NCBI RefSeq assembly: GCF_016406085.1
Contig: NZ_JAEHFJ010000010.1
Coordinates: forward strand, 62,001 to 126,000
Length of the DNA stretch: 64,000 nt
Source of the DNA: Aureibaculum flavum
Lineage (GTDB): Bacteria > Bacteroidota > Bacteroidia > Flavobacteriales > Flavobacteriaceae
Direction: 5' to 3'
How positions within the stretch are numbered: the first letter of the stretch is position 1; the number at the start of each line of letters is the position of its first letter. The notes under the pieces were generated by a model. It was not told the origin of the DNA and made no database searches. It worked only from the letters and a program-made list of their open reading frames with translations. The position numbers and the translations under genes were made by a program. Positions 1-64,000 of the stretch are shown here, in pieces.

Positions 1-1
1 T

Positions 2-505
2 GCACGTTTTGATGATGATGTAAATCTATTAGATATTTTTAAGCATAATGTTGCTCTTGTTGGCGGAAGTATTAAAGAGGTTGACAAAGCTTTAATAGAT
101 ATCGAAATTAAAAAGCAATTCCCTCATGCAGAAAACATTGTGGCTCTTAATGAAACATCTACTTTAGGTACTATTTCCGTGAACAAGCAAACGGATCCTC
201 ATGAGTTGGCTACGATTGATTTAGCCATTGTAAATGGAGCTTTTGGTGTGGCTGAAAATGGAGCAGTTTGGGTTTCTGAAAAAGAGAGCATTGTTAGGGT
301 ACTTCCTTTCATTAGTAACGATTTGGTTATTATATTATTAAAAGAACAGCTTGTTCTTCACATGTTACAGGCATATCATAAAATTGCAACAAGAGACCGA
401 AATTTTGGAGTTTTTATTTCAGGACCTTCAAAAACGGCAGATATTGAGCAATGTTTGGTTATTGGTGCTCAAGGTGCTATGAGTTTAACGATACTTTTGG
501 TATAA
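2..505 (+). CDS. LUD-domain (LutC/YkgG-like) protein, 5' end outside window
   Basis: The reading frame is open from base 2, with ARFDDDVNLLDIF upstream of the GTG at 140, so the true start lies left of the window and 140 is not a start. The visible ~167 residues match the C-terminal half of the LUD/LutC family. This includes the stretch around TDPHELATIDLAIVNGAFGV, where 'ATIDLAIV...GAVWV' is typical, and the end 'GVFISGPSKTADIEQCLVIGAQGA', where SGPSxTADIE is the family signature. LutC proteins take part in lactate oxidation (LutABC), but stand-alone LUD proteins of unknown role are common in Bacteroidetes. The gene ends before the minus-strand terminator of the PUL and has no visible link to glycan degradation, so it probably marks the chromosomal boundary of the PUL. 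The exact substrate is unknown. Confidence 0.75.
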   Translation, partial: ARFDDDVNLLDIFKHNVALVGGSIKEVDKALIDIEIKKQFPHAENIVALNETSTLGTISVNKQTDPHELATIDLAIVNGAFGVAENGAVWVSEKESIVRVLPFISNDLVIILLKEQLVLHMLQAYHKIATRDRNFGVFISGPSKTADIEQCLVIGAQGAMSLTILLV

Positions 506-536
506 ATAATTTCTCTTTTTTATTTTTAAATGACAT

Positions 537-586
537 AAAAAAAGAAGAATTCATAGTTGCGATGCTCTATGAATTCTTCAAAAAAC
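537..586 (-). terminator. Rho-independent terminator of the GH88-GH3 operon
   Basis: A perfect 13-bp inverted repeat (GAAGAATTCATAG at 544-556, its complement at 567-579) encloses a 10-base loop. Read on the minus strand, the stem is followed by a run of seven T (537-543). It lies about 40 bp beyond the stop of the GH3 gene. On the plus strand no T-run follows, so it should act mainly on leftward transcription. Confidence 0.8.
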
Positions 587-624
587 TAATTCAAATGAAA
601 AGTTAAATTTCTTTACCTATTGTC

Positions 625-3036
625 CTATTCGACAATAAAATTTTCCTTTAATTTTATATCTTCAGAAGAGGCTCCAATTCGTATTTCAAATTGACCAGAT
701 TCCACCGTCCAATTCATATTTTTATCTAAAATTGCTAAATCATCAGGATGCAGTATAAAGTTTACTGTCTTTGTTTCGTTCGGTTTTAAATGTATTCTTT
801 CAAAACCTCTAAGCTGTGAATCATACGTGGTAACACTACTAACTTCATCTTTTACATATAATTGAACCACCTCATCCCCTGCTCTTTTACCCGTATTTTT
901 GATGGAAAAGGAAACATGAACATCTGCTTGTGAATTTATGGTATTGGGTGTTACTTTCAAATTACTATATTCAAAAGTTGTATAACTCAAACCATAGCCA
1001 AAAGGATATAAAGAACCTAGTACTCTTGTGTTTCCAGCTCTATTTGGTCCTTCACCAGGTTGACCTGCTTGTGAGCCCGGTTTAAAAGGAAAATTCAACG
1101 GTATTTGACCCACCGATTTTGGAAAAGTAACTGATAATTTTCCACCTGGATTATAATCACCAAATAAGGTTTCTGCAATAACTTCTCCAGCTGCTGTGCT
1201 AGGAAACCAAGCTTCTAAAATGGCAGGTAAAAATTTATTTTCCCAATTAATAGTTAAGGGTTGTCCATTAATAAGTACTAAAACCACAGGTTTCCCTGTT
1301 GCATATAACGCTTGTACTAATTGTAGTTGACGGCCAGGTAAATCTAAACTAGTTCTTGATTTTGACTCTCCAACAGTATTGTCATCCTCACCAACCACAG
1401 CGATAATTATATCAGATTTTTTTGCTTGCTCTACTGCCGCATCAATATCCTCTTCTTCTTTTCTTGACAATGGTGTTGGTATAATTTCACTCTCTGGCCA
1501 ATTAGGATCAATAACATCACAACCTTTAATAAAATTCACTTCAGCCTTATTACCTGCATACTTTTTTATACCTTGATATACAGAAGTTGATGGATTAAAT
1601 GCAGGACCATACCTACTATATGTAAAACTGGTTTCATCAGCTAAAGGTCCAGTTACTAAAATGTTATTGATTTCATTAACATCTAATGGTAAAAGGTTGT
1701 TTTCATTTTTTAGCAACACTAAAGCTTCACGATTTATTTGTTTTGAAAAAGCTTGATCTTCTTTAGTATGCACCAATTTATCTGCGGCCTTCGTATCTTT
1801 AACATAAGGACTATCAAACAAGCCTAACCTAAATTTGACTCTTAATACATCCGCTACTCTAGCATCAATAGTTTTCATTGAAATTTCACCATCATGAATT
1901 AATTCACGTAAAGGTTCAATAAAAGATTCTGGTGTTCTAAATGTAGTACGAACGTTTAAACCTGCTTCTATAACTTGACGAACCGCTTCTTTATAATCTT
2001 TAGCAACATGGTGTTTCTCAGAAACATATTCTACGGCTTCACTATCAGAAACTACATAACCATTGAATCCGAATTTTTCACGTAATAATTCGGTCAAAAA
2101 ATAATGACTACCAGTCACGGGTACGCCATCATAATCGTTATAACTACTCATAACACCCATAGGTGCTGCTTCATTTATCACTTTTTCAAAAGGATATAAA
2201 TATAGTTGAAACATTTCACGCGGTGCCACATGTGGATCTGTTCTAGCTTCACCATCACGAGCTCCTTTTGGAACACTATATACTGCAAAATGTTTTAAAG
2301 TAGAGGCCACTCCTTCAGATTGTATACCCAACACCATTTGCTTACCTAATTCAGAAATATGATAAGGTTCTTCACCATAACATTCTATTACGCGTCCCCA
2401 ACGTGGGTCACGAGCCACATCTAAAATGGGAGCATAAACATTCGTATATCCTAATGCTTTGGCTTCACGACCAACGATGCTTCCTGCTTTATAAACCAGT
2501 TCTTTATTCCATGTACTTCCAATGCCTATTGGTGCAGGTAATGGTGTTGCTCTTTCGTGACATAAACCATGAATGCCTTCATTGGTAAAGTCAACAGGAA
2601 TACCCATTCGCGTTTCTTCTACAAACCACTTTTGAACGATATTAATTGTTTCGGCATGTGTACTATAGGGAAAGGCATATTTTGTATGTGTCTTTTCTTG
2701 ATTCCAAATGGTATTTAAATGTTCATCAATATTGGCAATACCATCTTTCCAAACCTCATTTTTCCATTGGTCAGTTGGTAACTCATCTTGTAATACACGA
2801 GCAAAACCATAAAGTGTGGTTAATTGACATGTTTTCTCATTCACATTCATTAATGAAACTAGATTTTTAACACGAGCTTCCAAAGGAGCTTTTGAATCTT
2901 CAAAGATATCTTTAGTACCATTTTTATTAAAATCAATCCAATCTTTTTGATATATATTATCCTTTTCCGATTTCATTCCAATAAATAAAAACGATGTGAT
3001 AAGAAGTACTAGTAATTTTTGTTGTTTAAAGATCAT
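625..3036 (-). CDS. GH3 beta-glycosidase, exported
   Basis: An 803-residue protein with the full GH3 layout: an N-terminal (beta/alpha)8 domain to about residue 400, an alpha/beta sandwich domain (about 435-650) and a C-terminal fibronectin-III-like domain (about 695-800). The nucleophile is Asp331 in VVSDSEAVE. KHFAVYS (Lys248-His249) and DPRWGR are the usual substrate-binding motifs. GEDDNTVGESKSR in domain 2 carries the likely acid/base Glu. The hydrophobic N-terminus (residues 8-20) is a signal peptide. GH3 members of this architecture are beta-glucosidases or beta-xylosidases that cut single sugars from non-reducing ends, usually in the periplasm. It is the last gene of a three-gene operon, 20 bp after the preceding stop, followed by a clear terminator. 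Which sugar it removes cannot be read from sequence. Confidence 0.92.
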   Translation of the reverse strand: MIFKQQKLLVLLITSFLFIGMKSEKDNIYQKDWIDFNKNGTKDIFEDSKAPLEARVKNLVSLMNVNEKTCQLTTLYGFARVLQDELPTDQWKNEVWKDGIANIDEHLNTIWNQEKTHTKYAFPYSTHAETINIVQKWFVEETRMGIPVDFTNEGIHGLCHERATPLPAPIGIGSTWNKELVYKAGSIVGREAKALGYTNVYAPILDVARDPRWGRVIECYGEEPYHISELGKQMVLGIQSEGVASTLKHFAVYSVPKGARDGEARTDPHVAPREMFQLYLYPFEKVINEAAPMGVMSSYNDYDGVPVTGSHYFLTELLREKFGFNGYVVSDSEAVEYVSEKHHVAKDYKEAVRQVIEAGLNVRTTFRTPESFIEPLRELIHDGEISMKTIDARVADVLRVKFRLGLFDSPYVKDTKAADKLVHTKEDQAFSKQINREALVLLKNENNLLPLDVNEINNILVTGPLADETSFTYSRYGPAFNPSTSVYQGIKKYAGNKAEVNFIKGCDVIDPNWPESEIIPTPLSRKEEEDIDAAVEQAKKSDIIIAVVGEDDNTVGESKSRTSLDLPGRQLQLVQALYATGKPVVLVLINGQPLTINWENKFLPAILEAWFPSTAAGEVIAETLFGDYNPGGKLSVTFPKSVGQIPLNFPFKPGSQAGQPGEGPNRAGNTRVLGSLYPFGYGLSYTTFEYSNLKVTPNTINSQADVHVSFSIKNTGKRAGDEVVQLYVKDEVSSVTTYDSQLRGFERIHLKPNETKTVNFILHPDDLAILDKNMNWTVESGQFEIRIGASSEDIKLKENFIVE

Positions 3037-3056
3037 ATGCTTTTTTTAAACCGTAA

Positions 3057-3935
3057 TTATTTCGTCTGGTTTTCAATAATTTTTTTAGCCATATCAGGAT
3101 TCGTTTTTTGTTTTCCTGTTAAAAGGTAAATAATCATTCCTGCATCAGAAGGATCAAAATCTCCTTTTTTTATACAGGTTAATTGTCGGTCGTATAACCA
3201 ATCCAATTGATTTTTTAATTCTTCAGAGGTTTCTCGAATGGATAATGTTTTCATCCAATCGTACAAATGCTTAGGAGCTTTTAATCCTACATAGCCATCA
3301 CCACCATTTTGATCCTTAATGCGATCAACTATTAAACCTTTTGACTCAAATTTTTCACGTATCTCATTCCAAGTCCACCCAGAATGACTTTCCCATTTAG
3401 TGTATGGTTTATCCGAATTTCTATTATTCCAATTCGAATGTGAGATAATTCTTACATATTTTAATTTAGATTCCATGGCATTATTTAATCCACTTCCCAC
3501 TACATGCATAGGTCCTGCTGCTACTATAGTCAACGGACTATTTTTACTTGACTTATTAATTTCATTTGTTATTGCCTCAATTGCTTTGGTTGAATCACTT
3601 ACCGCTTCAATAAAATTAGAATTCTTGAAATGATATATTTCTTTTCCTTCCAGAGCACTTATTAGCATTTGCTTTTTACCATCACTTTTCTCGTGATTGC
3701 TCCCCCAAATATGATCACTAAAGGTATATACCGTCAAACTATCTTGCAAATTTCTCGCAGAAAGTAATGCCAAACTTAATGGCGTAGCTGCCCAATCATC
3801 ATGATCATGCTCATTACCATCAGAACTTATTACAATTCTACCAGTTGTATATGGTATAGTTTGCCCAAATACATTCGCAAATGGAATAAAATTTAAAATT
3901 AAAACACTTAGTATATACCTGGGTTTATTGAACAT
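3057..3935 (-). CDS. Exported nucleoside-hydrolase-fold protein of unknown substrate
   Basis: A 292-residue protein with a signal peptide ending near FANVFGQ (residue 25). The segment RIVISSDGNEHDHDDWAA (33-50) resembles the Asp-rich, Ca-binding N-terminal motif of inosine-uridine-type nucleoside hydrolases (DxDxxxDD) in position and shape. It is followed by the alternating pattern expected for that Rossmann-like fold ('SPLTIVAAGPMHVVGSGL', then YVRIISHSNWNN). Nucleoside hydrolases are normally cytoplasmic, so an exported copy between GH88 and GH3 genes is more likely an N- or O-glycosidase-like enzyme acting on oligosaccharides. That is inference. It sits 73 bp after the GH88 gene and 20 bp before GH3, in one operon. 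The substrate is unknown and the fold call is moderate. Confidence 0.6.
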   Translation of the reverse strand: MFNKPRYILSVLILNFIPFANVFGQTIPYTTGRIVISSDGNEHDHDDWAATPLSLALLSARNLQDSLTVYTFSDHIWGSNHEKSDGKKQMLISALEGKEIYHFKNSNFIEAVSDSTKAIEAITNEINKSSKNSPLTIVAAGPMHVVGSGLNNAMESKLKYVRIISHSNWNNRNSDKPYTKWESHSGWTWNEIREKFESKGLIVDRIKDQNGGDGYVGLKAPKHLYDWMKTLSIRETSEELKNQLDWLYDRQLTCIKKGDFDPSDAGMIIYLLTGKQKTNPDMAKKIIENQTK

Positions 3936-4008
3936 ATAAAACTATTTATAGCTGCAAAATTCAAAAAAGGAATTTCAAATATTGATATGATTGAAATGAG
4001 ATAAGATC

Positions 4009-5232
4009 CTATTTATTAAGTTTTTCCATTTTTTTAATTCTCATCAAAGCTTCCATATAATAATAATCAGCATAAATTATTGGAATATCTATTTCTGAAT
4101 TTTTAGGATAATGTCCGGTTGAATGTAATAATAAAGCTTGATTAGTATCGCCACTTAAATATTCTTTAGATGATAATATTTCAATATAGCGAGAAGCCGC
4201 ATTTATATATTTTTCTTTTAAATCTTCATCTTTTACTAAGCCAGCTAACTCTAACATACCGCAAGCAGCTACGGCTGCAGCCGATGCATCTCTAGGTGCA
4301 TTTGGTATTTTAGGATCATCAAAATCCCAATAAGGAATACCATCTTTAGGTAAACGATTCATATAGTGATCAGCTAATTTAATAGCTGTATCTAAAAACT
4401 CTTGTTCTCCAGTTTCTCTATAAGCCATTGAAAATCCGTAAATACCCCAGCCTTGTCCTCTTGCCCACATCGATTCTTTAGCATAACCTTGATGTGTATG
4501 ACCTCCTAAAAATTCACCTGTTTTTTCATCAAATGAAGCTACGTGATACACGGCACTGTCTTTACGTACACTATGCTCCATGGTTTTTTCGGCATGACTT
4601 TTAGCAATATCATAAAGTCTTTGTTCTCCCCCATTCTTAGCCGCCCAAAAAAGTAACTCTAAATTCATCATATTATCTATGATGGTATTGTATTGAAATT
4701 TTTCCTTTTGGCTTGGCCATGATAAAATTGTACCCACTGTAGGATTGTACAATGTAGCTAATGTATCTGCTGCAGCTAATAATATTTCTTTATAAGCTTC
4801 ATTCCCTGTTAATCGATATCCATTACCATAACTACAATATACCATAAAACCGATATCGTGATTATCAGCCGGTGTATAGGCGATCGTTTTAAGTGGATTG
4901 GTAAAACGTTCCGCTTGTTTTTTTATTTCTTCATCATCAGAAGCTTCATAAGCATACCATAAAACCCCTGGATAAAACCCGCTACACCAATCTTTTACAC
5001 CTACAAAATGCCAATCTGTAGTTCCTTCCTTAATATTTCTTGGAAAACTATCCACAGAAGTTAACCCTTCAGCAGTTTTTTTGGTTTTCAATACATTCGT
5101 ATTTAAAACTTCTTCTAGATTAAAGGCATTTGATTTTGTTATGGTATCTGCAATAGGCATTTCTTTTTTAGTCGAATTGCATGCTGCTATTAAAAAGATA
5201 GCTAAAATTAGCAATGGCTTAGTAAGATTCAT
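4009..5232 (-). CDS. GH88 unsaturated glucuronyl hydrolase, lipoprotein
   Basis: A 407-residue protein, a normal length for GH88. The lipobox LIAAC puts the lipidated Cys at residue 18. The (alpha/alpha)6 barrel shows the family motifs NHDIGFM (Asp126) and IDNMMNLELL (Asp186), the two catalytic Asp of unsaturated glucuronyl hydrolases. WARGQGWGIYG and APRDASAAAVAACG follow. These enzymes hydrate the 4,5-double bond of the uronic acid that a polysaccharide lyase leaves at the non-reducing end, releasing a 5-keto product. Its presence therefore argues that the target polymer contains uronic acid cut by a lyase. It is first in its operon and divergent from susC, with a 27-bp element 72 bp upstream that is repeated before susC. 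GH105 is the main alternative, but motif spacing favours GH88. Confidence 0.9.
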   Translation of the reverse strand: MNLTKPLLILAIFLIAACNSTKKEMPIADTITKSNAFNLEEVLNTNVLKTKKTAEGLTSVDSFPRNIKEGTTDWHFVGVKDWCSGFYPGVLWYAYEASDDEEIKKQAERFTNPLKTIAYTPADNHDIGFMVYCSYGNGYRLTGNEAYKEILLAAADTLATLYNPTVGTILSWPSQKEKFQYNTIIDNMMNLELLFWAAKNGGEQRLYDIAKSHAEKTMEHSVRKDSAVYHVASFDEKTGEFLGGHTHQGYAKESMWARGQGWGIYGFSMAYRETGEQEFLDTAIKLADHYMNRLPKDGIPYWDFDDPKIPNAPRDASAAAVAACGMLELAGLVKDEDLKEKYINAASRYIEILSSKEYLSGDTNQALLLHSTGHYPKNSEIDIPIIYADYYYMEALMRIKKMEKLNK

Positions 5233-5304
5233 TTGTTATATTTTTAGAATAATTAGTATTGTATTTTTCTATTACAATTTTACTGAGAATCTAAAACACC
5301 GAGC

Positions 5305-5331
5305 ATAAATTAGTATTCAAAAACTATAAAA
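5305..5331 (-). promoter_or_regulatory. 27-bp shared element, copy facing GH88
   Basis: Read on the minus strand it begins TTTTATAGTTTTTGAATA and matches the copy at 5720-5746 with a single mismatch. It ends 72 bp before the GH88 start codon. Opposite orientation and a similar distance to the two divergent starts indicate a promoter core or an operator for the same regulator. Confidence 0.6.
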
Positions 5332-5719
5332 TATCACTCTTTTAGATGTGTAATCCTTTTGATTACTATTATAATGTGACATTTGTTTTTTGAAGTCCTA
5401 ATATATTTATAAAAACTATTGTTTAAAATGAATGTGTATCATTTATTAAGTAAATACGAATTCACTTCACCTTGAATTATCTTCTAATACAATTTAAAAA
5501 ATACAGTTATAGATAAGAACATCAGCACATTAATTGTATACTAACCTGTCTAAATTTAAAATCTATTTTACTCTTTATTGGAATGGCATAATCAACTACC
5601 ACTACATAAACTTTAACTAATATTTAATATTTAATTAATAATTAATTAACAACTACTAAAAGTAAGCTATTTTTAAAAATGCTTGCAAACAAAGGTGTTT
5701 AATAGTTAAATGAACTATG

Positions 5720-5746
5720 TTTTATAGTTTTTGAATATTAATTTAT
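5720..5746 (+). promoter_or_regulatory. 27-bp shared element, copy facing susC
   Basis: This is the plus-strand copy of the element at 5305-5331: TTTTATAGTTTTTGAATA, then a tail of TAATTTAT type, one mismatch in 27. It ends 89 bp upstream of the susC start. TAGTTTTTG within it is close to the Bacteroidetes -7 box TAnnTTTG, so it may be the promoter itself; the alternative is a regulator site. Confidence 0.6.
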
Positions 5747-5835
5747 AAATACCTTTCTTAAATCTTTTTAATATTGTGTAATGATTTTAAAGAAAAAATC
5801 AATACTTAAATTACTAACTTAAAAATGACAATTTT

Positions 5836-8800
5836 ATGATTAAAATTAAACACAATCAGAGAAATCTGAATCATTTTTACGGTCTATTCATTATAATAGG
5901 CTTTCTGTTTTGCGGAGTGTTCACTCAGGTGCATGCTGCAAAAAATAGTTCAGTAAATGAATTTAAACAAACTACCACAGTAACTGGTAATGTTATTAGT
6001 GCAGACGATAACATGCCGCTGCCGGGGGTAAATGTTTTTGTAAAAGGTACACAAAATGGTGTTGTTACAGATTTTGATGGAAACTATACCATTAATAATG
6101 TTGCATCAGATGCCGTATTGGTATATAGTTTTGTTGGGTTTTCTACAAAAGAAGTAACTGTAAACAGTCAAAGCTCAATCAATGTTATATTAGAAGTAGA
6201 TGCTCAAACTTTAGACGAAGTTATAGTAGTTGGTTATGGAACAGCAAAAAAGGAAACTTTGACAGGTTCTGTTGAACAAATTAAAGCTGAAGCTTTTGAA
6301 GATATAGCTGTAGGTAGTCCTGCATTAGCTCTTCAAGGTAGAACACCAGGTTTAGTTGTTACACGTACTTCTTCTAGACCCGGTGATGAGGGGGTTAATT
6401 TTCTTATTAGAGGAGCCTCTTCTATTAATGGTATAGAACCTCTTATCGTAATAGATGGTATTCCTACAATAAATTCATCAACGTTTAATGATATGAATCC
6501 CAATGATATTGAAAACATAAGTGTTTTAAAAGGAGGATCTGCATCTATATATGGATCACGTGCTGCAGGTGGTGTTATTTTGGTTACTACTAAAAAAGGA
6601 AAAGGAGATGTTAAAGTTGAAATAGGTTCAATTTTAAGGATGGGTACTATAGGTATTCGCCCACCATCACCAACGATGTCTGAATATGGACAACTTTATT
6701 TAGCGGCAGTTGATGAAGATTTAGCTTCTGGTAAGCCGCCTCGTTTTTTCTTTTGGAATGATCGTCCAACTGTAGAGAGAATTGCTTCAGGAGATGAAGG
6801 TTTTTATGATTTACCTATAAACGGAAATATATGGTTGGGTAATTCAGCTAAATTTGATGAAATGTTTGGTAATTCAAATTCGAGCCAACATAATTTAAGT
6901 GTATCGGGCGGCGGAGATAAAAGTAATTACCGTGTTTCAGCCGGATATGATAAAAATGTTGGTGGTTTAAAAGTTGCTGATGATAGTGCAGATAGATATA
7001 ATTTCTCTATAAATTATGGTCTTGACATCAGCGATAGATTAAGTGTTAATACTAATGTTACTTATTTTCATAATAGCTTTTCAGGACCTGCAGCAGGTTT
7101 AGCAAGGGAAGCCGCTACATGGGATGCTCCCTTATTTCCTACGTATAACCCCGACGGACAATATTATGCTAATTTTGGAGGAGTTAATATTACGGGTGAT
7201 AGAAATGCAATAGCACAAGTTAAAGATGCCGGTCGTGAAAATTATACAAGAGAGCAGTTTAAAATAGCTGCACAGGCTACTTATAAAATAACCGAACATT
7301 TAAATGCTACTGGATCTTATGCTATTAGTAAGCAAAATAGCAAATGGCAAAGATATGCAGTATCAGTACCTTTATATAGTTGGCAAGGTGGTTTCTCTAA
7401 TAATATAAACAATACAACTTTTATTGAAGAAGGAACTGGACCTGATAACAAAGACGGTAACATAACTTATAAGAATTATAAAGGAGCTTTAAATTATAGT
7501 AATAGCTTTGGAGATCATAATGTATCAGGACTTGTAGCTGTTGAAGCGGAAAAAAATATAATTGATGAGTATTACATGAGGAGAAATGGTTTTGTTGACT
7601 ATGGTGTATATGATATAAACATTGGAGCTACAGATCAACTTGTAACCACTTCAGGTGGTGGTAATACCTGGGGGTCATACGGTTATATAGGTCGTGTAAA
7701 TTATGATTATAAAAGCAAATATTTATTGGAAGTACAAGGCAGACGCGATGGATCTTCAAGATTTGCAGATGGAAAAAAATGGTCTAATTATGGTAGTATA
7801 TCTGCTGGTTGGGTTTTAAGTGCTGAAGATTTTCTTAAGGATAGTGAATTAATATCATTCTTAAAAATAAGAGGTGGTTATGGTGAATTAGGTAGTACGT
7901 CAGGTATTGGTAATTTTGGATATTTATCTACAGTTGGCTTTGGTTCAACTGTTTTTGGTCAAACTAATGCTTCACAACAAGCAACTTCAAGAGCCAGTAG
8001 CTTATTTAGCAGTACTACAACATGGGAAAGGATTGCAACAAAAGAAATTGGTGTAGACTTTAGATTGTTTAAGGATAAAATGTTTGGTTCATTTGACCTT
8101 TATCAAAAAGAGAATATTGGTATGCTAGTGAGAGGTATTTTACCACAAGTTCTTGGTACCAACGCTCCATATACTAATATAGGGACTCTTGAAACAAATG
8201 GTTGGGAAGCAATGTTAGGATGGAGAGATAAAATTGGTGACGATTTAGATTTTACCGTAAGTGCAAACATGAGTGATAGTAGAAATGAAATTACTAAATA
8301 TGATGGAGCTCAATCAATTGTAGAGAACTTAAATGCTGCATCTGCTGGTAGAAACATATTAGGTAAACCTATTAACTCATTTTATTTATGGGAAACTGAT
8401 GGTTATTTTGATTCTCAAACTGAAGTTGATGCGTATTATGCAAGTCTTAATCCAGGAGGAATATTACCATCGCAAACTTCAAATGACGCTTTACGTCCTG
8501 GAGATATGCGAGTTGTAGATTCTAATGGAGACGGAACTCTTGATAATGATGATTTAACCTACAAAGGAGACAATGCTACTCATTATGTTTATGGTTTGAA
8601 TTTTAATGTGAATTATAAGAATTTTGATTTAAGTGCATTTTTCCAAGGTGTTCTTAATCATCAAATCTATAGAACAGGTTATTTTGCACAACCTTTCCAA
8701 GCAGAATGGCAAAACCAATCTAATACATGGTTAGGCAGAACATGGACTGAAGATAACCGTAATGCAGAGTTTCCTAGATTAACAACCCAACGTGGATTAT

Positions 8801-9066
8801 CGAAATGGAACTATAGAAGTAAAGATCATATATTACAAAACAATAGATATATGAGATTAAAATCTCTAATAGTAGGTTATAATATTAAAGGAGTGAAAAT
8901 AGGTAATACACCTATCGATAATATCCGAATTTATTTTTCAGGAAATGATTTGTTTGAATTCACCAGTGTAAAAGATGGATATGACCCTGAATTTCAAGCG
9001 AGTACTAATGCAAGTGTTTATCCATTTATGCGTACATGGGCATTGGGTTTAAAATTATCACTTTAA
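5836..9066 (+). CDS. susC: SusC-like TonB-dependent oligosaccharide transporter
   Basis: A 1076-residue outer-membrane protein. It has a signal region (about 14-35), a carboxypeptidase-regulatory-like beta-sandwich (about 48-120, GNVISADDNMPLPGVNVFVKG), a TonB box (DEVIVVGYGT, 127-136), a plug domain (about 140-255, with GVVTDFDG upstream and KGGSASIYGSRAAGGVILVTTKKG) and a large beta-barrel ending GLKLSL. SusC proteins form the channel of a lidded pair with SusD and import oligosaccharides with TonB energy. It is the only SusC in the window, so all lyase and hydrolase products of this PUL probably enter here, unless a second pair lies to the right. susD follows after 30 bp. The start at 5836 was taken because it gives a complete signal peptide. 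Confidence 0.97.
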   Translation: MIKIKHNQRNLNHFYGLFIIIGFLFCGVFTQVHAAKNSSVNEFKQTTTVTGNVISADDNMPLPGVNVFVKGTQNGVVTDFDGNYTINNVASDAVLVYSFVGFSTKEVTVNSQSSINVILEVDAQTLDEVIVVGYGTAKKETLTGSVEQIKAEAFEDIAVGSPALALQGRTPGLVVTRTSSRPGDEGVNFLIRGASSINGIEPLIVIDGIPTINSSTFNDMNPNDIENISVLKGGSASIYGSRAAGGVILVTTKKGKGDVKVEIGSILRMGTIGIRPPSPTMSEYGQLYLAAVDEDLASGKPPRFFFWNDRPTVERIASGDEGFYDLPINGNIWLGNSAKFDEMFGNSNSSQHNLSVSGGGDKSNYRVSAGYDKNVGGLKVADDSADRYNFSINYGLDISDRLSVNTNVTYFHNSFSGPAAGLAREAATWDAPLFPTYNPDGQYYANFGGVNITGDRNAIAQVKDAGRENYTREQFKIAAQATYKITEHLNATGSYAISKQNSKWQRYAVSVPLYSWQGGFSNNINNTTFIEEGTGPDNKDGNITYKNYKGALNYSNSFGDHNVSGLVAVEAEKNIIDEYYMRRNGFVDYGVYDINIGATDQLVTTSGGGNTWGSYGYIGRVNYDYKSKYLLEVQGRRDGSSRFADGKKWSNYGSISAGWVLSAEDFLKDSELISFLKIRGGYGELGSTSGIGNFGYLSTVGFGSTVFGQTNASQQATSRASSLFSSTTTWERIATKEIGVDFRLFKDKMFGSFDLYQKENIGMLVRGILPQVLGTNAPYTNIGTLETNGWEAMLGWRDKIGDDLDFTVSANMSDSRNEITKYDGAQSIVENLNAASAGRNILGKPINSFYLWETDGYFDSQTEVDAYYASLNPGGILPSQTSNDALRPGDMRVVDSNGDGTLDNDDLTYKGDNATHYVYGLNFNVNYKNFDLSAFFQGVLNHQIYRTGYFAQPFQAEWQNQSNTWLGRTWTEDNRNAEFPRLTTQRGLSKWNYRSKDHILQNNRYMRLKSLIVGYNIKGVKIGNTPIDNIRIYFSGNDLFEFTSVKDGYDPEFQASTNASVYPFMRTWALGLKLSL

Positions 9067-9096
9067 GATAACTAATAATAATAAAATCATAAACAA

Positions 9097-10878
9097 ATGA
9101 AAAAAATAATATATATAATAATTCCGTGCGTAATGATGCTCTTTACATCTTGTGCAGACGACTTTATTGATTTGACACCACCTGCTTCAATTACTGACGA
9201 TGTTTATTACACTGAAGCTGAGCATTTTTTAACAGGATCAAACAGATTCTATACAAACTTAATAAGATGGAATGACCAAGATGTATTTTCAGATCATGGT
9301 TCCGATTTAGTAGGTTATACGGAAGACAGTGACATGCAAGAATATAGTAGAGGTGACACTCAAGCACCAGCAAATGATAGTTATTATTCAAATGCTTATA
9401 ATGCTATTAGAGATATGAACCTATTACTATCGAGAGCTGAAGCGTATGAAGGAAATGACATAGGTGAGTATGTAGCTGCGACTAAATTTCATAGAGCTTG
9501 GCAATATTTCTTTTTAGTACAACGATTTGGAGGTGTAACTATAGTAACAGAACCTCTTGATGTTAATTCGGAAGCATTATATGGACCACGTAATAGTAGA
9601 TATGAAGTGGTTGCTCAAATATTAACTGACTTAGACGATGCTATTGCTGGTTTACCTGCAGAACAAGATATCGCCTCTGGTGATAAAGGCAAGATTAGTA
9701 AATGGGCAGCTATGTCATTCAAAGCAGAAGTACTATTACACGAAGCTACTTGGATGAAATATGTTGGCACTACAACTGATGGTGATGGAACTTCCACAGG
9801 TGCTGGTAGTGCTGGTTTTAATGATTCAAATATCAATATCTACCTTCAAGAAGCAGTTACCTTAACTAAAACGGTAATGGATCAAGGTGGTTTTGAACTA
9901 TGGAATCACAATGCAGATCTTGATAATTTGAGTTCAAATTTCTTATTTAATTTAGAAGATGGTGGCTCTAACCCTGGTGGTTATGATAAGGCTACAAATA
10001 ATGAGTATATTTTTTACAATAAATACGATTTTACATTCAGACAGGCAGGTACATTAGTAAGTCACGTTTATGAAGGGAGATTAAAACCTAGCAGAAAAAT
10101 GGTAGATATGTTTTTATGTGATGATGGATTACCAATAGCTCAATCTCCTAGGTTTCAAGGATACGCAAATACACCTGACGAATTCCAAAACAGAGACTAT
10201 AGAATGAGGGCTTATTTTACCTATCATAAAAACCTTGGTGAAATCCCTCAAAATGGAGATGTTACTTTAAGTGGAACAAACAATTTTGGTTACTTCAATT
10301 CAAAATTTATGAGTTGGAAATGGGGAACAGATGAGGCTTATAGAGCAACAACAACTGAAGCCTATGACATGCCTTTTATACGATTGGCTGAAGTATATTT
10401 AATGTATGCGGAAGCTTTATATGAATTAAATGGTAGTCTTTCTGATGAAGAAATGGAGGAATCTATTAATTTGGTAAAAGCTAGAGCTGGTTTACCTGGA
10501 ATAACTAACGCCTTTTTATCTTCTAATAATATGGATATTAAAACCGAAATTAGAAGAGAGCGTACTATTGAACTTTATGCAGAAAGTGCAACAAGGTTTA
10601 ATGACTTAAAACGATGGGGTATTGCAGAGCAAGAATTAGGTGAAGCAATTTATGGTGCAGTTATAGAAGGTACAGTTTATGAAAGTACACCTGCCTTATA
10701 CGACCCATCTAAATATGGTTACGGTGAAGAAACTACGACGACAGGAGTTGGTCCAAGAAGATGTCTTGTAGTTCAGCCTTCAGCGATTCGTAACTTTTCA
10801 AAAGATGACTATCTATTTCCGGTACCTACATCTCAGACCGGTTTAAATGATGAGTTATTACAAAATCCTGGATACTAG
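9097..10878 (+). CDS. susD: SusD/RagB-like surface glycan-binding lipoprotein
   Basis: A 593-residue lipoprotein with lipobox LFTSC (Cys19), followed by the canonical SusD opening 'FIDLTPPASITDDVYYTEAE'. Inside are the TPR-type helices of the fold (AATKFHRAWQYFFLVQRFGG, ISKWAAMSFKAEVLLHEA). Near the C-terminus come MPFIRLAEVYLMYAEALYE, RRERTIELYAESATRFNDLKRWG and the closing 'FPVPTSQTGLN...LLQNPGY', all hallmarks of RagB/SusD. It acts as the lid over SusC at the cell surface and binds the incoming glycan. It is co-transcribed with susC, 30 bp apart, and followed by a hairpin terminator. Confidence 0.97.
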   Translation: MKKIIYIIIPCVMMLFTSCADDFIDLTPPASITDDVYYTEAEHFLTGSNRFYTNLIRWNDQDVFSDHGSDLVGYTEDSDMQEYSRGDTQAPANDSYYSNAYNAIRDMNLLLSRAEAYEGNDIGEYVAATKFHRAWQYFFLVQRFGGVTIVTEPLDVNSEALYGPRNSRYEVVAQILTDLDDAIAGLPAEQDIASGDKGKISKWAAMSFKAEVLLHEATWMKYVGTTTDGDGTSTGAGSAGFNDSNINIYLQEAVTLTKTVMDQGGFELWNHNADLDNLSSNFLFNLEDGGSNPGGYDKATNNEYIFYNKYDFTFRQAGTLVSHVYEGRLKPSRKMVDMFLCDDGLPIAQSPRFQGYANTPDEFQNRDYRMRAYFTYHKNLGEIPQNGDVTLSGTNNFGYFNSKFMSWKWGTDEAYRATTTEAYDMPFIRLAEVYLMYAEALYELNGSLSDEEMEESINLVKARAGLPGITNAFLSSNNMDIKTEIRRERTIELYAESATRFNDLKRWGIAEQELGEAIYGAVIEGTVYESTPALYDPSKYGYGEETTTTGVGPRRCLVVQPSAIRNFSKDDYLFPVPTSQTGLNDELLQNPGY

Positions 10879-10913
10879 TTTCAGAGAAAATAATTATTTG
10901 AGTTAGATTGCAG

Positions 10914-10955
10914 AACGGCTATAAACTATATGTTTATAGCCGTTTCTATTTTGTT
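10914..10955 (+). terminator. Rho-independent terminator after susCD
   Basis: A 13-bp inverted repeat, AACGGCTATAAAC (10914-10926) and its complement (10932-10944), has a 5-base loop and is followed by a T-rich stretch (TCTATTTTGTT). It lies 36 bp after the susD stop. Confidence 0.85.
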
Positions 10956-11150
10956 ATAATTCCTGTTTGGAGTAAATAAAGAATGAATCCTGAAGCGTTT
11001 GGAGTATCGAAAACTTCTAGATATAAATTTTCTTGTACCTATAAAATTCAAACGTAGAGCCACGGATTTTATACAAGAAACTAAGACCTTATTGAGTTGT
11101 TAATTCGGATGGTTCCTAAGAATGAATATAGAAGGGTTGTCTATGTTGAG

Positions 11151-11224
11151 AACTATTTGTGTAAACGAATTGAAGAAGGCTTCTCGATACACCACGCCAA
11201 AAAGCGTGGCACTCGAAGTGACGT
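11151..11224 (+). repeat. Intergenic repeat, copy 1
   Basis: It shares about 74 bp with 11342-11415, offset 191 bp. The last 55 bp (from TTGAAGAAGGCTTCT) differ at one position. The core contains CCACGCCAAAAAGCGTGG, a 6-bp stem hairpin, followed by CACTCGAAGTGACGT. The 'TTCTCGATACA...CACTCGAAGTGACG' pattern resembles short intergenic repeats widespread in Flavobacteriaceae genomes. Confidence 0.75.
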
Positions 11225-11341
11225 ACTATTAATGATTTTGATTAAAATTTAAATCCATCGTCTGTTCAATGGTTTTTACTAAAGTTTCGCCGACAGCATA
11301 GTGTTCTCTAAAAATTTATATACAGCCTCAGAAGTAGCGTG

Positions 11342-11415
11342 AACTATTCGTTTAAACAAATTGAAGAAGGCTTCTGGATACACCACGCCAAAAAGCGTGG
11401 CACTCGAAGTGACGT
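11342..11415 (+). repeat. Intergenic repeat, copy 2
   Basis: Second copy of the element at 11151-11224 in the same orientation, with the identical hairpin core CCACGCCAAAAAGCGTGG and tail CACTCGAAGTGACGT. The left 19 bp (AACTATTCGTTTAAACAAA) are more diverged. Confidence 0.75.
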
Positions 11416-11430
11416 GCATTTTATACTTTA

Positions 11431-11524
11431 ACTAAGACCCTTATTCTGTCGTCAGTTCGAGTGGTCTCGAAGAATGAGAGATTGTATCGAGAACTTTTCG
11501 CGTACTGAAGGTTCTCGATACACT
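11431..11524 (+). repeat. Diverged third repeat copy with hairpin
   Basis: The segment CTAAGACCCTTATT...GAATGAGAG...GAGAACTTTTCG resembles the sequence leading into copy 1 (CTAAGACCTTATT at about 11081). It contains a perfect 12-bp inverted repeat (TGTATCGAGAAC at 11483-11494, complement at 11511-11522). The hairpin is followed by CTTTTTTATTT on the plus strand, so it could add termination in the convergent spacer. Confidence 0.55.
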
Positions 11525-11595
11525 TTTTTATTTCGCTGCATCTTAGAAAAAAACACTCTCAATACTAAATTTTATTTAAAATGCACTAAAGGTTT

Positions 11596-12333
11596 CTATT
11601 GTATTTGATACACTTTAAAATTATCTACAGTCATATGGTTTTTAACCGTTCTTAAACCAAAATAACCGGATGTATAGGGGTTCGTATCATTAAAATCAAC
11701 AAACAATTCATTATCTCTGTAGTATTGTATAACACCATTATGTGCAATTATTTTGATATGATAGGTTTTGTTTGGTTCTAACATGTATTTTGTATCAGAC
11801 AAATCATGTTCATCAATTAAAGGACGCTCTCCATTACCTACATATCTTCTAAATCGTGTGGTACCATTGTCATTCCCTCCTACTCCCATATAATATAATT
11901 GGAGTGCATCATAATTCGAAAATTTACCACCACGTTTTTCAGAATCTGCAAATAAATTTGTTGGATTTTTAGGATCAGATCCCATCCAGAAACAATTTAA
12001 ATCAGATACCCTATCGTTTTCTCCACCATCTTGTATCATAAACACATCATATTCTATAACTATCGAACCTTCAAACTTCTTATCTAACCAAACTGTACAC
12101 CCAGAATCATCGTTAATTTCTAATTTACTTTTATTAATTGCTACACTACCTTTTGGCATTTGCTCTACAACCCAATTATCCATTCCATTATCAAAATTCT
12201 CTTCAAAAACGAGTTCAGTAGCATAGGTTTTTCCTTTTATTTCTATGCCCTTAGTATCATTATTACATGAAGATAAAATACCTAACACCAATGCTAAAGC
12301 AATGAAATTTGTGATTTTTTTAGAATATAACAT
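11596..12333 (-). CDS. Lipoprotein with concanavalin-like (DUF6250/DUF1961-type) fold
   Basis: A 245-residue lipoprotein (lipobox ILSSC, Cys23). The mature part looks like one beta-jelly-roll domain. It has VFEENFDNGMDNWVVEQ near the start, a middle rich in Trp/Asp (DLNCFWMGSDPKNP) and an end of 'YHIKIIAHNGVIQYYRDNELFVDF...GYFGLRTVKNHMTVDNFKVYQI'. This is the typical closing pattern of concanavalin A/LamG-like domains of the DUF6250 or DUF1961 groups found in Bacteroidetes PULs, where they occur as putative lyases or glycan-binding proteins. No catalytic residues can be assigned. It is the last gene of the long minus-strand cluster, 13 bp after a GH39 gene. Confidence 0.55.
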   Translation of the reverse strand: MLYSKKITNFIALALVLGILSSCNNDTKGIEIKGKTYATELVFEENFDNGMDNWVVEQMPKGSVAINKSKLEINDDSGCTVWLDKKFEGSIVIEYDVFMIQDGGENDRVSDLNCFWMGSDPKNPTNLFADSEKRGGKFSNYDALQLYYMGVGGNDNGTTRFRRYVGNGERPLIDEHDLSDTKYMLEPNKTYHIKIIAHNGVIQYYRDNELFVDFNDTNPYTSGYFGLRTVKNHMTVDNFKVYQIQ

Positions 12334-12346
12334 GTTCTTTATAGTT

Positions 12347-13981
12347 TTAATTTACTTGTTTGATTAATACTAAACTCCAAGGAGTTATGGAATGCTTAAT
12401 AGTTAAAACCCCATTTTTATCTGCCTTAACAAATTCTTTTTTCATGGTATTGGCATAGTCTTTCATTACCCTAACCTCTTCTCTTGTTGGTGGTTCAGGT
12501 GTACCCATTGTTTCCCAAAAGTTATGAATATTACCATGATCTTTATCTAAAATTTCTATTTCAAACATACTCCCAGCTTTTAACCCAGTTAACGTAAAAT
12601 CTAAATTTTTAACAGTTCCTGTTTCGCGTTTATCTCTTCCAGAAGGTACTGCATTCTCATATTCTTTAGGGTAATTATAGGCTAACGCAACAATGTTACC
12701 ATCTGAAGATTTTTTAGAAACAAAAAGGTAATCATCTTTATATAATTTTTGATCACCCAACTGATGTAACATTCTATACGCATGATACGATGGTTTTACC
12801 AACCCTTGAAAATTAATCATTCCAAAACCACCATGAAAAATACTTGAAGCTCCACCTTTTTCTTCAAAGATATCAGTAAACGTCCAAAAAGCTAAAGAAT
12901 TTGTTAACCCTATACAATCTAAATTTGTTTTTACAATATATGCAGCTGCGGGTAAACGATCATGCATTGCATCTCTACTACTTGGACTGGTATTCCATTC
13001 TGTAAGGTGAATTTCTACATCTGGAAAATCACTTTTAGCTATTGTTTTATTCAACCATTCTAAATCTAATTTTGTTGACTTTACAAAGCGTGTTAGTCCC
13101 CTTCCCTTTCCTGTTTCTGGATTAAATGCATAATCAGTTGGATAAGGATGGCAACTTACAAAATCAACAGGTAAATTTTCTTTTTTACAATAGTTGAGAA
13201 AATCTTCTATCCATACGCCATGCCATTCTAAAACGTTAATATCATCCGCTTTAAAAACAGCATCTGAAACATTATCATTTACAAGTTCGCCTTCAAAACG
13301 ATTATCTGGCACAAAATTACTAGTTGATGGACCTCCAACTTTAAGCCTATTATCTACAGATCTAACAGCTTTAACGGACTGTTTGTATAACTCAAAATAT
13401 TGTGATTTGGTTGCATCCCAAAACCCTCTATGTAAATTAGGTTCATTCCAAACTTCAAAATACCATGTTAAAACCTCCTCTATTCCATAACGATCAACAC
13501 AATGTTGGGTAAAAGCTTTAATCAAGTCATGCCATTTACCAAATGATTCTTCATTGGGAGTAATATTACCTTTCCACCACATTGTGGTTTTAGAATTCTC
13601 AGCGGCTATACTTTTTGGAAAAAAACCTAGTTCTAAAAATGGTTTCACATTTAAGTCTAACATTCTATCAAACAAATCATCAATATACTGCCAGTTATAA
13701 ACGGTTTTTCCCTTTTCTTGAAAAACGGGAAACATATCATCATGAAAAAGTCCATGAAAACGAACATATTCGAACCCACAATTTTCTTGTACTTGTTCTA
13801 ACTGTTCTAACCATCCTGCTCGTAAGCCCTCATTGGCACGACCCGCACCAACCATTTTACTCCAAAAATGATCAAATTTCTCTCCTTTCACTTGAGCATC
13901 AATTTGTATGTTTTTTTGTGCATTAATTAACAAACTACTTCCCAAAATTAATCCTAAAACTACTATTTTTAATATTTTCAT
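12347..13981 (-). CDS. GH39 glycosidase (beta-xylosidase-like), copy 1
   Basis: A 544-residue exported enzyme (signal peptide ending LLINAQ, residue 22). The (beta/alpha)8 domain has acid/base Glu180 in YFEVWNEPNL and nucleophile Glu328 in EIHLTEWNTSPSSRD, both in the clan GH-A positions. A C-terminal beta domain (about 400-540) follows. GH39 includes beta-xylosidases, alpha-L-iduronidases and enzymes from ulvan PULs. It is close to a second GH39 at 40162-41799 (about three quarters of residues identical by eye in the catalytic domain), so the two arose by duplication. It lies downstream of the GH95-like gene with 32 bp between. Confidence 0.93.
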   Translation of the reverse strand: MKILKIVVLGLILGSSLLINAQKNIQIDAQVKGEKFDHFWSKMVGAGRANEGLRAGWLEQLEQVQENCGFEYVRFHGLFHDDMFPVFQEKGKTVYNWQYIDDLFDRMLDLNVKPFLELGFFPKSIAAENSKTTMWWKGNITPNEESFGKWHDLIKAFTQHCVDRYGIEEVLTWYFEVWNEPNLHRGFWDATKSQYFELYKQSVKAVRSVDNRLKVGGPSTSNFVPDNRFEGELVNDNVSDAVFKADDINVLEWHGVWIEDFLNYCKKENLPVDFVSCHPYPTDYAFNPETGKGRGLTRFVKSTKLDLEWLNKTIAKSDFPDVEIHLTEWNTSPSSRDAMHDRLPAAAYIVKTNLDCIGLTNSLAFWTFTDIFEEKGGASSIFHGGFGMINFQGLVKPSYHAYRMLHQLGDQKLYKDDYLFVSKKSSDGNIVALAYNYPKEYENAVPSGRDKRETGTVKNLDFTLTGLKAGSMFEIEILDKDHGNIHNFWETMGTPEPPTREEVRVMKDYANTMKKEFVKADKNGVLTIKHSITPWSLVLIKQVN

Positions 13982-14013
13982 TATTACTATTTTTTACTGT
14001 TCATTCTCTTTTA

Positions 14014-16317
14014 TTAATACTTATACTCAGGCACTTTGTATTCCATTATTTCTTTGTAATTCATTCCTTTTTTCACACCATATTGATTCATTTTTGATTC
14101 CAAATGTTTTATGGGTTCTATTATTGCTTTATCAATGTTTTTTGATGAAATCAAAATAGTTTCTCCCTTTTTTAAATCAATACGAAATTCATTTTCTGAA
14201 TTTTTTACTATTTCAATTTTTTTGCCTTTACTTATTTGAATGGCATTAGTCCAATCTAAAACTTTTAATACACACGGTTTACCAGATAAACTTTTTATGG
14301 ATACCCATTCCGTTTTACTATCATTCCGCTTTGCACTCACTAAAAATCCACCTTGAGCCCGTAAATTTTGAAAAGATGCATCTTTCCACGCATCTGGAAC
14401 TGCTGGAAAAACGCGAATTTTATCTCCCCAACTTTGTAATTGAAATTCCATAATAGATGTAGCAGCACTCAGAGGTGTTTCTATTACTGGATTTTTACCA
14501 TTCCCTTCCATATAAAATGTATTGGGTAATAAAAGAGCCGTTCCTATTTTACCATTTAAAAAATGTTGCATAATGCTATTCGCCTCATTCCCTTTTCCCA
14601 AGGCTGCATATAATGACGCTGCCCCCGTAAAGGAGTAACCTACCAATTTTGCCCCATCTTCGATTTTATGCCAATGAATAACTGATTTTTCAACCAATGC
14701 TCGATCTTTAGGTGCGTCTGGATTTAATTGAAATAAAGGGTATAATGCCAATAAATGTGAATAATGCCGATGTGACATATCTACAGGCTGATTACTCCCT
14801 ATCATTAATCCGTTTTCATCAACAGGATAATCAATTAACTTTTGAAGCGTTTGTTTCCATGCTATTATTCTTTCAGGATTCTTATTAAATTTTTCGTTAG
14901 AATCAATCAAAGAATTTAATAACCAACGTAAAATGGCCAAGTTATAATTGGTGTTTAAAAAAGACTTAAATCCCATATATTCTGGAGATCCCATAGCTGT
15001 CAGTTCTATTTGCCCCTTATCATTTAGAATCATATGTTTTTTATATTTTTCTAAAATTTTAATGGCTTTAGGCACCCACTTCTTTTGAATAGCCTCATCA
15101 TCACCCTTATAATTATAATACAACCAATAATTGTGTGTAGCCCAAGCAAAATCTCCCAAACTTTTTCCACTTTTATTTTCAACCATATACTCAAAGTGAG
15201 TATCTATTAAATGAATAAAATTTTCCGCAATATCTAAATGATTACTGGTATTAAATGGCCAATAAGTCAATTGTACGTTTAAATTCCACCATAAACTTGG
15301 CCAACCCGTATTTTTATAAAAAGGTCCCATTAAATCTAATGCAGGACCATCAGCACGAGAGCTAGCTGCCATTTTATAAATTTGAATCCAGTAGAAAGAT
15401 TCCATCTTGGCATCTGGCATTGTTATAAACGATTTTTTATAATAATTATGCCACCAATCGCTATGTGTTTTTATAATAGTTTCTGCTTTTAAACCCATAG
15501 CATCTTTAACTGTGTTAACCGCTACTTTAGCCGAAACATTGGCCGCTGGAACCTCATTTGCAATGGCTACAAATAAAGTAGAGTTATTTTTTGATGTATT
15601 CGATTTTTTCTCTTTCCAAGCCGTTGCATAATCTCCTCCAGCCAATAAGGATTGTGTACAAATGGAAATACCATTTTCCACAGTAATTATGGGTTTAGGA
15701 TTTGGTTTATAGCTTAATGTTTGTGGATGGTCTGGTTTTGCATATACTCTTGGTGTAATGGGATTACCCGCTAACCATTCCCATTTATAATCAACATTTT
15801 TATTAGTCTTTCGTTCTGTTGAACTGATTTCAATAATATTCATCATTCTATCATAAGGTGTAAAGGCTCTAAAGCTTATTTCACCTAAATCTGTATAAAT
15901 AATACCTCGGATTTCGGCATTCCATAAATCTTGACGAATGGTAGCTGAAATAATTTTACCAACAGGATACAATGCCATTCTACCAACATCTAACCTCGAG
16001 AAATCATATAGGTTATACCCTTTAACACCCATAGATGTTTTTTTATGAGGAGCTCCTCTATGATCGGTAACGTCTTGTCTTCCCATATGAAAATCAATAC
16101 GGTTCTCACTCATAGTAGCATAAACCATCATACCTACTTGACCGTTTCCTGTAAAAGCACCTTCATTCCATTGCATGGGAATTTCTTCCCAAACCAAGTC
16201 ATGTTGTCCTAAAAATTTAGGCCAATCAATGTTGTCAATAACCTGTCCTTGCAACTGACAAAAGGTTAATAAAACAATGACTAGAGCTGTACTTCTAAAA
16301 TTTGATTTAGAAATCAT
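14014..16317 (-). CDS. Divergent GH95-like (alpha/alpha)6 protein
   Basis: A 767-residue exported protein (signal to about residue 25). An N-terminal beta domain opens with WNEGAFTGNGQVGMMVYA, as in GH95 and DUF5703-type proteins. A helical barrel follows with SLWWNLNVQLTYWP (Asn345, Asn347), MGSPEY (Glu446) and HRHYSHLLALYPL, then a C-terminal 'IRVFPAVPDAWKDASFQNLRAQGGF'. Compared with the bona fide GH95 at 37507, the two Asn and the Glu are kept. The general-base Asp of the 'QIDGNFG' motif is replaced by Glu613 in PVIETPLSAA. GH95 enzymes invert alpha-L-fucosides or alpha-L-galactosides. This one may cut a related sugar or be a new subgroup. It lies 5 bp from the upstream GH30 gene, suggesting translational coupling. 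Confidence 0.7.
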   Translation of the reverse strand: MISKSNFRSTALVIVLLTFCQLQGQVIDNIDWPKFLGQHDLVWEEIPMQWNEGAFTGNGQVGMMVYATMSENRIDFHMGRQDVTDHRGAPHKKTSMGVKGYNLYDFSRLDVGRMALYPVGKIISATIRQDLWNAEIRGIIYTDLGEISFRAFTPYDRMMNIIEISSTERKTNKNVDYKWEWLAGNPITPRVYAKPDHPQTLSYKPNPKPIITVENGISICTQSLLAGGDYATAWKEKKSNTSKNNSTLFVAIANEVPAANVSAKVAVNTVKDAMGLKAETIIKTHSDWWHNYYKKSFITMPDAKMESFYWIQIYKMAASSRADGPALDLMGPFYKNTGWPSLWWNLNVQLTYWPFNTSNHLDIAENFIHLIDTHFEYMVENKSGKSLGDFAWATHNYWLYYNYKGDDEAIQKKWVPKAIKILEKYKKHMILNDKGQIELTAMGSPEYMGFKSFLNTNYNLAILRWLLNSLIDSNEKFNKNPERIIAWKQTLQKLIDYPVDENGLMIGSNQPVDMSHRHYSHLLALYPLFQLNPDAPKDRALVEKSVIHWHKIEDGAKLVGYSFTGAASLYAALGKGNEANSIMQHFLNGKIGTALLLPNTFYMEGNGKNPVIETPLSAATSIMEFQLQSWGDKIRVFPAVPDAWKDASFQNLRAQGGFLVSAKRNDSKTEWVSIKSLSGKPCVLKVLDWTNAIQISKGKKIEIVKNSENEFRIDLKKGETILISSKNIDKAIIEPIKHLESKMNQYGVKKGMNYKEIMEYKVPEYKY

Positions 16318-16322
16318 ATAAA

Positions 16323-17753
16323 TTATTTATTTATAATTAAGGAATTAATCGATAATGCTTGTACTTCAATTTCAAATAACTGTTCCCCTATTTTAAAATT
16401 TAGATTTTTATTCGTTTTATCAGGATTGTTAACTAAAAGCATAACACGGCCATCTTTTAACTGAAAGGCCAAATGATTTTTCCCTTTAGAAGATTTTAAA
16501 TAATGATCACCTGGTTGCACAAAATGCGATAGGTGTTTAAATAAATAAAACTCATCGGTATATGTAACATTTTTAGTTACTTTATCTATGACTACCATTG
16601 AGTTTTGTGGCCATCCCCAAGCACTTTTTCCTGTTTCATCTAATACCATATTCCAATACATATGAGATCCAGCTCCATTGTTAAAAAAGTGTACCAATGT
16701 TTCCCAAGAACGATCGAAAGATGTCCAATCATTTTCTCCTTCTCCACACTTATTCTCCGTTTGCATGTATTGTAAATCTGGATACTCTTTATGTATAGAA
16801 GGAATAGCTTTAGAGCCGCCCCATTGAAAACCAACACCCTTTATATATTTAGCTGACTTTTTATTATCCAAAATGGTTCTAACATAATTCGGATTACTAT
16901 AATTAATAGTTCCTAACCAAATTTCTGTATCTAAACCATCATTTTCTAATTGAGGTCCTAAGTATTCTCCAATAAACAATGAAAAATCTTCAGCTCGCCA
17001 AGTACAACTTGGCCAATTTGGTGCATAGGCTATTTCGTTTTGTGGCTGTATTGAAAATAAATTGATCCCTTCCTTTTTATAGGCCTTAATAAATTTTGAA
17101 AAATACAGGGCATATGCTTTTAAGTACTGGTCTTGCATTTTAAATGCAGTAGCATTACTCAATATTTGAGCACCAGGGTCCATTCTATTTCCATTTGATC
17201 TACCATTCCAATCACCAGCACGTAAAGAGTAATGTTCGTTCACTTTCATCCAAGCTGGAGGCGTCCATGGTGATGCCCATATTTTTAAATCAGGTCGGTT
17301 TTTTAAAGCGGCTTTTAAATAGGGTATCAAAATATATTTATCTCTATCAATATTAAAATCACGCATAACAAAATCTCCTGGAACATCATCGTGAGAATAA
17401 TAACTTAAGGCATAATCAGAAGCACCAATTGGAATACGACACATTGAAAAATTACATCCGTCTTTTGAAAAAATGGCTTCAATAACTTCCTTAGCACCTT
17501 TATCATCTAACCTCTGAATAGCTTCCCAACCTAACTCATTAAATGCACCACCAATACCATCAACTTTTTGCAATACACTGTCCGTATAAACAGTGATATC
17601 AACCTTAGATTCACTAACCTTCTTTTTAAGAAACTTCTTAGGCTTAACCCAACGTTCTGAAGCTGTTGTATAAATTAATTCTACTTTTTGAGCATATAAT
17701 AAATTAGAGACTAAAAGCACCAACATGAGTACCGTGTAATTTATCTTTTTCAT
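16323..17753 (-). CDS. GH30 glycosidase, copy 1
   Basis: A 476-residue exported enzyme (signal MKKINYTVLMLVLLVSNLLYAQ). The TIM barrel carries the GH30 motif GIGGAFNELGWEA, SPWTPPAWMK, acid/base Glu240 in SIQPQNEIAY and nucleophile Glu333 in YMQTENKCGEG. A beta-sandwich formed by both ends of the chain closes the protein (ending VQALSINSLIIN). GH30 covers beta-glucosidase, beta-1,6-glucanase, beta-xylosidase and glucuronoxylanase; the subfamily cannot be decided here. A second GH30 at 50604-52031 is much more diverged. It is followed 5 bp later by the GH95-like gene. Confidence 0.93.
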   Translation of the reverse strand: MKKINYTVLMLVLLVSNLLYAQKVELIYTTASERWVKPKKFLKKKVSESKVDITVYTDSVLQKVDGIGGAFNELGWEAIQRLDDKGAKEVIEAIFSKDGCNFSMCRIPIGASDYALSYYSHDDVPGDFVMRDFNIDRDKYILIPYLKAALKNRPDLKIWASPWTPPAWMKVNEHYSLRAGDWNGRSNGNRMDPGAQILSNATAFKMQDQYLKAYALYFSKFIKAYKKEGINLFSIQPQNEIAYAPNWPSCTWRAEDFSLFIGEYLGPQLENDGLDTEIWLGTINYSNPNYVRTILDNKKSAKYIKGVGFQWGGSKAIPSIHKEYPDLQYMQTENKCGEGENDWTSFDRSWETLVHFFNNGAGSHMYWNMVLDETGKSAWGWPQNSMVVIDKVTKNVTYTDEFYLFKHLSHFVQPGDHYLKSSKGKNHLAFQLKDGRVMLLVNNPDKTNKNLNFKIGEQLFEIEVQALSINSLIINK

Positions 17754-17785
17754 CCTATTTGATTTAAATTAGTTTTGTGATTTGA

Positions 17786-19381
17786 TTAATTTTCAGTCGA
17801 GAAAACAGCAGCAGGTAATCCCTCCTTATTATATAAATTAGCACCTTCAGGATTACCAGACCAAGCATATCTAACTTGTTTTGGATGTGCTACTGATGCA
17901 TTCCAAACTTCTATTTTATTTTTAGATATTATTTTTGCTTCTGCGGGTTTCCAGTTCCCCTCTTGATCCAAAATCTCGAACCACTTTAAAGGTTCTTGTA
18001 CGGCCACAGTAGGGTTCATCAACTTTTTATTACCTACCATTAACCCTGCTCCTACTTCACTAAATTCAATTTCAATTTTATTACCTATAATTTCTTTGGT
18101 AACATATAATGGTCCACTGACTACCGGAATATCAATGTGATAATCCTTCTTCAATGCCCAAAGAGCTAAACGTTTACCTGCATCCATTTTATTATGAGGA
18201 TGTATGTCTTTTGCCTCACCAATATCATATAATACGGCCATACCCGTATTTGGCAATTTTAACGTTCTACGTAATTTATCATTCACTGTTGCCCATCCTT
18301 TATCTGCTTTATCATTACCACGCTTACAGGCGGCCAACTGTGCCCAATAAAAAGAGAAATCACCTTGATTCCAATCTGCTCTCCAACTATTTATCATCGT
18401 GGTAAACATCTTTTCATATTCATTTGGCATATTTACAGCGTTACTTTCACCTTGATACCAAATGGCTCCTTTAATAGCATACGGTATAACAGAATAGAGC
18501 ATGCCATTATATAATGTTGCAGGTACTTGTCTGTCTTTTCTAGGGTGGTCAGCAGGTTTTGGCTTTCTGCCTTTCTTGCCTTTTTCTATCCATGCAGTTA
18601 ATTTTTTCTCAAGCTCAATATCTACATAGTCTTTGGCATCCAGCTTTTCTATGGTTTCTTTAAGTTCTTTTCTGTTCGTTTGAAAATATTCCTTTAAGTT
18701 TTCATCTGCTAAAAAAGCTTCTTCTGAAATCCAAGGTTGAATTCTTGATCCGCCCCATGAACATTCTACCAATCCGATGGGTACATTTAATTCCTTGCGT
18801 AATTCTTTAGCAAAGAAATAACCGATCGCTGAAATTTTCTTAACATCTTCTCCCTGTGCACTAACCCATTGCCCAGTAAAATCAGTTTGTTTTTCGTATA
18901 AAGATGTATTTTGAAGTACTTCAATATGACGCAGTTGGTTGTCATTTGCATTTTTAACCTCTTCTCTTATATACGCTACTAATGGTTGATATTTTGGTTC
19001 TTTGGAATCATGTATAAATTTTTCCAAAGCAAAATCCATATTAGATTGTCCCGTACAAAGCCAAACTTCACCTGACAATACATCGTTTATAACCAATTCA
19101 TTTTTACCTGTTATTGTGATTTGAAAAGGACCTCCTGCTGCTGGTGTTTTTAATTTTAATTTCCAAGTACCATCAGTATTTGCAATCGTTGTAGCCTTTT
19201 CACCCCAACTCCCTGAAATTTCTATTTTCTCATTAGGATCAGCCCAACCCCATATTGGAATCTCAGTATCTCGTTGAATGACCATATGATCCGTAAAAAG
19301 TGCATTTAATTTCACATCTGCAATCAAAAATTGTGGTATAAACAATAGAAGGAGTATTATAATTTGACTGTGTTTTTTCAT
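17786..19381 (-). CDS. Sialate O-acetylesterase-like SGNH carbohydrate esterase
   Basis: A 531-residue protein with a signal peptide (to about Ala21). It shows the three classic motifs of this exported esterase family: VLSGEVWLCTGQSNMDF (nucleophile Ser113), VECSWGGSRIQPWIS and AIWYQGESNA. The C-terminal DIGEAKDIHPHNKMDAG supplies Asp and His. An N-terminal beta domain (about 25-100) starts ALFTDHMVIQRDTEIPIWGWA, as in sialate O-acetylesterase-like enzymes now grouped in CE20. The likely role is removing acetyl groups from the polysaccharide or its oligomers. A Lys/Pro-rich insert (about residues 262-277) lies between the second and third motifs. It sits in the middle of the operon, before GH30. 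Confidence 0.88.
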   Translation of the reverse strand: MKKHSQIIILLLLFIPQFLIADVKLNALFTDHMVIQRDTEIPIWGWADPNEKIEISGSWGEKATTIANTDGTWKLKLKTPAAGGPFQITITGKNELVINDVLSGEVWLCTGQSNMDFALEKFIHDSKEPKYQPLVAYIREEVKNANDNQLRHIEVLQNTSLYEKQTDFTGQWVSAQGEDVKKISAIGYFFAKELRKELNVPIGLVECSWGGSRIQPWISEEAFLADENLKEYFQTNRKELKETIEKLDAKDYVDIELEKKLTAWIEKGKKGRKPKPADHPRKDRQVPATLYNGMLYSVIPYAIKGAIWYQGESNAVNMPNEYEKMFTTMINSWRADWNQGDFSFYWAQLAACKRGNDKADKGWATVNDKLRRTLKLPNTGMAVLYDIGEAKDIHPHNKMDAGKRLALWALKKDYHIDIPVVSGPLYVTKEIIGNKIEIEFSEVGAGLMVGNKKLMNPTVAVQEPLKWFEILDQEGNWKPAEAKIISKNKIEVWNASVAHPKQVRYAWSGNPEGANLYNKEGLPAAVFSTEN

Positions 19382-19420
19382 TTGAATACGAGTTTATAAT
19401 TATAGTGTTCTATAAATAGT

Positions 19421-20227
19421 TTATTTTAATTCTTTTGTAATTAATCGTGCTACTTCTTTTCCTTGTTGTGTAAATCCTAAATCATTATAATGGACATTTC
19501 CAGGTTCTTGTGCCCATATCTTAGCATTTGGTTTTGTAAATGAATAAAGATCGTTTATTATAATGTCTGGATACTTCTTAAGCACCTCCAACGCGGCTGT
19601 ATTAAATGTAACACTATCTCCTTCAAAACGTCCTTTGGCATTCTTTGGGACCGGTGTTGTGGTAGCAAAAATCAATTTAGCCTTTGGAAAGTTTAGTTTT
19701 AAATACTTACATATTTCATTGAGGTTCTCTTTGTATTCACGTATCCATGAAACTTGTTTTCCGTTTGCTTTGTTTAAATTTTTACCTTTCAAATATTTTA
19801 GATCATGTAAACCCACATTAAAATGAATTAAATCCCATTTAAAATTCCATCCTTTTTCTAAACCTGGTTGAAACATTTTCTCTTGCAGTTCTTCCATATT
19901 TTCTATAAAATTATGACTTGAACCTCCATTTTTGAACAGACGAATAACTGTGGCTTTGTTATTCAATTCTTCTCTAACCGACTGAGAATATGCAATTGAA
20001 ATGGAGTCGCCATATATGAATACATTAGGTAATCCTTTTTTAGGATGTACATACTTAAAAGCCTCTGTTTTATAAACAGATCCCATAGTACCACATAACT
20101 TATCCCAAATTAACCTGCATATTTCCTCATCAGAATTTCTATCCTTAAGAGCTGCAAATACAGCTGGAGACATCCCCGCACTTATAGCACTAAGACCTAG
20201 AATTTTTATAAATTCTTTACGTTCCAT
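19421..20227 (-). CDS. GDSL/SGNH hydrolase with Ser-His but no Asp at -3
   Basis: A 268-residue exported protein (hydrophobic N-terminus, cleavage near PAVFA, residue 25). The SGNH blocks are in normal order: VFIYGDSISIAY (Ser75), KNGGSSHNF (Gly101/102), LIHFNVGLHDL (Asn137) and PGNVHYNDLGF (His246). In most SGNH enzymes an Asp lies three residues before this His; here that position is Gly, so the enzyme may use a Ser-His dyad or another acid such as Glu241. The likely function is an exported carbohydrate esterase acting on acylated oligosaccharides. It lies 36 bp after the upstream beta-helix gene and 39 bp before the sialate-esterase-like gene. Confidence 0.8.
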   Translation of the reverse strand: MERKEFIKILGLSAISAGMSPAVFAALKDRNSDEEICRLIWDKLCGTMGSVYKTEAFKYVHPKKGLPNVFIYGDSISIAYSQSVREELNNKATVIRLFKNGGSSHNFIENMEELQEKMFQPGLEKGWNFKWDLIHFNVGLHDLKYLKGKNLNKANGKQVSWIREYKENLNEICKYLKLNFPKAKLIFATTTPVPKNAKGRFEGDSVTFNTAALEVLKKYPDIIINDLYSFTKPNAKIWAQEPGNVHYNDLGFTQQGKEVARLITKELK

Positions 20228-20263
20228 TGATATTATTTTTTTAAGTAAGCTCTACCCAATAAC

Positions 20264-22222
20264 TTATTCTATATTCCATACTTTAATTTTATTCTTACCT
20301 ATTTTTAAATTTTCAAATGGGCCAACTATCGGAATCTCTTTTGTTCTTATTTTTCCAAAAAAGTCTTGGTTAATAGTTATTGGTGAACCATCTCTATTTT
20401 CAAATGGTGTTTCCGATTGAAATGCGGCTCCCAATAATGCGGTAGTAACTAATTGGGTTTTCACACGTTTAAAACTCTCATCCACAGTCATATTCAAATA
20501 GTAACCATCGCCCTCTTTAGTCAGACTAATTGCTGGATTTAAAGTTCTATTCTCTAGAAAATTCGTTTCAATAGTTGATGGTAGTGCTTTGTTTACATAA
20601 AGATTACCATCTATAAAAACAGGAAATTTTTGTTTGTTGTAATTATTGAGACCACCTGGTGATTTCCATTGGTATGTGGCTGATGGAAAATCATTATAAG
20701 CATTTAAACCATAAAACTGGCTTTTATTCAACGTATCGTTATTGGCGGCAAAAATATTATTGTAATATCGGTCATCTCCAAGAATAACAGTCATCATCCC
20801 AAGAACTTCTGTAGAATGTGGAAAATGATAATGTGTAAATCGATTACTCGCCGCACGCATTTGTACATTTCCAGCAATTAGATTATTTATAAAAGCCGTT
20901 CCTTGTGAAGCATTAAGAATTCCATTTTCAGACAATAGTATATTGTTGTCAATAATCATTGGACCGTGATTAACCTCTATAAATAAATCTTGATCTTCAT
21001 TATTAAATAAGAGATTTCCCGTTACGCGTGCTCCTTGTGCCTGCCAATCGAGCCATATTCCACGATGATTATCATGAATGAAATTATTTTTAATAATAAC
21101 ATCAATAGCTGCATGTAGTTTTATGCCTCCTATTTCCCATCCATCAAATTGCTTTTTTACATTAATATTATAAATGTGATTGTTGCTTATTTCACTAAAC
21201 ACACCTCCTAAATGACCAATAATCCCACCTTGTTCACAGTCTCTTATCGTATTATTTCTGATAATATGAGAACCTATTGTTTCTTTAGACCACCCCAATT
21301 GCAACGCTTTAAAAACAACTTCTCTTTCACGTTGTGTTCCGTGTTTTTTTTGGTCTCGTTTCCATAAATTTTGACCTGAAGCTCTTTCTTTACCTATTAC
21401 AATTCCTGAACATTTTGAATCAGAAATTACATTATCTTCTATAATCCATCCTTTACTCCAATTTGGACCAATTAATCCCTCTTGCTCTGCTGTTGGAGGT
21501 GCCCATTGTGTAGCCGCTTGAGCCATTTTGAATCCACGAACCGTTATATAATTAATTCCTGTATTTTTAGGAAAAAATACAGTTGGTCTTACATTTATTT
21601 CAACCAACTCTTTGTTCGGATTTATCCCATTTAAATTAGCATAAATTGTAGTAGTCTCTTGATTACTTTCGCAATACCACTTGTATTTAGACCCTTCTGT
21701 ATCTGTTGCTCTTTTTAATGAAGTTTCTGAAAACACCTTCGCCAAACTATCAATTTCATAAAGTGCCTTACCATTTATATATACTTCACCGAGATGATGA
21801 TCTCGTCCATAAGTCTTCGTTAACCAATCTCCATAAACAATTTCTTGATAGGGATTAAAGTCACCAAAAAAATCATTATTTAAAACAACTTTCCAAACGG
21901 TTCCTTTGTGCTTTTTCCATGTTTTAATATGTTCCGAACCTTTAATCCAAACCTCTTCATTTTCTGCTGCTTGATACACAATTCTATTACTATCATTTAT
22001 TCCTCCAAAACGGGGATTTACCCATTCTCTATAAATTCCTTCATGCACGGTTATCACATCCCCTGGTTGAGCGACTTTTGCTGCTTTTGAAATGGTTTTA
22101 AATGGGGCTACTTTACTCCCTTCATTAAAATCGTTCCCTTTTTTTGAAACGTGGTATTCTTTTGCCTGAAGTAGTAATGAAAATAAAAGAAATGATAATA
22201 ATGTAAATATGCTCTTTTTCAT
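20264..22222 (-). CDS. Right-handed parallel beta-helix protein (GH/PL candidate)
   Basis: A 652-residue exported protein (signal to LLLQAKEYHVS). It opens with KEYHVSKKGNDFNEGSKVAP and FKTISKAAKVAQPGDVITVH, the standard start of Bacteroidetes beta-helix CAZymes. A long series of N-rich turns follows (GWIIEDNVISDSKCSGIVIG, SHIIRNNTIRDCEQGGIIG, DVIIKNNFIHDNHRGIWLDW), about 22 residues per coil from about 220 to 470. The C-terminal part is a separate beta domain. The fold is shared by GH28, GH120, GH141, PL6 and others, and I cannot place the catalytic site. Other beta-helix proteins in the window (31949, 43233, 52085) are not obvious close copies of it. Confidence 0.75.
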   Translation of the reverse strand: MKKSIFTLLSFLLFSLLLQAKEYHVSKKGNDFNEGSKVAPFKTISKAAKVAQPGDVITVHEGIYREWVNPRFGGINDSNRIVYQAAENEEVWIKGSEHIKTWKKHKGTVWKVVLNNDFFGDFNPYQEIVYGDWLTKTYGRDHHLGEVYINGKALYEIDSLAKVFSETSLKRATDTEGSKYKWYCESNQETTTIYANLNGINPNKELVEINVRPTVFFPKNTGINYITVRGFKMAQAATQWAPPTAEQEGLIGPNWSKGWIIEDNVISDSKCSGIVIGKERASGQNLWKRDQKKHGTQREREVVFKALQLGWSKETIGSHIIRNNTIRDCEQGGIIGHLGGVFSEISNNHIYNINVKKQFDGWEIGGIKLHAAIDVIIKNNFIHDNHRGIWLDWQAQGARVTGNLLFNNEDQDLFIEVNHGPMIIDNNILLSENGILNASQGTAFINNLIAGNVQMRAASNRFTHYHFPHSTEVLGMMTVILGDDRYYNNIFAANNDTLNKSQFYGLNAYNDFPSATYQWKSPGGLNNYNKQKFPVFIDGNLYVNKALPSTIETNFLENRTLNPAISLTKEGDGYYLNMTVDESFKRVKTQLVTTALLGAAFQSETPFENRDGSPITINQDFFGKIRTKEIPIVGPFENLKIGKNKIKVWNIE

Positions 22223-22297
22223 TTTCGATCTATTTTAATAATTGTGATATAAGTTTTTAAATTTCACAGGTAAATTTTTAAAATCAGATTTTGATAA

Positions 22298-23884
22298 TTA
22301 ATCCAACGACATCCACGTTACTTGTTTCCAATTTTCTTTAATAAAAGGCTGTGGAGTACCATCGGTTGATCTCCCATTTTTTATAATCTCTGTAATTTTT
22401 TTTGTTAAGTGATTAACAACATCAGGATGTTTAAAATAAAGGTTGACTGTTTCCCCTGGATCATTCTTAATATCATAAAGCTCATATGTCGCTTCTCCTT
22501 TTTGAGGCATTACGATGACAGGTTTCAAAGAACCTCCTGAACCTCTTAACATATTTAACTTCCATTTACCTTCTCTAATTGCAAAATGACCTGTAAACGA
22601 ATGATGAATTACTGCTCTATCTAAACTTTGATTTTCATTCGAATCTTTCATTAAGTCATATAAACTATAACTATCTTCACCTGCATTATCTGGCAGCGTA
22701 ACCCCAACAATATCTGCTATGGTTGCTAAATAATCTGATTGGCAAACTGGTGAATTACTTTTTTTACCAGCCTCTATAACATTTGGCCAACGCATTAAAA
22801 AAGGCACTCGGTGTCCTCCTTCATAAATATCACGTTTTCCACCCTTAAAATTTAAACTACTATAATGTTGATACGTATCTCTTTGGTATGCGTAATTGGA
22901 TTCAGCTCCATTATCAGATGAAAATATGACCAAGGTGTTTTCTTCCAAACCATTGGCTTTTAGGGCCTCTAATACTTGCCCAATTCTATAATCAGTTTCT
23001 TCCATAAAATCCCCATAATTTCCACAAGTACTGCGGTCTTGAAAATCAGGATGTGTACAATGTGGTAAGTGTGGACTTGTTAGTGGTAAATACAAAAAGA
23101 AAGGCTTATCATTGTTGGGTTCACTTGCCGATTTATTAATATAATCAACCGCTTTATTGGCTAAGGTTTCTAAGACCAACTCATCATTAAACGAAGGAGC
23201 CACCTCAACAAAACCTCTATCTCGTTCTGTTTGATATGGCGGTGTCATTCGATATGTGCGTGGGGTTACATCCAATTTCTTTTTAGTAAATAGTATTGGC
23301 GGATCTACTACCCTATCATTTTCTAAAAAAGTTAATATTCCATAATTCATAGAAGCAGGAATACCATAAAAATAATCGAATCCTTTTTCAATTGGCCCAT
23401 CTGTAAATGGTTTTGACCAATCTCTATTATCACTTTTTAAATCTCCTTCAAACTCCATTTGAAGATGCCATTTACCTATCATTGCTGTTTGATAACCATT
23501 CGCTTTCAACATGGAAGCAATGGTCATTCGGTCTTTTTCGATTAAGCAGGGGCCATCGGCTCTTAATACGCCTTTTTTTAATGAGGTTCTCCAACTATAA
23601 CGTCCTGTTAATAAACTATATCTGGAAGGCGTACATACGGCATCGCTACTATGACCATCAGTAAACGTTATTCCTTCATGAGCCAATTTATCCATATTTG
23701 GAGTCTTAAATTTGGCTTCAGGATTAAGAGCACTCACATCGCCATACCCTTGATCGTCCGTATAAATAATAATAATGTTAGGTTTGATTTTTTGAGCTGA
23801 ACAAGCCAAAAATCCACATAATAAAAACAATAAAATACTGATAGAATGAATGGATTTTAAGGCTCTTTTCATTTTATATCTCAT
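22298..23884 (-). CDS. S1-family sulfatase, CTPSR type
   Basis: A 528-residue formylglycine sulfatase. IIIIYTDDQGYGD gives the metal-binding Asp pair (43-44). The signature DAVCTPSRYSLLTGRY has Cys84 as the residue converted to formylglycine, and MIGKWHLQ and SSDNGAE complete the site. The N-terminus is a signal, probably lipoprotein-type (GFLAC, Cys28); translation may begin at Met5. Sulfatases of this class remove sulfate esters from oligosaccharides in the periplasm or at the surface. It lies 17 bp after another sulfatase gene, third in a run of three. It lacks the C-terminal beta domain of the sulfatases at 23902, 35363 and 47448. The positional specificity is unknown. Confidence 0.93.
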   Translation of the reverse strand: MRYKMKRALKSIHSISILLFLLCGFLACSAQKIKPNIIIIYTDDQGYGDVSALNPEAKFKTPNMDKLAHEGITFTDGHSSDAVCTPSRYSLLTGRYSWRTSLKKGVLRADGPCLIEKDRMTIASMLKANGYQTAMIGKWHLQMEFEGDLKSDNRDWSKPFTDGPIEKGFDYFYGIPASMNYGILTFLENDRVVDPPILFTKKKLDVTPRTYRMTPPYQTERDRGFVEVAPSFNDELVLETLANKAVDYINKSASEPNNDKPFFLYLPLTSPHLPHCTHPDFQDRSTCGNYGDFMEETDYRIGQVLEALKANGLEENTLVIFSSDNGAESNYAYQRDTYQHYSSLNFKGGKRDIYEGGHRVPFLMRWPNVIEAGKKSNSPVCQSDYLATIADIVGVTLPDNAGEDSYSLYDLMKDSNENQSLDRAVIHHSFTGHFAIREGKWKLNMLRGSGGSLKPVIVMPQKGEATYELYDIKNDPGETVNLYFKHPDVVNHLTKKITEIIKNGRSTDGTPQPFIKENWKQVTWMSLD

Positions 23885-23901
23885 AATTGTATTTTTTAAA
23901 T

Positions 23902-25710
23902 CTATTTGGACGCTATTTTTTCGATATAGACATAGTATGCAGGATGCACCCGGTCGTCCTCATCAATTAACTGTGCTTCCATGTCATATTTACCCGCAGG
24001 AATTTTCCCTTTGAACGTCACTTCATCTTGTCCTTTAGTAATTTCTATTGTCTTAGAAATATTTGCAACATATAAAAAAGCTTCTTTAAAATCTGACTTT
24101 ATACTAGCAGGTGAAGTTTTATCATACTCAACAGCTTCTTTTTGTGCAGGAAATGTTGCATTAATTGCCAATCCACTTTCTCGAGGAAATCTACGTAAAC
24201 TAATAGCGTACTCACCATCTTCAACAAATTCAATTTTCCATTTTCCACCAGCTTTTGTTCCTGTAATTGCCCCATTTTGATGCCATGAACCACTGTATTT
24301 ACCAACAATCATATCATGAGCTGAAATACGACTAGGATTTTCTTTTGGAGACCCTACTTTAATATAAGCATATTGTTCATTAACACCTTCATCTACAAAT
24401 GATTCCCACCACTTTTCATATCCAACTGCCAACCGTGATGCCACCTCTGGATGTGCATCAATAATATTATTTTCTTGACCTAAATCTTTACGCATGTCAT
24501 AAAGTTCTTTTCCATCAACTAAACGCCAATTATCATCCATTACCGTATATTTTCTATACTTGATTAGGTTTTGTTCGCGTTGCGTATCCATGTACAAAAT
24601 CCTATTTTCCCATAATGCATTTTCATCCGTTAAAAGTGGTTTAAAACTTTTACCATCTAGCGGTTTTATAGGATTAAAATCTAAACCTAGTAAATCTACA
24701 AATGTGGGTAACAAATCATAATGAGCAACCAGTTTATCAATATCTTTACCTCCAGTTAGTTTTCCATCAGGCCAACGGATATATAGCGGCACGCGATGTC
24801 CTCCATCATATTGGCTTCCTTTTCCACCTCTTAGCCCAGCATTATAAGTACCTCGCCCAGCTGAAGTTCCATTATCAGTAGTAAAAATTAATATGGTGTT
24901 ATCTAAAATATCTAAGTCATCCAGTTTGTCTTCTAACCTCTTAAAGTTATCATCCATATTGGTTATCATTCCATAAAACCGTTTTAATCTTGGATTCAAT
25001 TTTTCAAAATCTTTCCCTTGATACATGTCAAAGTATTTTTTAGGGAGATTGTAAGGGGAATGGGGTGCATTTGTAGAAATATAACAGAAAAAAGGGTTGT
25101 CTTTATTGGTTTCAATAAAACGTAACGCATTATCAAAAAATACATCGGTGCAATAGCCTTCATATTTTTCCATTTTTCCATTGTGCCAATAGGTATCATC
25201 AAAATAGTCATTACCCCAATAATCAGGTCCTTGACCTATACCTCCACCACCATGACGAACCACTTCATGAAAGCCTCTATCTTCTGGACGATAGGGATAA
25301 TTATCACCTAAATGCCATTTTCCAAACATGGCATTGGTATACCCATTTTGAGCAAATATTTGAGGTAAAATAACTTCATCTTCAAAAAGAATGGACCGTC
25401 CATTTATAGTATGAAATACATTTACCCGATTACTATGTCTTCCTGACATTAAAGCACCTCTTGTTGGTGCACAAGTGGTAGATACGTGATAATTGGTAAA
25501 TCGTATGGACTGCGTATACAATTTATCAATAGTTGGAGTTTTAATATACGGATTACCTTCACAAGCTAAATCGCCTTTACCTTGATCATCAGTAATTACA
25601 ATGATAATATTTGGTTTTTGTTTTGCATTCTTATTCACTTGAGCATATAAAATAGTGACATGCATTAAGCAGGAAGTGAACACTAGAAATAATAATCTAC
25701 TTTTTTTCAT
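23902..25710 (-). CDS. S1-family sulfatase, CAPTR type, with C-terminal beta domain
   Basis: The longest frame begins at 25788 and would overlap the upstream gene. The internal ATG at 25710 (MKKSRLLFLVF, context TTAAAATGAAA) gives a compact signal peptide and no overlap, so I prefer it (602 residues). The signature STTCAPTRGALMSGRH has Cys80 (new numbering) for formylglycine, ITDDQGKGD binds metal and FGKWHLGDNYP follows. After about residue 440 a beta domain of some 150 residues begins near RISAHDMIVGKYSGSWHQ and contains GEYAISLRRFPRESGLAIN. The same tail occurs in the sulfatases at 35363 and 47448, marking a paralogous trio. It probably desulfates a repeating unit of the same polymer at a different position. 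Confidence 0.93.
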   Translation of the reverse strand: MKKSRLLFLVFTSCLMHVTILYAQVNKNAKQKPNIIIVITDDQGKGDLACEGNPYIKTPTIDKLYTQSIRFTNYHVSTTCAPTRGALMSGRHSNRVNVFHTINGRSILFEDEVILPQIFAQNGYTNAMFGKWHLGDNYPYRPEDRGFHEVVRHGGGGIGQGPDYWGNDYFDDTYWHNGKMEKYEGYCTDVFFDNALRFIETNKDNPFFCYISTNAPHSPYNLPKKYFDMYQGKDFEKLNPRLKRFYGMITNMDDNFKRLEDKLDDLDILDNTILIFTTDNGTSAGRGTYNAGLRGGKGSQYDGGHRVPLYIRWPDGKLTGGKDIDKLVAHYDLLPTFVDLLGLDFNPIKPLDGKSFKPLLTDENALWENRILYMDTQREQNLIKYRKYTVMDDNWRLVDGKELYDMRKDLGQENNIIDAHPEVASRLAVGYEKWWESFVDEGVNEQYAYIKVGSPKENPSRISAHDMIVGKYSGSWHQNGAITGTKAGGKWKIEFVEDGEYAISLRRFPRESGLAINATFPAQKEAVEYDKTSPASIKSDFKEAFLYVANISKTIEITKGQDEVTFKGKIPAGKYDMEAQLIDEDDRVHPAYYVYIEKIASK

Positions 25711-25750
25711 TTTAATCATATTAGAGAGTAACTTTTTATCTGTTCGTCCA

Positions 25751-27235
25751 TTATTTTGTTTGGTTCCATAACCTGTAAGGATCATCATTTTGTTCCATTT
25801 GCTCTAATAACAATGCTTCCATCTCGGCCAATTTATCGGCATACTTCGGGTTTTCAGCCAAATCAGTTTCCATTGCTCCTTTTTTATGATGTTCAGGTAA
25901 ATATTCATTTGGATTTTCCGCTAAATTAAATAGTTGTGTTTCACGTACAGCCCCATCCATCACATCATATTTTATGAGCTTCCAATCCCCTTTTTTAACA
26001 GAACGCATGCCAGGTTTTGTTCCTCCCGCATAAACACCATACATTACATCTCTAACCACATCTTCTTCCCCTTTCAACACTGGAACAAAGCTTTTACCTT
26101 CAACAGTTTTAGGTGCATCAATGCCTGCCAAATCACATAACGTAGGCAACACATCTAACAAATAAATATTACCATTAACTCGCTTCCCAGTGGCTAAGCC
26201 TGGGCCTTTAATTATAAAAGGTACACGCCAAGTATGCTCATATAAATTTTGTTTTCCCTGTAAACCATGTCTCCCAATGGCCATTCCATGATCAGAGGTG
26301 TAAATAATATAAGTATTATCTAATTCTCCTAAATCTTCTAACTTTTTCAATACTTTTCCCAATTGATTATCAATGTTTTCTGAACACGCATACTCTCTAC
26401 CCAATTCATTTCTAATCGTATTTTCATCTCTATTTTTCCAAACCCCACTTACACGTTCTTCATCTCTAAGTTCCGGATGCCCATGAAAAAATGGGTGTGC
26501 TGGAAGGTAATTATCCTGTAATTGAGGTTGTTTTTCATTTAGAGCCGGTAGGCTATTTTTATCCTTATGATTAGTAGCTCCATATTTTTCTAACAATTCT
26601 GGAGTACCATTTCGAGTATCGTGGGGATGTGAAAAACCGAAGTAGATAAAAAAGGGATCTTTTTCTTTCGTTTGTTCTCTAGCTCCTAAATAATCTAAGA
26701 CTTGAGTTGCATGCCATGCACTACCACTTTCTTCGGTACCACCACGCTTAGTTGCATCATGCACCACACTAAATTGTTTATTTGCACCAGGATAAGAATT
26801 TCCTTTTTTACATGTACGCATTGTTTTATACCCTGCCCTATTAAAAACAGCTCCAATGGTTTGCTCGTCTAGCTCATGGGGATCCGTTCGTTTTTGAAAT
26901 TCAGCACTAGGCGGCAAATGCCATAGTGTACGACCGGTCATAATCATATGACGCGAAGGCGTACAAACAGCTCCATTCATAGACCCCATTTGCCTTGCTT
27001 GATCAAAAACAATTCCTTCATTTGCCAATTTACTAATATTGGGTGTCTCCAAAATAGAATTAGGATCATAGGTTTGTAAATCAAATGCAGATTGATCATC
27101 AACTAAAACAAAAAGAAAATTAGGTCTTTTTTGTTCTTTCGGCGTTTCAACTTTTATTCCTTGCTTATTTTTACAATTGTAAAAAACTACTGACAATAAG
27201 CATATTAACACCACTTGTTTTATGTACTGCTTCAT
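25751..27235 (-). CDS. S1-family sulfatase, CTPSR type, lipoprotein
   Basis: A 494-residue lipoprotein (lipid Cys21 in VVFYNC). It has FVLVDDQSAFD (metal site), the formylglycine motif GAVCTPSRHMIMTGRT (Cys91), YIIYTSDHGMAIG and HGLQGKQNLYEHTWRVPF. 'SDHG' instead of 'SDNG' and the HGLQGKQNLYEH segment place it in a different branch from the CAPTR/CAPSR trio, closer to heparan- or choline-sulfatase-like S1 branches. It lies 13 bp after the heparinase-like gene and is followed by two more sulfatases. This suggests sequential desulfation after lyase cleavage. Confidence 0.93.
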   Translation of the reverse strand: MKQYIKQVVLICLLSVVFYNCKNKQGIKVETPKEQKRPNFLFVLVDDQSAFDLQTYDPNSILETPNISKLANEGIVFDQARQMGSMNGAVCTPSRHMIMTGRTLWHLPPSAEFQKRTDPHELDEQTIGAVFNRAGYKTMRTCKKGNSYPGANKQFSVVHDATKRGGTEESGSAWHATQVLDYLGAREQTKEKDPFFIYFGFSHPHDTRNGTPELLEKYGATNHKDKNSLPALNEKQPQLQDNYLPAHPFFHGHPELRDEERVSGVWKNRDENTIRNELGREYACSENIDNQLGKVLKKLEDLGELDNTYIIYTSDHGMAIGRHGLQGKQNLYEHTWRVPFIIKGPGLATGKRVNGNIYLLDVLPTLCDLAGIDAPKTVEGKSFVPVLKGEEDVVRDVMYGVYAGGTKPGMRSVKKGDWKLIKYDVMDGAVRETQLFNLAENPNEYLPEHHKKGAMETDLAENPKYADKLAEMEALLLEQMEQNDDPYRLWNQTK

Positions 27236-27248
27236 AATTATAAATTAT

Positions 27249-29771
27249 TTATTTAGATTTAGCTATTTCTGTTTTTACTACTATATCGTTAACACGTTCT
27301 TCCATGATTATTTTAAAATCAGATTGTTCAAAATTCTCAATGTGTATATACTGTTCTCTACCATCCTTTAAATAAATGGTTAATTGATCGGCTGTTTTAC
27401 ATACGATTTTATCTATCTTACTTTCTCCTTGATAGGGTTCAATAACATTTAAAAACACGACTTCTTTTTCGTTAACTCTTACTCCATACGTCTTACGGTT
27501 AGGATTGTTTCTAATATCTCGTTGTTTACCCCCATTTGGATAGCTGCTTAACAAAATTTCTGCTTTTTTGGGCCAAATAGAATAAACATCTAATTTATTT
27601 CCCTCTTCATCAAATTCTATTTTAGTTCCTTTCTTGGTTGTATACCATTGTGCATTTTTAAAATACGTATAGGGAGAATCTTCATTAGTACTTAATAGCT
27701 CTAAACTTTTTCCTTGCTTTTTAGCACCGGAAATTGACTTAAAACCAACAGGATGTAGTAACCAATCGTAATTATGTTTTTTATTAGATTTCATATAATC
27801 AGCAATTACCACATAATTATCAGTAACAATAGACAACCTTCTTTGCTGAATAGGATTAAAATCAGACGCGTAATCAGTGTCATCCCAAGGTGGAAATTTA
27901 TCTGCATTCCACTTTGGAATAATCCGCCATCGAGCATTGGTTTCTACAGCACTTGCTTGCATCATTTCACCTTTAAAAAATAATAATTGTTCGGATGGTA
28001 CAGCCTCTTGTTGTAGTTCATCAACAATAACCATATTATGTGTAGCTGATGTTTGTACGCTTTCTTTATATCCCGGATTGCCATAGCCAAACCACACCAT
28101 TTCTGTTCCAAAATATTTATGTCCATTTCTATCTAATGCAATTAAGCTTGCCCTATCAAAATGTCCGTGCCAACCACCATGTGTTCCGTATTTTAGATAG
28201 GCTTGAATCTGATCTTTAGGTGTCTTAGTCTTAGGTTGCGATCGTAATGCTACTAAACCTACATTGGGCAAAAAACTTGATTCAGTTCTTGGATCTTTTA
28301 CTTGTGGTAATTCAGGTATACCGTACATTAAGGACACCCATGATTCTCGCTTGGTTTTATTAATTACCCACGCTAAATCATCGATTTTATATTCACGATA
28401 CGCGAGTTCATAAAACTCATTGGGCTCTTTTAAATTGGAATCATTACTTGAAACAACATATGCATTTTCATCCATCATGGGTATATATGGTGTTACCATA
28501 TCTTCTAGGCCTCTAGTATTATTTCCTGTGGGGCCCCAGTTATCAAACTTCATACCTGCAAAGCCTTCTTTAACATTGTCAAAATCTTTACTTTTAAATG
28601 CTACAGGAAACCGTCTATGATATAAATCGAGTCCATAATTTTCAAATGCTTGTGACACTAAGGTATAACGTTGTGTTACCAAATAACAATAATTGGCCGT
28701 ACCTTCAAACCACCATCCATCAGCCATAACTCCTTTTCCAATCTGATCAGCCATACCTCCATCGGCTTCTATTAGATAGGTAACCTCAGCCATATCTTGT
28801 AAAAAAAGGGCTACTAGTAGTGCACCTGCATTGGCACTTGCTTGATGGTTCATAATACCTAAACCATTCATATGCTCTTTATTCAATTTTAAATAATAAC
28901 GAAAGGTGTTGTTAATATTTTCTCTATCGGAATTTGAAAAGCTCGGTTCATTATAAACAACATCACAAGCAGCGGCTAAAAACAAAAAGAAATTACCTTC
29001 ATGTACTTGTACCCCATTTGTTGCTGCACCTATCGATAAATAACCTGTATCCTTATTTGTAACAATTTTTATAAAAGAGATTAGTTTATCTCTAAATTCA
29101 AGATTACCTGTTAACTTATAAGCTAAGGCTAGTTTAAATGCTTTTTCACCATCACTAGCACTATAATTTAAACTTGACCAAATTTTTGTTGGACGGGGTT
29201 TTGTAATAATTTTTAACTCTGGAAACTCAAAATGACCAAGCTCCTTTAACATGATCTCTAAATTATCATTAGCCCAATTATAATTCTTTATTTTTTGTTT
29301 CGTTTCTTCAAAAATGGCATCTGTTACTAATAAAAACGGATGTGGTTTCGCACGAACTGAAATAAATGCCAAGGTTTCTAAGGTGCTGTTATCCTCGTCT
29401 TTTAAAACAATAAAACTAGTCTCGTGTCCACCTACAGGTATTCTATCACTAACAATAACCGAAAGTTGACCTTCAAAGCTTTTATTGGCCTCTAAGGTTA
29501 CTTTTGTAGCACTCAATATTGTTGTACATCCTAGTTGCCTTGGATTATTTACACTTAAAGAATATGTTTGACGCGTATTCGTTGTGTTTTTTAATTGAAA
29601 GACATATTGAATGGTATCGTTAGTTTTGGCTGCTTGCGTTTGTTGACTACTCGTTAACTTGTCATTTTTAATAGTTGAAAAAGCGAACAAATTTGTTGAT
29701 AGGCCTAAAAGTAATAACAATACAACTTTTGTCATTTTCATTTTATGTCTAATCATTAAATCGGTTTTCAT
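27249..29771 (-). CDS. Heparinase II/III-like polysaccharide lyase candidate 1
   Basis: An 840-residue exported protein. An N-terminal Ig-like domain (about 50-140, FQLKNTTNTRQTYSLSV) leads into an (alpha/alpha) toroid (about 145-500) and a C-terminal beta-sheet part. The toroid shows GIMNHQASANAGAL (Asn308-His309) and WWFEGTANYCYL (Tyr361), and the beta domain shows THGGWHGHFDRASLIAL. These are the Asn/His, Tyr and His positions expected of alginate-lyase/heparinase II-III-fold enzymes. It probably cuts a uronic-acid-containing polymer by beta-elimination, feeding GH88. Several in-frame ATGs (codons 1, 6, 11, 13) exist; starts at codon 11 or 13 give a more usual signal peptide. Its first 51 bp are duplicated at 31865-31975. 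Confidence 0.78.
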   Translation of the reverse strand: MKTDLMIRHKMKMTKVVLLLLLGLSTNLFAFSTIKNDKLTSSQQTQAAKTNDTIQYVFQLKNTTNTRQTYSLSVNNPRQLGCTTILSATKVTLEANKSFEGQLSVIVSDRIPVGGHETSFIVLKDEDNSTLETLAFISVRAKPHPFLLVTDAIFEETKQKIKNYNWANDNLEIMLKELGHFEFPELKIITKPRPTKIWSSLNYSASDGEKAFKLALAYKLTGNLEFRDKLISFIKIVTNKDTGYLSIGAATNGVQVHEGNFFLFLAAACDVVYNEPSFSNSDRENINNTFRYYLKLNKEHMNGLGIMNHQASANAGALLVALFLQDMAEVTYLIEADGGMADQIGKGVMADGWWFEGTANYCYLVTQRYTLVSQAFENYGLDLYHRRFPVAFKSKDFDNVKEGFAGMKFDNWGPTGNNTRGLEDMVTPYIPMMDENAYVVSSNDSNLKEPNEFYELAYREYKIDDLAWVINKTKRESWVSLMYGIPELPQVKDPRTESSFLPNVGLVALRSQPKTKTPKDQIQAYLKYGTHGGWHGHFDRASLIALDRNGHKYFGTEMVWFGYGNPGYKESVQTSATHNMVIVDELQQEAVPSEQLLFFKGEMMQASAVETNARWRIIPKWNADKFPPWDDTDYASDFNPIQQRRLSIVTDNYVVIADYMKSNKKHNYDWLLHPVGFKSISGAKKQGKSLELLSTNEDSPYTYFKNAQWYTTKKGTKIEFDEEGNKLDVYSIWPKKAEILLSSYPNGGKQRDIRNNPNRKTYGVRVNEKEVVFLNVIEPYQGESKIDKIVCKTADQLTIYLKDGREQYIHIENFEQSDFKIIMEERVNDIVVKTEIAKSK

Positions 29772-29831
29772 ACTGTTCTCTTAGATTAATAGGTAATTAC
29801 TAGATTACCATAATATTTTAGCAGCTGACGG
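29721..29831 (+). repeat. 111-bp direct repeat A (lyase start plus beta-helix gene tail)
   Basis: It aligns without gaps over most of its length to 31865-31975. Read on the minus strand it contains a relic of the end of a beta-helix gene (codons ...QIPSAAKILW then stop), then the true start of the lyase gene (MKTDLMIRHKMKMTKVV). Together with copy B it brackets the ThuA-DUF1080 gene pair. Confidence 0.8.
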
Positions 29832-29961
29832 TATTTGTGAATAAGTCCTTTAACTAGAGGTTCTTTCTTACAATTGTTTTCTCGTAATTAAAATATCTAA
29901 TAATGGATTTAAAAAAATAGAAACAACGATAGAATGTATTACAAGATGCTATATGGACTAG

Positions 29962-30843
29962 TTATAAACCAGCCACTTTTTTTATTTCTTTTGGAAATTT
30001 TTTGATAGGTCTTATATACATACCTTTTACATAAGCTTCAGCTCCTTCTGATTGTATTTGCAGTTGTCCACGGTCCAATTTTTTTCCATCATGCGTTAAA
30101 GCATCTTTTAAAACTAAAGTCACTTTTCCATTGATTACATGTACTGCTTTATCTTCTAAAACATAAATATCTACACGTGTCCAAGCTCCATGTACACTTT
30201 CGGTATCATACAAACGCTTTCCTTTAGTTGCTTCTTTTCCGTTTTCAGGATCCCATCTACCATACTCATTCACTTTTACGGATGCTTTTGTACCAGCCAA
30301 AGTATATAAATCACCAAAATCACCTTCTTGAATTTGTGATTCTAAACAACGTTTCCATACATTCCAAAACGCACCATGTTCACCATAACAATGGTACAAC
30401 AAGCCATTGTCACGAATATCATTCAATCTAGGTTCATATTTCTTCTCTCCCCATTTGAATAACATTGTTAAATGATAGTTTTTATAAACTTTTTTCGAAG
30501 TTAAACCAGCATATACCAAACCTGAAATATTTAAAACAGGCTCTCCATTATCATCTTGTGTAACTTTAAAAATTCCCAAAGAATTATCCAAACCAATAGG
30601 TTCTGTTGGTATTCCATTAGCAGGTACTTCATATCCTTTAGGTAAATTTTTTACGGATTTATGCGGAACTCCGGTCCAAACTTCCCATTCACTTAAGTCT
30701 TTATCCAACAGAGATGTCCAGTCCTTCGACTTTATTTTTTTTGAAGGTCCATTTTGTTTGTCTACAACACCTTCTTTTTGAGCAAAAACTGCAAAAGTTA
30801 ACTGCAAACTAAGCAGTAATAAAAATGTTTTTTTAGTATTCAT
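29962..30843 (-). CDS. DUF1080 / 3-keto-disaccharide hydrolase-like protein, copy 1
   Basis: A 293-residue exported protein (signal MNTKKTFLLLLSLQLTFAVFA). A single beta-jelly-roll DUF1080 domain spans about 40-285, from DWTSLLDKDLSEWEVWTG to GQLQIQSEGAEAYVKGMYIRPI. The inner part NYHLTMLFKWGEKKY and NGLLYHCYGEHGAFW are typical. DUF1080 proteins have been shown to act on 3-keto-glycosides, cleaving them after a dehydrogenase has oxidised C3. It lies 8 bp after the ThuA gene, and with it forms the insert between the two 111-bp repeats. A second DUF1080 gene (61530) is a distant relative. Confidence 0.82.
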   Translation of the reverse strand: MNTKKTFLLLLSLQLTFAVFAQKEGVVDKQNGPSKKIKSKDWTSLLDKDLSEWEVWTGVPHKSVKNLPKGYEVPANGIPTEPIGLDNSLGIFKVTQDDNGEPVLNISGLVYAGLTSKKVYKNYHLTMLFKWGEKKYEPRLNDIRDNGLLYHCYGEHGAFWNVWKRCLESQIQEGDFGDLYTLAGTKASVKVNEYGRWDPENGKEATKGKRLYDTESVHGAWTRVDIYVLEDKAVHVINGKVTLVLKDALTHDGKKLDRGQLQIQSEGAEAYVKGMYIRPIKKFPKEIKKVAGL

Positions 30844-30851
30844 ATTGAAAT

Positions 30852-31838
30852 CTATTTAATAATTGAAAAATTATTACTGGAAGACGCTTTTTTAGTAGGA
30901 AAATTACTTGGAATTTCTTGCGTTACTTCCCCTGTAGCAGCCCATTCTGCAGCTCTTGTAAATGACGTGATAAAGCCTACACTTTGAAAAGAAACAGTAT
31001 CATGGCCTAAAATAGTATTAAAAACCCTCCCTTTCCCATAATTTGTTACTATGAAAATGGGTTCGTGCCTGTCTGTAGGTGCTTTTGTACTTTGATCTTT
31101 TCCTGTAGCTAATACGGTCATATTTTCTGCTGGACCTCTTAATTTTGCATAACATTCATCAGCTGTAGTCAACCAAACTTTTGGCATTCCTTTAGTTATT
31201 GGATGATCTGCAACTCTAATAGTAACAGGGAATTCATGCCTGCTACCATGAGAACCAGCCTCACCTTCAGATGTATCATGAATTAATTTCCCTTCATTGT
31301 TATAATATACATATGGACCATTTTTTTCATTTCTTCCACCCCAGCCTCCTAAGCCAATCATTTGGTTGTAATTCAACCACTTTGGAAATGAATTGTTCGC
31401 TGCATGTACAGCTACAAACCCGCCACCTTTTCTAATAAATTTTTCAAAAGATTTTTGTGTTTTTTCTGGCCAATCTGCCGCTTTCCAACCAAAGTTAGAA
31501 ACTACAACATCATATTTCCTAAATTTCGGGCAAAAATCAGGATCAGTTTTTGGTTTCTCTAAAAACTCTGAATCACCTGTTTCTGCCAAAGATAAAAATG
31601 CTTTTTCACCTTCTCCTTTCCATAAAAACTTAGTCCTTTCAATATCTACCGTAAACAAGCCTGTTTCTTCTAAATACTGCTTCATCATTATAGTAGATTT
31701 TGGCCACACACCATGATTGTTTTGTCCATCTACTATTAAAACTTTTATTTTTGGCTTTATTTCCTTTTCAAACTTCAATCCAAAAGAGCACATCAAAACT
31801 ATTACTGTAATTAATGTCAATATTTTACTAAATTTCAT
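30852..31838 (-). CDS. ThuA-like (trehalose-utilisation family) protein
   Basis: A 328-residue exported protein (signal to about residue 22). It has the ThuA domain, a class-I-amidotransferase-like fold: KIKVLIVDGQNNHGVWP at the start, YDVVVSNFGWKAADWP, RKGGGFVAVHAANNSFP, then HEFPVTIRVADHPITKGMP and YGKGRVFNTILGHD. ThuA proteins belong to keto-sugar metabolism in rhizobia and accompany DUF1080 and PVC-type dehydrogenases in Bacteroidetes and Planctomycetes, but their exact reaction is not settled. Here it is 8 bp upstream of DUF1080 and 27 bp inside the 111-bp repeat B. Confidence 0.85.
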   Translation of the reverse strand: MKFSKILTLITVIVLMCSFGLKFEKEIKPKIKVLIVDGQNNHGVWPKSTIMMKQYLEETGLFTVDIERTKFLWKGEGEKAFLSLAETGDSEFLEKPKTDPDFCPKFRKYDVVVSNFGWKAADWPEKTQKSFEKFIRKGGGFVAVHAANNSFPKWLNYNQMIGLGGWGGRNEKNGPYVYYNNEGKLIHDTSEGEAGSHGSRHEFPVTIRVADHPITKGMPKVWLTTADECYAKLRGPAENMTVLATGKDQSTKAPTDRHEPIFIVTNYGKGRVFNTILGHDTVSFQSVGFITSFTRAAEWAATGEVTQEIPSNFPTKKASSSNNFSIIK

Positions 31839-31864
31839 TTCGTTTTATTTTAATAGTTAAATCA

Positions 31865-31975
31865 TACGACTTTAGTCATCTTCATTTTATGTCTAATCAT
31901 TAAATTGATTTTCATGATATACGCTTAGGTTTAATAGAAATTTATAGGTTACCATAATATTTTAACATCTGACGG
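31865..31975 (+). repeat. 111-bp direct repeat B (beta-helix gene tail plus lyase start relic)
   Basis: The partner of 29721-29831. On the minus strand it includes the genuine last codons of the beta-helix gene (PSDVKILW, stop at 31949). It then has a decayed copy of the lyase gene start, MKINLMIRHKMKMTKVV followed directly by a stop. The relic shows that lyase and beta-helix genes once adjoined. Confidence 0.8.
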
Positions 31976-33097
31976 CCACTGTTTTTTATCGGTATATATT
32001 TCATTCCCCTTTTTGAAAGTGCTATTTTCCATAATAACATCGCACTTTAATAATCCCATATCAATATTCTCATTATCAAATACACTATTAATTACATAAG
32101 ATTCATTAACAGCACGCCACATGGCTCCCCAAGTATTATTTATAATTTCACATCTATTTAATATTACCTTTTGAGGTGCGTATTTTGGATTTTCCGTATA
32201 ATTATATTTATTGTAGTAATCTTCACATGGAAACCACAATGCTACTCTGGCACATCCAGAAATATGATATTTATGAAAAAATATATATCCTGCTTCTTCA
32301 TGATCAATTTGAATACCATTGGTTTTAGTATCTTTTATGGTACAACGTTGAGACAAAACATACTCACATGAAGTATATTTATTACCTTTTCCTTTTACTG
32401 GATAAGACATATCACAATCAGATTGTAAAATGTATTTATTATATAAAAAATAAACATTGTGATATAAACCTCCAGCAGATCCGTTAAACTGAAAATTACA
32501 ATTATCCATAATGATATTATTGGTACGCTTCATATGAACACCTTGTGCTGACCAATCTGTTACATTAATGTTTTGAAGCATAATCCTTGTATGTCTGCTT
32601 TCATTACGTCCTCTAATTAGGATTCCGTTTGACTTACCTTTACGAGTACCCTTTAATGTTAAATCTTTAATAACAAGGTCCGTAATTTGCGGTTTATCTT
32701 CTATATTAAATCCAGAACCCTGCATATTAGGCCCCTGCTTAAGTATTGTTTTTTTCTTACCAGCCCCAACTAAAGTTATTTTACTTTTTAACGTGATGGT
32801 GTTTTCTAAAATGTAGGTACCTTCTTCTAATAAGACTACGCCACCACCAGCTGAATTCGCCTTATCAATTGCATTTTGAATAGATTCGCCTGGTTTTACA
32901 TGAATAATAGTTTCTAACCATTGTTTAGGATAGGTAACATGTATAAATTCTTTATCCCATTTATCTGACATTATGGTATACACTTCTGGTTCAATAATTA
33001 CTTTTTCTAGTTTATTTGAAACTTCTTGCGAAAAAGCAGATAGTATTGAACAGAATGCAAGAAAACATATAAGTCCTCTTTTTAGTATAGCTGTCAT
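31949..33097 (-). CDS. Right-handed beta-helix protein (pectate-lyase-superfamily fold)
   Basis: A 382-residue exported protein (signal MTAILKRGLICFLAFCSILSAFSQ). KPGESIQNAIDKANSAGGGV and VLLEEGTYILENTITLKSKI, then TLVGAGKKKTIL, form the classic opening of a pectate_lyase_3-type helix. Coils continue to the C-terminus (NIIMDNCNFQFNGSAGGLYH, TKTNGIQIDHEEAGYIFF). No family-specific catalytic motif is visible. It lies 24 bp after the PVC-type dehydrogenase gene. Its 3' end is part of the 111-bp direct repeat, and a relic of a second copy's 3' end lies at about 29805-29835. Confidence 0.75.
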   Translation of the reverse strand: MTAILKRGLICFLAFCSILSAFSQEVSNKLEKVIIEPEVYTIMSDKWDKEFIHVTYPKQWLETIIHVKPGESIQNAIDKANSAGGGVVLLEEGTYILENTITLKSKITLVGAGKKKTILKQGPNMQGSGFNIEDKPQITDLVIKDLTLKGTRKGKSNGILIRGRNESRHTRIMLQNINVTDWSAQGVHMKRTNNIIMDNCNFQFNGSAGGLYHNVYFLYNKYILQSDCDMSYPVKGKGNKYTSCEYVLSQRCTIKDTKTNGIQIDHEEAGYIFFHKYHISGCARVALWFPCEDYYNKYNYTENPKYAPQKVILNRCEIINNTWGAMWRAVNESYVINSVFDNENIDMGLLKCDVIMENSTFKKGNEIYTDKKQWPSDVKILW

Positions 33098-33121
33098 TTT
33101 AAGTTTATTTTATGTAACATC

Positions 33122-35347
33122 TTATTTTAATAATTCTTCTAAGGTCCAATAGTCTTCTCTCTCTTTTGATTCTTCTCGTGCATCTCGGACCACATTTTTA
33201 TGTACACCACCTTCATTATTCATAGCTCTAACATAGGATAACACATCAGCAATATAATCGTTACTGTTATTTTTTAAAGGCACCATTATTCCATACTCTT
33301 TTCCTTCTATTGGTCCTATTAACCCATTTAACAATATTTTACTAAGTACTTTTTTATCCCCAATAACTCTAGGACTTCCAATTAATGAAGGAGCTATTAA
33401 ACCACCATCTTCTGTAGGTAAACCTTTTAAATCAGGCCCATGACAAGTAGCACATAATTGATTGTATGATTCATACCCATTCAACACACTTTTTTTATCA
33501 TTTAACCCTCTATTCGCAATCCTTTTTTTCAGTTGAGCCAGTTTTGTATCATCTTTTTTAAGGCTTTCTTTTACAGCATGTGCAACTATTTCATTTTGCG
33601 AATATTGCTCAGCAATTGTATTTAACAACGCTGTAGCTTGTTTGTCTTTACTGTATCTTAAGCTTAAAGCTAGTTGATTTACAACTTCCGTATCGGTATC
33701 ATTTATCAATTTCTCTAAATCAGAAAATAAAGATGTATCATCAGATTTTAAGAAGTGTTCACTCAATCGTAATGCCGTAATTCTTACTCTAGGGTCTTCA
33801 TCTTTGAATTTTGCTGTAATCAATTCTTTGTCTATAATACCTAATCCTTCTAACGTCCATAATGCATGTACTCGTTCTATACCTAAATCTCTATCGCTGT
33901 TAAACAAACCATATAAAAAGGAAGTGTTGTCCATGGCAATAGCTTTAAGCTCATCAACAACAGAGGCGTCGTTCTTTAATATAATTAATTTTTGTGCCGT
34001 ATTTCTATACCAACCATTAGGATGCCCTAAATAGGTGATTAATTCAGACGCTTTTTTACCTAAGAGATTAGGTCTTTTATCTGGTGTAATATCCTCATGT
34101 ACAATTCTATAAATTCTACCTTTACCAATATTTTTATCTAATTCTTTACGTATTATAACAGGGCGAAGGAAACTTCCTTTTTTCGTCCAGTTACTCTCTT
34201 GGATAATTCCTCTATACATATCTACAATATACAATGCACCATCAGGACCTGTTTTAACTTGTGTCGGTCTAAAATTAAGGTCCGTTGAAGCCATAAACTC
34301 GGCTTTATCATAGGCATTATACAATACTTTTTTACCATCTTCTACTTTTACCTTTGCTCTACGGATAAGTCGCCCAACTGGTTCAGGTATAAATAAATCG
34401 CCATAGGTTGAAGGAGGTAATCTATGACCACGAAAAATTTCTTGACCAGCAACTCCCGTAAAGTGATTGAGGGTATTGTCTTCTCGTAATTTCTTTGGAC
34501 CACCTTGCACATCTGGTGTGCCAACTACTGGCCATGGTTCCATAAATCCTTTTGACAACCTTCCTGGTGGATTGTAATCTCCATAAACCGCAGGTTGTTG
34601 AAATCCGTATGCTGGATTTTCACTACCCGCAGATGAGTAATACATGATCCCCATATCGTCTTGGGTTAATCCCCATTGTCCTCTTGGCATAATATCAAGA
34701 GAATCTACCTGTACTTCGCCTTCTTTAAATTTAAACCGTATGGGATTATAAGTTGTATATACCCAATTGTCCAAATTCCAAATTAAGCCACTTTGTTGAT
34801 GTTCCAAATTTCCTCCACGACGGTTTGGATTGTAATAAACACGTTCTTTTTTATCAGCTACACCATCACCATCAGTATCTTTATAACTCCATAAATCATA
34901 AGAAAACGTTTCATTGACAATCAATTCGTTTTCTAAAGGCAACATCATTCGTGGTAATAACAGGCTATCAATAAAAACCGTGCTTTTATCCATTTTACCA
35001 TCTCCATCAGTATCTTCTAATAATTTTATCTTACTTATTGATCGGTTTGTACCCGTACCATCCACATCTTGCATATAGGTATTCATTTCAGCTACATACA
35101 TTCGCCCATTACCATCCCATGCAATGGTTACAGGTTCATCAATCATAGGTTCACTAGCTACCAATTCAACCTTATACCCTTTCGGTAAGTAAAACGTTTT
35201 CATGCTTTCTTCCGGTGAAAGAAAATTAGATGGTGCTTCTTTTATAATTACAGGCTTCTCGTAAATCTCTTCAGAGTACTCTTTTTCCTTGCAATTATAA
35301 AAAGCTATAAAGACAAATAATAAGTAGTAAAATTTTTTCAATCTCAT
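33122..35347 (-). CDS. PVC-type haem-binding dehydrogenase with C-terminal cytochrome c
   Basis: A 741-residue lipoprotein (Cys19 in FIAFYNC). The N-terminal 450 residues form a beta-propeller of the glucose/sorbosone-dehydrogenase or 'membrane-bound dehydrogenase' type (FYLPKGYKVELVASEPMIDE, AWDGNGRMYVAEM, TGPDGALYIVDMYRG). Two DTDGDG Ca-binding loops lie within it. HEAT-like helices follow (about 455-600). The C-terminal cytochrome c domain has haem motif CATCH (632-636) and probable axial Met688 in YGIMVPL. Such proteins are thought to oxidise sugars in the periplasm and pass electrons through the haem. Just downstream lie ThuA and DUF1080, the usual partners, which points to oxidative glycan processing. 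Confidence 0.85.
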   Translation of the reverse strand: MRLKKFYYLLFVFIAFYNCKEKEYSEEIYEKPVIIKEAPSNFLSPEESMKTFYLPKGYKVELVASEPMIDEPVTIAWDGNGRMYVAEMNTYMQDVDGTGTNRSISKIKLLEDTDGDGKMDKSTVFIDSLLLPRMMLPLENELIVNETFSYDLWSYKDTDGDGVADKKERVYYNPNRRGGNLEHQQSGLIWNLDNWVYTTYNPIRFKFKEGEVQVDSLDIMPRGQWGLTQDDMGIMYYSSAGSENPAYGFQQPAVYGDYNPPGRLSKGFMEPWPVVGTPDVQGGPKKLREDNTLNHFTGVAGQEIFRGHRLPPSTYGDLFIPEPVGRLIRRAKVKVEDGKKVLYNAYDKAEFMASTDLNFRPTQVKTGPDGALYIVDMYRGIIQESNWTKKGSFLRPVIIRKELDKNIGKGRIYRIVHEDITPDKRPNLLGKKASELITYLGHPNGWYRNTAQKLIILKNDASVVDELKAIAMDNTSFLYGLFNSDRDLGIERVHALWTLEGLGIIDKELITAKFKDEDPRVRITALRLSEHFLKSDDTSLFSDLEKLINDTDTEVVNQLALSLRYSKDKQATALLNTIAEQYSQNEIVAHAVKESLKKDDTKLAQLKKRIANRGLNDKKSVLNGYESYNQLCATCHGPDLKGLPTEDGGLIAPSLIGSPRVIGDKKVLSKILLNGLIGPIEGKEYGIMVPLKNNSNDYIADVLSYVRAMNNEGGVHKNVVRDAREESKEREDYWTLEELLK

Positions 35348-35362
35348 ATGGTATAATTAATT

Positions 35363-37228
35363 TTAGTTTAATTTTTCGATGGTAGCATAATAGGCTCCCA
35401 ATTCTTCAGCAGAATCCAACGTAAACCAGGTTTTAAGTTTTGTTTCTCCTTTTTTAAGTTTAACTTCAAATTCAACATATTCAGCATTTAAATCTACTTC
35501 TTTTGACAATTCATTGTCCTGAATACTTATCCTTGCTTTTTTAATTACTAACGCTTTACCTTTTTTACTAGCCGTTACACTTGTTCCCTCTAATGCAGGA
35601 CGCACAGGAGCTTTTGCTCCTAAGGCCAGCTGTGACTCTTCTGGCCAACGACGAAGCTTTAAAGTATAAGTTCCATCTTCCGCTACTTTAACCCGCCAAA
35701 AACCATTATTTATTTGTCCCAATCTAATATGATTCTGTTGCCATGGAGTAAAAGTCTCACTATGCCAATCATGACAAATTAACGTAGTTGGATTTTCTGC
35801 TTCATTTCCAATAATGAAATACGGTTTTTCCACAAATGTTGGAGAGATTTCCGCCCACCATTTGTCATACGCAGCTTTGTACTCTTTAACCTTTTCAGGA
35901 TATTGGTCAGCTACGTTTGTTCGTTGTTCCGGATCCGTATCGAGATCATATAATTCCGTTCCTTCTACCAAACGCCAGTTACGATGCATCAAAGCTGTTC
36001 TTTTCCAAGGAATAGGATCCGTTGAAAACTGTGTATTTACATACACTATTCTATCCTCAAAATTGGTTTTATCACCTTTCATTAACGGCACTAAACTTGA
36101 ACCATCAAATTTCAAATCTTCTTTAACGTCTAACTTACATAAATCAACTAAGGTTGGAAATATATCATAATGGGCAGTTAAGTCATTGATGTCTTTCCCT
36201 ACGTTGATACCACCATTTTTCCAATGAATATAAAAAGGAACTCGGTGACCTCCTTCGTACATACTCGCTTTTATACCACGCATTCCTGCATTATTACCTT
36301 TATCAATAAAACCATCTAATCTATCTTCACCTTTGGCCATTTTCGCACCTTTAGCAGTGCCATTATCTGATGTAAAAATAAGAATGGTATTATCCATCAA
36401 ATCAATTGATTTTAGATACTCCACCAACTTCCCTATATTTTCATCAATGTTGGCAATCATACCATAAAAGGAAGCATTCGGAATGTTTTCATTATCTTTA
36501 TAAGGATCAGAATACGTATCATCTACCCAATATGGAGAGTGAGCAGCATTGGTAGACAGATAACAAAAGAATGGTTTGTCTTTTTGTTTCCCTATATATT
36601 TCTTGGCATTTTCAAACCAAACATCAGTACAATACCCCTCATATTTTTCAAATTTACCATTGTGAACATAAGTGTCATTAAAGTAGTCATTGTCCCAATA
36701 ATCCATTGTTTGCCCAACACCACCGCCATTATTCATCAAAACCTCATCAAAACCTTTGTCTTGTGGACGAAATGGATAATTATCACCTAAATGCCATTTA
36801 CCAAACATAGCTGTATTATACCCATTCTCTTTGAATACTTGAGCCATTGTTGTTTCTCTTTCAAGAATAAGTGACCGTCCTTTTATAGTGAAAAACACAC
36901 CTGTTCTATAGTTGTGATGACCAGTCATTAAAGCCGCTCGTGTAGGTGCACAGGTGGGACTCACATGATAATCAGTTAAACGAGTACTTTCAGCGTGTAA
37001 TTTATCAATGTTTGGGGTTTTAATCCATTTATTTCCTTGAACCGCAATATCGCCATAACCTTGATCATCGACCATTATGAGAATAACATTTGGTTTGTCT
37101 GTTTTTTCTATTTGATTTGCTTCTTTGGATTCCTTGATTTTTGAACATCCTGAAAATGAAATTGCACTAAACAAAATCAAAATACTACAATAAATAACTC
37201 TTATTCTATGAAATGAAATTGTAGGCAT
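35363..37228 (-). CDS. S1-family sulfatase, CAPTR type, lipoprotein
   Basis: A 621-residue lipoprotein (Cys28 in ISFSGC). It has IMVDDQGYGD, formylglycine motif SPTCAPTRAALMTGHH (Cys93), MFGKWHLGDNYPFRPQDKGF and FTSDNGTAKG. The C-terminal beta domain (from about residue 465, ENPTTLICHDWHSETFTPWQ) is shared with the sulfatases at 23902 and 47448. 'MTGHH' replaces the more usual 'MTGRH/MTGRY'. It is first in its transcription unit: a 278-bp gap lies upstream, with a 67-bp element at 37298-37364 conserved before another unit. It is followed after 15 bp by the dehydrogenase gene. Confidence 0.93.
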   Translation of the reverse strand: MPTISFHRIRVIYCSILILFSAISFSGCSKIKESKEANQIEKTDKPNVILIMVDDQGYGDIAVQGNKWIKTPNIDKLHAESTRLTDYHVSPTCAPTRAALMTGHHNYRTGVFFTIKGRSLILERETTMAQVFKENGYNTAMFGKWHLGDNYPFRPQDKGFDEVLMNNGGGVGQTMDYWDNDYFNDTYVHNGKFEKYEGYCTDVWFENAKKYIGKQKDKPFFCYLSTNAAHSPYWVDDTYSDPYKDNENIPNASFYGMIANIDENIGKLVEYLKSIDLMDNTILIFTSDNGTAKGAKMAKGEDRLDGFIDKGNNAGMRGIKASMYEGGHRVPFYIHWKNGGINVGKDINDLTAHYDIFPTLVDLCKLDVKEDLKFDGSSLVPLMKGDKTNFEDRIVYVNTQFSTDPIPWKRTALMHRNWRLVEGTELYDLDTDPEQRTNVADQYPEKVKEYKAAYDKWWAEISPTFVEKPYFIIGNEAENPTTLICHDWHSETFTPWQQNHIRLGQINNGFWRVKVAEDGTYTLKLRRWPEESQLALGAKAPVRPALEGTSVTASKKGKALVIKKARISIQDNELSKEVDLNAEYVEFEVKLKKGETKLKTWFTLDSAEELGAYYATIEKLN

Positions 37229-37297
37229 AGTTTTAAAATCGATGTTTTTTTATCTGTTATTTTATTATTTATAAAATTATAACTATTTCTTCTCATA

Positions 37298-37364
37298 CAT
37301 GTATAAGATATAGTCCATTTTATATAAATTATTAACGGATTGTATCATTATTAAGTAAAATAAT
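37298..37364 (-). promoter_or_regulatory. Conserved upstream element, copy 1
   Basis: 67 bp matching 54324-54390 at 52 positions without gaps. The best blocks are CATGTATAA, CATTT, ATATAAA and TATCATTAT (plus-strand reading). It lies 70 bp upstream of the sulfatase start at 37228, in the longest gap of the minus-strand cluster, and is a likely promoter or regulator-binding region. The rest of the gap (37229-37506) shows nothing recognisable. Confidence 0.55.
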
Positions 37365-37506
37365 CGTTGATGAATACTTAATCAAAGTTTAAACTAGCTT
37401 TTATTTAATAGTTTCAGGAAATCCTTTCAATAAAACCGACAATCCTTTTTATGTCAGACCAAGGCTTCATTAAGCTATAATGAAATGCTAAAACAGGTTA
37501 TACAAC

Positions 37507-40041
37507 TTACTTTCCAATCAATACAATTTCTTCACCAGCTTTTGTTGGAATATCATATAAATAAGATGCTTTTAAAGTAAAATCTTTTAACTGAGCTTTC
37601 TCTGAAATAAGAGGTTTTTTAATCTCAGGAATTTGATAAAATGGATTTATATTTAGACCTGTAGCTTTTAAAATGTCATTACCATCTTCTAATTCAAATT
37701 CATTATAGGATCTTATACGGCAATTACCTCCTAAGGTTGATTTAATTACTGCTTTTGTAACTTTTCCATTATTCCATTCTAATGTTACAATTTCAAAACC
37801 ACCTCTTGCTCTTAATCCTTTTACACTTCCTTCTTTCCAAACATCAGGTAAAGCTGGTATTAACTGAATAGCTCCATCATGACTTTGCAACATCATTTCT
37901 GTTAAACCTGATGTAAACCCAAAGTTACCATCGATTTGAAAGGGTGGATGTGTATTTAACATATTCGCATTCGTTCCACCCTCCTCATCAGAATCAGGTC
38001 TGCCAACTAATCTAATTTGATCACCTATAATTTTATAGGCATGATTACCATCTAACAAACGTGCCCATAAATTAATTTTCCAGTTCATCGACCATCCTGT
38101 AGATATGTCGCCACGATTAATTAGTACATTTTTGGCAGCTTCAGATAATTCTGGAGTTCGATAAGGAGAAATTTGATTAGAAGGAAATAACCCATATAAA
38201 TGCGAAACATGACGATGAGTATCTTTAGGGTCATCCCAATCATGCATCCACTCTTGTAATTGACTGTATTGCCCAATTTGCATAGGAACTAGTTTAGGTA
38301 GAACTTCTTCGATTTTATGAATTAGCTCTAAATCATTATCTAATAATTTTGCTGCTTCTGCTGTCTTTGTCAACATATCAAAAATCAATTGATTATCAAG
38401 AGTAACTCCTGCTGATAAAGAAGATAAAACAGGTTGATTTTTGGGTGCATTTTCTGGCGACATAGAAGGTGATATTACCAACCATCCATTTTCGGGTTCT
38501 GCAATTAAAGAGCTTAAACAGAATTCGGTAGCACCTTTCATTGTTGGATAAACCGATTTTAAATATTCTAAATCTCCACTAAAAGCAAATTTTTCCCACA
38601 AATGTTGACTTAACCAAGTTCCTCCTGTAGGCCATACACCCCATGAACCATCTACCGGCCCTGTAATTCTCCAAATATCAGTATTGTGATGAGCAACCCA
38701 ACCATCAGCACCATACATATCTTGTGCTGTTTTGCGTCCCGTTAACGAAATATCTTTTACCAATTCGACAAGTGGTTCGTGCATTTCGGTCAAGTTGGTA
38801 ACCTCTGCCGGCCAATAATTCATTTGTGTATTAATATTTATGGTATAGGCACTTTTCCATGAAGGAAGAAGTTCGTTACACCATATTCCTTGTAAGTTTG
38901 AAGCTTGACCTCCAGGCTGCGAAGATGAAATTAGAAGGTAACGTCCAAATTGAAAATATAGAGCAGCCAAAGCTGGATCATTTCCTGCACTAAACTCTTT
39001 GATACGAACATCCGTCGAATTCTTAATGGAATCGGTCACACCTAAATTAAGGTCAACTCGATTGAAATATTTTTGATAGTCAGCCGAATGATCCTTAAGC
39101 ATTTCCTCGTAGCTTTTCTTTTCAGCCTTTACAATATATTCTTCTGCTTTCTGATGTGGATTGACACTGATATCCTTATAATTTTTAAAATTGGTAGCTA
39201 TAGAAACGTAAAGTAAAGCACTGTTCGCACCTTTAACAGTAAGCGTTGTATCGTTCGATGTGAGCGTTCCTCCTTCAGGAACAATTTTCAGTCTAGATTC
39301 AAATTCAACCTGCCCTTTAATTGGTTTTCCATTTTTGATTCTTTCACTTAAATGATCACTACTGAATCCAGTCATTTTTAACACTTGATTGTTTTCGGTA
39401 GCAACTGTAACCTTTGAAGGAGATGGTCTGTCCATATGGGCCGTGAAATTAATTTCAGCATTTTTACTTGCAGTCAATTTAATTACAATTACATGATCTG
39501 TAAACGAAGTAAAAATTACTCTTTGAAAGTCAACACCATCAACAGAATATGATGTTTTGTTTACAGCATTTTCTATATCGAGTTCACGATAGTAGTTTGA
39601 GTATTTATCATGGTCTAAGAAATCTAGTCGTAAATTACCAACAGTCTCATAAGGCATTCCATCAGAAATTTTAGTGACAAAATCAGAATTTGCTATAGTT
39701 AGTGCTTCTTCAGCTTTGCCATTAAATAGATCATTTCGAATTTGTGATAATGTTGCTTTAGCTTTTGGATTATCATTTCTATTAGGTCCACCCGCCCAAA
39801 GTGTGCTCTCATTTAATTGAATGTTTTCGTGTTCCGGAATTCCAAAAACCATAGCTCCTAGACGTCCATTACCTATTGGTAATGCTTCATTCCAATTGGT
39901 TGCAGGAGCATTATACCAAAGAACCAAAGCATCCTTATTAAGGTCCTTTTCCTTACCTTTTTCTTCGTCTTGAGGTTTACAACTTATCAACCCTAATATT
40001 GCTATAACAATTATTTTTAATAGGTAATTCTTTTGATTCAT
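37507..40041 (-). CDS. GH95 alpha-L-fucosidase/galactosidase, lipoprotein
   Basis: The longest frame starts at 40086, but the ATG at 40041 gives a compact lipoprotein signal ([21 protein letters not shown]), so I choose it (844 residues). All GH95 hallmarks are present: N-terminal domain [34 protein letters not shown] with the two catalytic-site Asn, [10 protein letters not shown] (general-acid Glu) and [19 protein letters not shown] (general-base Asp). [20 protein letters not shown] and RARGGFEI near the end are also typical. GH95 inverts alpha-1,2-L-fucosides or alpha-L-galactosides. With GH39, GH43, GH31 and a sulfatase upstream, it probably trims L-sugar branches. It is the last gene of its unit. 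Confidence 0.93.
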
Positions 40042-40161
40042 TTTTAAATTTTTGGTTACTTTTTTTTCTAAATTAATTGTTAGCAATAATAACCATTTGT
40101 TGAATTTATTATGGTAAGGTTTTTTTAAATATTTTTATTCCCTGTAATTTGTATGGTTTAT

Positions 40162-41799
40162 TTAATTTACCTGCTCTATTAAAACCAAACTCCAAGGGGT
40201 TAATTGACGTTTAATAACAACCTTACCTTTCTTATCTGCCATAAACAGCTCTGTCTTTAAGTTTTCTGCATAGTGCTTCATTACTTTGATTTGTTCTCGA
40301 GTAGGAGGTTCTGGTTTCCCCATACCCTCCCAATATTTATAAATGTTACCACTTTCGGCGTCCAGAACCTCTACTTTAAACATCACACCTGGCTTTAAAT
40401 CTGAAATGGTAAAATTTAACTGACGACTTTCTCCATTTTCATACTGATCTATTTTCTTGATACTTGCGGGCACCGCTTTGTAATGATCTTCAGGATAGTT
40501 GTAGGCCAATGCGACTACTTTACCATTGCTTGACTTCTTACTTACAAACAGATAATCATTTTTATAAAGCTTTTGATCTCCTAATTGGTGTAACATACGG
40601 TATGCATGATATGTAGGCTTAACTAAGCCTTGATAGTTTATCATACCAAAACCACCGTGAAAGATACTCTCTGCTCCTCCTTTTTCTTCAAAAATATCCG
40701 TAAATGTCCAAAAGGCTAAGGAATTTGCTAGCCCAATACAATCTAAGTTCACTTTAGCAACGTAGGCTGCTGGTGGTAAAAAATCGTGCATTGCATCTCT
40801 ACTATTTGGGCTGGTATTCCACTCTGTTAAATGTATTTCTGCATTTGGATATGCACTTTTCTTAATCACTCCATTTAACCATTCCATATCTGTTTTGGTT
40901 GAATTTACATTCCTTGAAAAATCTTTGCCTTTACCCGTTTGTGGATTAAAAGGATAATCTGTAGGATATGGATGTGTAGACACAAAATCTACAGGAAGCT
41001 TTTCTTTTTCGCAGTAGGTTAAGAAATCTTCTATCCATACCCCTTTCCATTCTAAATCATTTATATTATCGGCGGTAAATGTTATAAGATCACCATCTCT
41101 GCTTTCCACTTCCCCATCATAACGCTCATCGGCCACAAAGTTACTACTTGAAGGTCCTCCAACTTTTAAGCGATTATCTACCGATTTTACCGCCAAAACA
41201 GATTGCTTGTACAACTCGAAATATTCTGATTTTGTACCATCGAAAAAACCATAATAAAGGTTAGGCTCATTCCAAACTTCAAAATACCATGTAAGCACTT
41301 CGTCAACTCCATAACGATCTACACAATGCTGCGTAAAGGCTTTAATAAGGTTGTGCCATTCACCAAATTTAGATTCATCTGGTGTAATATTAGCCTTCCA
41401 CCAAAATTGCGTTTTGCTATTTTCTGCAGCTAAAGATGTTGGAAAAAAAGCTAATTCAACAAAAGGTTTTACATTCAAATCTAGCATTCTGTCAAATAAG
41501 TCATCAATGTATTGCCAATTGTAGGTGTATTTTCCATCCTTTTCAAATACTGGGAACATATCGTCATGAAAAATGCCATGGAATCGCACGAATTCGAATC
41601 CACAATTTTCCTGCACCATTTCTAATTGCTCCAACCAACCCGCACGTAAGCCTTCATTGGCACGACCAGCACCTACACTTTTACTCCAAAAATGTTCAAA
41701 CTTTTCGCCTTTAGTGGTTGCTTTAACATGGACTTGTTCTTGAGAAAAACCAATAAGTACCATTAAGGTCAAAAATCCTGTCATTATTATTTTTTTCAT
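40162..41799 (-). CDS. GH39 glycosidase (beta-xylosidase-like), copy 2
   Basis: A 545-residue exported enzyme (signal to GFSQ, residue 20) with acid/base Glu178 (FEVWNEPNL) and nucleophile Glu326 (EIHLTEWNTSPNSRD). It is a paralogue of 12347-13981, sharing long identical stretches such as VGAGRANEGLRAGWLEQLE and YNWQYIDDLFDRMLDLNVKP. The region around residues 225-250, just after GGPSSSNF, is the most divergent and may change specificity. In both places a GH39 gene adjoins a GH95-type gene, which argues for duplication of a small module. It lies 29 bp after GH43. Confidence 0.93.
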   Translation of the reverse strand: MKKIIMTGFLTLMVLIGFSQEQVHVKATTKGEKFEHFWSKSVGAGRANEGLRAGWLEQLEMVQENCGFEFVRFHGIFHDDMFPVFEKDGKYTYNWQYIDDLFDRMLDLNVKPFVELAFFPTSLAAENSKTQFWWKANITPDESKFGEWHNLIKAFTQHCVDRYGVDEVLTWYFEVWNEPNLYYGFFDGTKSEYFELYKQSVLAVKSVDNRLKVGGPSSSNFVADERYDGEVESRDGDLITFTADNINDLEWKGVWIEDFLTYCEKEKLPVDFVSTHPYPTDYPFNPQTGKGKDFSRNVNSTKTDMEWLNGVIKKSAYPNAEIHLTEWNTSPNSRDAMHDFLPPAAYVAKVNLDCIGLANSLAFWTFTDIFEEKGGAESIFHGGFGMINYQGLVKPTYHAYRMLHQLGDQKLYKNDYLFVSKKSSNGKVVALAYNYPEDHYKAVPASIKKIDQYENGESRQLNFTISDLKPGVMFKVEVLDAESGNIYKYWEGMGKPEPPTREQIKVMKHYAENLKTELFMADKKGKVVIKRQLTPWSLVLIEQVN

Positions 41800-41828
41800 A
41801 TCAATATTAATTTTAAGTGTATAAGGTC

Positions 41829-43181
41829 TTAATTTTTGTCTTCAAAAACTTGTTCTAGTTTTATATAATCTATTGCTAATTCACCTTTTGAAGGTTTCCA
41901 ATCTCTTTTAAATATCCGCACCAAATTATCTCCAGCTTTTAATTCAACAATTCCAAAATCAATTTCTGTAAACTCTTTAGATTGCGGAAAAACGAATTCA
42001 CTGTATTTATAGCTATTAATCAATATATCATGATTTGATTCTCCGTCAGGAGAAGCATATCCTACTATAAAACGATATTTTGCGGGTTTGGCAACCTGTG
42101 CCAACATAGAAACGTGGTCATATGGATTGTCAAAGTTTGTTACATATCCTTTACCACTGTATCCTTTTATCCATGTATCAACAATCACATTGTATAATTC
42201 ACCACCGGCAGCAAAGCCATTTTCAGCTTCTAAAAGCAGGGTTGTTTTAGTGCGTTTTGCATTTCCTAAACCTTCCTTTGATGGTACAATTGGTTTAATA
42301 TCTCCCTTTTTATCGTAGTGTAAATAATCGGCCATCACACTACGAGTTTCACTTAAACCACCTGATAACCATGCACTGTGATAAAACATGATATCCTTTC
42401 CTTTAAAAGTAACCGTACCTCCGTGATTGGTACCACTCTGACCTTCAAAATCATCAATAAAATTACCTTTAAATTCGTAAGGTCCTAAGGGTTTATCCGC
42501 CACACCATAGAACATTTTTTCTGGCCAACGCCTCGGTGTTAACCCAGGATAAGTTAAATAATATGTATCCTCTTTTTTATGTACCCAAGGCCCCTCAAAA
42601 ACATATGTTAATTGCGAGGTTAAATCTACATAGGTCTCTGGTTTAATGGACATAAGGTCCTCATTTAACTCTGCAGCAAAACATTTACGATCATGGCCCC
42701 AAAACAAATAGGGAATTCCATCATCAATAAAAAGAGCAGGATCTTGACCAAATTCCACCCCTTTAACATACCCCAAATCTGTAAACGGTCCTTCTGGATT
42801 ATCGCTACGTGCAATACCCGTTCTAAAAAGTCCAATTCCAGCTTCTTTCATACAATAAATGAGATAATATTTACCTCTATAAAATGCAGCATCAATTGCC
42901 CATGCATGACTCTCTGCCCATTTTACATTTTCTAAATGTAAAATACGCCCATGATCTGTCCAATTAACCATATCGGTAGTTGAAAAGGCGTGGTAACCCG
43001 TCATTCCATAATGGTTATTAGACCCTGGTTCATCATGACTGGTATATACCCAAAGTTTATTCGGATCGTCTGGCCAAACATGTGGTGATGGATCTGCGGT
43101 AAAAACGTGTGTAAAAACAGGGTTTTGAGCACTCAAACCCATTGAAGTAATTGCTACGATTAAAAATAAGATATGTTTCAT
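41829..43181 (-). CDS. GH43 glycosidase with C-terminal carbohydrate-binding module
   Basis: A 450-residue exported enzyme (signal to LSAQN, residue 19). The five-bladed propeller carries the three GH43 acids: Asp30 (FTADPSPHVW, base), Asp147 (FGQDPALFIDDG, pKa modulator) and Glu196 (YVFEGPWVHK, acid). From about residue 315 a CBM6/35-like beta-sandwich follows (LLLEAENGFAAGG ... LAIDYIKLEQ). GH43 enzymes remove beta-D-xylose, alpha-L-arabinose or beta/alpha-galactose residues. The appended module should hold the enzyme on polymer. It lies in the middle of the operon between a beta-helix gene and GH39. Confidence 0.9.
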   Translation of the reverse strand: MKHILFLIVAITSMGLSAQNPVFTHVFTADPSPHVWPDDPNKLWVYTSHDEPGSNNHYGMTGYHAFSTTDMVNWTDHGRILHLENVKWAESHAWAIDAAFYRGKYYLIYCMKEAGIGLFRTGIARSDNPEGPFTDLGYVKGVEFGQDPALFIDDGIPYLFWGHDRKCFAAELNEDLMSIKPETYVDLTSQLTYVFEGPWVHKKEDTYYLTYPGLTPRRWPEKMFYGVADKPLGPYEFKGNFIDDFEGQSGTNHGGTVTFKGKDIMFYHSAWLSGGLSETRSVMADYLHYDKKGDIKPIVPSKEGLGNAKRTKTTLLLEAENGFAAGGELYNVIVDTWIKGYSGKGYVTNFDNPYDHVSMLAQVAKPAKYRFIVGYASPDGESNHDILINSYKYSEFVFPQSKEFTEIDFGIVELKAGDNLVRIFKRDWKPSKGELAIDYIKLEQVFEDKN

Positions 43182-43232
43182 TTTACTTGTTAATAATTTT
43201 AAAAAAAATAGGCCTATTTTTTCAATGTAAAA

Positions 43233-44639
43233 CTAACGCTTAGTGCGGTTGCTTTTATTTACTACATTTTCTGAATTGTTAGCTTCACGTACTTTACCAA
43301 CACTCTTTAATTCCAAATTCTCTGTTCCACTAAAAGTGATCACTTCTGTTGAGGTTTCATTATCTAATTTGATATTTGTAGCATGCATTGTTGCGTTTTC
43401 GTTATAATTACCATAACCTTCCCATACAGACAACTTAATCGCCATACTTTCTGGAATATATTCCGAAGCTTTTGTTTTGATAACCACAACATGTCCTGTT
43501 CCATTTATTTTCGCGAGCAAACTATTAGCTCTTCCATTTCTACTGTCTAAAATGTTCATTTCTACGTGTGCATTTTTAGCATTGGTATAAGGAATACAAA
43601 ACGCTTCTCCATATTTAGCATCAGCACTACAATTTATTAAAACATCTTCGTTTCCAACATTATAGCCTGTGGCTACACAGTCACGTACCACACAGTCAAT
43701 GACTTTGTCACCAGAAGTACTCAAACCTGTACATATTCCTCTTCGCATTTGTGTAACCGTACAGTTTTTAACGGTGGTGTTTATGGTTTTATGCCCCTGA
43801 TAATCTGGGTACATACGTATGCCATCCTCACTAAGAGATATGATTTCTCCTGGCATAATTTTACCATCTTCGGCAACTATGGTGCCTTCTATATAATTAC
43901 CCTTACCCGCATAAAAATTTTTATCGAAACCATACCCTGAACTTTCGGCAAGCATAGCGTCTGTAGTTCGAAGTAATCCATCTACCTGACAGTCTTCAAT
44001 CAAAGTGTCTTCTGCCCCCTGTAAAAAAATAGCATGCCCCATGGCTCTCATATGAACTTTACAACCAAGTAATTTAACGTTCTTTGCAGGATACCCAATT
44101 CGAATGCCGTTCATCTTCCGTACATCATTCCCGCCTAGTCCATATAAATAGCCATATCCCCAAGGACTTGAACCTGTTGTCCGCAGCTCAACATCTTTTA
44201 GTGTTACATTCTCTCCTACGATATTAAAAATTTTATTTTTACTTTGACGGCCCGGAGTATCTCCATACGTCTCAATATATAAACCTTCAAGGGTTACGTG
44301 ATTACCAGAAATTTCTATAGCACAGTACATACTATTACCATCATCACTTTTCATTAAATCAGTACGACTAAACAGCTTCGTATCTACCATAAATCTTGCA
44401 CCTCTTAAATCATAATAGGAATTATTACTTGTAATTTCAATAAATCTAATTTTTTGAGCATCATCAATTTGATAATTTCCTTCTTGGAGCTTGACATGTA
44501 CATTATCCTGATCCAGATACTTTTTAAATTCGGATAGGGTGTTTACCTCAATAAGTGTTTTCTGATTGTCTGTTGATTGTGCTCGGCACGAAAAAAATAA
44601 TACAAAAACAGTAAGTATAATAAGCACTTGTTTATTCAT
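43233..44639 (-). CDS. Right-handed beta-helix lipoprotein
   Basis: A 468-residue lipoprotein (Cys18 in VLFFSC). Repeating coils run through most of the chain: IEISGNHVTLEGLYIETYGD, NIVGENVTLKDVELRTTGSS, AIFLQGAEDTLIEDCQVDGL, INTTVKNCTVTQMRRGICTG. The opening EVNTLSEFKKYLDQDNVHVK resembles chondroitinase-B/PL6-like and general pectate-lyase-fold proteins. No Arg/Lys catalytic pair can be assigned with confidence, so whether it is a lyase, hydrolase or binding protein is open. A 135-bp gap separates it from the GH31 gene upstream. Confidence 0.72.
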   Translation of the reverse strand: MNKQVLIILTVFVLFFSCRAQSTDNQKTLIEVNTLSEFKKYLDQDNVHVKLQEGNYQIDDAQKIRFIEITSNNSYYDLRGARFMVDTKLFSRTDLMKSDDGNSMYCAIEISGNHVTLEGLYIETYGDTPGRQSKNKIFNIVGENVTLKDVELRTTGSSPWGYGYLYGLGGNDVRKMNGIRIGYPAKNVKLLGCKVHMRAMGHAIFLQGAEDTLIEDCQVDGLLRTTDAMLAESSGYGFDKNFYAGKGNYIEGTIVAEDGKIMPGEIISLSEDGIRMYPDYQGHKTINTTVKNCTVTQMRRGICTGLSTSGDKVIDCVVRDCVATGYNVGNEDVLINCSADAKYGEAFCIPYTNAKNAHVEMNILDSRNGRANSLLAKINGTGHVVVIKTKASEYIPESMAIKLSVWEGYGNYNENATMHATNIKLDNETSTEVITFSGTENLELKSVGKVREANNSENVVNKSNRTKR

Positions 44640-44774
44640 TTTTTATGTTTTTTATTTATAATATACATTCTTTACAGACTTGTTTGAGGCTACATGTTTG
44701 TCCTCAACCTTTTTACCATCATTAACAGTTTTACCTTAGATATAAGCACGAATGCTGACTACACCGGTAGGTAA

Positions 44775-47432
44775 TTAAAATTTCACTTCGATTTCTGTTC
44801 CATTAAAAACAACTTGTTCCGTTTTTTTATTATTAATAATTTCAACCGTAAAATTCATTGGAGATTCTTTAAACTTTATATAGTCTCCATTTCCTTTTGA
44901 AATTTTTAATATTTTGTTTACTTCTGAATAAGAGAATTTAATTTCTGAAAACTCACCTTTTTCATAATCATAAGATTCATTATCATCCATGTATAAAGTA
45001 AACATTGCATCTTTACCCGGATATATTGTTATTTTTACTGGCTCGTCTGTTTTCTCGGTTGCATATTGTACTTTTGGCCCCATAGGAATAATGCTTCCTG
45101 CCTTTACAAACATTGGTGTTTCATTAAGGTCTGCTTTTATAGTGATTTCTTTTCCTCCATCAATTTTCTCATTTGTCCAATAGTTGTACCACTCCCCTTC
45201 CGGAAAATACATCTCCATTTCACGACTTTGATATTCTGTAACAAAACCCACCATAAAAGACTCTCCGAAAAACAACTGATCCTTAATATCCCAAGTCTTT
45301 TTATCATTTGGGTAGTGATACGCTAACGGACTCATCAATTGCTTACTATTATTAGTAATTTGCCATGCTTGTGAGTAGATATATGGCATTAATTGATATC
45401 GTAAATCGATAAATTTACGTGCTGTACTTTCAAAAGCATCATTATATCTCCAAATTTCTGTTTCAGATACATATCCATGTATTCTAAAAATGGGACTAAA
45501 GGTTCCAAACTGAAACCAACGCGTTAGTAACTCAATATATTCAGGATTGCTATATTGGTTATCAAACTGTGGATTAATAGATTTCGAATCTCTAAAAAAC
45601 CCACCTATATCATGTGTCCAATAAGGTATTCCCGCCATAGTGAAGTTTAGGCCAGCAGCAATTTGTTCTGAAAATTGCTCCCAAGATGCTTCTACATCAC
45701 CCGACCAAGAAGTTGCTCCATAACGTTGTTGACCTGCATAAGCAGATCGCGTTAGGTTAAACACACGCTCGTTCGGAAATTCTTCTCTACGTCCTTCATA
45801 CATTACTCTAGTTACCTCAAGTGAATACGGATTTTGAACTTCAGCGTAGGGCCCAACAGCTGTATTCACTTTATTATCTCTAACTCCTTCTGGTTCTGTT
45901 CCATCCAACCAAATAGAGCTTACCCCTTTATGAAACATAGAATCACTTAACATGCGATAAAATCGTTCACCAACACCTTTATCGTATATATCTACGTAGT
46001 TACTACTTTTTATTTTTGTAAGATGATATCTTTCTTCAAGAGGTTCATTTTTTACCTCTGGCCATACAGAAACCATAAGTTTAAGGTTTAAGCTTTTTAG
46101 TTCTTCTGCCATGCCTTCAGGGTTCGGATATTTAGCCCTATCCCACTCTGGTCCCTTCGTTCCCTTTGGCCAATAAAACCAATCTTGTACAATATTATCA
46201 AAAGGAATATTTCTTTTACGCATTTCACGAGCATTTTTCAATAACTCTTCTTGATTATGGTAGCGTTCACGACATTGCCAAAAACCATAAGCACTCTTAG
46301 CAAACAGTGGTGCTTTTCCTGTTAAGTTTTGATATTGAGAAATTACTTCTTCTGGGTTGTGACCACTTACAAGGTAATAATCTATAGCATTTCCTGTTGT
46401 GCTGCTAAATACTGTTTTGTTATAATCTGGCTCATTATAAAATAATTTTCCAGGAATTTTAGCTCCTGTATTTTGAAAAATCACTTCATATTCCTTACCC
46501 GCTTCTAAATATTTTTTTCCTGAATATCTTCTAGGCATCCATATGGTAGAATAATTGATAATATCGTCTCCAGCTATGGTCACCATAATTTCCCCTCGCA
46601 TACGACCATTATTATCACTCAGTGCCAAAAAAGTATATTCTCCTGTTTTAGTTGGTCTAAAAATAGTTTCACGAATGTTTTTTGCTGTCTTTTCTTTTAT
46701 AATATGTGCTGCCACATCTTCTTTTTCATCTTCTACGGGCACAACGTCATCTTCTGTTTTACCGGCAACTTCGGCTATAGAAGTAAACTCAATCTCATTT
46801 TGAGAATGGTTAAAATCTGTGAGACTATAATTGTTCCAATAAATACCATATCCCTTGGTAGAAACCAAAAAAGGAATGGCTATTTCTTGATTGTATTGCT
46901 GTAAACGAATAGGCACATTTTTCCAATTCATAATTCCACTTTGAAACTGACCTAATCCATAAAGTCCTTCATCACCGGCATTAAAACCTTGAGAAACGGT
47001 ATGCACATCTTCTTTCTTAGATTTTATAAAGGTAAATTCCTTTGTTTCCGCTAATAATTTTTTGCTGTCTTTAGTTTCGTATTCAATAATTCCATCACTA
47101 TTTACAATTACTTTCATTTTATTTGTTGAAATAGTGATTTGATCAGCCATTTCATCCAATTTCCAATCTACATCTACAGGCTCTAGAATGGTAACATAAT
47201 TTGGTATTGTTGAAAGTTTACTGCCAGTAATCATTTTATGAACATGAATTATAGCATCATCAACAATTTCAATTTTTATGACAAGACTATCTTGATGAAT
47301 AACTACTGCATGATCCGATTTTTCTAGGCTATATTTATATTTTGAAGTACAGCCATACACTGTAAAAATTAACAGCAGCAATGAATATTTAAGTTTAAAT
47401 ACTAAATTAAAAAACTCATTTTTTTTGATCAT
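44775..47432 (-). CDS. GH31 alpha-glycosidase (alpha-xylosidase-like) with PA14-type insert
   Basis: An 885-residue lipoprotein (Cys28 in TVYGC). An N-terminal beta domain with GLYGLGQFQSGIMNW leads to a PA14-like insert (about 215-335: RPTKTGEYTFLALSDNNGRM, then a region ending KLFYNEPDY). The TIM barrel follows, with nucleophile Asp510 (SSIWLDGTEPEG) and acid/base Asp579 (SWSGDVEASWEQF), and then C-terminal beta domains. A PA14 insert in this place is a known trait of GH31 alpha-xylosidases of Bacteroidetes and Cellvibrio. VQDWFYWPKG also fits that branch. It should remove alpha-xylose, or alternatively alpha-glucose, from side chains. It lies 15 bp after a sulfatase gene. Confidence 0.9.
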   Translation of the reverse strand: MIKKNEFFNLVFKLKYSLLLLIFTVYGCTSKYKYSLEKSDHAVVIHQDSLVIKIEIVDDAIIHVHKMITGSKLSTIPNYVTILEPVDVDWKLDEMADQITISTNKMKVIVNSDGIIEYETKDSKKLLAETKEFTFIKSKKEDVHTVSQGFNAGDEGLYGLGQFQSGIMNWKNVPIRLQQYNQEIAIPFLVSTKGYGIYWNNYSLTDFNHSQNEIEFTSIAEVAGKTEDDVVPVEDEKEDVAAHIIKEKTAKNIRETIFRPTKTGEYTFLALSDNNGRMRGEIMVTIAGDDIINYSTIWMPRRYSGKKYLEAGKEYEVIFQNTGAKIPGKLFYNEPDYNKTVFSSTTGNAIDYYLVSGHNPEEVISQYQNLTGKAPLFAKSAYGFWQCRERYHNQEELLKNAREMRKRNIPFDNIVQDWFYWPKGTKGPEWDRAKYPNPEGMAEELKSLNLKLMVSVWPEVKNEPLEERYHLTKIKSSNYVDIYDKGVGERFYRMLSDSMFHKGVSSIWLDGTEPEGVRDNKVNTAVGPYAEVQNPYSLEVTRVMYEGRREEFPNERVFNLTRSAYAGQQRYGATSWSGDVEASWEQFSEQIAAGLNFTMAGIPYWTHDIGGFFRDSKSINPQFDNQYSNPEYIELLTRWFQFGTFSPIFRIHGYVSETEIWRYNDAFESTARKFIDLRYQLMPYIYSQAWQITNNSKQLMSPLAYHYPNDKKTWDIKDQLFFGESFMVGFVTEYQSREMEMYFPEGEWYNYWTNEKIDGGKEITIKADLNETPMFVKAGSIIPMGPKVQYATEKTDEPVKITIYPGKDAMFTLYMDDNESYDYEKGEFSEIKFSYSEVNKILKISKGNGDYIKFKESPMNFTVEIINNKKTEQVVFNGTEIEVKF

Positions 47433-47447
47433 AATTTTGTGATTGTT

Positions 47448-49256
47448 CTAATTTAAAGCACTTATTCTAGTAATTTTAAAATAAAAAGTGCCAATTTCTT
47501 TGTTATTACCATCAATAAACCATGAGCTCATTGCCGTTTTTCCTTTGGTGAAATTTCCTTTAAACAGAACAGATTTTGCATCAGCTAGAACTGGTTTTTC
47601 TTCTTTCCATCCTCCAATTTTCACAACCGCCTTTTTAAAATCCATAGCTTTCCCTTCGGCTATTGCATCTATATATCTAGTTGCTTTTCTACCGGGAACG
47701 CCTTGATTAATCTTCAAGCCAGACTCAAATGGCCAACGGCTCACTTCGATCTCATAAACCCCATCACGTTCAAAATCAATAGTAAATTCGCCACCTAGTG
47801 GATTTAATTTGGCCACTCTAATAAAATTTTGATTCCAAGGAATTTTAGAATCATGAATGTGTTCATCGTGACAAGTAAGCACCACTGGGTTTTCTTTTTC
47901 AGAACCTACTATAATGATAGGAAACTGATTAAATTCAGTCGATACTGAACTCCACCACTCATCGTAATACCCACGCATTTTGCTAACAGTTTCAGGGAAT
48001 TTTGTCGCTATATCATTATTTTGACTTGGATCTGTAGAAATATCATACAATTCTATACCATTTACCAACCGCATTTTATCTGACATTACTGCACTTTTAC
48101 GCCACTTAATTGGTTCTTGAACACGTTGTGAATCCGTAATTAAATAATCGCGATTAAAAACAGCATCCTTATCCAATAGCAAAGAAGAAATATCACTCCC
48201 ATCTAAGTCTAATTTTGGCATTTCCAAATTACAAATTGTTGCTAATGATGGTAAAATATCTAAATGTGCTAACATGTTATTCACATCTCTTCCTCCCGAA
48301 ATTTTACCTGCAGGATAGGAAATAAAGAAAGGAACTCTGTGACCTCCTTCATACTCACTGTTTTTAATCCCTTTCATATTAGCATTATATCCGTACATTT
48401 TGCCATCAACATCTTTATATCCAGTGGCAGTGCCGTTATCTGTCATAAAAATTACAATTGTATTATCGTCTAATTTCAATTGCTTCAATTTGTCTTGAAG
48501 ACGTTTAAAATTATCATCTACATTACTAATCATCCCATAAAAAATCTTCATTTCTTCGGGAATATCTTCATTTTTATATTTATTGTAATATTCTTCAGGA
48601 ACATTATATGGAAGATGAGGTGCATTAGCAGAAATATAACAAAAGAACGGTTTCTCTTTATTCTTTTCAATATATTTTATGGCTTCCCCGAACCAAACAT
48701 CGGTACAATACCCTTCTACTTTTTTAGGTACACCATTTTCAAAATAGGTATCATCAAAATAATCATTATTCCAATAATCAGGTGTTTGACCAACACCTCC
48801 ACCTCCATGAGATAATACATAATTGAAACCTTTGTCTTGTGGTCTTGATGGATAATTATCTCCTAAATGCCATTTGCCAAACATGCCTGTTTCATAGCCA
48901 TTGCTTTGGAAAATATTAGCCATGGTTACTTCTTTTTCACGAAGAATGGATACGCCACCAATAGTATGCCAAACCCCAACTCTATTTGCATAACGCCCAG
49001 TCATTAATCCCGATCGTGAAGGTGCACAAGTAGGTGCAACATGAAAATCAGTCAATCGAACAGATTTCTTATAGAACTTATCAATAGTAGGTGTTTTTAC
49101 AATTGGGTTTCCTGTGCATCCTAAGTCTCCATATCCCTGATCATCTGTAATAATAATAATAACATTAGGTTGCTTTGCTTTTTGAGCGGCTAACGTTTGT
49201 AAACCTAAAAGCATAGGTATAATCAGTAGTATTTTGTGTAAATTATTTATTTTCAT
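47448..49256 (-). CDS. S1-family sulfatase, CAPSR type, with C-terminal beta domain
   Basis: A 602-residue exported sulfatase (signal to LAAQ, about residue 25). It has IITDDQGYGDLG, formylglycine motif APTCAPSRSGLMTGRY (Cys77), MFGKWHLGDNYPSRPQDKGF and FMTDNGTATG. Its C-terminal domain (from about residue 450, ENPVVLTCHDEHIHDSKIPW) marks it as a paralogue of the sulfatases at 23902 and 35363. The loop between MTDNGTATG and YEGGHRVPFF differs in the three, which may set positional specificity. It is followed after 15 bp by GH31. Confidence 0.93.
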   Translation of the reverse strand: MKINNLHKILLIIPMLLGLQTLAAQKAKQPNVIIIITDDQGYGDLGCTGNPIVKTPTIDKFYKKSVRLTDFHVAPTCAPSRSGLMTGRYANRVGVWHTIGGVSILREKEVTMANIFQSNGYETGMFGKWHLGDNYPSRPQDKGFNYVLSHGGGGVGQTPDYWNNDYFDDTYFENGVPKKVEGYCTDVWFGEAIKYIEKNKEKPFFCYISANAPHLPYNVPEEYYNKYKNEDIPEEMKIFYGMISNVDDNFKRLQDKLKQLKLDDNTIVIFMTDNGTATGYKDVDGKMYGYNANMKGIKNSEYEGGHRVPFFISYPAGKISGGRDVNNMLAHLDILPSLATICNLEMPKLDLDGSDISSLLLDKDAVFNRDYLITDSQRVQEPIKWRKSAVMSDKMRLVNGIELYDISTDPSQNNDIATKFPETVSKMRGYYDEWWSSVSTEFNQFPIIIVGSEKENPVVLTCHDEHIHDSKIPWNQNFIRVAKLNPLGGEFTIDFERDGVYEIEVSRWPFESGLKINQGVPGRKATRYIDAIAEGKAMDFKKAVVKIGGWKEEKPVLADAKSVLFKGNFTKGKTAMSSWFIDGNNKEIGTFYFKITRISALN

Positions 49257-49309
49257 TTTATTTAAGATTGTAGGTTATACGTTTTCAGTCAGGTGTATAT
49301 CAATTAAAA

Positions 49310-50515
49310 TTATTTCCAAGTAATTTTAGCCTTTCTTGTCTCGGTATTTAACCAAACACTTGCATGCTCAAATTCACGAGTAAATATCCATCCTTCTGGG
49401 TTTACCCTTTTATATGCTTCTTTTGGGCTTCCCAATGGTTTTACTAATTCTGGATAATCTACTAAGTTACCATCTGCTAAATTCCAACCCCAATTCCATT
49501 GAAAATACGAATATGGTTGTGCTCCAATGAGATAACAAGCATGGTAAAATTCTAATTGATCCTTAGATTTTTTTTCAATTCCATCTTTATTTGTTGCTCC
49601 AATGGTAATGTCTGTACGTCCTTTTCCTTTTGCTCCGAAACGGTAAATGGACATTTTTCCAGCTTTAGCAATTCTAAGCATATCTTCCCAATCCTTTAGA
49701 AGACTTTCTTTACTCATAACGGCGTCATTATAATGCTCGAACATGAAACCATCGCACGAAGGAAAAACTTCTTTGGTATTTGCACCGTTATTTCCAATCA
49801 ATATTTTATCGGGACCCATTTCTTTTTTCAAGTTAGCCATCATTTCACCCTTTGCTATCGCTATTTCTAACAATTTATCTATAGGATAATCTGCTTTTTT
49901 ATCCACATTCATACGATCAATAAAAATGCCATCTGCACCTGAAATTTTTACGCCTTCAACAGCATTTTTCACCCACCATTTACGAAAATCAGGATTCAAA
50001 GCATCAAAATAATACGAAAAAGCTGGCCCTCTCGTTTTCTCCTTTAATTTACCAGTCTTTGGATTAATGGCTAAAAATTTGGCTAATTCTTTGTTTTTAG
50101 CAATGCCCTCTGGAGTAAGCTCTTTATTAAACCGTGGAAATGGCCATGCCACATATGAATTGTAATAGAATAATACTTTAGATTCAGGTTTCACCTTGTG
50201 AAAAGCTGCCACTTCATGTTTTGTACCAAGTACCGCATCACCAAGCTGGTGATAAGCATGTGATTTTTCTATACATATAAAATCTGTTTTATCGGCTATA
50301 AACTCAATTTCATCAGGTTCCAATACACGGTCAATATCACCAAAATGATAATACATGGGTGTCGTTTCCCAACTAAATTCAGGTAAAAATGATTTAGATT
50401 TAATAGTAGTTCCATCACTAATCTTTAATTCCGATTTTGTTTGCCCAAACGTACACAAACTAAATGTGATTATACTTAGAAAGTACAGTGATTTAATGTA
50501 TCTGTGTGCAATCAT
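49310..50515 (-). CDS. Putative glycoside hydrolase, TIM-barrel, no family assigned
   Basis: The longest frame opens at 50563, but Met17 (50515) gives a normal signal peptide (MIAHRYIKSLYFLSIITFSL) without the acidic residues of the longer form; the choice is tentative. The mature ~375 residues alternate strand and helix as in a (beta/alpha)8 barrel. Motifs are DALNPDFRKWWVKNAVEG, GADGIFIDRMN (Asp216 in long numbering) and GFMFEHYND (Glu276). An Asp at the end of one strand and a Glu two strands later is the usual pattern of GH-A or GH-D-type barrels. The general look resembles 'hypothetical glycosyl hydrolase' (GHL) families. The substrate is unknown. It lies between GH30 and a sulfatase in one operon. 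Confidence 0.6.
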   Translation of the reverse strand: MIAHRYIKSLYFLSIITFSLCTFGQTKSELKISDGTTIKSKSFLPEFSWETTPMYYHFGDIDRVLEPDEIEFIADKTDFICIEKSHAYHQLGDAVLGTKHEVAAFHKVKPESKVLFYYNSYVAWPFPRFNKELTPEGIAKNKELAKFLAINPKTGKLKEKTRGPAFSYYFDALNPDFRKWWVKNAVEGVKISGADGIFIDRMNVDKKADYPIDKLLEIAIAKGEMMANLKKEMGPDKILIGNNGANTKEVFPSCDGFMFEHYNDAVMSKESLLKDWEDMLRIAKAGKMSIYRFGAKGKGRTDITIGATNKDGIEKKSKDQLEFYHACYLIGAQPYSYFQWNWGWNLADGNLVDYPELVKPLGSPKEAYKRVNPEGWIFTREFEHASVWLNTETRKAKITWK

Positions 50516-50603
50516 TTTTTGATTTATTTTTGATTGTATTTCTACCATTTCAATTAATTTCATTATTTTAATATTTTAATAAATTTTTTATTTATAACAA
50601 TTA

Positions 50604-52031
50604 TTATTTATGCTTCTTAAATACAAAAGCACAAAGGCTTTGTGCCGGAAGCTCAACAGTATACTTTTCACCAGAGATGTCAATACTTTGAATAGATACA
50701 TCAGTTTCTTTGTTTTCAAGAAAAACGACTACCCTATTCTTATTTTTTACGGCAATAGCTTTCTTGTCCTCTGGTGTTTTTACCATTACACTTTGATCTC
50801 CAGGTCGAATATATTGACTCAATAGAGAAATTGGAGCGTAATCAGGGTTGTAGGTAATGTTACCCGATTGACGATTAATATTTATCAGACTATTTTGTTT
50901 CCAACCCCATCCACTTGTACTGGTTTCGTTTAATATTATGTTCCAGTAACAATAATTCTCAGTACCAGAATTAATCCAATCAGACACCTCTGAGAATCTT
51001 TTTTGAGCTTGCTTCATTGAATTTTCACCATTTTCACACCTTCCTTCTGTATGCATCATTTTTATTCCTACATGTTTAGTTCGTAGCTCATTCATAGTGC
51101 TTTGAGGACAATATTGTAGTCCAACTCCTTCAACATTTTCAGCACCTTCAAGGGACATGAATTTTTGAGCATCTTTACGTTTACCTCTAAAACTACCTGC
51201 CCAAAGTTCAACGTCTAACTTCGACTTTTTCATTTGTGGAATGATGTAATTTGAAATCAAATCTTCCATTTGCTCAGGTTGCATATCACATCCTGGATAT
51301 TTAGGATTCATATCTGTTTCATTCTGAATTATCAGTCTATTAATAGTAATTCCATGTTCTAAATAACTTTTAATATATTTAGCAAAATATAGTGCATATG
51401 CTTCATAAATTTTCGGATCTGGTTTTAAAATATTCTTCTCTTTCATTTTATCACCACCATCCATTTTACCTGACTCTTTCATCCATCCTGGAGGACTCCA
51501 AGGTGAAGCAAACATTTTTAAATCAGGATTTTCATTATAAGCTGCTTGCATAAAAGGAATTAAAGTGAGCTCTTCTCGTGCCACAGAAAAATTCTTCATT
51601 TTGTAATCATTCGGAGTTTGACTATAGCTATAGGCACTTAAACCAAAATCTGATGAGCCTACCGCCGTTCGACAGTTTGAAAATCCCGAACCATTAGTCA
51701 TACTAAAAAGTGCCTCCACTAAAGATTTTTGATCACCCACAGTTAGACTAGCAAATGCCTCACCTCCCATTTCATTAAAAGCCCCTCCTATTCCACTTAA
51801 TTCTGAATGTATAACATTATCCATTTGTACTTTGTAGCTAATCGTTGCTTCTTGATTTGAATTTTCAAATATACTTTTTGATAAGACGGGCTGAGCATTC
51901 ACTTTTGTCCCTTCAGATAACACTACATAATTTAATTCCAATTGATATTTAAATGATTCTTTAGGGCTATTGGCTACTAAACCTATTGAAAGTATACATC
52001 CTAATACAGTTATTAAAATTATTTTCTTCAT
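50604..52031 (-). CDS. GH30 glycosidase, copy 2
   Basis: A 475-residue exported enzyme (signal to GLVANS, about residue 21) with GIGGAFNEMGGEAF, ASPWSPPGWMK, acid/base Glu238 in LIIQNETDMNP and nucleophile Glu329 in MMHTEGRCENG. The C-terminal beta part ends VELPAQSLCAFVFK. It differs from the other GH30 (16323-17753) over most of its length, so it probably has another subfamily and specificity. It lies 53 bp after the GH141-like gene and starts the run GH30, unknown barrel, sulfatase, GH31. Confidence 0.92.
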   Translation of the reverse strand: MKKIILITVLGCILSIGLVANSPKESFKYQLELNYVVLSEGTKVNAQPVLSKSIFENSNQEATISYKVQMDNVIHSELSGIGGAFNEMGGEAFASLTVGDQKSLVEALFSMTNGSGFSNCRTAVGSSDFGLSAYSYSQTPNDYKMKNFSVAREELTLIPFMQAAYNENPDLKMFASPWSPPGWMKESGKMDGGDKMKEKNILKPDPKIYEAYALYFAKYIKSYLEHGITINRLIIQNETDMNPKYPGCDMQPEQMEDLISNYIIPQMKKSKLDVELWAGSFRGKRKDAQKFMSLEGAENVEGVGLQYCPQSTMNELRTKHVGIKMMHTEGRCENGENSMKQAQKRFSEVSDWINSGTENYCYWNIILNETSTSGWGWKQNSLININRQSGNITYNPDYAPISLLSQYIRPGDQSVMVKTPEDKKAIAVKNKNRVVVFLENKETDVSIQSIDISGEKYTVELPAQSLCAFVFKKHK

Positions 52032-52084
52032 TACTCTACTTTTAGCTATTCTGTTGTTACTAATAATTCAAAAAAAAGGTTTCA

Positions 52085-54265
52085 TCACTCAAATGACCTT
52101 GGTCCTGTCTTACCAAGAGGAAATGGCTTAAAGCCTATTTTTAATGCCGGACTGTCATCTGGTAAACTAAAATCACCATTTGCTGGGTCTTTAAAACCAG
52201 GATCTGCGACAATTGAATTTTGATCATTTCCAAGTGCTGTCCATTCCTTCCAACTTAAAACGCGTTCATTTGGTTCATAAATACGGCTTGAAAACCTATT
52301 CTGTGCACCATGAACCTTTCCTGAGGTAGACCAGATCAGATTACTATCTGAATCAATGGCCTTTTGCTTTTCTACATCATACGCATAACCGCCAGCATAT
52401 ATTGGTGTAATATCACTTAGAATAATATTGTTTCTAAGAATATAGCTGGTATGAGGTTCTGCTCGTGCAAGCATTATTGGAGCGGTATCTGCAAATGCAA
52501 AAATGTTATTTTGTACAAGGTTATCCTTACCGTAGTGCTGATTAAAACAGGCATGTCTACAGCGATAAGCTAAATTATTCTCAATAAGAATGTTCCGACT
52601 GCCTTCATCACAGTATATGGCCCATCCTCCATATTTTCCAGCAAACATATCATGAAATTCATTATATCTAATGATAGTCCCTGTCTGATCGCCCAACGTA
52701 TAAATTCCTCCAAGATCACTTAATACTGATCCATCTCCATTGGTATACCCACCAATGTGATGAATATGGTTGTACTCAAATAAATTACCTGTTGCTAATG
52801 CTCTTCCATAACCCCAGGTCCATCCCGTAGAAATTGCTGAATAATAAAAGTTGAATATTTCATTATGATGAATGTGATTGTCTGGACTTTGCCCTATCCA
52901 TATACCAACCGCACAGTGAAAATACTTACCTCCATCATAAATACGAGTATCTGCTATTTCAATATTGCTTGTAGCATCGGCAGGATCTTCAAGTAGCGGA
53001 GGTAATGCTACCTTTCCTAAGTCTTCAGCCTTAACCTTTCCTTTTGGGCGAATTTTAGGGCCAATAAGGAACCCACCTGCTCCCAAATCATGAATATCAC
53101 AACTCAATACTTTAATGTCTGAGCATCCCAGACCAATCTCAAGACCATAATTCCCTATAGCAGTAATTTCACAGTCCTCAAAAAGGTTATTTTTAGCTCC
53201 CTTTAACTGTAAAGCTCCTTCCATACGGATATCAGCTTGGCCATAACTACCAGGCTCTGAAGCATCTCTTGGTAACACCCAACTAGTATGGCTAAAGGTT
53301 AATTCTTTAAACTGAATATATTTTACATATTGATTATTCCTAGCATCACCCTCCATACGGAGTACATTTATCAAAGATGGAATTGTAGCTATTACCTCTG
53401 TTTCATTTTCCAAAGGATAATAGTAAAGCTTTTTCGTTTGCCGATCAAGATACCATTCTCCAGGGTTATCTAGCATTCCTTTACCTCCTTCTAAATAATA
53501 AGCTTCATTCGTTTCTACGCGACGCATTGTCTTTCCTGAAAATATAATTTCGTCGTTTTCTCTGTCTATTTGGTCAAATGGTAAATGGTACTCCAACCAT
53601 TTGTAAAAAGCGACCACAACACCCTCCTCAATACCATCAAAATTATGCTCATCATTCGCAATATAGCTAAGCCTGTCCATCGGCCCTTTTAGGCCTTGCG
53701 TCATACTCTTTATTTGCGATTCATCAAATTTAAATCTTAGATAGCCACTATTAGGTGTTCTTGCTTGTATAGCACGATGACTGTTTACCCACAATTGTTC
53801 AAACGGAGCATACCCATCAATCTTGGATAAATCTGAAACTAGTACATTACATCCATTAAGTTCCGTTTTTGTCCACTCACTAACCTCTAGACCACCACTA
53901 ATTATGGGTTTTTCATTTTCATAAGCACGGTAAGTTATTGGAAATTCTTCTGTTCCAGAATCTTCAGATGTCAAGACAAAAGGTTCAGAAAGTTGATAGG
54001 TACCACCTTTAATATATACGGTTACTGGTTTGTTTAGTTTACCCTTCTGCTTAAGTTCTCTTATCGTATTCCGTGCTTTTTCTAAAGTGGCAAATGAACT
54101 TTTAATACGTGTTCCGTTTTGAGAATCACTGCCTTCTAAAGTTACATAGAACGATATTTCATTTTCATTTACGGAATCGGTACATGATAAAAATAAAAAC
54201 ACGCAGCAAAACACAGTTACAACTGAAAAAATAATTCTTAATAATGTCGACTTCTTAAGAGTCAT
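52085..54265 (-). CDS. GH141-like right-handed beta-helix lipoprotein
   Basis: A 726-residue lipoprotein (FLFLSC, Cys28). It opens with FYVTLEGSDSQNGTRIKSSF and VTVYIKGGTYQLSEPFVLTSE, followed by EEFPITYRAYENEKPIISGG. A mid-protein segment GEWYLDRQTKKLYYYPLENE precedes about ten beta-helix coils (DIHDLGAGGFLIG, HIHHNEIFNFYYSAISTGWT, NILIENNLAYRCRHACF). This order of segments is that of GH141, whose characterised members are an alpha-L-fucosidase of rhamnogalacturonan-II degradation and a xylanase. It is the first gene of a transcription unit; a conserved 67-bp element lies 59 bp upstream. The family call is from memory of the pattern and should be confirmed by HMM. Confidence 0.68.
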   Translation of the reverse strand: MTLKKSTLLRIIFSVVTVFCCVFLFLSCTDSVNENEISFYVTLEGSDSQNGTRIKSSFATLEKARNTIRELKQKGKLNKPVTVYIKGGTYQLSEPFVLTSEDSGTEEFPITYRAYENEKPIISGGLEVSEWTKTELNGCNVLVSDLSKIDGYAPFEQLWVNSHRAIQARTPNSGYLRFKFDESQIKSMTQGLKGPMDRLSYIANDEHNFDGIEEGVVVAFYKWLEYHLPFDQIDRENDEIIFSGKTMRRVETNEAYYLEGGKGMLDNPGEWYLDRQTKKLYYYPLENETEVIATIPSLINVLRMEGDARNNQYVKYIQFKELTFSHTSWVLPRDASEPGSYGQADIRMEGALQLKGAKNNLFEDCEITAIGNYGLEIGLGCSDIKVLSCDIHDLGAGGFLIGPKIRPKGKVKAEDLGKVALPPLLEDPADATSNIEIADTRIYDGGKYFHCAVGIWIGQSPDNHIHHNEIFNFYYSAISTGWTWGYGRALATGNLFEYNHIHHIGGYTNGDGSVLSDLGGIYTLGDQTGTIIRYNEFHDMFAGKYGGWAIYCDEGSRNILIENNLAYRCRHACFNQHYGKDNLVQNNIFAFADTAPIMLARAEPHTSYILRNNIILSDITPIYAGGYAYDVEKQKAIDSDSNLIWSTSGKVHGAQNRFSSRIYEPNERVLSWKEWTALGNDQNSIVADPGFKDPANGDFSLPDDSPALKIGFKPFPLGKTGPRSFE

Positions 54266-54323
54266 AATTTTAAATTTATTTTTATGATTTGTAAATCATA
54301 AAAATAAACCTATTCAACTTCTT

Positions 54324-54390
54324 CATGTATAAAATATGATTCATTTCATATAAACTATCATCATATTTTATCATTATCATGATAAATAAT
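54324..54390 (-). promoter_or_regulatory. Conserved upstream element, copy 2
   Basis: Matches 37298-37364 at 52 of 67 positions without gaps. It lies 59 bp upstream of the GH141-like gene in a 177-bp gap. The two copies precede the first genes of two successive minus-strand units, so they are candidate promoters or binding sites of a common regulator. Confidence 0.55.
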
Positions 54391-54442
54391 AATTGACAAT
54401 TGATAGCCGTCTAAAAAATATTTGAAAACTATTTTTTATGCA

Positions 54443-56091
54443 TTAATTATTTGGAAAACCTTTTGGCAATGGAGGTATATTTAAAGCTTCCTTTTCATCT
54501 GGACTTCTATTTGATGATGTTTGCTTATCTCCATACCAATATACCCCCACACCATAACCCATTTCACAATCGGTCCAACTCCAAATTTCCATATCTAATT
54601 GTAAAGAGCTAGAAAATGGCATAACATCTAGAGCACGGGTTCTTGTTTCTGTACTATATCCAGAGGTATTCTTTTCTTTGCTTTTTTTGCGATTAAGTTT
54701 ATCATATAAAAAACTTCTCGGTTGTGCATGGAATGGATGCTCGTAAAAATCGGTGCTTTTACCACCCCAAGAATAGGCGTAGTAATCTTCAGTTCCTGTT
54801 CCAAAAATGGATGGAAAATCTTCACCATCAACCCAAATTTTCTCATCTCCCTCTCCCCACCATTTTTTAACAGGATTCATAACTGTTAAGGCATCACCTA
54901 CATAAACACCACGACCTTTAAGTGTGACATAATTCCAATCTGAAAAAGGTCTAGTAGCTACTGGATATTGTCCTTTCCATGCGGCATTAAAATACATACT
55001 ATTGCTATTCCATTTCCATTCTCCAACGATTGCTTCTAGATTTACTTTAACGGATTTATCCCCTAAATTAACAATAGTAATTTTTCCAGATTTCTCGTAG
55101 GGCATTACCCATCTACAGGTCATAGTACCATCTTCACGAACTGTTCTATACCAGCCTTGAAAAGGATGTAAACCGATGCCCGATCCAAAAAAATCACCAA
55201 TGGGCGTCCAAACAGTTTGTTCGTCATCAAACTCTATTTTTAAAATAACCGAACGAGTTACTTCAGAATTTTTATAATTATCTAATTGAAGACTCAACTC
55301 TCTAATTGCACCATTTCCTTCTGGCAATGTTATGGATTTTTCTTTTTTAGGTTTTATTTTCGTTCTTAATGAAATTTGTTCTCCTTTTATAGTAATTTTA
55401 GGATTCAACAACAACTCACCTACCTCTTTGGTAATGGGCAAAGCTTTATTAAAATCTTCTTTTGTAAACGTTTTTATCCGTGTGTAATCATCATAAGCTC
55501 GGTACGTAAATTGATAAAAGAAAGGCATTGCATTTGTTGTAATTTTACAACTTTTAGCATAGGGAATTGGAAAAAACGAAACCGAAGACCGCAACGATTG
55601 ATGTGCAATTGGATAGGGAATTAATCCCGTGCCATCAAGCAATCCTAGCATATTCCCTTCCAATACAGGTTCTTTACTTCCGTCTAAATAAATTTTAATT
55701 TGAATATCAGTATCGGGCTTGTCAGGACTTAAGAATGGCATCCAAGTTCGAACAATAGCTCCTGGACCAATATGATCCATCAAAACCCATTCTTTTTGTC
55801 CGTTTTTTTCTTCTGTTCTGATAAAATTATGATCTTTATCTTTAATATTAAAATCATGATTTAAATACCAACCCAGAGAGTCTTTAGGTGTTTTAGAGGC
55901 TCTATTATAGCTACTTTCTTGTTTTAATCTAAAATTAGTTGTTGGGAATTGAGCAATAGCATCTCTATCCACCATATCATTTAATAACGATTCAATGGAT
56001 ATTTTATCGTCATTTTGAGCAAATCCTAAAGTTGTAAATGCTAAAAAACACAACTAAAAACAGTTTTAATAAATCTTATTATTGTCTTCAT
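54443..56091 (-). pseudogene. GH172 (DUF2961) enzyme with a one-base frameshift in its signal peptide
   Basis: The catalytic part (about 525 residues) is intact and shows the DUF2961 motifs GPGAIVRTWMP, DGTGLIPYPI, WWGEGDEKIWVDGE and FGTGTEDYYAYSWGG, whose Glu residues are the expected catalytic pair. The uninterrupted frame can only start at a TTG (56053), which lacks a full signal peptide. An ATG at 56091 encodes MKTIIRFIKTVFSCVF and then meets a stop. Adding one base to the six-A run at 56043-56048 (plus strand) joins it to LAFTTLGFAQ and restores a perfect signal peptide. GH172 enzymes act on alpha-fructo- or arabinofuranosides. This may be a sequencing error, a phase-variable site or a young pseudogene. 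Confidence 0.7.
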
Positions 56092-56153
56092 AAATAATTT
56101 AATACTTATTAATTAAAACAATGCAACTCGTTAATTTTAAAAATTTGATCCAT

Positions 56154-57113
56154 CTATTTTAAATGAGAAAGAATAAATTTAGTAGCATAATCATTAAGTT
56201 CTTGTATGGAAGGCGAAATATTGGCCCCGCTAAAACTATGTCCCGCATTTTTAATGGTTAATAGTTCAACATCTGCATTTTTCTCTTTTGCCACTTCCAT
56301 CATATAAGTCGAGTTAATAATAGGTAGCGTTGTATCTTTATCTCCATGTAATAATAAAATTGGTGGACTCTTTTTTTCCAAAAGTTCCGTGGGACTAAGT
56401 AATTTGGCTAACTCAGCTTTATCTTCTAATGGTGCACCTAAAAGTCGCACAAAAAGTTTTTTATCCTCAAAAATTGAATTAGGTCTTATATCAGGATTTA
56501 TACAAGAGGTAAATGGAAAATAGGAAGCTACACATTTAAAATCAAGCGTGTATTTTGATAATTTTGGATCACCTTTAAAATCAGATTCTTTACTTAATGC
56601 TGTCACGAGACTTAAATGTCCTCCTGCAGAACCTCCCCAAATACCATACTTATTTTTATCTAACTTATATTCATCTGCATTTTCTAGGAGAAAACGAGCC
56701 GCATCTTTAGCATCTACAACAGCATCATAAGCGGTGGTGGTTCCCCGTGCTTTTCGGTATTCTATGGTAGCACAAACCACTCCATTATCAAGAAGGTTTC
56801 TTAAAGTACCTAAAAAGGATTTTCTTAATACTTTATATTTACTTCCACCAGCCCATCCACCTCCATGAACATGTAACATCCAAGGATTTTCTTTTTTTAC
56901 TTTGGCAGGCTCTGGATAGAAAATAATCATATCTAATTCTACACCATTAATCGATTTATAGACGACCGTTTTTTTGTGACTAAATGTATCAAGAATTTCT
57001 TGTTCTTCTGGAGATTGTGCACAGACAATTGACAAAGGTCCGATCATTAAAATAAGGAAAAGTACTCCTCTATTTATAAGTGCACTAAAATTAAGTTGAA
57101 TGAAATTTCGCAT
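56154..57113 (-). CDS. Exported alpha/beta-hydrolase esterase
   Basis: The longest frame starts at 57164 and overlaps the upstream CstA gene. The ATG at 57113 (MRNFIQLNFSALINRG) gives a signal peptide ending IVCAQ without overlap, so I prefer it (319 residues). Motifs: HVHGGGWAGG (oxyanion hole), GIWGGSAGGHLSL (nucleophile Ser162 in the short numbering), LLLHGDKDTTLP (Asp) and KNAGHSF (His). This is the hormone-sensitive-lipase/BD-FAE-like type common in PULs as acetyl- or feruloyl-esterases. It would complement the SGNH esterases of the locus. Acyl specificity cannot be read. Confidence 0.85.
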   Translation of the reverse strand: MRNFIQLNFSALINRGVLFLILMIGPLSIVCAQSPEEQEILDTFSHKKTVVYKSINGVELDMIIFYPEPAKVKKENPWMLHVHGGGWAGGSKYKVLRKSFLGTLRNLLDNGVVCATIEYRKARGTTTAYDAVVDAKDAARFLLENADEYKLDKNKYGIWGGSAGGHLSLVTALSKESDFKGDPKLSKYTLDFKCVASYFPFTSCINPDIRPNSIFEDKKLFVRLLGAPLEDKAELAKLLSPTELLEKKSPPILLLHGDKDTTLPIINSTYMMEVAKEKNADVELLTIKNAGHSFSGANISPSIQELNDYATKFILSHLK

Positions 57114-57138
57114 AGATTGATTATTATTAAATTGTTTT

Positions 57139-58581
57139 TTAATATTCAGTTTTAATTCTATCAACCCCGTTTTTCACAGCATCCCTTTTTTTCATTGCTA
57201 CAAAAAACAATAAGGTTATAACCACAGAAATACCTAAACCTATCCAATTGGAACTATTAATATCTAAACCTAAACCGACAGTTGGGTCGTAAAAAATATA
57301 AGACCCAACTACACTAGTTATAAAAAATGCTGGAGCTAAGGCAATCATAAAATATGTTTTCTTTTGGTATAAATAAATAGCTCCAATCCATAATGCGATA
57401 GATGCTGTTACTTGATTTGCCCAAGAAAAATACCTCCATAATAATTGAAAATCCATGCTAGTTAAAATATAGGAAATAATAAAAAGAGGAATGGCAACCA
57501 TAAAACGATTTTTTAATACTTTTTGGTCAATTTTCAAATAGTCTGCAATAATCATACGAGCAGCCCTGAAAGAAGTATCTCCAGATGTAATGGGTAGAAC
57601 AATAACTCCTAAAACAGCAATAGTACCTCCAATTGTCCCTAAAGAAACAACGGCTATTTTATTTACTACAGCTGCAGGTCCTCCATTTTGTAAAAGCTCA
57701 TTTAAGGAATCCCCATTTAGAATGCTCATTGCTGCTGCGGCCCATATCATTGCGATAACAGCTTCAAGTATCATCATTCCATAAAATACTTTTCTACCAT
57801 CTTTTTCATTGTTGATGGTACGGGAAATTATTGGAGATTGTGTTGCGTGAAACCCAGATAAAGCTCCGCAAGAAATAGTTAAGAAAATTACGGGATAATA
57901 GGGTATGCCTTTGGGGTGCATATTTTGTAAAGTAAGTTCAGGAATTGGATTTCCAACCATAAACATACCTATACAAATACCTATTGCACTAACTATAAGA
58001 AGAATGCCTAGTATAGGATAAATCTTACCTATAATTTTATCTATAGGTAATATAGTTGCAATAATATAATAGATAAAAATACCAAAGAGTATTATTGTTA
58101 AGTAACTTTTTTCAGAATTAATCAATTCGTTTATCATTTTAGCTGGAGCTGTTACAAAAACAGTACCTACCAAAATTAAAAGCAATAATGTAAAGAAATT
58201 TACAACATGACTAAATGATTTTCCTATAAATCGAGAAGCTAGAGCGGGTAAATGTGCTCCGCCATGTCTTAAAGAAATCATACCTGTAAGATAATCGTGA
58301 ACCGCACCTGCAAATATGGATCCAAATACGATCCAAATAAATGCTACAGGTCCATATAAAGCTCCTAAGATTGGACCAAAAATTGGACCAACTCCTGCTA
58401 TATTCAAAATTTGAATAAATGCGTTTCTGTTACTGTCCATTGGTACAAAGTCAATTCCATCAGACATTGTGTGTGCTGGAGTTTTCTTATCCTTATTAGA
58501 TTTAAATACTTTATCTACGAATTTACCGTAAATTAAATAACCTAAAAGTAATAAACCTATAGCAGTAATAAATGTAATCAT
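57139..58581 (-). CDS. CstA-family carbon-starvation transporter, short form
   Basis: A 480-residue inner-membrane protein with about a dozen hydrophobic helices. Family motifs: FVPMDSNRNAFIQILNIAGVGP, GALYGPVAFIWIVFGSIFAG, LRHGGAHLPALASRF, GALSGFHATQSPIISRT and GGTIAVLGVIVLPITSGDTSFRAAR. CstA and BtsT import peptides or pyruvate. This form of about 480 residues lacks the C-terminal extension of E. coli CstA, as is usual in Bacteroidetes. A transporter of this kind is unexpected in a PUL. It lies between a heparinase-like lyase (187 bp away) and an esterase (25 bp). It may take up a small product such as pyruvate or a keto acid. Confidence 0.88.
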   Translation of the reverse strand: MITFITAIGLLLLGYLIYGKFVDKVFKSNKDKKTPAHTMSDGIDFVPMDSNRNAFIQILNIAGVGPIFGPILGALYGPVAFIWIVFGSIFAGAVHDYLTGMISLRHGGAHLPALASRFIGKSFSHVVNFFTLLLLILVGTVFVTAPAKMINELINSEKSYLTIILFGIFIYYIIATILPIDKIIGKIYPILGILLIVSAIGICIGMFMVGNPIPELTLQNMHPKGIPYYPVIFLTISCGALSGFHATQSPIISRTINNEKDGRKVFYGMMILEAVIAMIWAAAAMSILNGDSLNELLQNGGPAAVVNKIAVVSLGTIGGTIAVLGVIVLPITSGDTSFRAARMIIADYLKIDQKVLKNRFMVAIPLFIISYILTSMDFQLLWRYFSWANQVTASIALWIGAIYLYQKKTYFMIALAPAFFITSVVGSYIFYDPTVGLGLDINSSNWIGLGISVVITLLFFVAMKKRDAVKNGVDRIKTEY

Positions 58582-58767
58582 TTTGCGTGTTTGATATAGT
58601 TTAAGTTATTGGAAATATTTCCTTTTTAATTAACGCTAGAATGATATGTGACGAGTTAATTTTGCACGTTTTTTAATAAAAGAATTAGTATCGTGAATCA
58701 AAAGAACCTAAATACAATCTTCTTCCCTATGTTTCTAGAGATAATTACTCTATGTTACGATACATTA

Positions 58768-61500
58768 TCACAAACTTATTGGTCTAAGGTCTCCAGCTTC
58801 AAATTTCTTTTCTAACTCATTGTGAGTAATAGTAACTGCAACTTCATTATGGAGCATTAATTTTCCATTTGTTTGTTTTAAAACTACATTTCCTATTTCA
58901 CTAGTTGAAATGGTAAAGTCTTTTGTTGATACTAATTTTCCATTACCCATAAAAATCATCAAATCTCCATTCTTTTCGTTGGCTATTAATGTATAGGAAG
59001 CATCAGTAGTCATATCCTTGTAGTTAACCTTTTGATGATTTGCTGAAGAAAAAACAATATCTTGACGTCCCGATTTATGTTTTAAATGAAGGCCAACAAA
59101 TTCAGTATTCCCATTTTCATCTTCAAAACTAGAAATATTTGTAATGCTCTTTCCTTCACTAGAAGTAAACGGTTCATAAACTGAAACAAAAGGGTGTTCC
59201 CAAGCGGCTCCGTGCTGTCTTGCTGCAAAAGTTAAATAAGGTGCCTTATCAACTTTATACGGTAAGCCATGGTTTCCTTTAAAAGCTTTATTTGGAGGCG
59301 ATTTAATAGAGAATACTTCACGACCTTCTGTTCCTTTCATCCATAAGTTCATAAACACATCCTCTTCTCCTTCTGGCATGTCTATTTTCCATTGGGCTTG
59401 ATAATCGTCTTCAAGTTTTACCGATTTTTTATCCCACATATAATCGAAAGCATATAAAAATCCACCTGCAAAAGCCATTTCTTCTGTTGGCTTAAGATTT
59501 AAGGGTTGCCCAGAAGCATCTAAGACCTCCATACTTTGCCCTAAATTATGATAGAAATAATCATGAAACTTATCACCTTTACGTTGCTTTTTAGAACGGA
59601 AAATATCAATATAATATCCGGTGGTTTCACCTGTTTTAATAGTACTTACCAAACGTGATTGATCACTACGAGTTTCTGGCTCTAAAAAATAGACATCTGA
59701 ATACGTAATATCGGAGTAATATCCATTTTTCTTTTCAGATTTAGGATATTCACCCATTAAATCAAATGCGTGATTACTAAACATTTCGGTATATGAAGAC
59801 ACCCCATCTACCATCACAGTATTGTGTGCTGGAAACTGAGAATAAAACTCCAAGTATATGGGTTGTAGATAACTCGCCCCCTTACCTGGATCAGCTCCTT
59901 GTACAAACCCTTTACCATACAATTCCATATTAATTCCATTGGCATGCATGTGGTTACCCAGTGATCCATTTAAGGAAACCATCATTCCATTTTTTCCAGT
60001 ACCCATACGCTGTACATGCCAACTTACATTCGGTGCATAAAAAGTTTGAGTCATATAATCATTTATATCTCCTGCACCATATTTAGGATTGAGCTCCAAA
60101 GGCTTAGAAGCAAAAAAAGAAGAGATATTTGCTTTTGGTTTTCTTCCTTTTTTACCGGAACTCTTAGAATCTTCAGAAAATAAGTGATACATACTCGTAA
60201 ATTCTTTTTCAACGACTTTATCATTATTCTTCTGAGCTACACGTATTAAGTTTGTAATTGCTTCTGTACCTAAACCAGCATAATTAGAATCGCCAAAAGC
60301 TACTGTTTGCCCATTTGGAAATAAATACTGTGGTAACATTTTAACAGCTTTCTCCATGGTCGGCATATATGGTAAAATATTATGGTCGAAAGTAGTATCA
60401 AAATCCTCAATAAAGGCTGTTAAATCTTTAGTTACACCTTGAGAATACCCAGGGCATTCTGCCCAAACACCATTGTTTTCATCATAACCAAAATCCATAA
60501 ATTTAGTTAACGACCACTGTCTTGCGGAAGTAACATTTAGAATATAATCGATATAATATTCACGCCCTTTTTTATCTTCATAATATTTATTATCCTTTAA
60601 TACCATTGCGGCTTTTAAAATTGTCTTAGCCTGATGTAGATTCCAGTTATTTTGTGGTACTCCATTTTTGATTATTTGATCTGTCCATCTCTTAATGGTT
60701 TTATCATACATAGGTATATATTCAGCGTGATTTGCTTCAATGTACTGATGTAAAAAATCGTAAAGTTCGGCAATATCTATGAGTACACTTTCATGGATTA
60801 CTTGAAAATTAGTAAAGCCAACAAGGGTTTGTATATGCCCATTAAGTAAATCGATAGGTTCACTTCTATAGGACATGCCTTCTAAATAAGTATGGATAAT
60901 GTCATTGGCAAACTTAGCATAACGTACATCATTTTCAAGCCAATAAATAAATGCAGCATCGCGTGCTAACTCAATTATTTGCTCATTAATGGAATAAATT
61001 ACTCGTCCAGTTTTAGAAGGTTCAGCCCATTCAAAAGGATTCCCTTCTTTACTTCTATTTGGTAAATACAAACCACGTGGATCATCCATATAAGGTAAAA
61101 TATCCTCTAATTTTGGCGTTCCATAAGGTGTTGTATAGTCTCTAGAACCTACAAAACGTACTGTAGGTACAGGTGCTTCACCATCGGCATGTGAGTAATT
61201 GATACCGTCTATATAAATAGTAGTTGCTTTGGTTTTCCAATACATTTGCAATCTAGAAACCATCCATTCTGGGTCTGCAACATGACGTTCTACATGTTTA
61301 TCTATACGTTCATGAATACCTTGCAATACGGCTTTGGCCCACGGCTCTTTTTTAATCGTTTTCTCTAAGTCTTTCTTTTCTGATTGTGTAATATATAAAC
61401 GTGGATATCCTTGTTCTAGATTTTCAGGAAGCGGAATTTGTGCATATGCCCATCTTCCAAATAAAGTCAAAATAAGAATTACTACTAACTTTTTTCTCAT
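58768..61500 (-). CDS. Heparinase II/III-like polysaccharide lyase candidate 2
   Basis: A 910-residue exported protein (signal to WAYAQ, about residue 21). Helices of an (alpha/alpha) toroid run to about residue 480: RLYITQSEKKDLEKTI, then VPQNNWNLHQAKTILKAAMV (Asn287, His289) and VWAECPGYSQG (Tyr352). The C-terminal beta-sheet half contains LGNHMHANGINMELYGKGF, with His residues in the catalytic position, and AHNTVMVDG. The chain order fits heparinase II/III-fold lyases. Its sequence is unlike lyase candidate 1 (27249), so they probably cut different linkages. Some large lyases of this shape are ulvan lyases (for example PL40), but I cannot assign the family by eye. The Lys/Arg-rich GKKGRKPKAN (about 455) is probably a linker. 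Confidence 0.72.
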   Translation of the reverse strand: MRKKLVVILILTLFGRWAYAQIPLPENLEQGYPRLYITQSEKKDLEKTIKKEPWAKAVLQGIHERIDKHVERHVADPEWMVSRLQMYWKTKATTIYIDGINYSHADGEAPVPTVRFVGSRDYTTPYGTPKLEDILPYMDDPRGLYLPNRSKEGNPFEWAEPSKTGRVIYSINEQIIELARDAAFIYWLENDVRYAKFANDIIHTYLEGMSYRSEPIDLLNGHIQTLVGFTNFQVIHESVLIDIAELYDFLHQYIEANHAEYIPMYDKTIKRWTDQIIKNGVPQNNWNLHQAKTILKAAMVLKDNKYYEDKKGREYYIDYILNVTSARQWSLTKFMDFGYDENNGVWAECPGYSQGVTKDLTAFIEDFDTTFDHNILPYMPTMEKAVKMLPQYLFPNGQTVAFGDSNYAGLGTEAITNLIRVAQKNNDKVVEKEFTSMYHLFSEDSKSSGKKGRKPKANISSFFASKPLELNPKYGAGDINDYMTQTFYAPNVSWHVQRMGTGKNGMMVSLNGSLGNHMHANGINMELYGKGFVQGADPGKGASYLQPIYLEFYSQFPAHNTVMVDGVSSYTEMFSNHAFDLMGEYPKSEKKNGYYSDITYSDVYFLEPETRSDQSRLVSTIKTGETTGYYIDIFRSKKQRKGDKFHDYFYHNLGQSMEVLDASGQPLNLKPTEEMAFAGGFLYAFDYMWDKKSVKLEDDYQAQWKIDMPEGEEDVFMNLWMKGTEGREVFSIKSPPNKAFKGNHGLPYKVDKAPYLTFAARQHGAAWEHPFVSVYEPFTSSEGKSITNISSFEDENGNTEFVGLHLKHKSGRQDIVFSSANHQKVNYKDMTTDASYTLIANEKNGDLMIFMGNGKLVSTKDFTISTSEIGNVVLKQTNGKLMLHNEVAVTITHNELEKKFEAGDLRPISL

Positions 61501-61529
61501 AATATTTTTTTTATCATTTTTCTATTATA

Positions 61530-62354
61530 TTATTTAACGAATGCTGTCATTGGAATTACCTTTTCAAATTCCTTAATTTTAATATTTCTATAATAAATTT
61601 CAGCCGTTTCTGACTGAAATCCAATAACACCTTCACTTACCGAAAGATTTGTGGCCATATTTACAATCTCTCCATTCAATTTGTGAATGGTATATGTATC
61701 ACCCATAACAATAATCTCACATTGGTTCCATTTATCATTTAGGGCATTATATGTTGGATTAGCAATACCATAAAGTTCATTTTTCTTTTCTCCCATATCT
61801 TTTCCTCCATCATTTGGTAAAAGAAATGTTTTACCATCTTCAGTGGCTGTCCAATGTAATGTTGTACTCGCGGCCCAAAAATCACCAGTATGATTTCTAT
61901 TTGTTATATGGTTATACCTTATTTGATATTCTATCCCTTTCGGCCATATTTTATCATCAAAAACATGATAATAACAACCTGCATCATATTGCCATTTATC
62001 AAAGTTATTAGTGATTTTTGTCCCCCATTTATATTCAAACCTCAGTATATATTTACTATATTTTTTATTTGTATAAAAAAGACCGTGTGTTGCATTTTCT
62101 CCTGTATTCAGATTTAAACTATCGGGCATATATTTAAAAACATGCACCATTCCATCCTCAATTGCGTATACTTTTTTGGCCATATCTTCATCTCCATTTT
62201 TTAATTTAAGATGCCAACCATCCCAATTTTTACCATTGAATATTTCCACAAAACCTTCATCTGATAATGGGTCTTTTTGAGTCTTTGTACATGCAATTGT
62301 TAACATAAAAATTAATGTTACAAGTACTGGATAATATGATAGTTTAGATTTCAT
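61530..62354 (-). CDS. DUF1080 / 3-keto-disaccharide hydrolase-like lipoprotein, copy 2
   Basis: A 274-residue lipoprotein (TIAC, Cys22). The DUF1080 domain spans nearly all the mature chain: FVEIFNGKNWDGWHLK at the start, YILRFEYKWGTKI, NDKWNQCEIIVMGDTYTIHK and a tail GVIGFQSETAEIYYRNIKIK. Such domains hydrolyse or eliminate 3-keto-glycosides, or only bind glycans; some members have no shown activity. It is 29 bp before the lyase candidate and 20 bp after the permuted SGNH gene. Its partner oxidase could be the FAD-dependent protein two genes upstream or the dehydrogenase at 33122. Little similarity to copy 1 beyond the domain pattern. Confidence 0.8.
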   Translation of the reverse strand: MKSKLSYYPVLVTLIFMLTIACTKTQKDPLSDEGFVEIFNGKNWDGWHLKLKNGDEDMAKKVYAIEDGMVHVFKYMPDSLNLNTGENATHGLFYTNKKYSKYILRFEYKWGTKITNNFDKWQYDAGCYYHVFDDKIWPKGIEYQIRYNHITNRNHTGDFWAASTTLHWTATEDGKTFLLPNDGGKDMGEKKNELYGIANPTYNALNDKWNQCEIIVMGDTYTIHKLNGEIVNMATNLSVSEGVIGFQSETAEIYYRNIKIKEFEKVIPMTAFVK

Positions 62355-62374
62355 TTTTAATTGAATTTTTATAA

Positions 62375-63085
62375 TTATTTATGATCATAATCATTTATGA
62401 GGTTCTGTAGGATAACTGGATAGGTTTTTCCTTTTGCTCCGCTACCTTTGGTTATAGAATCTCCAAAACATACAATTTTCTGTTGCTTCTGTACTAATTG
62501 ATTCTCTTTTAAAAAATAAAATACTATTTCTCCAATAAGATGATACCCCAATTCAGTAGGATGTACTCCATCACTAACTCCACTATTTTTTTGATTTCTA
62601 ATAAACAAATCTGTGTTGTGTTTTGGAAGGTTTAAATCAGTAAAAACCTGATAAAGGTCTATAAACTTCAAATCATGGTTAACAGCAATTCGCAAATTTA
62701 TTTTTCTCACTGAATCTAATTTTTCATTAGGAGATTCATTAAAAAGATTTTTATCATGCCTTTCAAAAAGATAAACTGAGTCTGCCGGTGGAGGTGACAT
62801 TAACACAATTTCACTTCCTTTTTCTTTTATTTTTCTAACTAGCGTTACAAGATTGTCTTCATATTTTTTATATGAAATCATTTTTTTAGAATTCAACATA
62901 TCATTTGTACCCACCATCAAAATCACTAAATCAGGATGTTGTTCTAAAACATCTTTATTTAGTCGATGTAATAAATTCATAGTATTATTACCTCCTACTC
63001 CAGCATTAATAACCTGAGCACTAACACCTAAAGAGCTAATTACTAAACCAAAAGTTAAAACAGTAATTGAAAAATAATATCTCAT
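62375..63085 (-). CDS. Circularly permuted GDSL/SGNH hydrolase
   Basis: A 236-residue exported protein (signal to VSAQ, residue 24). It begins directly with block II (VINAGVGGNNT, Gly29-Gly32), then block III (ILMVGTNDMLN, Asn61), then block V (SDGVHPTELGYHLIG, Asp172 and His175). Block I with the catalytic Ser comes last (KIVCFGDSITKGSG, Ser210), followed by the helix TYPVILQNLIND that normally opens the fold. All catalytic residues are present, but the order is II-III-V-I instead of I-II-III-V. It starts 4 bp after the stop of the FAD oxidoreductase gene, so the two are tightly coupled. The likely role is an exported carbohydrate esterase. Confidence 0.85.
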   Translation of the reverse strand: MRYYFSITVLTFGLVISSLGVSAQVINAGVGGNNTMNLLHRLNKDVLEQHPDLVILMVGTNDMLNSKKMISYKKYEDNLVTLVRKIKEKGSEIVLMSPPPADSVYLFERHDKNLFNESPNEKLDSVRKINLRIAVNHDLKFIDLYQVFTDLNLPKHNTDLFIRNQKNSGVSDGVHPTELGYHLIGEIVFYFLKENQLVQKQQKIVCFGDSITKGSGAKGKTYPVILQNLINDYDHK

Positions 63086-63089
63086 TTTC

Positions 63090-64000
63090 TTATGGTAAAA
63101 ATTCTAAAACTTGCTGATCTACTATTAATTTTTCTTTTAATTTATCGTAAGAAACTTCATGAATATCATTTCCAGATTCAATTGCCAAACCTGCTAAAGT
63201 ACCAGCACTTTGTCCTAGTATCATAAAAACAGGTTCCATTCTAATTGATCCATAAGCAATGTGAGAACTCGACACTGCACAAGGAACAATTAAGTTTTTA
63301 CACTCTTCTTTTTTTGGAAGAATAGTACCTAAATGAATTTGATAGGGCTCTTCTGCATCAACACCTAAATCACCTTCATTTTGTGCATATCCATCTTTTG
63401 TAATATAACGTTGTACATTATGTGAATCCATCGTATACGAGCCCATTCCTATTGGTTGGGTAACTCCGCTTTTTCCTAAAATTTCATTTTCAGTCATTAT
63501 AAATTCACCAATCATACGTCTTGCTTCACGCACATAAATTTGATATGGCCAATGATTATTATCTACAAACTCATCTTTAGCTAAGCCCCATTTATTAATA
63601 TTGTCTTTATGTTCTTGCGGAACGCTTTCGTCATGCCCCCAAAAATAAAGCAAGCCTTTATGATAGCTAATATGTTGTGCTAAAATTTCTTTTCTCTTTT
63701 CATAAGTTGCCTCAGGGTAATCATAGTTCATACCAATATTATCTGAACTAAATGGACCTACATTATTAACATCTCGTTTATGATTTGGAATTTTACCACC
63801 TCCAAACATAGAATACCTACCAGACTTAAAGACTCTCCTTAAGAGCTCATAATCTGCAGGATTATAATTTTCTGGTTTTTCAAAAGCAACTACATTACCT
63901 TCCGCATTGGTTGTACATAATCTGTAATTATAAGCTTGTACTTTATTATCTCCTTGTCCTTGCTCTCCAGGTGGGTCTGCAGAAATAAAGGGCAAAACGC
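63090..64000 (-). CDS. FAD-dependent oxidoreductase, C-terminal part only
   Basis: The frame runs off the right edge, with codons continuing upstream of the TTG at 63995, so only the last ~303 residues are visible; the N-terminal FAD-binding glycine motif lies outside. The end fits the FAD_oxidored family: PFISADPPGEQGQGDNKVQAYNYRLCTT, which is long for one motif, then REARRMIGEFIMTENEI, MGSYTMDSHNVQRY and the closing RMEPVFMILGQSAGTLAGLA. Such proteins are common in Bacteroidetes and Planctomycetes PULs, often labelled xanthan-lyase-like, and their substrates are unknown. It overlaps none of its neighbours and lies 4 bp upstream of the permuted SGNH gene. It could supply a keto-sugar to the DUF1080 proteins. 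Confidence 0.8.
   Translation of the reverse strand, partial: VLPFISADPPGEQGQGDNKVQAYNYRLCTTNAEGNVVAFEKPENYNPADYELLRRVFKSGRYSMFGGGKIPNHKRDVNNVGPFSSDNIGMNYDYPEATYEKRKEILAQHISYHKGLLYFWGHDESVPQEHKDNINKWGLAKDEFVDNNHWPYQIYVREARRMIGEFIMTENEILGKSGVTQPIGMGSYTMDSHNVQRYITKDGYAQNEGDLGVDAEEPYQIHLGTILPKKEECKNLIVPCAVSSSHIAYGSIRMEPVFMILGQSAGTLAGLAIESGNDIHEVSYDKLKEKLIVDQQVLEFLP

Follow-up and report, generated by a model that had tools for sequence, protein, structure and literature searches.

The window analysed here, the whole 64,000-nucleotide stretch of an Aureibaculum flavum contig, carries close to its end a reverse-strand gene (62375..63085 (-)) that starts with ATG and encodes a 236-amino-acid protein. 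The blocks that characterize the SGNH superfamily, namely block I (GDS), block II (Gly), block III (GxND) and block V (DxxH), are all present in this product, in the order II, III, V, I. A putative signal peptide (residues 1–23, with cleavage between GVSA and Q judged by eye; 63017..63085 (-)) ends one residue ahead of strand beta-2 (residues 24–29) and runs straight into block II. The latter reads VINAGVGGNNT, and its GVGGN portion (residues 29–33; 62987..63001 (-)) contains Gly32, presumed to be an oxyanion residue by analogy with canonical homologues. Block III follows as GTND (residues 59–62; 62900..62911 (-)), with the oxyanion Asn61, and block V as DGVH (residues 172–175; 62561..62572 (-)), with the catalytic Asp172 and His175. 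Between them lies the loop LFERHDKNLF (residues 106–115; 62741..62770 (-)), typical of the relatives described below, whose Arg109-His110 pair is likely to contact the substrate. A linker that would connect the former chain ends (residues 195–202; 62480..62503 (-)), placed in the structural model between helix 178–194 and strand 203–208, leads to the transposed block I segment (residues 203–236; 62378..62479 (-)). This segment, assigned by a rotation test, comprises strand beta-1, the GDSIT motif with the nucleophile Ser210 (in the context CFGDSITKGSG) and helix alpha-1, and the stop codon lies 26 residues past Ser210. A preliminary description of this DNA had proposed this very arrangement, with a signal peptide directly before block II, a C-terminal block I bearing Ser210 and no loss of catalytic residues, and the open reading frame, in which G32, N61, D172, H175 and S210 are all found, bears it out.

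The native protein scored 82.2 bits against the Pfam family PF13472 (GDSL_2), above the curated cut-off of 32.9, yet the alignment covered profile positions 33–177 of 178 only. The canonical linear order I-II-III-V is absent from the window protein, and rotation restored it, since a rotated copy without the signal peptide reached 94.4 bits over positions 1–177. As the Pfam model aligns these proteins only partly, automated annotation may call them truncated ordinary enzymes. A profile HMM built from 22 canonical-order homologues gave 120.5 bits for the native domain (profile 38–193), 121.4 bits for the core without the last block and 148.9 bits for the rotated domain (profile 2–193). Transfer of the C-terminal 34 residues to the N-terminal side therefore added 27.5 bits over the core alone, while 20 shuffled versions of the same tail gained at most 7.5 bits, which argues that the block I match is not a chance one. 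The rotated form outscored the native domain in 26/26 of the related proteins tested first (mean gain 20.3 bits, range 12.7–28.5) and in four of four tested later (11.8–20.2 bits). Over the core alone the gain extended to all 30 members, at 11.7–27.6 bits for the first 26 and 11.0–19.2 for the later four; the corresponding maxima for shuffled tails, of which 20 were made per member, were 8.2 and 6.8 bits.

A search for homologues with the same block order, as the preliminary description had suggested, recovered a clade made of 28 bacterial loci, all from Bacteroidota, and two contigs of tailed phages. The permuted order is common to the 30 non-redundant members, and when genome contigs were scanned for close relatives, each of the 12 loci obtained had it. 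The 28 bacterial loci are those that were left after removal of three repeats and still include some near-copies (the window gene and L008 are 93% identical); because the permuted loci are related to each other, counts made on them are not independent. The family is sparse among Bacteroidota: in sampled searches, permuted members were found in 4/395 genomes of the phylum, 4/395 of the class, 12/397 of the family (E up to 1e-30) and 1/92 of another family, these samples being overlapping and the phylum, class and family ones each containing the genome of the window itself. An identical order in 30/30 members, spread over numerous genomes and the two phage contigs, led us to discard the idea that the gene is an isolated broken copy or an artefact of assembly or gene calling, the chance of which we regard as negligible.

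Conservation extends well beyond the order of the blocks, which is kept in 28/28 bacterial members. The distance from the Asp of block V to the start of the block I segment is 29–31 residues in every one of them, and the chain ends 20–41 residues past GDS in 27 of the 28. Over 16 aligned members the mean column identity is 58%, and the invariant positions include G29, G32, N33, the whole of the GTND and DGVH motifs (hence N61, D172 and H175), S210, Cys206 and Arg109-His110. The RH pair is found within its loop stretch in 27/28 bacterial members, the exception being L068, which lacks the Arg-His loop and is, with L064 and L067, one of the divergent members. The window gene and its counterpart in Aureibaculum luteum are 93% identical and differ over their full length by 20 synonymous nucleotide changes and 17 amino acids; residues 199–236 show six synonymous differences and no amino-acid difference, numbers that are small and consistent with purifying selection on the block I region. 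That the protein would be catalytically dead, or a purely binding protein that has retained the SGNH fold, finds an echo in the phage member L133, in which the block II glycine is lost. The invariance of the active-site S, D, H, G and N in an alignment of this diversity, together with the purely synonymous divergence of the block I region between two close species, speaks against such a loss of function, which we judged quite unlikely and set aside on these sequence grounds.

Circular permutation is usually explained by a gene that is duplicated and then loses its outer parts, so that a tandem arrangement is the expected intermediate. The C-terminal block could accordingly be what is left of another SGNH domain that was truncated, a possibility that the preliminary description had named as one that would overturn its proposal. 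The core, however, starts at profile position 38–40 in 26/26 of the first-tested members and therefore lacks a block I, the C-terminal one being the only copy, and the chain stops soon after GDS, as noted above. A duplicated form with block I at both ends was also absent from the matches listed above thresholds when tandem profiles (A2 and A3) were searched against 395 class, 92 other-family and 395 phylum genomes. We therefore rejected the remnant of a second domain as very improbable. One match from the sampled genome searches, G002, aligned to query residues 182–232 only, in a 692-amino-acid frame, and was considered as a possible intermediate; its translation revealed an SGNH domain of canonical order, N-terminal in a longer protein, the signal peptide of which had aligned by chance with the helix preceding block I. 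The block I region of this G002 protein (L232 1883-3958 (-); GDSVTKGYGLAKGKSYPDQLQSLL) is closely similar to the transposed block I of the window protein, with 45% identity over 51 residues.

The structure predicted by AlphaFold from 16 sequences is a single domain (pLDDT 91.2, pTM 0.86) with the three-layer alpha/beta/alpha SGNH fold. It includes strand 24–29, the strand 203–208 and the helices 210–213 and 222–235 of the transposed segment, and residues 1–20 have low pLDDT (54–61). Among Foldseek matches that were re-ranked, a list outside of which other families may also lie close, the best structural neighbours of the model are canonical SGNH enzymes: 1yzf, an SGNH hydrolase (Z 17.8, rmsd 2.4 over 160 residues; Foldseek TM 0.72 when normalised by target), and 7ddy, an acetylxylan esterase (Z 17.8, rmsd 1.9 over 152 residues). 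These alignments follow sequence order, and so the moved strand was not superposed on the canonical strand 1. The SGNH sheet has strand 2 at the edge and strand 1 in its interior; the permuted chain would consequently start with an edge strand and end with a central one. Such a piece at a free chain end could also be swapped, with block I of one chain completing the core of its neighbour in a protein that must form dimers or chains of protomers in order to function. The monomer is modelled with confidence including the moved strand (mean pLDDT 95–96 for residues 191–210), and the constant 29–31 residue spacing is what would be expected if the linker had to bridge a set intramolecular gap, and we hold a swapped oligomer to be unlikely. 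Taken together, the gain on rotation, the conservation of order and spacing and the confident single-domain model, obtained along the lines that the preliminary description had put forward, support a natural circular permutation that is real and conserved, with all catalytic positions intact.

The closest known systems are the canonical SGNH/GDSL_2 enzymes (PF13472), among them the Enterococcus faecalis protein 1yzf, AlAXEase (7ddy) and Axe2 (3w7v), which share the blocks and the modelled fold with the window protein (Z 15.4–17.8). The relationship to 1yzf is also detected at the sequence level (E 2.1e-17), and the acetylxylan esterases Axe2 and AlAXEase are among the PDB chains that match the window protein. 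They differ by their S-G-N-H order, to be compared with G-N-H-S here, and by the Arg-His loop conserved in the permuted clade. A permuted SGNH core has already been described (PMC9487903, PMC4148444, PMC5697884) for AlgX/AlgJ and for the DHHW family (PatB1), with the order H-S-G-N. The motifs given there are DxH, a GTSYS block I and a block III Tyr for AlgX (PMC9487903, PMC4148444) and a KDS block I and a TDHHW block V for PatB1 (PMC9487903). Since both groups are permuted, SGNH-like and act on polysaccharides, the window protein could be one of them, and hence an acetyltransferase instead of an esterase. Its chain is cut elsewhere, in the order G-N-H-S, its motifs are DGVH, GDSIT and Asn61 in place of those of either family, and no AlgX or DHHW family was matched in a Pfam scan up to E 0.1. 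Moreover, AlgX/AlgJ and PatB1 are O-acetyltransferases of polysaccharide synthesis, whereas the neighbours of the window gene are catabolic. Membership in these families is thus highly improbable and was discarded on order and motifs.

A G-N-H-S permutant was not found among the papers listed for SGNH permutation in a mostly open-access literature, nor in the accessible parts of PMC3779223, PMC5408684, PMC12419801, PMC13276840, PMC6385246, PMC11713874 and PMC3243724. Likewise, 69 PDB sequences matched the tandem profile, and the best-matching stretches of the 60 listed all ended at position 213 or before, in the canonical register. While permuted SGNH proteins as such are already known, the G-N-H-S layout of this familiar enzyme is apparently undescribed.

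No canonical-order sister of the clade was found in the class and phylum samples. The best canonical-order match reached 91.4 bits in the class sample, compared with 127.8 for the weakest permuted one (A2), and 100.5 bits in the phylum sample, compared with 242.6 (A3). In a tree of the common core (28 permuted and 34 canonical rows), for which the long-branched L003 and L034 and duplicate sequences were left out, the permuted set did not fall on one side of a branch and three changes of order were required; a single change was seen in 2% of 200 bootstrap trees. An earlier tree (28 permuted and 46 canonical rows), which left out 10 loci without a usable canonical core, required two changes. Holding the permuted set together was not rejected (p-AU 0.408), so that a single origin of the permuted order is compatible with the data and is allowed by these sequence comparisons.

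The permuted domain also occurs within larger proteins. In L016 (4660-6669), L017 (4663-6669), L018 (4663-6669) and L056 it forms the C-terminal third of a protein of about 670 amino acids, behind a beta-helix-like front part of about 450 amino acids; the Pfam Beta_helix family was matched in L016. L016, L017 and L018 also encode, a short distance away, similar beta-helix-like proteins devoid of an SGNH domain. L064 (G701:C9:62849-63409) has the reverse architecture, with the permuted domain N-terminal in a 499-amino-acid protein whose end resembles, by eye, a sorting domain. Its block I region (GDSITTHYPELLYNLL) is very short, with more protein after it. About 17 kb from L064, its contig also carries the beta-helix fusion L056, and a different contig holds L063 as a third permuted gene.

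Two IMG/VR contigs carry the phage members. In the first, a 231-amino-acid permuted SGNH protein (L132 1956-2651; L143 3013-3708), with a model of pLDDT 84.4 and pTM 0.86, is encoded between a fibronectin type III open reading frame, which has no PHROG match and only its position to suggest a tail fibre, and an endolysin; a phage DnaB-like helicase is found on the same contig. In the second, which bears a major head protein and a tape-measure protein, the domain is the C-terminal part of a 432-amino-acid protein (L133 1332-2630; L144 7386-8684). Block II of L133 reads GVPNNN, with Asn in place of the presumed oxyanion glycine, and block V reads DYVH; judging from these motifs, its activity may differ from that of its relatives. 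L064 and the two phage proteins cluster together (support 95/91) on long branches.

Scans of viral contigs queried with the two phage members returned only themselves. Translation of six viral loci (L132–L137) gave the permuted order for L132 and L133 and the canonical order for L134–L137. A further viral search gave ten loci, of which two were the same permuted contigs and eight, the L134 contig among them, matched from profile residue 1 or 2 in the canonical register. In the 950-amino-acid protein of L134 (711-3563), the SGNH domain, of canonical order, sits in mid-chain. The plasmid search matched 21 records, none covering 80% of the query. In INPHARED, the window protein matched 53 records, of which four covered at least 80% among the 30 matches listed, and L132 matched 17, with none covering 80%. 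Three of these four long matches (K389, PS34B.2 and MT839494; 268E42.1 was left out) were translated as candidate permuted proteins and rejected, since all three have the canonical order. SGNH esterase domains such as those of L134 and Vibrio phage K389 occur in phage proteins in the canonical order, and among the phage sequences translated the permuted form was restricted to L132/L143 and L133/L144. One scenario, to which we give somewhat less than even odds, is that the G-N-H-S lineage arose once and has been exchanged as a module, with polysaccharide-degradation loci of bacteria on one side and proteins of the phage tail region on the other, the cut leaving an edge strand at the N-terminus, ready for fusion, and the catalytic central strand to be translated last.

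The surroundings of the permuted genes are polysaccharide-degradation genes. In the window, the next upstream gene, on the same strand and 4 bases apart, encodes a FAD-dependent oxidoreductase (PF12831) with a lipoprotein-like N-terminal signal, as judged by eye. Its 3' part lies at 63090..64000 (-), and the whole gene (560 amino acids) at C2:125090-126772. The next gene downstream encodes a protein of the 3-keto-disaccharide hydrolase family (PF06439; 61530..62354 (-)), with a homologue near 5/28 permuted loci. It is followed by a 910-amino-acid heparinase II/III-like protein (58768..61500 (-)), with a weak match to PF07940 below the cut-off and a homologue near 8/28 permuted loci, and by a CstA-family carrier (57139..58581 (-)). 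When the neighbourhood was read over C2:114001-134000, partly outside the window, the same-strand run comprised upstream, in transcription order, a heparinase-like protein, a GH141-like beta-helix protein with a PDZ domain, a GH29 fucosidase, a canonical GDSL protein and the FAD oxidoreductase, and downstream, after the CstA carrier, a BD-FAE esterase, a DUF2961 protein and a GH141-like beta-helix protein. The canonical GDSL protein, encoded next-but-one upstream just beyond the window (C2:127019-128059), has 346 amino acids and an N-terminal Fucosidase_C-like domain. Elsewhere in the clade, GH95, sulfatase, GH28 and heparinase/alginate-lyase-like proteins are each found at single loci.

A homologue of the FAD oxidoreductase was found within 6 kb of 18/28 permuted loci, one of them (L101) by a match at 31% identity only, and of 0/20 canonical-order loci, these controls being chosen from the best canonical-order matches and the Fisher p of 2e-6 ignoring relatedness; the other 10 of the 28 had none within this distance. 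In the 13 loci that were first examined, the FAD gene was next upstream in eight and next downstream in two, and in three of those upstream loci it overlapped the permuted gene by 4 bases. Conversely, 39 homologues of the FAD protein were listed (E up to 1e-100) in 319 genomes of the family, and seven of them, including four of the five with at least 78% identity, lie near a permuted gene. Twenty further neighbourhoods of FAD homologues, chosen as having no known permuted gene and including the fifth one at 78%, contained no SGNH gene within about 6 kb, with positive profile controls. The tight link to a FAD oxidoreductase that was initially proposed thus stands in the direction from the permuted gene to the FAD gene, but it is not exclusive. 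A search of the literature on the FAD and 3-keto neighbour genes found nothing.

We propose that the window protein is a natural permutant of the SGNH (GDSL) hydrolases and, with good probability, an ordinary secreted serine O-acylesterase acting on an acidic fucose-containing polysaccharide; ester hydrolysis is the most likely reaction by analogy with its fold neighbours and from the nature of the locus. The chain would be opened in the loop that leads from helix alpha-1 to strand beta-2, with a short linker uniting the old ends, so that the exported protein begins at beta-2 and the strand of Ser210 is made last. After export, a standard SGNH site would fold from the permuted chain: the strand bearing Ser210 is predicted to insert into the sheet, presumably of the same chain, and to rebuild the Ser210-His175-Asp172 triad, with Gly32 and Asn61 forming the oxyanion hole. 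Acting outside the cytoplasm, the enzyme would then remove O-acyl groups, probably O-acetyl, from the polysaccharide or from fragments of it. In many loci this deacylation may expose a hydroxyl, and the FAD oxidoreductase would act on the deacylated sugar. In the window locus, the family name of the 3-keto-disaccharide hydrolase, whose gene is near just 5 of the 28 loci, suggests that the sugar is oxidised at carbon 3 and then cleaved by this hydrolase. Catalysis, acetyl specificity, substrate, closure within one chain and cooperation with the FAD enzyme are in each case what we infer.

Natural permutants that have intact catalytic sites and unpermuted relatives of similar sequence are good tests of the evolution of protein topology, and in this clade it is the central strand, together with the nucleophile, that has moved, a change by which the order of folding would be strongly altered. 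The recurrent association of these genes with one FAD oxidoreductase points to a step of polysaccharide breakdown that is still uncharacterised. The keto-disaccharide hydrolase at 61530-62354, the SGNH protein and the FAD oxidoreductase may form an oxidative glycoside-cleaving unit. Finally, a weak GDSL_2 match (26.1 bits, under the cut-off) was noted elsewhere in the window, at 19475-20011 (C2:81475-82011), in a 276-amino-acid frame.
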